Source: Pseudomonadota bacterium (GTDB lineage: Bacteria; Pseudomonadota; Alphaproteobacteria; Sphingomonadales; Sphingomonadaceae). From it: a stretch of 37,334 nt of DNA. Shown here piece after piece: positions 1 to 37,334 of this stretch. The stretch is from contig JAFECL010000033.1 of NCBI GenBank assembly GCA_018242165.1, positions 1-37,334 on the forward strand, written 5' to 3'. The notes beneath the pieces were generated by a model. It made no database searches and was not told the origin of the DNA. It was given only the letters and a program-made list of their open reading frames with translations. Numbering within the stretch: position 1 is the stretch's first letter; every line of letters starts with the position of its first letter. Both the position numbers and the translations under genes were made by a program.

Positions 1-1334
1 TCCTTCTTGGCGATCCGCGCCTCGCGCTCGCCCTTCTGGACCATGTTCACGATCCGGCGGAACTCGGGCAGGCTCATGCCGGTGGCGGCGGCAATGTCGG
101 CCACTTCGGCGCGGATCCGTTCGACCGCGTCGGCCTCGTTGGCGGCAAAGGCCGACCACTTCTTGTCGCGCCCGGCGACCGAGGCCAGCCAGCCATCGTC
201 AAGTTCGTGACCGACATAGCTGTCGAGGAAATCCTTGCGGCTGACCTTGTGGCGTTCGGCCAGGCGCAGCATCTGTCCGCCCAGCGCGGTCAGGCGCCGG
301 TTGAAGGCATAGAGGTTGTCGACCAGGTATTCGATTTTGCTGGCGTGGAACTGCACGCTCTCGACCTGCGCGGTCAGGTCTTCGCGCAGCTGCTGATAGG
401 TCTTTTCCTTGGCCGGGGTGAAGGCCCCGCCGGCGCCCATCGCCACCAGCCGCTCGCTCTGGATCTTTTCAAACCGGCGGAACAGGTCGGTGATCTGGGC
501 GAAGCGCTCCAGCGCCTCGGGCTTCAGCTGGGCTTCCATCTGGGCAAGGCTGAGGGTGTTGTCCTCCTCCTCTTCCTCGACCGGGCGCTTGGCGCGGCGC
601 TCGATGCCGTCCTCGTCGTCCTCGTCGGGCTGCTCTTCCTCTTCCTCGATGTCTTCCTCTTCCTTGTAGGAAGGGCCGGCGACGCTTTCGCTGATCTCGC
701 CGTCGCCATCGTTCTCGCCGTCTTCGGTCAGGTTCTCGGGCTGCGGCTCCTTCGACAGCATGGCGTCGAGATCGAGGATCTCGCGCAGCTGCATCTCGCC
801 GTTGTTCAGCGCTTCCGACCACTGGATGATCGCGTGGAAGGTGATCGGGCTTTCGCACAGCCCCAGGATCATCGTGTCGCGGCCGGCCTCGATCCGCTTG
901 GCGATGGCGATTTCGCCCTCGCGGCTGAGCAGTTCCACCGCGCCCATCTCGCGCAGGTACATCCGCACCGGATCGTCGGTGCGGTCGATGGTTTCCTTCT
1001 TCTTCTCGATGGTGATCCGCTCGGGCGCCTGATCGGCATCGTCGGGCTCGTCCATGCTGCCATCGTCGGGCTCGACCGCATCCTCGTCGCTCTCGACGAT
1101 GTTGACGCCCATTTCGCTGATCGCGGCCATGATGTCCTCGATCTGCTCCGACGACATCTGGTCTTGCGGCAGGGCCTCGTTCAGCTCGTCATAGGTGATC
1201 ACGCCGCGCCGTTTGGCGCGCGCGATCAGCTTCTTGATCGAGGCATCGTTCAGATCGATCAGCGGGGCATCGCCTTCGCCACGGCCCGCCGCCTCGATCC
1301 CGTCGTCGCCACCCGCCAGTTCTTCGTCCATCAT
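1..1334 (-). CDS. rpoD: RNA polymerase primary sigma factor RpoD (sigma-70), 3' end outside window
   Basis: Primary sigma factor that directs core RNA polymerase to housekeeping promoters. The leftward frame starts at ATG 1334-1332 (MMDEELAGGDDG) and runs open off the left edge, giving about 444 codons. An N-terminal region 1.1-like domain (ITYDELNEALP, roughly residues 45-56) is followed by region 1.2 near residues 119-150 (DDPVRMYLREMGAVELLSRE), which is diagnostic for RpoD. The long non-conserved region comes next and contains a very acidic, glutamate-rich insert around residues 220-260. The visible part stops before conserved regions 2-4. A second ATG adjoins the chosen one, so the start may shift by one codon. 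The gene lies 48 bp downstream of dnaG in the same direction, the classical macromolecular-synthesis arrangement. Confidence 0.95.
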   Translation of the reverse strand, partial: MMDEELAGGDDGIEAAGRGEGDAPLIDLNDASIKKLIARAKRRGVITYDELNEALPQDQMSSEQIEDIMAAISEMGVNIVESDEDAVEPDDGSMDEPDDADQAPERITIEKKKETIDRTDDPVRMYLREMGAVELLSREGEIAIAKRIEAGRDTMILGLCESPITFHAIIQWSEALNNGEMQLREILDLDAMLSKEPQPENLTEDGENDGDGEISESVAGPSYKEEEDIEEEEEQPDEDDEDGIERRAKRPVEEEEEDNTLSLAQMEAQLKPEALERFAQITDLFRRFEKIQSERLVAMGAGGAFTPAKEKTYQQLREDLTAQVESVQFHASKIEYLVDNLYAFNRRLTALGGQMLRLAERHKVSRKDFLDSYVGHELDDGWLASVAGRDKKWSAFAANEADAVERIRAEVADIAAATGMSLPEFRRIVNMVQKGEREARIAKK

Positions 1335-1352
1335 GGTCTTCGCTATTCCCGA

Positions 1353-1387
1353 GGGGGCCAGGCGCCCCCGAATATATTTCAATTATA
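1353..1387 (-). promoter_or_regulatory. Possible rpoD promoter -10 element and leader hairpin
   Basis: On the minus strand a perfect TATAAT lies at 1387-1382, overlapping the dnaG stop codon. It is followed by an AT-rich stretch and a hairpin with 6-bp arms (GGGGGC at 1353-1358, GCCCCC at 1364-1369). I see no good -35 hexamer 16-18 bp upstream, so this is a weak promoter call. The hairpin has no U-tract in the direction of transcription, so it reads as a leader structure and not as a dnaG terminator. Confidence 0.3.
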
Positions 1388-3182
1388 CCGCTCGATCAGC
1401 ACCTGCGCCGGCCATGTGCCGCAGCCGCGCGTCAAATTCCAGCTTTCTCTTCACCAGCCGCTGCTGTTCCTCGATATCGAACCGCTCGGTTGCCGCGGCG
1501 ATGGCCGCCTCCAGCTGCGGTTCCTCGACCAGCATGGCCACGGCAGCGGCCAGCGCCCGCACCGCTTCGGGCGGCTCCACCCCCTCCGAAACGAAGGGGA
1601 AGGGCATGCGGGCATAGTCTTCGGGTTGCGGTGCGGCCAGCGCTTTGGCCGCCAATATGGTGCCCAGCGCCGCGCTTTCAAGCGGGGTTTGTTGATCAAG
1701 TGCATCCAGCAGCGCCGCGATCCGCGCATCGCGCGGGGCCAGGCGGGTCAGGGCCTCGGCCTGGCGGGCCAGTTCCTGCGGATGGCGCAGCAGCCCGGCA
1801 ACCACGGCGGCCAGCAGCTGGCGCGTCGCGGCGCCGGCGGGGCGGGGGGCAGAGGCGCGCTGGGCCACCGGGGCGGGCGAACCACGGCGCGGAGTGAATC
1901 CGGCATTCTCGCGGCGGGGGAAGGCAAAGGCCGAGAACCGGTCCATCAGTTCGCGCCGGTAGAGCGCCTGGATGTCCTTGTCGGCAATGGTCTCCACCTG
2001 GGCCAGCAGCCGCGCCTTCAGCCCCGCCTTGGCCTCGGGTGTGGTCAGCGGCAGGGCATCGCGCTCGTGCGCCCACAGCGTGTCGAGCAGGCTTTGTGCC
2101 CCTTCGATCAGCCGTTCCATCGCGCCGGCGCCCTGCTGCTTGACCAGATCGTCCGGGTCCAGCCCCGGCGGCAGCCGGGCGATCCGCAGCGAGTGGGCCG
2201 GGCGCAGCAGCGGCAGGGCGCGGGTAACGGCGCGCATCGCCGCGCGCTGGCCGGCGGCATCGCCGTCGAAGCACAGCACCGGGGTTTCGACCACGCGCCA
2301 CAGCAGCTCGATCTGCCGCTCGGTCAGCGCGGTGCCCAGCGGCGCCACCGCCTCGCCGATCCCGGCGGCGGCCAGCGCGATGACATCCATATAGCCTTCG
2401 ACCACCAGCAGCCGGCCAGACTTGCGCGCCAGCGGCCCGGCGCGGTGGAAGTTGTAGAGGGTGCGGCCCTTGTCAAACAGCGGTGTATCGGGCGAATTCA
2501 GATACTTAGGTGCATCGGTCTTGGCGGCATCGAGGATCCGCCCGCCAAAGCCGATCACCCGCCCCCGGGCATCCTCGATCGGCAGCATCAGGCGGCCACG
2601 GAAGCGGTCGTAGGGCTCCTTGTCGTCCACCGCGATCCGCAGCCCGGCCTCGATCAGCATCGCCTCGGGGAACTGCTTCAGCGCCGCCTTCAAGGCCTGC
2701 CGCCCCTCCGGCGCATAGCCGAAGCCGAAGCGCTGCACGGTGTGGGCATCGAAGCCCCGGGTGGCGAGATAGGCCCGCGCCCGCTCGCCCTCCGCCCCGG
2801 CCAGCTGGCTGACGAACCAGGCCTGCGCGGCCGCAGTCACATCGTGCAGCCCGGCTTCCTGTTCGGCGCGTTTGGCCGCGCGCGGATCGGCGGCGGGCAC
2901 TTCCATCCCCGCCTCGGCCGCCAGCTCGCGGATCGCGTCCATGAAGGCCAGCCCGCGCTGGTCGGTCATCCAGCGGATCACGTCGCCATGGGCGCCGCAG
3001 CCAAAGCAGTGGTAAAAGCCCTTTTCGTCGTTGACGGTGAAGCTGGGCGACTTCTCGTTATGGAACGGGCAACAGGCCTTGAATTCGCGCCCCGCCTTGG
3101 TCAGCCGCGTGGTGCGGCCGATCACCGCCGACAGCGAGAGCCGCGCGCGCAATTCGTCCAGCCATTGCGGGCTGAGCGACAC
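1383..3182 (-). CDS. dnaG: DNA primase DnaG
   Basis: Synthesises RNA primers for DNA replication in association with the replicative helicase. The 599-residue length is normal for alphaproteobacterial DnaG. An N-terminal CHC2 zinc finger is visible (C38-P-F-H41, then C59-F-G-C62), followed by the catalytic core and a TOPRIM domain with glutamate E262 in EGYMDV and the DxD pair D306/D308 in FDGDAAG. The C-terminal part, beyond about residue 430, is the variable helicase-binding region. The start codon is GTG, 5 bp after the yqeY stop and preceded by a purine-rich GAGGGGGG stretch, so the two genes are probably co-transcribed. rpoD follows. Confidence 0.96.
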   Translation of the reverse strand: MSLSPQWLDELRARLSLSAVIGRTTRLTKAGREFKACCPFHNEKSPSFTVNDEKGFYHCFGCGAHGDVIRWMTDQRGLAFMDAIRELAAEAGMEVPAADPRAAKRAEQEAGLHDVTAAAQAWFVSQLAGAEGERARAYLATRGFDAHTVQRFGFGYAPEGRQALKAALKQFPEAMLIEAGLRIAVDDKEPYDRFRGRLMLPIEDARGRVIGFGGRILDAAKTDAPKYLNSPDTPLFDKGRTLYNFHRAGPLARKSGRLLVVEGYMDVIALAAAGIGEAVAPLGTALTERQIELLWRVVETPVLCFDGDAAGQRAAMRAVTRALPLLRPAHSLRIARLPPGLDPDDLVKQQGAGAMERLIEGAQSLLDTLWAHERDALPLTTPEAKAGLKARLLAQVETIADKDIQALYRRELMDRFSAFAFPRRENAGFTPRRGSPAPVAQRASAPRPAGAATRQLLAAVVAGLLRHPQELARQAEALTRLAPRDARIAALLDALDQQTPLESAALGTILAAKALAAPQPEDYARMPFPFVSEGVEPPEAVRALAAAVAMLVEEPQLEAAIAAATERFDIEEQQRLVKRKLEFDARLRHMAGAGADRAV

Positions 3183-3187
3183 CCCCC

Positions 3188-3640
3188 TCAGGCCAGCGCG
3201 GCTTTGACCAGGCCGCTGGCCTTGCCCATGTCGAGCTGGGTGCCGTGGCGCGCCTTCAGTTCGGCGATCACGCGCCCCATGTCCTTCATCCCGGCCGCGC
3301 CGGTTTCGGCGATGATGGCGGCGATGGCCGCCTTGACGTCATCCTCGCCCATCTGCTGCGGCAGGAACGCTTCGATCACCGCCAGCTCGGCGGCTTCGGC
3401 ATCGGCCAGTTCCTGGCGCCCGCCCTTCATGTAAAGATCGATCGATTCGCGGCGCTGTTTGGCCATCTTCTGCAGAACATCGACCACCAGCGCATCGTCA
3501 TCGGGCAAAGATGCCGCGGTGCGCAGCTCGATATCCTTGTCCTTCAGCTTGGCCAGGATCAGGCGCACCGCCGCCAGCCGCCCCTTGTCGCCGCTCTTCA
3601 TCGCCGCCACCTGCGCGGCCTTGATCGTTTCCCGAAGCAT
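3188..3640 (-). CDS. GatB/YqeY domain-containing protein
   Basis: Protein of about 150 residues starting MLRETIKAAQ at ATG 3640. It corresponds to the free-standing GatB/YqeY family, related to the C-terminal tRNA-binding domain of the GatB subunit of Asp/Glu-tRNA amidotransferase. Features match the family: an N-terminal helical part (LAAVRLILAKLKDKDIELR), the conserved KQRRESIDLY segment near residue 60, and a C-terminal helical domain (MKDMGRVIAELKARHG). The molecular role of stand-alone YqeY proteins is not settled; adjacency to dnaG-rpoD is common in proteobacteria. A longer in-frame upstream extension exists, but it lacks family similarity and would run across the divergent promoter region of carA, so I use the internal ATG. 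Confidence 0.88.
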   Translation of the reverse strand: MLRETIKAAQVAAMKSGDKGRLAAVRLILAKLKDKDIELRTAASLPDDDALVVDVLQKMAKQRRESIDLYMKGGRQELADAEAAELAVIEAFLPQQMGEDDVKAAIAAIIAETGAAGMKDMGRVIAELKARHGTQLDMGKASGLVKAALA

Positions 3641-3717
3641 TGTACCAATTCCCGTGGATAAGCGCGGGCGCCGCCCGCCTGGGGCCGCTCTAGCCTGAAA
3701 TAATCTCCGCTGGAAGG

Positions 3718-3746
3718 TTGACGGGGCAGGCCATGGGGGATACCCG
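3718..3746 (+). promoter_or_regulatory. Candidate carA promoter
   Basis: TTGACG at 3718-3723, a 17-bp spacer, then TACCCG at 3741-3746, about 50 bp upstream of carA in the yqeY/carA divergent gap. The -35 is good and the -10 is poor but of a type common in GC-rich alphaproteobacteria. The ribBX promoter in this window has a similar -10 (TACCCC). Confidence 0.4.
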
Positions 3747-3794
3747 CCGCCCCTTAGCACCCATTGCCGGAAACCCTTACGGAGCGCCCTCTTC

Positions 3795-4961
3795 ATGGCC
3801 GACGCCGCCCTTTCGTCTGCGCCCAAACCCGATGGAGCCACCGGCGTGCTGGTGCTGGCCGATGGCCATGTGATCTGGGGCCGGGGCTTTGGCGCCACCG
3901 GCAGCGCGGTGGGCGAGGTGTGCTTCAACACCGCGATGACCGGCTATCAGGAAGTGATGACCGATCCCAGCTATGCCGGGCAGATCGTTACCTTCACCTT
4001 CCCGCACATCGGCAATGTCGGCGTGAATGACGAGGATCTGGAAAGCAGGGTCGATGGCGCGGTGGGCTGCGTGGTGCGCGAGGATGTCACCGCGCCCAGC
4101 AATTTCCGCTCCACCGGGCGGTTCGAGGCATGGCTGGCGGCCAAGGGCAAGATCGGCCTCTCGGGCATCGACACCCGCGCGCTCACCCGCCGCATCCGCC
4201 TGTCGGGCGCGCCCAATGCGGTGATCGCGCACGATCCCGCCGGGAACTTCGACCTGCCCGCGCTGCTGGCCCGCGCGCGCGACTGGCCGGGGCTGGAAGG
4301 GATGGACCTTGCGAGGCAGGTCAGCCGCAAGGCTGCCGAAGGCTGGGAAGGCGGCACCTGGGCGCTGGGCAAGGGCTATGCCCGATCCCCGCGCGATGCC
4401 CGCCCGCACGTGGTGGCGATGGATTTCGGCGCGAAGGACAATATCTTCCGCAATCTGGTCAAGGCCGGGGCGCGCGTTACCGTGGTGCCGGGCGAAACCA
4501 CGCTGGAACAGGTGCTGGCGCTGGAGCCGGCGGGCGTGTTCCTTTCTAACGGGCCGGGCGATCCGGCGGCCACCGGGCTCTATGCCGTGCCGGTGATCAA
4601 GGGGCTGCTGGAACGGAACATTCCCGTCTTCGGCATCTGCCTTGGCCACCAGATGCTGGCGCTGGCCGCCGGGGCCAGGACGATCAAGATGCACCAGGGT
4701 CACCGCGGCGCGAACCATCCGGTCAAGCGGCTGGAAGACGGCGTGGTCGAGATCACCAGCATGAACCACGGCTTTGCGGTGGACAATGCCAGCCTGCCCG
4801 CCGGGGTGGAGGAAACCCACCTCTCGCTGTTCGACGGCAGCAACTGCGGCATCGCGGTAAAGGGCAAGCCGGCGTTCAGCGTGCAATACCACCCCGAGGC
4901 CAGCCCGGGGCCGATGGACAGCTTCTATCTGTTCGAGCGGTTTGTGGGGGGGCTGGGGTGA
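3795..4961 (+). CDS. carA: Carbamoyl-phosphate synthase small (glutaminase) subunit CarA
   Basis: Hydrolyses glutamine and channels ammonia to CarB for carbamoyl phosphate synthesis, feeding arginine and pyrimidine pathways. The 388 residues are standard. The N-terminal CPSase small-chain domain contains the family motif FNTAMTGYQEVMTDPSYAGQ. The C-terminal class I glutamine amidotransferase domain has nucleophile C282 in GICLGHQML and the catalytic H366/E368 pair in QYHPEASPGP. The ATG at 3795 is preceded by ACGGAG at suitable spacing. The stop TGA overlaps the GTG start of the following orphan gene by 4 bp, so that gene, and not carB, directly follows. Confidence 0.97.
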   Translation: MADAALSSAPKPDGATGVLVLADGHVIWGRGFGATGSAVGEVCFNTAMTGYQEVMTDPSYAGQIVTFTFPHIGNVGVNDEDLESRVDGAVGCVVREDVTAPSNFRSTGRFEAWLAAKGKIGLSGIDTRALTRRIRLSGAPNAVIAHDPAGNFDLPALLARARDWPGLEGMDLARQVSRKAAEGWEGGTWALGKGYARSPRDARPHVVAMDFGAKDNIFRNLVKAGARVTVVPGETTLEQVLALEPAGVFLSNGPGDPAATGLYAVPVIKGLLERNIPVFGICLGHQMLALAAGARTIKMHQGHRGANHPVKRLEDGVVEITSMNHGFAVDNASLPAGVEETHLSLFDGSNCGIAVKGKPAFSVQYHPEASPGPMDSFYLFERFVGGLG

Positions 4962-5535
4962 GCGGCAACCCCCTCATTTCTAAACGGCAATTTGACGTCC
5001 TGTCAGCATTGAAGCAGGCCGCCGATCAACCATTTGGTCCCGGCGATAGCTTTTATGATCATCGCAAGGGGTGGTTCCTCGCAAGCCAGTTGGTCGACAA
5101 GAAGCTTCTTACCGGCGGCGATGTGAGAGCGGTTTTGATTGATCTATGCGATAGTGGCTTAGTCGAGACCAAATTCGCAGAATCTGGACGCTATTTCCGG
5201 TTGACGGGAAAAGGATCCAGAAAGGTCGATGAAGGCCAGGATGAAGTATTAAATATTGATTCTGTGGATAGCTCTAAATGGACTGGAATTATTGAGCCTC
5301 CAAAGGTCTATCAGGCCCTTCATATTTTAAGTGATATGGAGGATGCCTGCGAAAAAATAGTTAATAATCATGACCGCGCTCAGATATTTGGATTAATTAG
5401 AGCATTGGAAGTGCTTTTGACAATTCCAGAGCCGCCAAGGCAGGGGGTTGTTAGTCTGTTGCGCGACCCAGTATTTGGTAATGTTGTTCAAGTAGCCACT
5501 TTTTTTGTAGCTCTTATAGGCGCGGTCAAACCCTA

Positions 5536-5536
<1 letters not shown>
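4958..5536 (+). CDS. Low-GC orphan gene between carA and carB, winged-helix-like protein
   Basis: I do not recognise this 192-residue protein. It starts with GTG at 4958 (GTGA overlap with the carA stop) and ends in TAA whose last base is the first base of the carB ATG (TAATG). Residues 1-95 resemble a winged helix: helices ([27 protein letters not shown]) followed by a wing-like hairpin ([10 protein letters not shown]). Residues about 120-155 are probably helical, and the last 20 residues are hydrophobic ([15 protein letters not shown]), a possible membrane anchor. Base composition is alien: by my count 5221-5460 is about 41% GC, while both neighbours are far higher, and codon use is AT-rich. 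It looks like a laterally acquired gene that keeps translational coupling of the carAB operon. Its function is unknown; a regulator or a defence-type cargo gene are both possible. Confidence 0.75.
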
Positions 5537-8871
<3,335 letters not shown>

Positions 8872-8906
8872 CGGATCACGCTTTCCCCCAGCTGCGGCCG
8901 TCCATC

Positions 8907-8930
8907 TCCCGTTACGCTACGGCAACGGGA
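8907..8930 (+). other. Hairpin between carB and greA
   Basis: Perfect 7-bp inverted repeat (TCCCGTT at 8907-8913, AACGGGA at 8924-8930) with a 10-nt loop in the 102-bp carB-greA gap. No U-tract follows, so it could be a weak or factor-dependent carB terminator or a structure in the greA leader. I see no clear promoter hexamers between it and greA. Confidence 0.35.
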
Positions 8931-8973
8931 TAGCGGACTAGTCGCTGAACGAACCAGTGGAGGCCTTGAGCGA

Positions 8974-9450
8974 ATGGCGAGTATCGAAAAGCTGCCCATG
9001 CTGGCTGAAGGCTATGAGCGCCTGATCGCCGAGCTGAAGCTGCTGCGTGAGGAGCGGCCCAAGATCGTCGAGGCGATCGAGGAGGCGCGCGCCCATGGCG
9101 ACCTTTCGGAAAATGCCGAATACCACGCTGCCAAGGAACGTCAGGGGCAGGTCGAGGCCCAGATCGCCGAGCTGGAAGACCGGGTCAGCCGCGCCCAGAT
9201 CGTCGATCCGACCACGCTGTCGGGCGACCGGATCGTGTTCGGCGCCACCGTCACCCTGCAGGATGATGACGAAAAGACCGTGCGCTACCAGATCGTCGGG
9301 CCTTACGAGGCCGACGCCAAGCTGGGGCGGATCAGCTACAATTCGCCGTTGGGCCGTGCGCTGATCGGCCGGCGGGTGGACGACGAGATCGAGGTGACGG
9401 TGCCTTCGGGCGACCGGTTCTACCTGGTCGAGCAGATCGAATTTATCTGA
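8974..9450 (+). CDS. greA: Transcription elongation factor GreA
   Basis: Rescues backtracked RNA polymerase by stimulating cleavage of the nascent transcript in the secondary channel. The 158-residue length is exactly that of the family. The N-terminal antiparallel coiled coil (about residues 1-75) carries the acidic tip and the family signature [18 protein letters not shown]. The C-terminal FKBP-like domain includes [12 protein letters not shown] and ends in the typical [19 protein letters not shown] region. GGAGG lies about 10 nt before the ATG. The gene ends just before a strong hairpin shared with a convergent gene. Confidence 0.97.
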
Positions 9451-9461
9451 GCGGTGCTGCC

Positions 9462-9482
9462 GCTCACCCCTCGGGGGTGAGC
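9462..9482. terminator. Bidirectional hairpin terminator between greA and the DUF4170 gene
   Basis: Perfect 9-bp inverted repeat: GCTCACCCC at 9462-9470 and GGGGTGAGC at 9474-9482, with a 3-nt TCG loop. It sits where two convergent genes end and includes the last codons of the leftward one. It lacks a U-tract on either side, so termination strength is uncertain. Confidence 0.5.
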
Positions 9483-9676
9483 AGCTTGTGCAGGTGCACC
9501 ACTACGTAGCGCATCTCGGCATCGTCCACCGTGCGTTGGGCCGCGCTGCGCCATGCCTTCACCGCGCTGTCGTAATCGGGATAGATCCCGACCACCTCGA
9601 CCTTGTCGAGATCGGCGAATTCGAGCGTCTGCGGGTTGCTGACCCGGCCGCCCATCACAAGGTGGAGTTTCTGCAT
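9464..9676 (-). CDS. DUF4170 family small protein
   Basis: A 70-residue protein, MQKLHLVMGGRV at the N-terminus, matching the small DUF4170 family that is common in alphaproteobacteria and has no known function. Typical segments are the LVMGGRVSNP start, DLDKVEVVGIYPDYDSAVKAWRS in the middle, and MRYVVVHLHKLL near the end. It has no signal peptide or membrane segment and is probably cytosolic. It is transcribed towards greA and shares the hairpin at its 3' end. Confidence 0.75.
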   Translation of the reverse strand: MQKLHLVMGGRVSNPQTLEFADLDKVEVVGIYPDYDSAVKAWRSAAQRTVDDAEMRYVVVHLHKLLTPEG

Positions 9677-9740
9677 CGTGTGCCCCTGGGGAAGGTTTCA
9701 GGAGGGCGCCGATAGGGCCGCGCGCCGCTGTCGGCAAGGC

Positions 9741-9938
9741 CTAGCGCGGCGGTCGGGCGAGATATTCGACCAAAGATAGCGCCGGCCCCAGCCATTTGCC
9801 CAGCCGCCGTTCCCAGCCGCGCGGTGCGGCCATGCCGACCAGCGCGCCGACCACCAGCGCGGCCACCACCCCGGCGCCGACATATTCGCCGGCCAGTTCG
9901 CCCAGGCTTTCGGGCGGGGCTGGATCAGTCTGCGGCAT
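9741..9938 (-). CDS. Small single-pass membrane protein, end of DUF883/holin operon
   Basis: A 65-residue protein beginning MPQTDPAPPES at ATG 9938, overlapping the preceding gene by 14 bp. It has one hydrophobic segment (YVGAGVVAALVVGALVGMAA, about residues 20-39) followed by a basic C-terminus. I do not recognise a named family. The position suggests it is the last gene of a leftward four-gene operon of small membrane proteins. A longer in-frame start at 9968 exists but would overlap its neighbour more heavily. Confidence 0.5.
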   Translation of the reverse strand: MPQTDPAPPESLGELAGEYVGAGVVAALVVGALVGMAAPRGWERRLGKWLGPALSLVEYLARPPR

Positions 9939-10248
9939 GCTCGCCTGCCTCCTCTGCGGTGGAACCACGGCCCACGCGCCAATCGCGCAGCGCGCCCAGC
10001 AGCGGCTTGCGGGCCAGCCACAGGCCCAGCACCGCCAGCGTGCCGATCACCACCCCGCGGCTGTCGGTGGCGACCTCCAGCGCTTCGCGGGCCACGGCCT
10101 GGGCGCGGGATTCGACATCGCGCCGCACCCGCTGGCCCAGCGCCTTCGGGGTCAGGCCGGCCTTCAGGCTGGCGGTATGTTCGGTCAGCCGGGCCCGGGC
10201 CGCGTCGCGTGCGGTGCGCAGGGCGGCCAGGCCGTCGTCCGCGCTCAT
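9925..10248 (-). CDS. Small membrane protein with long N-terminal helix (DUF3618-like)
   Basis: A 107-residue protein starting MSADDGLAALRTARDAARARL; the ATG overlaps the stop of the upstream holin-family gene (ATGA). Residues 1-60 are predicted amphipathic helix rich in Ala/Arg/Glu, then a hydrophobic stretch (GVVIGTLAVLGLWLARKPLL), then a short charged tail. This architecture resembles DUF3618-type proteins, which often accompany holin-III and DUF883-type proteins in alphaproteobacteria. The family assignment is tentative and the role unknown; an envelope function is inferred from the operon. Confidence 0.55.
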   Translation of the reverse strand: MSADDGLAALRTARDAARARLTEHTASLKAGLTPKALGQRVRRDVESRAQAVAREALEVATDSRGVVIGTLAVLGLWLARKPLLGALRDWRVGRGSTAEEAGEHAAD

Positions 10249-10616
10249 GGCTGGTCTTTCGTCTCGGCCAGCAGGCGGCGGATCCGCCGCACCCCGCTCC
10301 AGGCGCCCAGCGCGGCGCCGGCAACGATGCCCAGCAGCGCAACGACCACCAGCGCGGTGGCACCCCACCCGCCAAGATAGGGGGCCAGCGCGACGATCGC
10401 CCCGAGCACCAGCGCCATCAGCACGAAATAGAGCGCGGCAATCGCCAGCAGGCCAAAGCCGGCGATCCGCGCCGCCGCCTTGCCGACCAGCCGCGCGCGC
10501 GCCGTCTGATAGCCCAGCTCGGCCGAAATCGCGGCGCGCGCCTCGACGTTCAGCGCGCGCAATTCATCGCCCAGCGTCGGATCGCCGTCGGCGTCGGGCG
10601 TGTCGGCCGGGGCCAA
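10245..10616 (-). CDS. Phage-holin-III-superfamily membrane protein
   Basis: Small membrane protein whose core (TLGDELRALNVEARAAISAE, then two hydrophobic segments FGLLAIAALYFVLMALVLGA and GATALVVVALLGIVAGAAL) matches the 'phage holin family' proteins found chromosomally in many alphaproteobacteria. Despite the name these usually sit in housekeeping operons with DUF883/DUF3618 genes, as here, and there is no prophage around it. The start is uncertain: an ATG at 10724 would overlap the upstream gene by about 100 bp and add a tryptophan-rich non-conserved stretch, so I favour the TTG at 10616, just after the upstream stop, giving about 123 residues. Confidence 0.65.
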   Translation of the reverse strand: MAPADTPDADGDPTLGDELRALNVEARAAISAELGYQTARARLVGKAAARIAGFGLLAIAALYFVLMALVLGAIVALAPYLGGWGATALVVVALLGIVAGAALGAWSGVRRIRRLLAETKDQP

Positions 10617-10623
10617 GGCAGCC

Positions 10624-11265
10624 TCAGTCGTTGGCGAAGCTGAACAGGCGGGCCAGCACGAAGCCGACCACGGCCGCCAGCCCGATCGCCATGCCGGGGT
10701 TGTTGCGGGCCAGCTTCTTGGCATCTTCGCCCAGCTCGTTGATATCCTTGGAATCGAGCTTCACCGCCGCTTCCTGCAGGCTGCGCGCGGCGCTGCGGGC
10801 ATAGTCGCCATACCGGGCGCCAAGGTGTTCATCGACCGTGGCGGCGTTTTCGGCGACCAGCTTGCCCAGCCCGGTCAGCGCATCGCTGGCGCGGGCCTTG
10901 CCATCGTGGGCCAGCGCGGTGGCGCGTTCCTTCGCCTGGCCAGCCAGCACCTTGGCATCCTCGACCAGTTCGCCGCGCCGGCCATCCAGCTCCTCGCGGT
11001 AGGCGGCGGCACGATCCTTGGCCTTCTTGCCCAGCGCCTCGGCCCCGGTGCGGGCATCGTCGAGCGCGCGGGTAAAGCGGGTGGCGACGGCGGGCACGGT
11101 TTCCACCGCCTTCTTGCGCGGCGCGGCCTTGGCGGCGGGCTTGGCCTTGGGGGCAGCCGCCGCAGCCTTCGGCTTGGCGGCGGCCTTCGGCGCGGCCTTG
11201 GCGGGGGTGGCGCGGGGCTTGGCGGCGCGCTTGGTGGCGGGCTTCGTGGCGGGGGTATCGGCCAT
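10624..11265 (-). CDS. DUF883/ElaB-like membrane-anchored protein with histone-H1-like N-terminus
   Basis: A 213-residue protein starting MADTPATKPATKRAAKP at ATG 11265, with AAGGA at proper spacing upstream. Residues 1-55 are a Lys/Ala/Pro-rich, histone-H1-like low-complexity segment. The middle (about 60-180) is a long heptad-like helical region (AKERATALAHDGKARASDAL). A C-terminal hydrophobic anchor follows (NNPGMAIGLAAVVGFVLARLF). The C-terminal half resembles the ElaB/YqjD/DUF883 group, inner-membrane proteins that in E. coli bind ribosomes in stationary phase. The basic tail suggests binding of nucleic acid or ribosomes (inference). First gene of the four-gene leftward operon, divergent from eno. 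Confidence 0.65.
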   Translation of the reverse strand: MADTPATKPATKRAAKPRATPAKAAPKAAAKPKAAAAAPKAKPAAKAAPRKKAVETVPAVATRFTRALDDARTGAEALGKKAKDRAAAYREELDGRRGELVEDAKVLAGQAKERATALAHDGKARASDALTGLGKLVAENAATVDEHLGARYGDYARSAARSLQEAAVKLDSKDINELGEDAKKLARNNPGMAIGLAAVVGFVLARLFSFAND

Positions 11266-11330
11266 GGTGGTTTCCTTGTCCTGCCCCGCTGCCGGGGCCA
11301 TGAGCGGCAAAGTGGCGATGCCGGGGCGTT

Positions 11331-11344
11331 TTCGCAAGTGCGAA
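11331..11344. promoter_or_regulatory. Palindrome in the DUF883-eno divergent region
   Basis: A 14-bp inverted repeat, TTCGCA-AG-TGCGAA, lies 7 bp upstream of the candidate eno -35 and about 65 bp upstream of the DUF883-like start. The position fits an operator acting on one or both divergent genes. No cognate regulator can be named. Confidence 0.35.
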
Positions 11345-11350
11345 TGCACC

Positions 11351-11378
11351 TTGCCTGCCCCCACGCCGCTGGTATGGG
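11351..11378 (+). promoter_or_regulatory. Candidate eno promoter
   Basis: TTGCCT at 11351-11356, 16-bp spacer, TATGGG at 11373-11378, placing transcription start about 28 bp before the eno ATG. The hexamers are moderate matches to the housekeeping consensus. Confidence 0.35.
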
Positions 11379-11406
11379 AGCGCCCAACTGCCCCAACGGA
11401 GGTTAA

Positions 11407-12697
<1,291 letters not shown>

Positions 12698-12713
<16 letters not shown>

Positions 12714-13315
12714 ATCAACGCCGCGTCGATTTCCTTGGCGCGGCGGAAGGCGGGGCGCCCGCGCAGCGGGCCAAGGTAGGCGTCGAATTCCGCGCGCGGC
12801 TCGACCAGCTTGAAGGTCAGCATGAAATCGAGTTGCGAGGCGACATAAATGTCCGCCGCGCTGAACCTGTCGCCGGCAATGAAGGCCTTGCCCGCCACGG
12901 CGCCGGCGATGGTGTTCAGGGCGAGATCGAAATTGCCGAACCCGGCCATCGCCTGCCTCTCGGCGGGCACTTCCCAGCCCATCGCCTTGGCGGTGAAGAC
13001 CGCTTCGATCGGTCCGGCGGTAAAGAACAGCCAGCGGTAGTAATCATGCCGGTCGGCCGGCGCCGGGGCGAGGCCCGCCTCGGGAAAGGCATCGGCCAGA
13101 TAGGCGCAGATCGCCGCGCATTCGGTCACCACCCGGTCGCCATGGCGGATCGCCGGAACCTTGCCCATCGGGTTGATGGCAAGATATTCCGGCGCCTTCA
13201 TCGTGCCGCCATAGTCCAGCAGCACGGTTTCGTAGGGCGCGCCAAGCTCTTCCAGCATCCAGCGGATGATCTGCCCGCGCGATTGCGGGTTGGTGTAGAA
13301 AGTCAGCTGGCTCAT
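12698..13315 (-). CDS. Glutathione S-transferase family protein
   Basis: A 205-residue protein of GST fold. The N-terminal thioredoxin-like domain starts MSQLTFYTNPQSRGQIIRWM, with the usual small polar residues of the glutathione site, the cis-Pro loop MGKVPAIRHGD, and TECAAICAYLADAFPE at the end of this domain. The C-terminal all-helical domain holds FIAGDRFSAADIYVASQLDF, including the N-capping motif of the family. The substrate cannot be told from sequence; detoxification or peroxide handling is typical. It has its own promoter and a GGAGGG ribosome binding site, and is convergent with eno. Confidence 0.85.
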
Positions 13316-13346
13316 CGCGGTTCCCTCCCGGCGGCGGTTGAGAACA

Positions 13347-13374
13347 GATGTAGAACTTTGCGCGCGCCTGTCAA
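13347..13374 (-). promoter_or_regulatory. Promoter of the GST gene
   Basis: On the minus strand TTGACA (13374-13369) is separated by 16 bp from TACATC (13352-13347), about 30 bp upstream of the GST start codon. The -35 overlaps the ribH stop codon, so the GST gene can be transcribed apart from the riboflavin operon. Confidence 0.5.
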
Positions 13375-13793
13375 CCGGCGAAGCGGTTCTTCAGATCGAG
13401 CAGCGCGATCGCCGCCTTGGCCGCCTCGCCGCCCTTGTCCTTCTGCCTGGGGTCGGCGCGGACCAGGGCCTGGGCTTCGTTCTCCACGGTGAGGATGCCG
13501 TTGCCGATGGCGAGGCCGTCCATGGTCAGCGCCATGATCCCGCGCGCGCTTTCGCCGGCGACGATCTCGAAGTGGTAGGTCTCGCCACGGATCACCACGC
13601 CGATGCCGACATAACCGTCGTATTGCCCGCTCTGGTCGGCCAGCGCGATGGCGCCGGGCACTTCCAGCGCGCCGGGAACGGTGATCACGTCGACCGCATG
13701 GCCGGCGGCCTTCAGCGCGGCGCTCGCGCCGGCCACCAGCATATCGTTGAGGTGGTCGTAGAACCGGGCTTCGACGATCAGGAAACGGGCCAT
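13371..13793 (-). CDS. ribH: 6,7-dimethyl-8-ribityllumazine synthase RibH
   Basis: Condenses 5-amino-6-ribitylaminouracil with dihydroxybutanone phosphate to lumazine, the penultimate riboflavin step. The 140 residues are normal for the short alphaproteobacterial form. Motifs: start [17 protein letters not shown], the sugar-phosphate/pyrimidine loop [14 protein letters not shown], and [21 protein letters not shown] with the catalytic-region histidine, then [17 protein letters not shown]. The ATG at 13793 has GGAG upstream; a longer in-frame start at 13838 is unlikely. Last gene of the ribBX - permease - ribH operon. Confidence 0.95.
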
Positions 13794-13803
13794 GGGGAAC
13801 TCC

Positions 13804-14640
13804 TCAAACAAAAACCAGCGCAACGGCGCCAGCAACAATCAGCAAGCCGGCGGCGATCCGCCGGGCGTCGAGCCGCTCTTTGAGCATCACCGCCGCCAGC
13901 ACAAGCCCGATCAGCACACTCGATTCGCGGATTGCCGTAACCGGGCCAACCGGCGCAATCCGCATCGCATAGGATACCGTGCCGTAGGATAGCAGCATCA
14001 TCAGGCCGATCGGCCAACTGGGGCGCCAGCTTTGCGCCAGCCGCGCGCGGGCGCCGCCCGGGTCGGTGGCCAGCAGCCACAGCGGGATCACCGCGCCATC
14101 GGCCAGCAAGATCCAGGCGAGGAAATCGAAGGGGTCTTGCGCCAGCCGGATCCCCTTGGCGGTCATCAGGTTGTAGCCGATGGTGGCAAGGCCCGTCAGC
14201 AGCGCCGCGCCCCAGCCATGCCGGCTCATGGTGCGGCCGGCGGCCAGCAACAGGATCCCGCCGGCGATGGTGGCAATCGCGGCATAGGCGCCCAGCGACA
14301 GGTGATCGCCCAACAACAGCGCGCCGCCCACCGCCATCGCCAGCGGCACAATCCCGCGCGCCACCGGATAGGCTGCCGAAAAGTCGGACAGCCGGTATGA
14401 ACGCAGCAGCAGCAGATGGTATGTCGCGCCGATCACGCCAAAGCCCGCCACATAGGGCCACAGCTCCAGCGGCAGCGCGCCGCGCCACAGTACCACCGGC
14501 AGCATCGTTGCCAGTTCGATCAGGCAGCACCAGACGCGGATCGCCAGCCGGTCTTCCCCCGCCTTGAGGAAGGCGTGGCTGACCACCGAGGTCAATGCCG
14601 AAACCAGTGCCAGCAATAGCCCCAGGCCGGGGTTGCTCAT
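13804..14640 (-). CDS. EamA/DMT-family permease, candidate riboflavin transporter
   Basis: A 278-residue drug/metabolite-transporter-superfamily protein with about ten hydrophobic helices arranged as two EamA repeats (first helix [20 protein letters not shown]; second repeat from about residue 150). The ATG overlaps the ribBX stop (ATGA), and ribH follows 10 bp after its stop, so it is embedded in the riboflavin operon. RibN riboflavin importers of other alphaproteobacteria belong to the same superfamily and are of similar size. A riboflavin or flavin-precursor transport role is therefore inferred from context; the sequence itself shows only an EamA-type permease. Confidence 0.8.
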
Positions 14641-15908
14641 CCCTCGGGGATCGGCTGTTCGCCGACGATGTTGAGGCCATAGCCCTCGATCGCGACGACG
14701 TTGTGGCGCGAATTGGTCAGCAGCACCATGTCGTGGATGCCAAGATCGGCCAGGATCTGTGCACCGATACCATAGGCGCGCAGGTCCATCTCGGGGGCGC
14801 CCAGGCTGCCGACCTCGCGGGCCAGCGCGTCTCCGCCTTCGGGCATCAGCACCACGATCACCCCGGCGCCGGCCTTGCCGACCTCGGCCATGGCGCGCTG
14901 GAGGATGCGCTTGCGCGCGCCGGGCTGGCCCAGCACGTCGGAATAGATCGAGATCGCGTGCATCCGCACCAGTGTGGGCTGATCGGGCCGGATCGGGCCC
15001 TTTTGCAGCACGACATGGGCCGAGCCGTCGACCCGGTTGCGATAGGTCTTGGCCACCCAGTCGCCACCATAGTCGGAGGTGAAGGGGGCCTGTGCGACGC
15101 ATTCGACCAGGTGATCGTTGCGCCGGCGGTATTCGATCAGGTCGCGGATCGTGCCGATCTTGAGGTCGTGCTGGCGGGCAAAGCGGACCAGATCGTCCAG
15201 CCGGGCCATGGTGCCGTCTTCGTTCATGATCTCGCAGATCACGCCCGAGGGGTTGAGGCCGGCGAGGCGGCTGATGTCGACCGCCGCCTCGGTATGGCCG
15301 GCGCGGACCAGCACGCCGCCGTCGCGCGCGCGCAGCGGGAAGATGTGGCCGGGGGTAACGATATCCGCCGCGCTCTTGCTGCCATCGACCGCCACGGCGA
15401 CGGTGCGCGCCCGGTCGGCCGCGGAAATGCCGGTGGTGACGCCCTCGCGGGCTTCGATCGAGACGGTGAAGGCGGTTTCGTGGCGGGTGCCGTTGTGGCG
15501 GCTCATCAGCGGCAGGCCGAGCTTTTCGACCCGCTCGCCAGTCAGCGCGAGGCAGATCAGGCCGCGCCCGTGCATGGCCATGAAATTGATCGCCGCCGGG
15601 GTGGCCATCTGCGCCGGGATGATCAGGTCGCCCTCGTTCTCGCGATCCTCGTCATCAACCAGGATGTACATCCGGCCGTTGCGCGCCTCGTCGATGATCT
15701 GTTCGATCGGGACCAGCACCGGGGTCTCGTCGTTGTCGCTGAGGAACATCTCGAGCTTGCGCAGCGTTTCGGCGGTGGGGTTCCAGTCCGGCTCGGTGCA
15801 GTCGCGCAGGGTGTTGGCATGAAGTCCGGCGGCGCGGGCGAGGCCGGCGCGGGTCAGGCCGCCCTCGTTGACGAGACGGCGGACGCGATCGATGATGGAT
15901 GTGCTCAT
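14637..15908 (-). CDS. ribB: 3,4-dihydroxy-2-butanone-4-phosphate synthase with N-terminal HTH and degenerate RibA domain (RibBX type)
   Basis: Forms dihydroxybutanone phosphate from ribulose 5-phosphate. The 423 residues contain three parts. Residues 1-65 are a Cro/CI-like helix-turn-helix ([20 protein letters not shown]). Residues about 68-280 are a complete RibB domain ([52 protein letters not shown]). Residues about 285-423 have the fold of GTP cyclohydrolase II but lack its zinc cysteines: around R315-R337 the sequence reads [16 protein letters not shown] where RibA has a Cys-rich loop. The RibA activity is therefore probably lost, as in other alphaproteobacterial RibBX proteins. The ATG at 15908 is the first possible ATG, since an in-frame stop lies at 15923-15921, and no ribosome binding site precedes it. 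Confidence 0.92.
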
Positions 15909-15914
15909 GGGTGC

Positions 15915-15942
15915 GGGGTATCACATCATAATGTGATGTCAA
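15915..15942 (-). promoter_or_regulatory. ribBX promoter with internal palindromic operator
   Basis: On the minus strand TTGACA (15942-15937), 16-bp spacer, TACCCC (15920-15915). The spacer region is almost wholly a perfect palindrome, ATCACAT-CATA-ATGTGAT (15920-15937). Transcription would start near 15908, the first base of the ATG, implying a leaderless or nearly leaderless mRNA, which fits the missing ribosome binding site. An operator between -35 and -10 implies repression. No FMN riboswitch is present. Confidence 0.6.
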
Positions 15943-15951
15943 TATCCCGCT

Positions 15952-16938
15952 TCACATTGTGCCGCGCCAGCGCCGCCAGCCCAGCGGCACCAGTACCCCG
16001 GCCACCCCGCCCGCCACGGCCAGCGCCAGCCCGCTCCAGTAACCGGCGCCAAGGCGCTGCGATCCCTGCAGGATCGGCATCTGCAGCGCGAAGACCGGAA
16101 AGGCGAACTGACCCAGCCAGCCTGCCGTGCGGCCAAGGCCCTGCAGCCGCAGCGCGCCGGCCAGCATCAGCGGGCAGGCCAGCATCACGAAGGCCAGATC
16201 GAACCACCACACCCGGATCCCCAGTGCCCAGCTGCCGGCCAGGATCGCGGGCATCGCCGGCAGTGCCAGCCACCATGGCAGCGGCGGCGCGCGGCGCACC
16301 GCCCACAGCCGCGCGAGGCCAATGCCCAGCACATAGGCGAACAGGCAGCGCACCAGCCCGGCCAGCGCGGTATCGGGCCTGGGGCCGACGTTGACCCCGG
16401 CATAGTGCCGGCACAGCCAGGCCTCGCCCCCCGCCAGCAGCATCAGCAGCGCGGCAAAGGCCCAGCCGCGCACCCGCCGCAGCGCCAGCACATGGGCGGC
16501 GTTGCAGGCCAGTTCGTAAAGGATGGTCCAGGCCGGGATGTTGACCGGGAAGGTGAAGACATGGCCCCAGACCGGCAGCAGCAGCAGGTTGGCCGCCGCC
16601 ACCCAGGCGAAATCCCACAGCCCGTGCGAACGCAGCCACTGCATCGGCAGGCCGATGATCAGCGCCGCCGTCATCATCGGCCACAGCCGCCACCACCGGG
16701 CCCGCAGGAAGGCCCCCGGCGCCATCCCGGCGGCAAGGCGCGGTTCCTGTACCCGGGCCATCAGGAAGCCCGACAGCATCAGGAAGAAGTCCACCCCCAG
16801 ATAGCCGCGTCCGAACACCTGCTGCCCGCCGAACACCGCGCGGACGTGGAGCAGCAGCACGCAGATCGCGGCGACAAAGCGCAACAGTTCCAGCCCGGGA
16901 AGGCGGGTGGATGGGCTGGCGGGGCGGGGGCTGGTCAT
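15952..16938 (-). CDS. Acyltransferase 3 family membrane protein
   Basis: A 328-residue integral membrane protein of the OafA/acyltransferase-3 family, which transfers acyl groups to cell-surface sugars. The N-terminal signature is clear: LELLRFVAAICVLLLHVRAV, with the Arg and His typical of the family, followed by GVDFFLMLSGFLMARV. About ten hydrophobic helices follow. The acceptor cannot be predicted, and no polysaccharide cluster is adjacent. The gene ends 10 bp upstream of the ribBX -35, so read-through into the riboflavin operon is possible. Confidence 0.85.
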   Translation of the reverse strand: MTSPRPASPSTRLPGLELLRFVAAICVLLLHVRAVFGGQQVFGRGYLGVDFFLMLSGFLMARVQEPRLAAGMAPGAFLRARWWRLWPMMTAALIIGLPMQWLRSHGLWDFAWVAAANLLLLPVWGHVFTFPVNIPAWTILYELACNAAHVLALRRVRGWAFAALLMLLAGGEAWLCRHYAGVNVGPRPDTALAGLVRCLFAYVLGIGLARLWAVRRAPPLPWWLALPAMPAILAGSWALGIRVWWFDLAFVMLACPLMLAGALRLQGLGRTAGWLGQFAFPVFALQMPILQGSQRLGAGYWSGLALAVAGGVAGVLVPLGWRRWRGTM

Positions 16939-17045
16939 GCGGCGGTGGCGTCCTGTTCTGGGGCGGCGGATGGTAGTTACCGCGCTTGAAATGTCACCCC
17001 CGCTCAGGCATTTGGCGGGGACAGGCAGCTGGCAAACGGCAGGGC

Positions 17046-17273
17046 ATGGCGCATTTCGAACTTGTTCCGGTAGAGGTATGGCTGGTCATCGCGCTGGTCG
17101 TGCTGGCCTATGCCGGGCTGCGCTGGCGCCGCCGCCGCGCGCGTGACCAGCGCCGTGTACGCAGTGCCGCCCGCCACCGCCGCAACGTGGCCCATGCCCG
17201 CGCCTGGAGCTGGGTATTCGGCCAGGGCAAGACCCTGCGCCTGTCGGATCAGCGCCAGCCCGACAGCGACTGA
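17046..17273 (+). CDS. Small basic single-pass membrane protein
   Basis: A possible 75-residue protein starting MAHFELVPVEVWLVIALVVL. One hydrophobic segment (about residues 9-24) is followed by an extremely Arg-rich stretch (GLRWRRRRARDQRRVRSAAR) and a polar C-terminus. I do not recognise a family. The ribosome binding site is weak, and the frame lies between the divergent acyltransferase gene and the DUF3604 promoter. The transmembrane-plus-basic pattern is coherent enough to list. Confidence 0.4.
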   Translation: MAHFELVPVEVWLVIALVVLAYAGLRWRRRRARDQRRVRSAARHRRNVAHARAWSWVFGQGKTLRLSDQRQPDSD

Positions 17274-17297
17274 TACAGCGCTGTTACACCTGCCCGC

Positions 17298-17326
17298 TTG
17301 ACCGGGCGGCCCAAACTGCCATTCTT
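17298..17326 (+). promoter_or_regulatory. Candidate promoter of the DUF3604 operon
   Basis: TTGACC at 17298-17303, 17-bp spacer, ATTCTT at 17321-17326, about 55 bp upstream of the DUF3604 start codon. Confidence 0.4.
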
Positions 17327-17380
17327 TGCCCGACAAGGTCTCCGGGGTGCGCCGGCGGCCGGGGCAGGAGGGGTTTGGCC

Positions 17381-19270
17381 ATGGGGCTGCGGAAAACGAC
17401 GATCGCGATGTTGCTGCTGGGGACCGCCACGCTGGCGGGTTGCGACCGGCTGGCATCGGGCCCGGCCGATGACAGCAAGATCGCCGAAACGGCGGTGCCC
17501 GAAAAGGTGCTGTGGGGCGATACCCACCTGCATACCGGCAACTCGGTCGATGCCTTCGGTTTCGGCAACCGCCTCAGCCCCGAAGACGCGCTGCGCTTCG
17601 CCAAGGGCGAGGAGGTGACTTCGAGCACCGGGATCAAGGCCAGGCTGGAGCGCCCGCTCGACTTCCTGGTGGTGACCGACCATGCCGAGGGGCTGGGGGC
17701 AACCAAGGCGCTGTACGATGCCCCGGCCTTCATGATCCGCGATCCGCAGATGAAGCGCTGGCGCGAACTGATGCACCAGGGCCCGGCGGGGTCGCTGCGG
17801 GCCACCGCCGAAATGCTGCTGGCGCGGATGAGCGGCAAGCTGCCCGCGGCAATGATGGACAAGCAGGCCTCGGCCAAGCGTACCCGTTCGATCTGGGAAG
17901 CGCATATCCGCACGGTTGACCGCTATTACGACCCGGGCAAGTTCACGTCGCTGCTCGGCTTCGAATATACCCTGATGGAAGGCGGCAACAACCTGCACCG
18001 CAACGTCATCTTCCGCGACAATGGCGACAAGGTGCGGCAGGTCGATCCGCTCGATCCGACCAAGGAAATCTTCCCCGATCAGCTGTGGGCCTACATGGAC
18101 GCCTACGAGAAGAAGACCGGGGGCAAGGTGCTGGCCATCCCGCACAATTCGAACCTCTCGAACGGGCTGATGTTCATGCTGACCGAGCCCAACGGCGGGC
18201 CGATGAGCGCAGCCTATGCCCGCCGGCGCGCGGCGCATGAACCGGTGGTCGAAATCACCCAGATGAAGGGTGACAGCGAGAGCCACCCGTTCCTTTCGGG
18301 CAACGACGAGTTCGCCGGCTATGGCACGGTGGGCTGGGATACCAACAACCTCGCCAACAACCAGCCGATGAAGCCGGGCGACTATGCCGGCTCCTACGTG
18401 CGCGAGGCGCTGAAGCGCGGCCTGATGATCGCGCAGCGGACCGGGGTGAACCCCTATCAGTTCGGCGTGATCGGTTCGACCGACAGCCACACCGCGCTTT
18501 CGGCGGTGGAGGAAGACAATTTCTTCGGCAAGCATCCGGGGGTGGAGCCCAGCGCGCACCGCGCCACCGATGGCTTCATTCCGGGGATGCCCAGCGGGCG
18601 GATGAACTGGCAGTCGCTGGCCAGCGGCTATGCCGCGGTCTGGGCCAAGGCCAATACCCGCGGCGCGATCTGGGATGCGCTGATGCGCCGCGAGGTCTAT
18701 GGCACCACCGGCCCGCGCATGGTGGTGCGCTTCTTCGGCGGCTGGGGCTTTACGCCTGAGATGCTGAAGGGCGACTGGGTTCACGCAGGCTACAAGGACG
18801 GGGTGCCGATGGGCGGCACGCTGCCGGCGGGCAAGGGCGGCAAGCCCAGCTTCATCGTTTCGGCGCTGAAGGATCCCAAGGGGGCCAACCTCGACCGGGT
18901 GCAGGTGGTGAAAGGCTGGACCGATGCCGCCGGCAAGAGCCACGAAAAGGTCTTCGATGTCGCCTGGTCGGACCCCGAGCATCGCAAGCTGGTGGGCGGC
19001 AAGCTGCCCAAGGTGGGCGATACCGTCGACACCGACAAGGCCACCTACCAGAACAGCATCGGCGCCGCGTCGCTGGCCACGGTGTGGACCGATCCGGAAT
19101 TCAACGCCGCCCAGCACGCCTTCTATTACGTGCGGGTGCTGGAAATCCCGACCCCGACCTGGGTGGATTTCGACAAGGTCAAATACCACCTCAACCTGGG
19201 CAAGGAGATCCCGCTGAAGCAGCAGGAGCGCGCCTATACCTCGGCGATCTGGTACAGCCCGGCACACTGA
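17381..19270 (+). CDS. DUF3604 domain lipoprotein
   Basis: A 629-residue secreted lipoprotein. The signal peptide MGLRKTTIAMLLLGTATLAG ends in a lipobox with C21 as the lipidated residue. The mature protein matches DUF3604, a family of unknown function with PHP-like metal-binding motifs: GDTHLHTGNSVDAFGF near the start, FLVVTDHAEGLG, AIPHNSNLSNG, and GSTDSHTALSAVEEDNFFGK late in the protein. A metal-dependent hydrolase at the periplasmic face is a reasonable inference. ATG 17381 is chosen over an in-frame TTG at 17375 because AGGAGG is well spaced for it. First gene of an operon with a parvulin and a HupE-like protein. Confidence 0.85.
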   Translation: MGLRKTTIAMLLLGTATLAGCDRLASGPADDSKIAETAVPEKVLWGDTHLHTGNSVDAFGFGNRLSPEDALRFAKGEEVTSSTGIKARLERPLDFLVVTDHAEGLGATKALYDAPAFMIRDPQMKRWRELMHQGPAGSLRATAEMLLARMSGKLPAAMMDKQASAKRTRSIWEAHIRTVDRYYDPGKFTSLLGFEYTLMEGGNNLHRNVIFRDNGDKVRQVDPLDPTKEIFPDQLWAYMDAYEKKTGGKVLAIPHNSNLSNGLMFMLTEPNGGPMSAAYARRRAAHEPVVEITQMKGDSESHPFLSGNDEFAGYGTVGWDTNNLANNQPMKPGDYAGSYVREALKRGLMIAQRTGVNPYQFGVIGSTDSHTALSAVEEDNFFGKHPGVEPSAHRATDGFIPGMPSGRMNWQSLASGYAAVWAKANTRGAIWDALMRREVYGTTGPRMVVRFFGGWGFTPEMLKGDWVHAGYKDGVPMGGTLPAGKGGKPSFIVSALKDPKGANLDRVQVVKGWTDAAGKSHEKVFDVAWSDPEHRKLVGGKLPKVGDTVDTDKATYQNSIGAASLATVWTDPEFNAAQHAFYYVRVLEIPTPTWVDFDKVKYHLNLGKEIPLKQQERAYTSAIWYSPAH

Positions 19271-19276
19271 TCCGGC

Positions 19277-20107
19277 GTGAGCGACTGGCGTGACAGGCTG
19301 CGGCGGCTGCTGGCCGAGCCGCTGGTGCATTTCCTGCTGGCCGGGGCCGTGGTCTACGCCCTGCTGGCCGGCCGCGCGCCCGACCTTGGCGAACGGCGGA
19401 TCGTGGTCGACCGGGCGGTGGCCGAGGCGCTGGTCCAGCGCTTTGTCGAGGCCTTTCACCGCCCGCCCGACCAGGGCGAAATCGACGGGCTGATCCGCGA
19501 CCACGTGGCCGATCAGGTCTATTACCGCGAAGCGCTGCGTCTGGGGCTGGACAAGGACGACGAGGTGGTGGTGCGGCGGATGCGGCGCAAGCTGGAGCAG
19601 GCCGCCGCCAGCGATGCCGAAACCCGCACCCCGTCGGATGCCGAACTGCAGGCGCTGATCGACAAGGATCCGGCACGCTATGCCGCCGAGCCGCGCCTGT
19701 CGTTCGAGCAGGTCTATCTTGGGGCCGACAATCCCGCGATCCGGGCGCAGGCCCCCGCGCTGCTGCGCCAGCTGGCCTCCGGGCAGCGGGTCGATGGCGT
19801 GCCGGCACCGCTGGAGCGGGTCCATACGGGCGAGGATAGCGCGACGATTGCCGCCGGCTTTGGCGATGAATTCGCCGTGGCGCTGGCCAGCCAGCCGGTC
19901 GGATCGTGGCACGGGCCGGTCAAGTCGGGGCTGGGGCTGCATCTGGTGCGGATCACTGCGCGTACCGCCAGCGCCAAACCGGTGCTCGCCAAGGTGCGCC
20001 AGCGGGTCGAGAACGACTGGCGCGCCGCCGCCGTGCGCGATGCCCAGGCCCGCGACTATGCCCGGATGGCCAAGGGCTATGACATCGTGATCGAGCCGGG
20101 CCATTGA
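19277..20107 (+). CDS. Parvulin-type peptidyl-prolyl isomerase, membrane-anchored
   Basis: A 276-residue protein with GTG start 6 bp after the DUF3604 stop. It has an N-terminal membrane anchor or signal (LLAEPLVHFLLAGAVVYALLAG), a SurA/PpiD-like helical chaperone region (residues about 40-130, YYREALRLGLDKDDEVVVRR) and a parvulin-like domain ending VGSWHGPVKSGLGLHLVRIT. It probably helps fold exported proteins, perhaps its operon partner. Whether isomerase activity is retained cannot be judged, as the parvulin core looks divergent. Confidence 0.75.
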   Translation: MSDWRDRLRRLLAEPLVHFLLAGAVVYALLAGRAPDLGERRIVVDRAVAEALVQRFVEAFHRPPDQGEIDGLIRDHVADQVYYREALRLGLDKDDEVVVRRMRRKLEQAAASDAETRTPSDAELQALIDKDPARYAAEPRLSFEQVYLGADNPAIRAQAPALLRQLASGQRVDGVPAPLERVHTGEDSATIAAGFGDEFAVALASQPVGSWHGPVKSGLGLHLVRITARTASAKPVLAKVRQRVENDWRAAAVRDAQARDYARMAKGYDIVIEPGH

Positions 20108-21099
20108 TCCCTGCCCGGCAAGTGATCCTGCGGCTGCTGCTGGGCCTGCTGCTGGTGCTGGGCGCCGGCTCGGCGCAGGCGGATGAATTGCGCCCCGGCT
20201 ATCTCGCGCTGACCCAGCGCGATGCCACCCATTGGGAGATGATCTGGAAGGCCCCGGTGCTGGGCGGCCTCGCCACCCGGGCCCACCCGCGCCTGCCGGC
20301 TTTTTGCGTTGCTGCTCCGCCGCAGGCCCGGCTGGACGGCGCCGCGCTGGTCACGGTTTCAGCGGTGACCTGCAGCCGCTCGCTGGCGGGGGCCACAGTG
20401 GCGCTGGATGGTATCGAGGCCAGCTTTACCGATGCCCTCGTCCGGGTGGCCCCGCTCAACGCCCCGGTCCAGGCCGAACGGCTGACGGCGCGACGCCCGG
20501 CGATGACCGTGGCCAGCACCCCCAGCCGCTGGGAAGTGGCGCGCACCTACCTGATGCTGGGCATCGAACACATCCTGACCGGCTACGATCACCTGCTGTT
20601 CGTGGTGTCGCTGGTGCTGCTGCTGGGGCAATTGTGGGTGGTGGTGCGTGCCGCCACCGCCTTCACCATTGCCCATTCGCTGACCCTGGCCGGCACCACG
20701 CTGGGGCTGATCGGGCTGGCGCAGGCCCCGGTCGAGGCGCTGATCGCCCTGTCGATCGTGTTTCTCGCGGTGGAGGTGGTGAAGCTCGATCCGGCCCACC
20801 CGCGCCTGTCGACCCGGGTGCCGTGGCTGGTGGCCTTCGGCTTCGGGCTGATCCACGGCTTCGGCTTTGCCGGGGCGCTGCGCGAAATCGGCCTGCCGCA
20901 GGGCGAGGTGCCGGTGGCGCTGGCGACCTTCAATGTCGGGGTGGAGCTGGGCCAGCTGGTGATCGTCGGGCTGACCCTGGCGGCGATGGCGCTGGTTCGG
21001 CACTTCGCCAGCCGCGCGCTGCGCCCGGCGGTCCGCGCGGCGGCCTATGCCATCGGGACCACCGCCAGCTTCTGGTTCCTGCAACGGCTGATAGGTTAG
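20104..21099 (+). CDS. HupE/UreJ-family membrane protein
   Basis: A 331-residue protein, TTG start overlapping the upstream stop (TTGA). A signal peptide (LRLLLGLLLVLGAGSAQA) precedes a periplasmic domain of about 120 residues, then six or more transmembrane helices of the HupE/UreJ_2 type: EHILTGYDHLLFVVSLVLLL contains the family H-x(n)-G-x-DH signature, and AFGFGLIHGFGFAGALREIG is the second hallmark. Related HupE/UreJ proteins are nickel or cobalt permeases; for this subfamily, fused to a periplasmic domain, the substrate is unknown. Its stop overlaps that of the convergent AraC-type regulator gene. Confidence 0.8.
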   Translation: MIPARQVILRLLLGLLLVLGAGSAQADELRPGYLALTQRDATHWEMIWKAPVLGGLATRAHPRLPAFCVAAPPQARLDGAALVTVSAVTCSRSLAGATVALDGIEASFTDALVRVAPLNAPVQAERLTARRPAMTVASTPSRWEVARTYLMLGIEHILTGYDHLLFVVSLVLLLGQLWVVVRAATAFTIAHSLTLAGTTLGLIGLAQAPVEALIALSIVFLAVEVVKLDPAHPRLSTRVPWLVAFGFGLIHGFGFAGALREIGLPQGEVPVALATFNVGVELGQLVIVGLTLAAMALVRHFASRALRPAVRAAAYAIGTTASFWFLQRLIG

Positions 21100-22073
21100 T
21101 GCCCCTGCCGGTCGGCGCTGGGGGGCAGGCCGAAGTGCTGGCGATAGGCCCGGGCGAAGTGGGCTGCTGAGGCAAAGCCGGTGGCCACCGCGATCTGCAA
21201 CAGTGGCAGCGCCGTCTGGCGGGCAAGGTGGCGGGCGCGGGTCAGCCGCAGGGTCAGGTAGTGCCGCGCCGGCGTCGCGTGGAGGTGCTGGTGAAACAGC
21301 CGCTCCAGCTGGCGCAGCGACAGGCCGGCGTGGGCCGCAACCTCGGCCGGGGTCAGCGGCACCTCAAGGTTGGCTTCCATCGCCTCCAGCGCGGCAAGCA
21401 GCCCGGCATGGTGCACCCCGGTCCGTTCGGGCAGAGACAGCCGCTGGGGGGCCGCGCCTTCGCGGGTGTGGGGGTGGAGCATCTGCTCGGCCACGGTAAC
21501 CGCCAGATCACGGCCGCAGTCGCGCGCGATGAAATGCATCATCAGGTCAAGCGGCGCGGTGCCGCCCGAGCAGGTGAACCGGTCGCGATCGACCTCGAAC
21601 AGGCGGCGCGAGACATCCAGCTGGGGGAAATTTTCGGCAAAGCTGTCAAGGTCTTCCCAGTGGATCGTGCAGCGATAGCCATCGAGCAGCCGGGCCCGGG
21701 CAAGCAGCACGCTGCCGGTGCAGACCGCCCCCAGCACCGCCCCGCCGCGCAGCGCCCGGCGCAGCGCCGCGCCCAGCGCCGGGCTGTCGTAGCGCGCGGG
21801 GTTCAAGCCGGCGCAGATCACCAGCGCATCCTCGTTCCCCGCCGCTGCCGGGCCATCGACCTGCACCGCGACGCCGTTGCTGGCGGTGACCGCCGCCCCG
21901 GTCAGGCTGGCGGTGCGCCAGTGGTAGAGCAGCTGGCCGCTCATCCGGTTGGCCACCCGCAGCGGTTCGATCGCCGAGGTGAAGGCGATCATCGAGAATT
22001 CGGGCATCAGCAGGAAGGTAAACCGGCGCGGGCCGCTGGGTGTTCGGGGGCCGGGGGCAACTGATTTTGGCAT
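21096..22073 (-). CDS. GlxA/GbdR-type AraC-family transcriptional regulator
   Basis: A 325-residue regulator with an N-terminal class I amidotransferase-like ligand domain (FTFLLMPEFSMIAFTSAIEP at the start; AVCTGSVLLARARLLDG as the nucleophile-elbow-like segment) and a C-terminal AraC double HTH (VAAHAGLSLRQLERLFHQHL and IAVATGFASAAHFARAYRQH). The architecture is that of GbdR, CdhR and ArgR, which sense glycine betaine/dimethylglycine, carnitine and arginine. This fits a quaternary-amine substrate for the divergent operon. The start is ATG 22073 or, three codons upstream, ATG 22082. The much longer open frame upstream is antisense to the corrinoid gene and is not used. Confidence 0.88.
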   Translation of the reverse strand: MPKSVAPGPRTPSGPRRFTFLLMPEFSMIAFTSAIEPLRVANRMSGQLLYHWRTASLTGAAVTASNGVAVQVDGPAAAGNEDALVICAGLNPARYDSPALGAALRRALRGGAVLGAVCTGSVLLARARLLDGYRCTIHWEDLDSFAENFPQLDVSRRLFEVDRDRFTCSGGTAPLDLMMHFIARDCGRDLAVTVAEQMLHPHTREGAAPQRLSLPERTGVHHAGLLAALEAMEANLEVPLTPAEVAAHAGLSLRQLERLFHQHLHATPARHYLTLRLTRARHLARQTALPLLQIAVATGFASAAHFARAYRQHFGLPPSADRQGH

Positions 22074-22083
22074 GGGCCCCATG

Positions 22084-22110
22084 CATTTGTGCAAATGGCG
22101 AAAATTGTCA
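22084..22110. promoter_or_regulatory. Divergent control region of the corrinoid operon: palindrome and -35-like box
   Basis: A perfect 14-bp inverted repeat CATTTG-TG-CAAATG (22084-22097) lies 11 bp upstream of the AraC-type gene, next to a rightward TTGTCA (22105-22110) that could be the -35 of the corrinoid operon (only a weak -10, CAAGAT, follows at 22130-22135). A second palindrome, GCATGGG-C-CCCATGC (22070-22084), covers the regulator start codon. Both are operator candidates for the two regulators of this cluster. Confidence 0.4.
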
Positions 22111-22208
22111 ATGTTGCGTCGTTTTTGGGCAAGATGCGCCTGGCGGACCGAGGCATTTTCCCGCCGCGCCAATCGCGATGGCGCGACGACAAGAAGGATG
22201 CAGGCGAG

Positions 22209-22895
22209 ATGAGCGACGGCGAAGAAATCATTCTCCGGGATCTGAGCGACGACGATCTGGTCGAACAGATGAAGGATGACCTTTACGACGGCCTCGCCGA
22301 CGAGGTGCATGAGGGCACCACCATCCTGCTCGAGCGTGGCTGGGACGCCAACACCGTGCTGTCCGAAGCGCTGGTCGAGGGCATGCGGATCGTTGGCCTC
22401 GATTTCCGCGACGGCATCCTGTTCGTGCCCGAAGTGCTGCAGTGCGCCGGGGCGATGAAGGCGGGCATGGAGCTGCTCCGCCCGATCCTCGCCAACAGCG
22501 ATTCCAAGGCTAGCCTTGGCACCTACGTGATCGGCACCGTGAAGGGTGACATTCACGACATCGGCAAGAACCTGGTCGGCATGATGCTGGAAGGCGCCGG
22601 TTTCGAGGTGGTCGACCTGGGGATCAACAACCCGGTCGAGAACTATCTTGCCGCGATCGACAAGCACAATCCGGCGATCCTCGGCATGTCGGCGCTGCTG
22701 ACCACCACCATGCCCTACATGGGCGTCGTGATCGAGGAGCTCGACAAGCGCGGCATCCTCAAGAACCTGCCGGTGATGGTCGGCGGTGCGCCGCTGAACC
22801 AGGAATTCGCCGATGCGATCGGCGCCCATTCCTATGGCCGCGACGCCGCGATGAGCGCCGAGCTGGCCAAGGCTCTGGTCGGCCGCAACCACTAA
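22209..22895 (+). CDS. Corrinoid protein (MtbC/MtgC-like methyl carrier)
   Basis: Binds a B12-type cofactor and carries the methyl group between two methyltransferases. The 228 residues have the two expected domains: an N-terminal four-helix cap (LVEGMRIVGLDFRDGILFVPEVL) and a C-terminal Rossmann-like B12 domain with the base-off/His-on motif D114-I-H116-D-I-G119, then GMSALLTTTM and MVGGAPLNQEFA. H116 is the predicted lower axial cobalt ligand. The N-terminus is strikingly acidic (MSDGEEIILRDLSDDDLVEQ). ATG 22209 is preferred over an in-frame ATG at 22089 because family similarity starts here and AAGGA lies upstream. The stop shares a base with the DUF1638 start (TAATG). Confidence 0.93.
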   Translation: MSDGEEIILRDLSDDDLVEQMKDDLYDGLADEVHEGTTILLERGWDANTVLSEALVEGMRIVGLDFRDGILFVPEVLQCAGAMKAGMELLRPILANSDSKASLGTYVIGTVKGDIHDIGKNLVGMMLEGAGFEVVDLGINNPVENYLAAIDKHNPAILGMSALLTTTMPYMGVVIEELDKRGILKNLPVMVGGAPLNQEFADAIGAHSYGRDAAMSAELAKALVGRNH

Positions 22896-23632
22896 TGCGC
22901 GATTCCGTCGCCCGCCGGAGCGGTGGCCGCGAGGCCCGGCTGGGCCGCCGGGCCCGGCCGCAGGAAGCCGAGGCGGTCGCGCCGGAACTGCTCGTCACCA
23001 CCAGCGCCAACCCGGATGGGCCGGCGCTGGTGCTGGCCTGCGGGGCGATTGCCAACGAGATCATCGCGCTGCGCGAGCAGCTGGGCATTGCCGACGAGAC
23101 CATGGTGCTGCACTGCCTGCCGGCCGAGCTGCACAATCGCCCCGGCCAGATCGCGCCGCGGGTGGATGCCTTCCTGTCCGAGCATCGCCACAAGTATTCG
23201 CGGGTGCTGCTGGGCTATGGCGACTGTGGCACCGGCGGGGCGCTCGACAAGGTGCTGGCGCGGCACGAGGCCGAGCGGCTGCCGCACATGCATTGCTACG
23301 AATTCTTCGCCGGCACCCCGCGCTTCACCCGGATCGCCGAGGCCGAGGTCGGCAGCTATTTCGTCACCGATTTCCTCGTCCGCCATTTCGACAAGCTGGT
23401 GTGGGAAGGCTGCGGCCTCGATAAGCGGCCCGAAATGCTCGAAACCTTTTTCGGCAACTATCGCGACCTGGTCTACCTGGCCCAGACCGACAATCCGGCC
23501 CTGGAGGACAAGGCGCGCGAGGCTGCGGCGCGGCTTGGCCTCAACTACGTCTATCACAAGGTCGGCTATGGCGATCTTGCGGAAGCGATCCGCAAGGTTG
23601 CGCCGCCCGCTGCGGAGGCTGGCCATGTATAA
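22895..23632 (+). CDS. DUF1638 family protein
   Basis: A 245-residue protein of DUF1638, a family of unknown biochemical role that recurs beside corrinoid methyltransferase genes in methanogens and alphaproteobacteria. The N-terminal ~35 residues are basic and low-complexity (MRDSVARRSGGREARLGRRA). The conserved part begins near residue 44 (LVLACGAIANEIIALREQLG) and has Cys/His-containing motifs LHCLPAELHNRPG, LLGYGDCGTGG and HMHCYEFFAG that could bind metal or cofactor. Translation is coupled to the corrinoid gene by a 1-bp overlap, and its end overlaps metV by 8 bp, implying stoichiometric expression. A role in corrinoid or folate handling is inferred only from context. Confidence 0.85.
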   Translation: MRDSVARRSGGREARLGRRARPQEAEAVAPELLVTTSANPDGPALVLACGAIANEIIALREQLGIADETMVLHCLPAELHNRPGQIAPRVDAFLSEHRHKYSRVLLGYGDCGTGGALDKVLARHEAERLPHMHCYEFFAGTPRFTRIAEAEVGSYFVTDFLVRHFDKLVWEGCGLDKRPEMLETFFGNYRDLVYLAQTDNPALEDKAREAAARLGLNYVYHKVGYGDLAEAIRKVAPPAAEAGHV

Positions 23633-24080
23633 GGTGCGGTTGTGGTCGGTGAAGCATTCGCGCGGGATGGAGCGGCTGTACCATGCCACCAATCCGCTGG
23701 TGCTGGGGCTGATGCGGGGCCTGACCCGGCTGTTCGGCCATCGGCTTGACCGGCCGATCACCGCGCTCGAGGCCGGGGTCAAGGGCTTCCTGTTCGATTG
23801 CAAGATGTGCGGCGATTGCGCCCTCTCCAAGACCGGCATGTCGTGCCCGATGAATTGCCCCAAGACCATCCGCAACGGCCCCTGCGGCGGGGTGCGCGAG
23901 AACGGGATGTGCGAGGTCAAGCCCGAGATGCGCTGCGTCTGGGTCGCGGCCTGGGATGGCGCCAGCCGCATGCAGCACGGCGATGCGATCAAGAACGTCA
24001 ATTTCGCGGTCGACCACCGGCGCAAGGGCACGTCGAGCTGGCTGAAGCTGGCGCGGGAGGACAGCGATGCTGCGGCCTGA
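23625..24080 (+). CDS. metV: MetV-like methylenetetrahydrofolate reductase zinc/Fe-S partner subunit
   Basis: A 151-residue protein matching the MTHFR C-terminal/MetV family. The hallmark is a cysteine cluster about residues 60-95: CKMCGDCALSKTGMSCPMNC, then GPCGGVRENGMCEVK. In acetogens MetV partners MetF and is needed for methylene-THF reductase function. Here it overlaps DUF1638 by 8 bp and metF by 14 bp, so MetV-MetF probably form the complex that oxidises methyl-THF. The N-terminal ~45 residues (VKHSRGMERLYHATNPLVLG) are typical of the alphaproteobacterial form. The reading frame extends further upstream, but only inside DUF1638, so ATG 23625 is used. Confidence 0.85.
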   Translation: MYKVRLWSVKHSRGMERLYHATNPLVLGLMRGLTRLFGHRLDRPITALEAGVKGFLFDCKMCGDCALSKTGMSCPMNCPKTIRNGPCGGVRENGMCEVKPEMRCVWVAAWDGASRMQHGDAIKNVNFAVDHRRKGTSSWLKLAREDSDAAA

Positions 24081-25083
24081 GGAAGCGGGGCTGAACCCCG
24101 GCGATCCGCTGCCGATCCTGCCTGGCCATGTCAGCGGCGGGCGGTTCGAACGGGTGTTGCGGGCCGGCCATTTCGCCATCACCACCGAAATCGCTCCGCC
24201 GGATTCGGCCGACCCCGATGAGGTGCTGCGCCGCGCTCACCTGTTCGATGGCCATGTCGACGCGATCAATGCCACCGACGGTTCGGGCGCGCATTGCCAT
24301 ATGTCGAGCCTTGCGGTCTGCGCGATTCTCACCCGGGTGGGCTATTCGCCGATCATCCAGATCTCGTGCCGTGATCGCAACCGCATCGCGATCCAGGGCG
24401 ATGTGCTGGGGGCGGCGGCGTTGCGGGTCGGCAATGTGCTGTGCCTGTCGGGCGACGACGTATCGGTGGGCGATCATCCCGAGGCCAAGCCGGTGTTCGA
24501 CTTCGACTCGGTCACGCTGCTCCAGACCATCCGCACCCTGCGCGATGAGAGCCGCTTCCTTTCGGGTCGCAAACTCGATCTGCCGCCGCAGATGTTCCTC
24601 GGCGCCTCGATCAACCCTTTCGCGCCGCCTTATGCCAACCGGGTCGACCAGTTTGCCAAGAAGGTCGCGGCCGGGGCCGAATTCGTCCAGTCGCAGTATT
24701 GCTTCGATCTTGCCATGGCGCGCGATTTCATGGCTCGCGCCCGCGACCTGGGGCTGACCGAGCGTTGCTTTACCCTGATGGGGGTGGGGGTGCTGGCCTC
24801 GGCCAAGACCGCCAAATGGCTGCGCAGCGCGATCCCCGGGGTGCATATTCCCGACGAGGTGATCCGCCGGCTCGAGCAGGCCGAAAAGCCCAAGGCCGAA
24901 GGGCGCCGCATCGCGGTCGAACTGATGCAGCAGCTGGCCGAGATCGAAGGGATCAACGGCATCCACCTGATGGCCTTCAAGCAGGAAGAATTCGTCGGCG
25001 AGATCGTCAAGGCCTCGGGCGTGCTGGGCAGCCGCAAGCCCTGGGCCCCCGAATTTCCGCTCGTTCCCACCCCATCCAAGTAA
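24067..25083 (+). CDS. Methylenetetrahydrofolate reductase family protein (MetF)
   Basis: A 338-residue flavoprotein of the MTHFR family with a TIM-barrel fold. Visible segments are HFAITTEIAPPDSADPDEV (start of the barrel with the conserved Glu), GSGAHCHMSSLAVCAILTRV, PIIQISCRDRNRIAIQGDVL, VLCLSGDDVSVGDHPEAKPV, and GAEFVQSQYCFDLAMARDFM. In this cluster it should run in the oxidative direction, methyl-THF to methylene-THF. It ends 17 bp before the pterin-binding methyltransferase gene. It is probably distinct from any biosynthetic metF elsewhere in the genome, since it is paired with MetV. Confidence 0.88.
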   Translation: MLRPEEAGLNPGDPLPILPGHVSGGRFERVLRAGHFAITTEIAPPDSADPDEVLRRAHLFDGHVDAINATDGSGAHCHMSSLAVCAILTRVGYSPIIQISCRDRNRIAIQGDVLGAAALRVGNVLCLSGDDVSVGDHPEAKPVFDFDSVTLLQTIRTLRDESRFLSGRKLDLPPQMFLGASINPFAPPYANRVDQFAKKVAAGAEFVQSQYCFDLAMARDFMARARDLGLTERCFTLMGVGVLASAKTAKWLRSAIPGVHIPDEVIRRLEQAEKPKAEGRRIAVELMQQLAEIEGINGIHLMAFKQEEFVGEIVKASGVLGSRKPWAPEFPLVPTPSK

Positions 25084-25100
25084 GCCCTAAGGATCACACC

Positions 25101-26009
25101 ATGGCCCGCACCGTTCTCAGTTCCGCCACCAAGGAAGTCATCATCGGCTTCGATCAGCCGTTCGTGATGATTGGCGAACGCATCAACCCCACGGGCCGCA
25201 AGCTGCTCGCTGCCGAGATGAAGGAAGGCAATTACGACCGCGTCGTGGCCGATGCCCTGGCCCAGGTCGAGGCGGGGGCGCAGATGCTCGACGTCAATGC
25301 CGGCATCCCGCTGGCCGACGAGCCGCGGATCCTGGCCGAGGTGGTCCAGCTGGTCCAGTCGGTCACCGATGTGCCGCTGTGCATCGACAGCTCGATCATC
25401 GAGGCGCTGGAGGCCGGCCTGTCGGTCTACAAGGGCCGCGCGCTGGTCAACTCGACCACCGCCGAGGAAGAGGTGATGGAGCGCGTCCTGCCGCTGGTGA
25501 AGAAGTACGACGCCGCCGTGGTGGCGATCTCGAACGACGATACCGGCATCTCGCAGGACATCGACGAACGCTTCCGCATCGCCAAGCTGATCGTCGAGCG
25601 CGCGCAGGATCATGGGATCAAGAAGGAAGACGTCGTGGTCGACCCGCTGGTGATGCCGATCGGCGCGATCAACCAGGCCGGCAAGGACGTGTTCCGCTTC
25701 GTCCGCCGCCTGCGCGAGGAACTGGGCGTCAACACCACCTGCGGCGCCAGCAACATCGGCTTTGGCCTGCCCAACCGCCACGCCATCAACAACAGCTTCC
25801 TGCCGATGGCCGCCTGCGCCGGGATGACCAGCGCGATCCTCAATCCGCTGCACGAAGGCCTGGTCCCGGCGATCAAGGCGGCCGACACGCTGAACGGGGT
25901 CGATCCCAATTGCGCCAACTGGATCAAGATGTTCCGCGAGCCCGCCCCGGAAGGCGCCGGCGCGCGCGGCGGCCGCGGTGGCCGCGAAGGGCGCCGGCGG
26001 CGCGACTGA
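25101..26009 (+). CDS. Methylcorrinoid:tetrahydrofolate methyltransferase (pterin-binding, MtgA/AcsE-like)
   Basis: A 302-residue protein of the dihydropteroate-synthase-like pterin-binding fold. Motifs: FVMIGERINPTGRKLLAAEM, AGAQMLDVNAGIPLADEP, PLCIDSSIIEALEAGL, ALVNSTTAEEE and TTCGASNIGFGLPNRHAIN, all typical of the methyl-THF:corrinoid methyltransferases (AcsE, MtgA, MtvA). It is predicted to move the methyl group between the corrinoid protein and THF. AAGGA precedes the ATG. The last ~18 residues are an unusual Gly/Arg-rich tail (GARGGRGGREGRRRRD) beyond the usual domain end. Confidence 0.9.
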   Translation: MARTVLSSATKEVIIGFDQPFVMIGERINPTGRKLLAAEMKEGNYDRVVADALAQVEAGAQMLDVNAGIPLADEPRILAEVVQLVQSVTDVPLCIDSSIIEALEAGLSVYKGRALVNSTTAEEEVMERVLPLVKKYDAAVVAISNDDTGISQDIDERFRIAKLIVERAQDHGIKKEDVVVDPLVMPIGAINQAGKDVFRFVRRLREELGVNTTCGASNIGFGLPNRHAINNSFLPMAACAGMTSAILNPLHEGLVPAIKAADTLNGVDPNCANWIKMFREPAPEGAGARGGRGGREGRRRRD

Positions 26010-26024
26010 GCCGAGCCTGTCGCC

Positions 26025-27971
26025 ATGACCAGCCCCGCCACCCACCGGGTGATCTTCACCCCGTCCGGCATCCGTGCCGAAGCCGCCGAAGGCCAAAGCG
26101 TCTATGAAGTCGCGCTGGCCTCCGGGGTCGACATCCAGTCGATCTGCGGGGGCAAGGGCCTGTGCCGGCGCTGCCAGATCGAGGTGTCGGAGGGCGATCA
26201 CGCCAAGTACGGGGTCAAGGTTTCGGCCGACCACCTGAGCGGCTGGACCGACAGCGAGGAAAAGGCCGCCAAGCGGGGCGATCTGAAGCCGGGCCGGCGC
26301 CTCGCCTGCCGTGCCCAGGTCTGCGGCGACGTGGTGATCGCGGTGCCCGAAGACGCGCGCGAGAACCGCAGCACCATCTCGAAGGCCAGCACGGGCTTTA
26401 CCACCGCGCACGATCCCGCCGTGCGGCTGCACATGTGCGAGCTGCCCGAGCCGCAGCTGGACGACAACCCCAGCGATGCCGAGGCGCTGGAGGCGGCGCT
26501 GGCTGCGCTGGGCGTACAGGCCCGGCCCAGCCACCACGTGCTGATGAAGCTGCAGCCGCTGCTGGCGAAGAACGAGCGTGCGCTGATCGCGGTGGTGCGC
26601 GACGGGGCCGAGGTGGTCGATGTCTGGCCGCCCAGCCAAGCCGATGCCTATGGCGTGGCGATCGACATCGGCAGCACCAGCCTGGCGCTGTACATCTACG
26701 ACCTGACCCGGGGCGACCTGGTCCACGAGGCTTCGGCGATGAACCCGCAGATCCGCTACGGCGAAGACGTGATGGGCCGGGTCTCGTACATCATGATGAA
26801 CAAGGGCGGCGAAGCGGCGCTGACCGGCGAGGTGCGCGGCCAGATCGCCAAGATGCTGGGCGAGGCCTGCGCCAAGCTGGGCATCACGGCCGAGCAGGTG
26901 CTCGAACTGGTCGCGGTGGGCAATCCGATCATGCACCACCTGTTCTGGGGCATCAATCCGGTCGAACTGGGGCAGGCCCCGTTCACCCTGGCGGTGAAGG
27001 ACTGGTTCGAGGCGCCGGCGGCGGGGATGGAGCTGGGCATTTCGCCCGCCGCCCGGGTCGCGACGCTGCCACTGGTGGGCGGGCATGTCGGTGCCGATAC
27101 CACCGGGGCCTATCTCACCCAGCTGGACCGGATGGCGGGCAAAAGCGCCCTGCTGGTCGATATCGGCACCAACGCCGAGATCGTGCTGAGCCACAACGGG
27201 CGGGTTGCCGCCTGTTCGTCGCCCACCGGCCCGGCTTTCGAAGGCGCCGAGATCAGCGCCGGGGTGCGCGCCACGCCGGGGGCGATCGAGCGGGTGCGGA
27301 TCGACCGCGAGAGCTTCCAGCCCACCGTGCGGATCATCGGCCACGATCAGTGGCTGGGCGATGCCGAGCCCGAGGAACTGGCCCGCCACCGTGTGCCGGG
27401 GATCTGCGGTTCGGGGATCTTTGAGGTGATGGTCGAGCTGGCCAGCTGTGGCCTGATCGACGCCGGCGGCCTGTTCCGGCCCGAAATGGCGCCGCACCGC
27501 TTTGTTCAGGAAGGGCAGAGCTGGAAATTCCTGCTGGTCGACCGGCCGGAAAACCCGATCTGGGTCAAGCAGACCGACGTGCGCGCGGTGCAGCTGGCCA
27601 AGGCGGCGCTGGCCGCCGGGGTGCGGCTGCTGGTCGATTTCCTGGATTGCCCGGCCTTCGACGAGGTGTTGCTGGCGGGGGCCTTCGGCACCCATCTCGA
27701 CAGCAGCTATGTCGCCGATATCGGGATCATCCCCGGCGCGAGCGCCGGACAGATCCATTCGATCGGCAATGCCGCCGGCATGGGCGCGGCAATGTGCCTG
27801 GTGAACCGCGCCGAAAAGCAGCGGATCATCGACGCGGTGCGCCATATCGAAAAGGTCGAAACGGCGACCGAACCCAAGTTCCAGCAATATTTCGTCGAGG
27901 CGATGCGCTTCCCCACGGCCCCCGAAAGCGGCGGCGGTGAAGGGCGGCGCGGGCGTCGGCGGCAGCGTTAA
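26025..27971 (+). CDS. Reductive activator of corrinoid enzymes, RACo-like (2Fe-2S + ASKHA, DUF4445)
   Basis: Uses ATP to drive one-electron reduction of inactive Co(II) corrinoid back to Co(I). The 648 residues contain an N-terminal plant-type [2Fe-2S] ferredoxin domain with ligands C41, C47, C50 and C95 (SICGGKGLCRRCQIEV and RLACRAQVC), a middle linker domain, and two ASKHA (DUF4445) subdomains from about residue 210: GVAIDIGSTSLALYIYDL, VAVGNPIMHHLFWGINP, ALLVDIGTNAEIVL, GICGSGIFEVMVEL and VLLAGAFGTHLD. This is the RACo layout, not the RamA layout with C-terminal 4Fe-4S clusters. A Gly/Arg-rich C-terminal tail (GGGEGRRGRRRQR) is present. It lies 15 bp after the methyltransferase gene and 16 bp before mttB. 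Confidence 0.9.
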   Translation: MTSPATHRVIFTPSGIRAEAAEGQSVYEVALASGVDIQSICGGKGLCRRCQIEVSEGDHAKYGVKVSADHLSGWTDSEEKAAKRGDLKPGRRLACRAQVCGDVVIAVPEDARENRSTISKASTGFTTAHDPAVRLHMCELPEPQLDDNPSDAEALEAALAALGVQARPSHHVLMKLQPLLAKNERALIAVVRDGAEVVDVWPPSQADAYGVAIDIGSTSLALYIYDLTRGDLVHEASAMNPQIRYGEDVMGRVSYIMMNKGGEAALTGEVRGQIAKMLGEACAKLGITAEQVLELVAVGNPIMHHLFWGINPVELGQAPFTLAVKDWFEAPAAGMELGISPAARVATLPLVGGHVGADTTGAYLTQLDRMAGKSALLVDIGTNAEIVLSHNGRVAACSSPTGPAFEGAEISAGVRATPGAIERVRIDRESFQPTVRIIGHDQWLGDAEPEELARHRVPGICGSGIFEVMVELASCGLIDAGGLFRPEMAPHRFVQEGQSWKFLLVDRPENPIWVKQTDVRAVQLAKAALAAGVRLLVDFLDCPAFDEVLLAGAFGTHLDSSYVADIGIIPGASAGQIHSIGNAAGMGAAMCLVNRAEKQRIIDAVRHIEKVETATEPKFQQYFVEAMRFPTAPESGGGEGRRGRRRQR

Positions 27972-27987
27972 GGAAAGGACCAGTATC

Positions 27988-29523
27988 ATGTCGAGAGCAG
28001 GACGCACCGGGGGCCGTTCGGGCCGCGCTGCCGCCACCGCCGCCGATGCCGCACCGCGCCAGGCCTATATCACCCGGGCGATCCCGCCCTATTCGGTGCT
28101 GGGCGATGCCGATCTGGAAATCCTCGAACAGAACGCCGATACGATCCTCGAGGAGATCGGAATCGACATCAAGGATGATCAGGAAAGCATTGATATCTTT
28201 GTTGCAGCTGGCGCCAAGGCCGACGGCGTGCGGGTGCGCTTTCCGCGTGGCATGCTGCGCGAGATCGTCCAGAACAACGCGCCCAAAATTTTCACCCAGC
28301 ACGCCCGCAACCCGGCCAATTCGGTGCAGATCGGCGGCAAGGCCACGGTGCTGGTGCCGGCCTATGGTTCGCCCTTCGTCTACAGCCGCGAAACCGGGCG
28401 CCGGTACGCCACGATCGAGGATTTCCGCAATTTCGTGAAGCTGGCCTACATGGCCGACAGCCTGCACCATTCGGGCGGGACGATCTGCGAGCCGGTCGAC
28501 CTGCCGGTCAACAAGCGCCACTACGATATGGTCTACAGCCATATCAAATACAGCGACAAGGCCTTCATGGGCTCGGTCACTCACCCGCAGCGCGCCGAGG
28601 ATTCGGTGAGCATGGCCAAGATCGTCTTCGGCGAGGATTTCGTCGAAGAGAACTGCGTGATGGTCAACCTGATCAACGCCAACTCGCCGCTGACTTTCGA
28701 TGCCACCATGCTGGGGGCGCTGAAGGTCTATGCCCGGCATAACCAGGCGACGATGATCAGCCCGTTCATCGTCGCTGGGGCGATGTCGCCCGTCACGGTG
28801 GCGGCGGTCGCGGCGCAGAGCCTGGCCGAGGGCCTGGTCGGCATGGCGCTGGCCCAGCTGGTGCGCCCGGGCGCGCCGGTGATCTACGGCAACTTCGTTT
28901 CGTCGATGTCGATGCAGTCGGGCGCGCCCACGTTCGGCACGCCCGAGGCCTCGCTGATCCTCAACTGTGGCGCGGCGCTGGCCCGCCGGCTGGGCGTTCC
29001 GTTCCGCAGCGCGGGCGGCTTCACCGGCAGCAAGGTGTCGGACGCGCAGGCGGCCTACGAGGCGGCCAACACCCTGCAGCAGGGCCTGCTGGCGGGCGTG
29101 AACTTCATGCTCCACACCGCGGGCTGGCTCGAGGGCGGGCTGGCCATGGGCTATGAGAAGTTCGTGATGGACTGTGATCAGGCGGCGATGATGGCGGTCT
29201 ACGCCAAGGGCGTCGACATGAGCGCCAACGGCCAGGCGATGGACGCGCTGCGCGAGGTTGGGCCGGGGCAGCATTTCCTTGGCTGCAGCCATACCCAGGC
29301 CAATTTCAAGAGCGCCTTCTACCGTTCGACCGTGGCCGACAACAACAGCTACGAACAGTGGGTGGAGGACGGCAAGCTGGATGCCGAGCAGCGCGCCGAG
29401 CGGCTCTACAAGCAGCTGCTGGCCGACTATCAGCCGCCCGAACTCGATCCCGAAATCGACGCCAGGCTGGTTGCGTTCATGGAAACGGCCAAGGCCAGCT
29501 TCCCGGATTCGAACATCAGCTAG
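27988..29523 (+). CDS. Non-pyrrolysine MttB-family trimethylamine/betaine:corrinoid methyltransferase
   Basis: A 511-residue member of the MttB superfamily, predicted to demethylate a quaternary or tertiary amine onto the corrinoid protein. Typical stretches: ILEQNADTILEEIGIDIKDD, RFPRGMLREIVQNNAPKIFT, VPAYGSPFVYSRETGRRY, GGTICEPVDLPVN, PLTFDATMLGALKVYA. The loop where archaeal MttB has amber-encoded pyrrolysine reads GGFTGSKVSDAQAAYE, with an ordinary valine codon (V350), so it belongs with the MtgB, MtpB and MtcB type enzymes acting on glycine betaine, proline betaine and carnitine. The substrate here is undetermined. The N-terminus is Arg/Gly-rich (MSRAGRTGGRSGRAAATAAD), as in related alphaproteobacterial proteins. 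It ends with a normal TAG stop. Confidence 0.93.
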   Translation: MSRAGRTGGRSGRAAATAADAAPRQAYITRAIPPYSVLGDADLEILEQNADTILEEIGIDIKDDQESIDIFVAAGAKADGVRVRFPRGMLREIVQNNAPKIFTQHARNPANSVQIGGKATVLVPAYGSPFVYSRETGRRYATIEDFRNFVKLAYMADSLHHSGGTICEPVDLPVNKRHYDMVYSHIKYSDKAFMGSVTHPQRAEDSVSMAKIVFGEDFVEENCVMVNLINANSPLTFDATMLGALKVYARHNQATMISPFIVAGAMSPVTVAAVAAQSLAEGLVGMALAQLVRPGAPVIYGNFVSSMSMQSGAPTFGTPEASLILNCGAALARRLGVPFRSAGGFTGSKVSDAQAAYEAANTLQQGLLAGVNFMLHTAGWLEGGLAMGYEKFVMDCDQAAMMAVYAKGVDMSANGQAMDALREVGPGQHFLGCSHTQANFKSAFYRSTVADNNSYEQWVEDGKLDAEQRAERLYKQLLADYQPPELDPEIDARLVAFMETAKASFPDSNIS

Positions 29524-29560
29524 GGCGGAACGGGCGAAGGCGCGCGATGGAGGTGCGGCC

Positions 29561-30547
29561 ATGAGCAGGCAGGGTCAGCTACCGGCGAACTTCGAGTTCC
29601 GGGCGCTGCAGGTCTTTGTCACCACCGCCGAACAGGGCGGGATGACCAAGGCCGCGCAGGTGCTGGGGCTGACCCAGTCGGCGGTGTCGCAGACCATTGC
29701 CGCGCTGGAAGAGGCGGTCGGCAAGCAGCTGTTCGACCGCGCGGTGCGCCCGATCGTGCTGACCGGCGCCGGCCATGCCCTGTTCGGCCACGGCCAGCGG
29801 ATCCTGGCCGACGTACGGCAGGCCTACATCGAAGCGAGCGAGATCGACCGGGGCGAGCTGGCCTCGCTGACCATCGGCATGCCGGAAAGCCTGGCGAACG
29901 TGCTGGGGCCACGGCTGTACCGGCGGCGGCCCGAGCTGGCCAAGTTCTGGCGCATCTCGAACGGCCTGACGCCTGACCAGCGGGCGCGCTTCAACAGCCA
30001 CGCCGCTGACCTGATGATCACCGAGGAAAGCAACGTTTCCGACATGATCGAGGTGGAACGGCACCTGCTGTTCACCGAACCTTACGTGCTGATCTTCCCC
30101 AAGGATTTCAGCCTGCCCACCGAACTGGGGCCGCATCTGGCCGATAGCCGCTTCATCCGCTTTTCGCTGCGCAGCTCGGCCGGGCGGCAGACCGAGGCGC
30201 AGCTCAACCGGCTGCAGCTGAAATTCCCGGCGCAGATCGAGTTCGATTCGGTTTCGGGCCATGCCATGGCGGTGGCCTATGGTCTTGGCTGGGGCATCTC
30301 TACCCCGCTGTGCCTGTTCCAGGTGCCGGGGATTTTCGACCAGATACAGGTTCGCCCGATCGTGCGTGGTGCCTTCGGGCGGCGGATGACGCTGATCGCC
30401 CGGGCCGCGGCGCTGGGCAACACACCGGCCATCGTCGCGGGCGAGGCCCGGGCGGTGTTGCGTGACGAGGTTTTCCCGCAACTGCAGGAGGCGCTGCCGT
30501 GGCTCGACGGTACGCTGGCCCTGGGGGACAGCGCGGGGCGGTATTAG
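29561..30547 (+). CDS. LysR-family transcriptional regulator
   Basis: A 328-residue LysR-type regulator. The N-terminal winged HTH (about residues 12-70) is clear: FEFRALQVFVTTAEQGGMTK, AAQVLGLTQSAVSQTIAALE, VGKQLFDRAVRPIVLTGAG. The C-terminal periplasmic-binding-protein-like effector domain follows (LASLTIGMPESLANVLGP; VSGHAMAVAYGLGWGISTPL). GGAGG lies just upstream of the ATG. Unlike most LysR genes it is not divergent but lies within the catabolic run between mttB and fhs, so it may be co-transcribed with them. It gives the cluster a second regulator; its ligand is unknown. Confidence 0.9.
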   Translation: MSRQGQLPANFEFRALQVFVTTAEQGGMTKAAQVLGLTQSAVSQTIAALEEAVGKQLFDRAVRPIVLTGAGHALFGHGQRILADVRQAYIEASEIDRGELASLTIGMPESLANVLGPRLYRRRPELAKFWRISNGLTPDQRARFNSHAADLMITEESNVSDMIEVERHLLFTEPYVLIFPKDFSLPTELGPHLADSRFIRFSLRSSAGRQTEAQLNRLQLKFPAQIEFDSVSGHAMAVAYGLGWGISTPLCLFQVPGIFDQIQVRPIVRGAFGRRMTLIARAAALGNTPAIVAGEARAVLRDEVFPQLQEALPWLDGTLALGDSAGRY

Positions 30548-30631
30548 GCGGCGTGATGGCGGCGATCAGATTGGGGCGGCGGCGATGCCGGGCCTAGGCT
30601 GATCGCGGCAGATCGCGCAGAATTCAAGGCA

Positions 30632-30647
30632 GGCGGCCCAGGCCGCC
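30632..30647 (+). other. Hairpin upstream of fhs
   Basis: Inverted repeat GGCGGCC-CA-GGCCGCC in the 133-bp gap between lysR and fhs, about 35 bp before the fhs ATG. There is no U-tract. It could attenuate read-through or shape the fhs leader. I see no clear promoter hexamers in the gap. Confidence 0.3.
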
Positions 30648-30680
30648 CATAGCAAGGGAGGGGGCACGGCCCCGATACGC

Positions 30681-32381
30681 ATGGCACAAGATCATCTTCC
30701 GCCCCCGGGGGCACCCGACATCGATATTGCCCGCGCCGCGCGGATGCAGCCGATCCTGCCGCTGGCCAAGGCCCGGCTGGGGATCGACCCCGAGGCGCTG
30801 GTCCCCTATGGCCACCACAAGGCCAAGCTGAGCCTCGATTTCGTGGCCGAAACCCGCAGCCGCAAGAACGGCAAGCTGGTGCTGGTGACGGCGATCACCC
30901 CGACCCCGGCGGGCGAGGGCAAGACCACCACCTCGGTCGGGCTGGCCGATGGCCTCAACAAGATCGGGGTCAACACCATGGTCTGCCTGCGCGAGCCGTC
31001 GCTGGGTCCGTGCTTCGGAATGAAGGGCGGCGCCGCTGGCGGCGGTCGCGCCCAGGTCGTGCCGATGGAAGACATCAACCTGCACTTCAACGGCGATTTC
31101 CACGCGATCACTTCGGCCCACTCGCTGCTGGCTGCGCTGATCGATAACCATCTCCAGTGGGGCAACGAGCTCAACATCGATCCGCGCCGGATCGTCTGGC
31201 GCCGTGTGGTCGACATGAACGATCGGGCGCTGCGCAACATGGTGATCGGCCTGGGCGGCGCGGCCCACGGCATCCCGCGCGAAACCGGGTTCGACATCAC
31301 CGTCGCCTCGGAAATCATGGCGATCCTGTGCCTCGCCACCGACATCAAGGACCTCCAGCGGCGTCTGGGCGATATCATCATCGCCCGCACCCGCACGAAG
31401 GAGCCGGTGACCGCGCGTCAGCTGGGCGCTGACGGGGCGATGGCGGTGCTGCTCAAGGATGCGCTGCTGCCCAACCTGGTGCAGACCATCGAGAACAACC
31501 CCGCCTTCATCCACGGCGGTCCGTTCGCCAATATCGCTCACGGCTGCAACTCGGTGATGGCGACGCAGACCGCGCTGAAGCTGGCTGACGTGGTGGTGAC
31601 CGAGGCCGGTTTCGGTGCCGACCTGGGCGCCGAGAAGTTCATCGACATCAAGTGCCGCCAGTCGGGCCTGCGCCCCGACGCCGTGGTGCTGGTGGCGACG
31701 ATCCGCGCGCTGAAGATGCAGGGCGGCGTTGCCAAGGATGCGCTGGGCACCCCCGACGTGGCCGCGCTGAAGGCCGGGGCGGTCAACATCATCCGCCACA
31801 TCGAGAACCTCAAGAAGTTCGGCCTGACCCCGGTGGTGGCGATCAACCACCGCGTTGACGATGCCGCCGAGGAAGTCGAAGCGCTGAGGGCGATTTGCGC
31901 CGAGCAGGGCGTCAAGGTCGCGCTGGCCCGCCACTGGGCCGAGGGCGGTGCCGGGGCGGTCGAGCTGGCCGAGGCCGTTCAGGCACAGCTGGCCGAGGGT
32001 TCGGCCGAGGTGAAGATGCTGTACCCGGACGAGCTGTCGCTGGCCGACAAGATCGCCACCATCGCGCGCGAGATCTATCGCGCCGACGGGATCAGCCTGG
32101 GCGGCGACACCGCGCGCCAGCTGAAGGAGTTCGAGAAGCTGGGCTATGGCCACCTGCCGGTGTGCATCGCCAAGACGCAGTATTCGTTCTCGACCGACCC
32201 GACCAAGATCGGCGCGGCCACCGGCCACACCGTGGAGGTGCGCGAAGTGCGCCTTTCCGCCGGTGCGGGCTTCGTCGTGGCGGTCTGCGGCGACATCATG
32301 ACCATGCCCGGGCTGCCCAAGCGGCCCGCCGCGATGGACATCAAGCTGGATGACAAGGGCGAGATCGTCGGCCTCGCCTAG
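30681..32381 (+). CDS. fhs: Formate-tetrahydrofolate ligase Fhs
   Basis: Interconverts formate + THF + ATP with 10-formyl-THF + ADP + phosphate. The 566 residues are close to the family length. Motifs: [20 protein letters not shown] (nucleotide-binding loop), [60 protein letters not shown] and [20 protein letters not shown]. Next to MetF/MetV and the methyltransferases it probably works in reverse, releasing formate and making ATP from methyl groups that enter the folate pool. Sphingobium uses a comparable LigM-MetF-LigH route for lignin O-methyl groups. A GGGAGGGGG-type ribosome binding site precedes the ATG. No folD is in the window. Confidence 0.95.
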
Positions 32382-32393
32382 GGTCCGCGGCTA

Positions 32394-32509
32394 TTTACCC
32401 CATGCCGGGCTGCGAAACGGCGCTCGCTGCGCTTCCGGTGCTCACGGCCCATAAGGCCGCTGCGCTCCGGTTCGCGCGATCACCATTTCTCGCTCCGGCA
32501 TGGGGCAAA
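32394..32509. repeat. 116-bp intergenic inverted-repeat (cruciform-like) element
   Basis: Between the convergent fhs and methyltransferase genes, terminal arms of 15 bp (TTTACCCCATGCCGG at 32394-32408; CCGGCATGGGGCAAA at 32495-32509) pair with one mismatch. Inside, CGGCC-CATAA-GGCCG (32445-32459) forms a central hairpin, flanked by imperfectly matching GC-rich segments (GCGCTTCCGG, GCGCTCCGGT). It has no reading frame of substance. This looks like a REP/MITE-like dispersed palindromic element and may double as a bidirectional terminator. Only one copy is in the window. Confidence 0.55.
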
Positions 32510-32526
32510 TCCCCACGAACCCCTCG

Positions 32527-33318
32527 TCAGGAGCGGCACCAGCCGCTGAGCGTCAGGATCTCGAAATGTTCGGGCGTGCGGCCGCGGGCATCGGCCTGAT
32601 CAGCGAAGGCCTGCCGGGCCCGTGCGAGCCATTGCTTGCCGCAGGCGGGGCCGGGATCGGCCAGCACGTTGCCGCAGCCCTGTGCGCGCAGATCGGCGAC
32701 CAGCGCTTCCAGCGAGCCAAACCGCACGGCCAGCCCCCGGCTGTCGACCACCGGATCGGCCAGCCCGGCGCGTTGCAGCAGCTGTCCGCCGGCGCGAACG
32801 TCGACCATCGGGTGCAGGCGCGGTGCCGGGCGCTCGCCATCGGCTGCCAGCATCGCCGCGCGCAGCGCCGGCAGGCACCCTGCGCCCGCTAACTGCGCGA
32901 GCATCAGCCCACCGGGCGCCAGCGCGCGCCGCATGTGGATCAGCGCACCGGGCAGATCGTTCACCGTATCGAGCGTGCCGAGGGCGACGATCAGGTTAAA
33001 CCCGGCGCCAACCAGCTCGGCAGGGAAGGGCGCCTCGTCGTCCAGCGCCAGTTCGCCGTGCTGCGGCACCGGATCGGCGGGCAAGACCTCCACCCCGGTC
33101 GCCGCCAGCACCGGGGCAAGGGTGCCCGACCAGTCGCCAATCACCAGCGCGCGGGCAGGGGTGTGGCGCAGGAAGCCGATCCGTTCGAGCACGTCTTCGG
33201 CCATGTCGGCATGAAGGTAGGTCGCGGCACCGGGCCGCTCGCGCAGCTGCCGGGCCCGCAACCGCGCGGCGCGGCGGCGGTGCGGGGCAAAGATGCGGGG
33301 CGGGGCAGCAGAGGACAT
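32527..33318 (-). CDS. Class I SAM-dependent methyltransferase (BioC/NDUFAF5-like)
   Basis: A 263-residue protein starting MSSAAPPRIFAPHRRRAARL. The N-terminal HRRRAARLRARQL and LHADMAEDVLERIGFLRHTP are typical of the alphaproteobacterial group related to mitochondrial NDUFAF5 and to BioC. A divergent SAM-binding region follows (ALVIGDWSGTLAPVLAATGV; FNLIVALGTLDTVNDLPGAL; RALAPGGLMLAQLAGAG). The exact substrate is unknown; members act in complex I assembly or biotin synthesis. It is divergent from comF, a pairing common in alphaproteobacteria. I use ATG 33318 and not the upstream in-frame ATG at 33354 because conservation starts there. Confidence 0.8.
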   Translation of the reverse strand: MSSAAPPRIFAPHRRRAARLRARQLRERPGAATYLHADMAEDVLERIGFLRHTPARALVIGDWSGTLAPVLAATGVEVLPADPVPQHGELALDDEAPFPAELVGAGFNLIVALGTLDTVNDLPGALIHMRRALAPGGLMLAQLAGAGCLPALRAAMLAADGERPAPRLHPMVDVRAGGQLLQRAGLADPVVDSRGLAVRFGSLEALVADLRAQGCGNVLADPGPACGKQWLARARQAFADQADARGRTPEHFEILTLSGWCRS

Positions 33319-33381
33319 CAGGGTGGCCTTGCCCCCCACCGCCGCGCTTGGCAAGCGCCGCCGGTGGGTTACAAGCCGGGC

Positions 33382-34173
33382 ATGGCCCTAGCCCGCGCGC
33401 TTGCCCCGCTGATCGATCTGGTCTTTCCGCCGCGCTGCCCGCTGTGCGGCGGGGCGCTGGCCGGACATGGCGGCCTGTGCGCGGGGTGCTGGGGCGAGCT
33501 GGCGATTCCCGGGCAGCCCGCCTGTGCCTCGTGCCAACGGCCCTTTCCCGGCGGCACGGCCGAGGGGCTGGTCTGCGCCCCTTGCCTGGCCCACCCGCCG
33601 CGCCACGCCGGGATTGCCGCGGCAACGATCTACAATGCGGCCTCGCGCCGGCTGATCCTGTCGTTCAAGCATGGCAAGCGGATCGCCATGGCGCCGCTGC
33701 TGGGCCGGCTGATCGCCGCCCGGTTGAAGAGCAGCGGGCTGCATGTCGACCAGCACTGGCTGGTGGTGCCGGTGCCGCTGCACCGCTGGCGGCTGTGGAG
33801 CCGGGGGTTCAACCAGGCTGCGCTGCTGGCGCGCGAGGTGGCGCGGCACAGCGGCGCGCAGCTGCTGGTTGACGGGCTCGAGCGCCACCGCCGCACGCCC
33901 TTGCTGGGCGACCTGGGGCGCGAGGCGCGGGCGCGCGTGCTGGCCGGGGCGATTCGCGTCCATCCGCGTCGCGCTGCCGGGCTGAAAGGGGCCAGCGTGC
34001 TGCTGGTCGACGATGTGCTGACCAGCGGGGCGACCAGCGATGCCTGTATCCGCGCCCTGCGCAGGGCCGGGGCCCGGCAGGTGGCGATCGCCTGCTTTGC
34101 CCGGGTGCTGGACGAGGCGGAGGCGCATGCACAGCGCCCGCCGCCGCAGGATGAAGCGCTGCACGAGGAATGA
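33382..34173 (+). CDS. comF: ComF-family phosphoribosyltransferase-like protein
   Basis: A 263-residue ComF homologue, associated with DNA uptake/competence and double-strand DNA metabolism in some bacteria, though its role in proteobacteria is unclear. The N-terminal zinc region has paired cysteines (FPPRCPLCGG, LCAGCWG, ACASCQRPF, VCAPCLA). The C-terminal type I PRTase domain has VVPVPLHRWRLWSRGFNQAA and the PRPP-binding loop VLLVDDVLTSGATSD. A far longer upstream open frame is antisense to the methyltransferase gene, so ATG 33382 is used. The TGA stop abuts an A-run that forms the U-tract of a terminator on the opposite strand. Confidence 0.9.
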   Translation: MALARALAPLIDLVFPPRCPLCGGALAGHGGLCAGCWGELAIPGQPACASCQRPFPGGTAEGLVCAPCLAHPPRHAGIAAATIYNAASRRLILSFKHGKRIAMAPLLGRLIAARLKSSGLHVDQHWLVVPVPLHRWRLWSRGFNQAALLAREVARHSGAQLLVDGLERHRRTPLLGDLGREARARVLAGAIRVHPRRAAGLKGASVLLVDDVLTSGATSDACIRALRRAGARQVAIACFARVLDEAEAHAQRPPPQDEALHEE

Positions 34174-34201
34174 AAAAACGCCCGGAGCATGGCCCCGGGC
34201 G
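34173..34201 (-). terminator. Intrinsic terminator of a leftward transcript
   Basis: Read on the minus strand, a GC-rich hairpin with 7-bp arms (CGCCCGG / CCGGGCG; plus-strand arms 34179-34185 and 34195-34201) is followed directly by six U residues (plus A-run 34173-34178). This is a textbook Rho-independent terminator facing left. No leftward protein gene lies upstream of it, which points to an RNA gene. Confidence 0.7.
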
Positions 34202-34452
34202 CCGCGTGACGATTGGCCGGGCAGGGGTGTCGAAACACCCGGCGGCCACCGCTTCCCCAAGGGGGCCGTCCCGATCAAGATTCCGCCGGTTGTCCGGCTG
34301 TCTGCTCCCTGAACCCTGGCGCTTTACCACGCCGGGCGGGCATCCCGGGCGGCCCGTATCGGGTTCCACCGCATGGTTGCCCTGGACGTTTCCGGATCGA
34401 CTTGCGACCTGACCCGGAAGCGGCTGGCCCCTCATGGCCGGGCCGCGCTGCT
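34179..34452 (-). ncRNA. Candidate structured small RNA (family not identified)
   Basis: The ~400-bp gap between comF and hisI has no credible coding frame but, read leftward, could fold extensively and ends in an intrinsic terminator. Visible hairpins include TTCCGG...CCGGAA (plus 34391-34420 region), CCCG-ATA-CGGG and CGGG-ATG-CCCG nested inside a closing helix GAACCC/GGGTTC, GCCGG-ACAA-CCGGC, CCCC-CTT-GGGG and GGGTGT-TTCG-ACACCC. A weak promoter, TTGGCG (34488-34483) - 18 bp - TTTTAG (34464-34459), would start an RNA near 34452. I looked for hallmarks of tmRNA (tag codons), RNase P (conserved core) and SRP RNA (GGAAGGAAGCAGC) and found none. A divergent 6S RNA cannot be excluded. The 5' end is approximate. 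Confidence 0.45.
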
Positions 34453-34572
34453 GGTTTCCTAAAAGCGGCATCAAAGATAAAGCGCCAAGCGCGGCGGCGA
34501 TGGATTTTGGCCATCATCTGTGGTTATCGTGCAACATAACCGCCAGCCGTTCCGGAAGGGTCTGCCGCCATC

Positions 34573-34941
34573 ATGTCGCATAGTGTCGAACTCGAACAGG
34601 GCAGCCGTTTTACCCCGCGTTTCGATGATCGCGGGCTGATCGCGGCGGTGGCGGTCGATGCCGCCAGCGGGGCCGTGCTGATGCTGGCCTGGATGAATGC
34701 CGAGGCGCTGGACAAGACCCGCGAGACCGGCCTTGCCCATTTCTATTCCCGCTCGCGCCAGCGGTTGTGGCTGAAGGGCGAGAGCTCGGGGAATGTGCTG
34801 CGGGTCGAGCAGATGCTGACCGATTGCGATCAGGACGCGCTGGTGCTGAAGGTGCAGCCGGCCGGGCCCGCCTGCCACACCGGCGCCCAGAGCTGCTTTT
34901 ACCGTGCCGTGGAGGGTGAAGGGTTGCGGCGGCTGGCTTAG
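34573..34941 (+). CDS. hisI: Phosphoribosyl-AMP cyclohydrolase HisI
   Basis: Third step of histidine biosynthesis, hydrolysing PR-AMP to ProFAR. The 122 residues correspond to the stand-alone cyclohydrolase, with no HisE fusion. Motifs: [39 protein letters not shown], the metal site [11 protein letters not shown], and the zinc cysteines in [21 protein letters not shown] lies about 13 nt upstream of the ATG. The stop codon overlaps that of the convergent TetR gene. Confidence 0.95.
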
Positions 34942-35477
34942 CCGAGGCGCGCGGCGGCGCGGTCGACCAGATCGTCGTCGCGGCAGATGTCGACCAGCGC
35001 CAGCCCGTCGATGGTGGCCACCACCAGCGCCGCCAGCGCCGCCGGATCCGGGTCGCCCTGCGGGTCGAGGTGCGCGTCGACCCAGGCGAGGAAGCTGTCT
35101 AGCACCTGCCGGGCGATGGCGGGGAAGGGGGCCTCGCCCCGCGCCGCCGCCGCGACGATTTCGACCCACAGGCGCATGAAGGGGCGCATCGCCGGATCGG
35201 TGGTGAGCGCGGCCGCCCCGCGCAGCAGGCCCGCCATCGGCAGGCGCGTGCCCGCAGGAAAGGCCTCGCCCAGCCGCCCGGCCACGCCGGACGCGACCCG
35301 CTCGCAGGCGGCGGCCAGCACCTCGGCCTTGTCGGCGAAATAGTAGAGCAGCATCCGGTCGCTCACCCCGGCGGCGCGGGCCAGGTCGCGCAGGCTGGAG
35401 CGGGCGAGGCCGATGGCCAGCAGGTGGTCGGCCAGCCGGGCCAGAACCCGCTCGCGCTGCTCGTCACGTGGTGCCAT
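34938..35477 (-). CDS. TetR-family transcriptional regulator
   Basis: A 179-residue TetR-type repressor. The N-terminal HTH (about residues 8-55) is clear: [55 protein letters not shown]. The C-terminal helical ligand domain is typical in length. It is divergent from two small membrane-protein genes, with two identical palindromes in the 64-bp gap. It therefore probably represses itself and that pair; the inducer is unknown. Confidence 0.9.
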
Positions 35478-35487
35478 GCAATCCTCT

Positions 35488-35531
35488 TGTAGCAGACGCT
35501 ACGTCGTGTTAGGTGTGTAGCACTTGCTACA
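35488..35531. promoter_or_regulatory. Twin TetR operators (GTAGC-N4-GCTAC)
   Basis: Two inverted repeats of the same form, GTAGC-AGAC-GCTAC (35489-35502) and TGTAGC-ACTT-GCTACA (35516-35531), centres 28 bp apart, lie between the divergent tetR start (35477) and the membrane-protein start (35542). The second is a perfect 16-bp palindrome ending just before the ribosome binding site AGGGGG. Confidence 0.7.
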
Positions 35532-35541
35532 GGGGGTGCCA

Positions 35542-35949
35542 ATGGCAGCGCTCTATCACATCGTGCCCATGCTGGGGGCGGCAATTTTCATCATTGCGAT
35601 CGTGATCGCTGCGCTGCGCCCCGCAGAGCGCCCGCCCGCCGTGCTGGCGGGGATCGCGGCGGCGGCCTTTACGGGCTGGTCAGTGCTGGCGGTCAGCACC
35701 GGCGGCATCACTGGCTTCTGGGACGAACACGTCCGCAACGCCTGGTCGAACCAGATCTGGCTCGACCTGTTGTGCGCCGGGGCGCTGGCCTTTGCCGTGC
35801 TGGCGCCCCGCGCGCGGGCGGTGGGGATGCAACTGTTGCCGTGGGGGCTGCTGGTGATCGCCACCGGGTCAGTCGGCCTGCTGGCCATGGCAACCCGATG
35901 TTTCTGGCTGGAGGCAGCCCGTGCTGCCGCCATCGATGGGGAGGGTTAG
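35542..35949 (+). CDS. Small four-helix membrane protein controlled by TetR
   Basis: A 135-residue protein, MAALYHIVPMLGAAIF at the start, with about four hydrophobic helices (IFIIAIVIAALRP; VLAGIAAAAFTGWSVLAVST; LDLLCAGALAFAVLAPRARA; LLPWGLLVIATGSVGLLAMA). I recognise no named family. AGGGGG precedes ATG 35542, directly after the second palindrome. The next membrane-protein gene follows 3 bp after the stop, so the two are probably co-transcribed and derepressed together when the TetR ligand is present. Confidence 0.7.
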   Translation: MAALYHIVPMLGAAIFIIAIVIAALRPAERPPAVLAGIAAAAFTGWSVLAVSTGGITGFWDEHVRNAWSNQIWLDLLCAGALAFAVLAPRARAVGMQLLPWGLLVIATGSVGLLAMATRCFWLEAARAAAIDGEG

Positions 35950-35952
35950 GTC

Positions 35953-36288
35953 ATGACGGTGTTTCGGGTGTTCCTGTTGGCATGGTTGGCGGCGGTTGTC
36001 GGCTACACCGGCCTGACCATTGCCGGGCACGGGCTGGGGCTGTTTCCGGTGTTCTTCGGCGCGATTGCCGCTGGCGATTGGCCCGGCCAGTTCAACCTCG
36101 ATTTCCTAGGGATGCTGATCCTTTCGGCGCTGTGGGTTTCGTGGCGCGAGGGCTATGGCCTGCGCGGGCTGGTGCTGGGCCTGCTGGCCTTCAACCTCGG
36201 TTCGCCCTTCCTGTGCGGGTACCTGCTGGTCCTGGCCGCGCGGCATGGCGGAGACCTGCGGGCGATGCTGGTGGGCGCCGAGCGATAA
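35953..36288 (+). CDS. Small membrane protein, second gene of TetR-controlled pair
   Basis: A 111-residue protein starting MTVFRVFLLAWLAAVVGYTG with three predicted membrane helices (FRVFLLAWLAAVVGYTGLTI; FLGMLILSALWVSWRE; LRGLVLGLLAFNLGSPFLCG). Family not recognised. It starts 3 bp after the preceding membrane-protein gene. The two proteins may form a small membrane complex (inference from spacing only). Confidence 0.65.
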   Translation: MTVFRVFLLAWLAAVVGYTGLTIAGHGLGLFPVFFGAIAAGDWPGQFNLDFLGMLILSALWVSWREGYGLRGLVLGLLAFNLGSPFLCGYLLVLAARHGGDLRAMLVGAER

Positions 36289-36304
36289 CGGCGCTTTCCC
36301 AATA

Positions 36305-36320
36305 TTGACGTTTACGTAAA
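36305..36320. promoter_or_regulatory. LiuR-like operator upstream of the MerR gene
   Basis: TTGACGTTTACGTAAA is a 16-bp near-palindrome (arms TTGACGT / ACGTAAA, one mismatch), about 20 bp before the MerR start. Its first hexamer could itself be the -35. The ACGT-TT-ACGT core resembles sites I recall for MerR-type LiuR regulators of acyl-CoA catabolism, so autoregulation is likely. Confidence 0.5.
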
Positions 36321-36340
36321 GGTTATATACCTCGTGCAGC

Positions 36341-36802
36341 ATGATGGACATGCCGCACGATGCGTCGCTGACCGGTTCGCAACCCTATCCCGACGGGCGG
36401 ATTGACCGCCCCGACGCTTCGGACCGTAGCAGCTATACCATTTCCGATCTCGCCGCCGAATTCGGCGTGACCGCGCGCGCCTTGCGCTTCTACGAGGAAG
36501 AGGGGCTGATCGATCCGGCCCGGCAGGGCACCCAGCGGATCTATTCGAAGCGCGACCGCGCCCGCCTCGCCTGGATCCTGCGCGCCAAGAACGTCGGCTT
36601 CAGCCTGGCCGAAGTGCGCGAGATGATCGATCTCTACGATCTCGACGATGGCCGGGTCGAGCAGCGCCGGGTGACGCTGGAGCGCTGCCGCGAGCGGGTC
36701 GCCCAGCTCGATCGCCAGCGCGCCGACATCGAATCCGCGATTGCCGAGCTGAAGGGCTTCATCCGCCAGGTCGAAGCGCTCGAGCTGCCATCCAAACGCT
36801 GA
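36341..36802 (+). CDS. MerR-family (LiuR-like) transcriptional regulator
   Basis: A 153-residue regulator. The MerR HTH begins near residue 31: SYTISDLAAEFGVTARALRF, YEEEGLIDPARQGTQRIYSK, ARLAWILRAKNVGFSLAEVR. A C-terminal dimerisation coiled coil follows (RVTLERCRERVAQLDRQRAD). There is no metal-binding cysteine arrangement, which fits the LiuR group controlling fatty-acid or branched-chain amino-acid breakdown. An acyl-CoA dehydrogenase gene follows 23 bp downstream and is the obvious target. The N-terminal 30 residues are unconserved; a start one codon later (36344) is equally possible. Confidence 0.88.
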   Translation: MMDMPHDASLTGSQPYPDGRIDRPDASDRSSYTISDLAAEFGVTARALRFYEEEGLIDPARQGTQRIYSKRDRARLAWILRAKNVGFSLAEVREMIDLYDLDDGRVEQRRVTLERCRERVAQLDRQRADIESAIAELKGFIRQVEALELPSKR

Positions 36803-36825
36803 ATTTCCACGCAAGGACGATTCCC

Positions 36826-37334
36826 ATGCCCACTTACAAGGCCCCCACCCGCGACACCCTGTTCGTGCTGAACGAGCTGCTGCGCGTTGGCGATTACAGC
36901 CATCTGCCGGGTTTCGAGATGGCCACCCCCGACATGATCGAGGCGGTGATCGAGGAAGGTGGCAGGTTCTGTTCCGAAGTGCTCGCCCCGCTGAACCATT
37001 CCGGCGATGCCGAGGGCTGCACCCGCCATCCCGATGGCTCGGTCACCACGCCCAAGGGCTTCCGCGAGGCCTTTGCCCAGTTCCGTGAAGCGGGCTGGAA
37101 CACGCTGTGCGCCCCCACCGAATTCGGCGGGCAGGGGATGCCCTATGTGATCGGCGTGGCGATGGGCGAATATACCGATGGCGCCAACCAGGCCTTCGCG
37201 ATGTATCCCGGCCTCACCAACGGCGCCGTCGCCGCGATCCGCGCCGCCGGCTCGCCCGAGCAGCAGGCCAGGTTCCTGCCCAAGATGATCGCCGGTGAAT
37301 GGACCGGCACGATGAACCTGACCGAGCCGCAGGC
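36826..37334 (+). CDS. Acyl-CoA dehydrogenase (long DmdC-like type), 3' end outside window
   Basis: Flavin-dependent acyl-CoA dehydrogenase; about 169 N-terminal codons are visible. The start MPTYKAPTRDTLFVLNELLR and the segments VIEEGGRFCSEVLAPLNHSG, APTEFGGQGMPYVIGVAMGE and MIAGEWTGTMNLTEPQA are typical of the ~590-residue family that includes DmdC (3-methylmercaptopropionyl-CoA dehydrogenase), much longer than classical fatty acyl-CoA dehydrogenases. Substrate assignment within this family is unreliable; the LiuR-like regulator upstream suggests fatty-acid or branched-chain acyl-CoA oxidation. AAGGA precedes the ATG. Confidence 0.88.
   Translation, partial: MPTYKAPTRDTLFVLNELLRVGDYSHLPGFEMATPDMIEAVIEEGGRFCSEVLAPLNHSGDAEGCTRHPDGSVTTPKGFREAFAQFREAGWNTLCAPTEFGGQGMPYVIGVAMGEYTDGANQAFAMYPGLTNGAVAAIRAAGSPEQQARFLPKMIAGEWTGTMNLTEPQ

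Follow-up and report, generated by a model that had tools for sequence, protein, structure and literature searches.

A probable MtgBCD-type glycine betaine demethylation operon in a Novosphingobium-like bacterium

The nine-gene locus described here is probably an aerobic, cobalamin-dependent glycine betaine demethylase operon of the MtgBCD type, accompanied by a GbdR-like regulator. It lies on the forward strand at 22209-32381 of a 37,334-nucleotide stretch of DNA (the window) from a Novosphingobium-like bacterium. Homologues of MtgB (pfam06253), MtgC, and MtgD occur together, as do a RACo-like and a DUF1638 protein, which places the locus within the aerobic MtgBCD type. A 2025 publication described this type in marine bacteria, so the host reported here is new whereas the system is known; among the literature matches listed for the system, the genus name Novosphingobium was absent.

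Ten proteins, including the product of a divergent regulatory gene, were scanned against family profiles (Table 1). All nine families, the rightward run, and the gene order given by the original prediction were confirmed by Pfam and NCBIfam profiles, i.e. corrinoid protein, DUF1638 protein, MetV-like protein, MetF, pterin methyltransferase, RACo-like protein, non-pyrrolysine MttB, LysR, and Fhs. The extent of the cluster held for these nine genes; the divergent GbdR-like gene had been overlooked. Up to mttB, neighboring genes overlap or are separated by gaps within 20 bases, and the gaps on the 3′ side measure 37 bases (mttB-LysR) and 133 bases (LysR-fhs). Based on start codon and spacing, mttB, metV, and mtgD probably start at 27988, 23625, and 25101, respectively. 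A chance run of open reading frames was ruled out by the family matches and by the recurrence of the core order in related genomes. Foreign composition was likewise dismissed, because the G+C content of the cluster (66.9%) is close to that of the window (67.7%) and gives no sign of recent import.

Table 1. Genes of the locus, with positions in the window and supporting profile matches
Feature	Position	Strand	Evidence
GbdR-like AraC-family regulator with DJ-1/PfpI domain	21096..22007	-	Divergent from operon; NF052371, HTH_18, DJ-1_PfpI
mtgC, corrinoid-binding protein	22209..22895	+	PF02607 1e-14, PF02310 5.8e-25 (Pfam); DxHxxG with His116
DUF1638 protein	22895..23632	+	PF07796 1.2e-27
MetV-like small subunit, Cys-rich	23625..24080	+	DUF5981 (MetF C-terminal/MetV type), PF12225 2.2e-26
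metF2, divergent-subfamily methylene-THF reductase	24067..25083	+	MTHFR PF02219 2.6e-29
mtgD, methyl-THF/corrinoid methyltransferase (pterin-binding)	25101..26009	+	Pterin_bind 4.5e-30; NF005719 3.3e-109
RACo/RamA-like corrinoid reductive activator, N-terminal 2Fe-2S domain	26025..27971	+	PF14574, PF17651, PF17650, PF00111, all above cut-off
mttB/mtgB, non-pyrrolysine MttB-superfamily quaternary amine:corrinoid methyltransferase	27988..29523	+	MTTB PF06253 2e-218
LysR-type regulator	29561..30547	+	LysR HTH PF00126 4.1e-20 and PF03466
fhs, formate-THF ligase	30681..32381	+	FTHFS 6.5e-263; NF010030 896 bits, above cut-off 652

The histidine predicted in the corrinoid protein was found as expected at residue 116, counted from the ATG at 22209, and is conserved in at least 95% of 46 sequences (that of the window included). 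MtgC is 67% identical to the corrinoid protein of Sinorhizobium (S.) meliloti and scored below both NCBIfam MtgC cut-offs (NF047995 and NF047996; 154/310 and 203/370 bits). MtgD reached 364 bits against the NF005719 cut-off of 259 and shares 64% identity with its S. meliloti homologue. In the MetV-like protein, which is 56% identical to its S. meliloti counterpart, cysteines 62, 65, 74, 78, 87, 96, and 104 are at least 95% conserved among 41 sequences. The genome encodes two MetF proteins. That of the window, metF2, scored 54 bits with TIGR00676, for which the cut-off is 294, and is 62.5% identical to the metF of the homologous S. meliloti cluster; the other, an ordinary MetF encoded next to MetH on contig C93, reached 326 bits and exceeded that cut-off. 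The window protein, metF2, probably operates in the oxidative direction. Only one fhs match was found in the assembly, and none of the ten proteins scanned at the locus belonged to the CODH/acetyl-CoA synthase of Wood-Ljungdahl acetogenesis.

The proposed route would comprise (i) demethylation of glycine betaine to dimethylglycine by MttB acting as MtgB, with the methyl group passing to the Co(I) of MtgC; (ii) transfer of the methyl group from MtgC to tetrahydrofolate by MtgD; (iii) oxidation of methyl-THF to methylene-THF by MetF together with the MetV-like protein, the direction being presumed; (iv) conversion of methylene-THF to formyl-THF by FolD, which is present elsewhere in the genome; and (v) release of formate by Fhs, which may operate in reverse with a gain of ATP. 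The RACo-like ferredoxin-ATPase and the DUF1638 protein would return air-oxidized Co(II) to Co(I). The demethylation route first proposed, dependent on corrinoid and folate, coupled to oxidation of the methyl group, and served by a RACo-type activator, is supported; the substrate is less open than was then stated. Published genetic and proteomic work on Ruegeria pomeroyi and Phaeobacter inhibens also speaks for this reading.

The best PDB matches of the MttB protein were 4yyc, 2qne, and 9yce (named glycine betaine methyltransferase). A pyrrolysine enzyme was ruled out, as Phe334 of the query (residue 345 from the ATG at 27988) aligned with X334 of 7xcl, the Pyl334 position. Glycine betaine is most likely the substrate in this organism, as suggested by the GbdR-like regulator, by sarcosine and dimethylglycine oxidase-like genes, and by the betaine genes that neighbor the homologues in S. 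meliloti and Azoarcus. In Azoarcus, the closest plasmid MttB homologue adjoins genes for a choline-binding protein, betA, betB, and folD. Contig C47, which is not the contig of the cluster, encodes two sets of sarcosine oxidase (SoxB of each set and SoxA of one scored above cut-off) and two fused FAD/GcvT proteins.

The divergent regulator matched NF052371 with an E-value of 1.3e-94 and 317 bits, below the curated cut-off of 480, with FtrA as runner-up at 160 bits; by its sequence, it is classed as GbdR-like only. Regulators related to GbdR respond to other ligands. A GbdR-like homologue was found near mttB in 25 of the 45 well-flanked relatives (33/80 over all loci), and the protein may regulate the operon. 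The LysR gene is outside the conserved core: near-full-length matches were detected in two of 85 loci (46% and 30%), in addition to a piece (65%) cut by the end of its locus, L025.

The same machinery might serve another quaternary amine, such as proline betaine, carnitine, gamma-butyrobetaine, or another, with an MttB encoded on contig C76 being the glycine betaine enzyme. According to passages in PMC12478193 and PMC12155760, MttB relatives of Eubacterium differ in substrate, several working with one corrinoid protein. Contig C76 does encode two more MttB homologues, one 54% identical, and the identity of the C76 copy to the S. meliloti MttB (58%) is only slightly lower than that of the window copy (63%). 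However, the copy on C76 lacks the setting of the window copy, which resides in the mtg operon beside a GbdR-like gene, and this arrangement was seen in all four other DUF1638-bearing Sphingomonadaceae genomes found. We regard this alternative as rather unlikely. Glycine betaine could instead be demethylated by an oxygenase, given two GbcA-like Rieske proteins in the genome (296 and 411 bits, below the cut-off of 670).

A non-amine methyl donor, as in the O-demethylation of methoxyaromatics, is very improbable. A methoxylated compound was among the substrates originally proposed, and degradation of aromatics is frequent in Novosphingobium, which counts for this option. Nevertheless, no other substrate-methyltransferase family appeared among the ten proteins scanned at the locus. 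Moreover, methylated amines are the substrates of those MttB-superfamily enzymes that the literature passages considered mention. The chloromethane enzyme CdmB is described as close to O-demethylases (PMC13222342).

The RACo-like protein matched the C-terminal (1.5e-73), middle (7.2e-45), linker (1.3e-13), and Fer2 (1.6e-7) Pfam profiles, and its C41, C47, C50, and C95 each show at least 95% conservation across 49 sequences. In the DUF1638 protein, C49, H80, C111, H133, and C134 are invariant among 41 sequences. Of the 78 DUF1638-bearing genomes within a sample of 387 alphaproteobacterial genomes, 77 encode RACo, and MttB is likewise encoded in 77. In Phaeobacter, the RACo-like and DUF1638 proteins are genetically tied to B12 function (PMC5764234). 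DUF1638 is a probable partner in corrinoid upkeep. Its AlphaFold2 model (mean pLDDT 87.2, pTM 0.77) gave no Foldseek match against the PDB at E ≤0.001 (best E 0.015; TM 0.19-0.30 for the first hits), and therefore we draw no function from the fold. We tentatively speculate that DUF1638 is an undescribed alpha/beta corrinoid-upkeep protein, binding a metal or cluster through Cys and His, that together with the RACo-like activator and MtgC could keep a free-standing Co(I) methyltransferase working in air, and that in Novosphingobium the whole module might be a mobile cassette for catabolism, complete in itself and independent of methionine synthesis. The locus sharpens the question of what DUF1638 does.

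The original prediction overlooked that parts of this machinery have a published role in methionine synthesis. In P. inhibens, methionine synthesis requires the counterparts of MtgC, MtgD, RACo, and DUF1638 as a split methionine synthase (PMC5764234), and MtgC and MtgD are described in passages on Ruegeria pomeroyi as dual-function proteins (PMC12478193). A cluster serving mainly for methionine is nonetheless improbable. The genome encodes a MetH with activation domain (PF02965, 369 bits) adjacent to the ordinary MetF, and an MtgE orthologue was not found in the assembly, which is 83.6% complete: its two PF02574 proteins are MetH and one with 27% identity to S. meliloti Bmt. The linked MttB, second MetF, and Fhs are also ill-suited to such a role. 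Given the presence of MetH and the failure to find MtgE, we rejected methionine synthesis as the main role in this genome; together with the sarcosine oxidase genes elsewhere, this favors a catabolic role. Cobalamin is probably imported: scavenging of B12 is suggested by BtuB- and BtuC-like genes next to a cobalamin riboswitch and by the lack of a CobH match in the same 83.6% complete assembly. At that completeness, the absences of MtgE and CobH carry little weight.

The original prediction called the gene set unusual in this lineage, which applies within Sphingomonadaceae, where 5 of 397 genomes carry the DUF1638 marker, and not class-wide (78/387). Nor is a full set surprising in an aerobe, given this class-wide frequency and the sets already published for S. 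meliloti and for marine aerobes (PMC12478193, PMC5764234). In a tree restricted to the 38 loci carrying all four genes, the sphingomonad copies cluster together (support 0.67), and their flanks differ. Flanking genes were counted in those loci, 45 out of 80, that had 9 kb or more on each side. Genes resembling dimethylglycine dehydrogenase or sarcosine oxidase lie near 23 of these 45 (27/80 over all loci), and fhs is near mttB in nine (11/80). Linkage of fhs to the core is not general; it was seen in none of the eight other sphingomonad loci examined. At least four of six partners are present in 41 of the 80 loci, and in 10 of the 45 well-flanked loci the mttB relative lacks all six nearby. 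In sphingomonads, the pathway seems to have been acquired and not to be coupled to methionine synthesis. Provided that a cultured relative has the set, a host with intact MetH would allow the demethylation roles of MtgC, MtgD, RACo, and DUF1638 to be separated from methionine auxotrophy. The Novosphingobium record Fuku2-ISO-50, which does not bear the label of a MAG, contains a GbdR-like gene, mtgC, DUF1638, metV, metF, mtgD, RACo, and mttB.

Among known systems, Desulfitobacterium hafniense MtgB/MtgA/MtgC likewise employs an MttB-family glycine betaine methyltransferase, and the window MttB matches 2qne (E 4.3e-131) and 9yce (E 1.9e-130). D. hafniense is an anaerobe, however, and the shortfall of the window MtgC against both MtgC cut-offs sets it apart; aerobic MtgC is placed apart from that of D. 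hafniense in passages of PMC12478193. The split methionine synthase of Phaeobacter inhibens (Price et al. 2018, PMC5764234) shares the corrinoid, pterin, RACo-like, and DUF1638 components; it passes the methyl group to homocysteine, whereas MttB, a second MetF, and Fhs argue for catabolism in the window cluster. The S. meliloti locus (CP090106.1, annotated pSymB) contains RACo, mtgD, metF, metV-like, DUF1638, mtgC, and mttB homologues (42-67% identical). It differs in order and strand layout; the stretch includes a Formyl_trans_N family gene but lacks an annotated fhs, and bmt/MtgE lies nearby, as does the gene of a glycine betaine/proline ABC transporter. In Ruegeria pomeroyi, MtgBCD serves both glycine betaine demethylation and methionine formation, and co-location of such genes is described as frequent in other marine bacteria (Mausz et al. 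2025, passages of PMC12478193). Its genes are dispersed, with MtgC and MtgD doubling as methionine synthase, whereas in the window they form a single run that also includes Fhs and a MetV-like gene, in a genome that keeps MetH and in which MtgE was not found; the main-text passages on R. pomeroyi do not name MetV, Fhs, or GbdR (PMC12478193). Both bacteria are aerobes and have in common an MttB-family MtgB, MtgC, MtgD, a RACo/RamA-like protein, DUF1638, and MetF2, and the present locus extends this marine pathway for the abundant osmolyte glycine betaine to sphingomonads.

Profile searches recovered nine genes of the families originally predicted, and a divergent regulatory gene that the prediction had not listed (see table). 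Up to mttB, the genes overlap or are separated by at most 20 bases. The predicted His116 in the DxHxxG motif of the corrinoid protein was likewise found. Alignments revealed ferredoxin-type cysteines in the RACo-like protein and seven conserved cysteines in the MetV-like protein. The window MttB carries Phe at the pyrrolysine position of methanogen MttB. Its closest solved structures were 4yyc, followed by 2qne, which is MtgB according to the accessible text of PMC9842639, and 9yce, which bears the name glycine betaine methyltransferase. The MetF of the cluster scored 54 bits against the ordinary NAD(P)H MetF family, far below that family's threshold of 294. The three-gene row just upstream was not seen adjoining other sphingomonad copies within the stretches compared.

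Coordinates of the cluster and of the other features discussed
Feature	Sequence	Coordinates	Location or basis
DUF3604 protein, PPIC-type PPIase, HupE/UreJ-family membrane protein, in a row	window	17381-21099	just upstream of cluster
GbdR-like AraC regulator	window	21096-22007	divergent, upstream of cluster; profile score
mtgC, DUF1638, metV-like, metF, mtgD, RACo-like, mttB, LysR, fhs	window	22209-32381 (+)	profile searches
Region dense in N-methyl amine catabolism genes	contig C47 (L018, L019)	16001-53913	
Two further MttB-family genes	contig C76 (L020)	28001-42158	
Formyl_trans_N-family gene	Sinorhizobium meliloti locus L113	10755-11564	inside mtg region

In the proposed pathway, MttB would transfer a methyl group from glycine betaine to MtgC, and MtgD would pass it on to THF. 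MetF, together with the MetV-like protein, would convert methyl-THF to methylene-THF, FolD (encoded on contig C44) would yield formyl-THF, and Fhs in reverse would release formate. The genes themselves are present; we infer the direction of the steps and the ATP gain.

DUF1638 is read as a putative partner in corrinoid upkeep. Residues C49, H80, C111, H133 and C134 were invariant in an alignment of 41 sequences, and the gene lies at most 600 bases from mtgC in 36 of 38 loci having both. A confident model gave no significant PDB match. The available sections of PMC5764234 hold no specific proposal for this protein, and those of PMC12478193 mention it only with a predicted role in cobalamin recharging.

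With DUF1638 as marker, the cluster was detected in 5 of 397 family genomes (the window's own counted). The other four, including one of the same genus, all display a divergent GbdR-like gene followed by mtgC, DUF1638, metV, metF, mtgD, RACo and mttB in the same order. The class sample comprised 387 genomes (at least 90% completeness requested, the window's own included), of which 78 contained DUF1638, 93 the RACo C-terminal domain (92 exceeding the cut-off) and 85 MTTB. RACo and MTTB each occurred in 77 of the 78 DUF1638 genomes (Fisher test, relatedness ignored), and 16 RACo and 8 MTTB genomes were without DUF1638. The predicted rarity thus holds for the family, but the DUF1638 marker is commoner in the class.

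Scanning genome contigs for mttB relatives gave at least 596 pattern matches, with 571 confirmed among those listed. Among the best 80 of these (at least 571), 45 loci had at least 9 kb on either side of mttB; four or more of six partners were found in 33 of them, all six in 26 and none in 10. Nearby genes included a GbdR-like gene (25/45), fhs (9/45) and a dimethylglycine-dehydrogenase- or sarcosine-oxidase-like gene (23/45; these queries have a common domain and may cross-match). Hosts among the best 80 include Novosphingobium, Maritalea, Hellea, Henriciella, Arenicella, Halieaceae and SAR324 records. In one Marinicaulis MAG, two contigs (L031, L032) bear near-identical metF-mtgD-RACo-mttB stretches, judged by scores against the window, reflecting either duplication or mixed assembly.

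A tree of four joined proteins was built from the window and 38 loci having all four genes (39 rows). Eight sphingomonad rows, representing seven genomes (L026 and L115 are apparently one and the same), formed one group (support 0.67), adjoining Maritalea and Hyphomonadaceae-type copies (joint support 0.999). None of 13 window flanking genes was found in the eight other sphingomonad loci (L025-L027, L029, L115-L118), two of which are truncated shortly upstream of the cluster and none of which extends more than about 10 kb past mttB on the longer side. Within these stretches fhs was also absent (0/8); L025 ends in a LysR fragment (65%), 9.7 kb beyond mttB. Grouping, differing flanks and presence in five family genomes are consistent with a single acquisition within the family and later movement or loss. 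Given the moderate support and the small number of copies, the history may also have been a different one. In Maritalea/Hyphomonadaceae-type records (L028, L030, L033-L036, L038, L039), fhs lies directly upstream of mtgC, whereas the window has it at the opposite end, beyond the LysR gene.

The assembly (2.59 Mb, 115 contigs, 83.6% completeness, 0.15% contamination; the window is contig 42) belongs to a host that, judging from its relatives, is probably aerobic. MetH is split in two genes, with the activation domain present, and adjoins a MetF exceeding the ordinary NAD(P)H-family cut-off. A second PF02574 protein was ruled out as MtgE orthologue (27% identity to Bmt). Methionine synthesis should therefore not depend on the cluster. 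Coexistence of metH and MtgBCD is already known, since the accessible part of PMC12478193 reports MtgBCD in 28 of 239 metH-bearing genomes. One cobalamin riboswitch, nearby genes scoring best as B12 receptor and BtuC (below the models' cut-offs) and the lack of a CbiC/CobH profile match in this 83.6% complete assembly suggest that B12 is imported.

Contig C47 encodes two sarcosine oxidase sets, in which both SoxB proteins and one of the two SoxA proteins score above the cut-off. The same contig codes for two FAD/GcvT fusion proteins and for two Rieske proteins of the GbcA-like type, so an oxygenase route for betaines may coexist. Also encoded there are a GMC enzyme resembling choline dehydrogenase, and glycine C-acetyltransferase together with threonine dehydrogenase. 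On contig C76, one MttB-family gene is 54% identical to the window copy; the other (about 24%) shares its stretch with a hydantoinase/caprolactamase-like protein and a dihydrodipicolinate-synthase-family gene. No corrinoid protein was among the assembly's PF02310 matches on this contig.

Among described systems, MtgBCD from Ruegeria pomeroyi comes closest (accessible part of PMC12478193). In Phaeobacter inhibens, methionine rescues mutants of RamA-like and DUF1638 genes, according to the available text of PMC5764234. Seven window proteins have homologues encoded at the S. meliloti locus (42-67% identity), where bmt and a gene for a betaine/proline transporter lie close by. No fhs is annotated in that stretch; its Formyl_trans_N gene is perhaps a candidate for an alternative formyl-THF disposal route. 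An Azoarcus plasmid MttB homologue adjoins genes for a choline-binding protein, betA, betB and folD. Together with the GbdR-like regulator, these comparisons make glycine betaine the best-supported substrate. The original interpretation is partly right: a demethylation cluster is supported, but the substrate need not be left as open as proposed. The main interest of the locus lies in the separation of functions in this host and in DUF1638; the system itself is a published one, in a less usual host.
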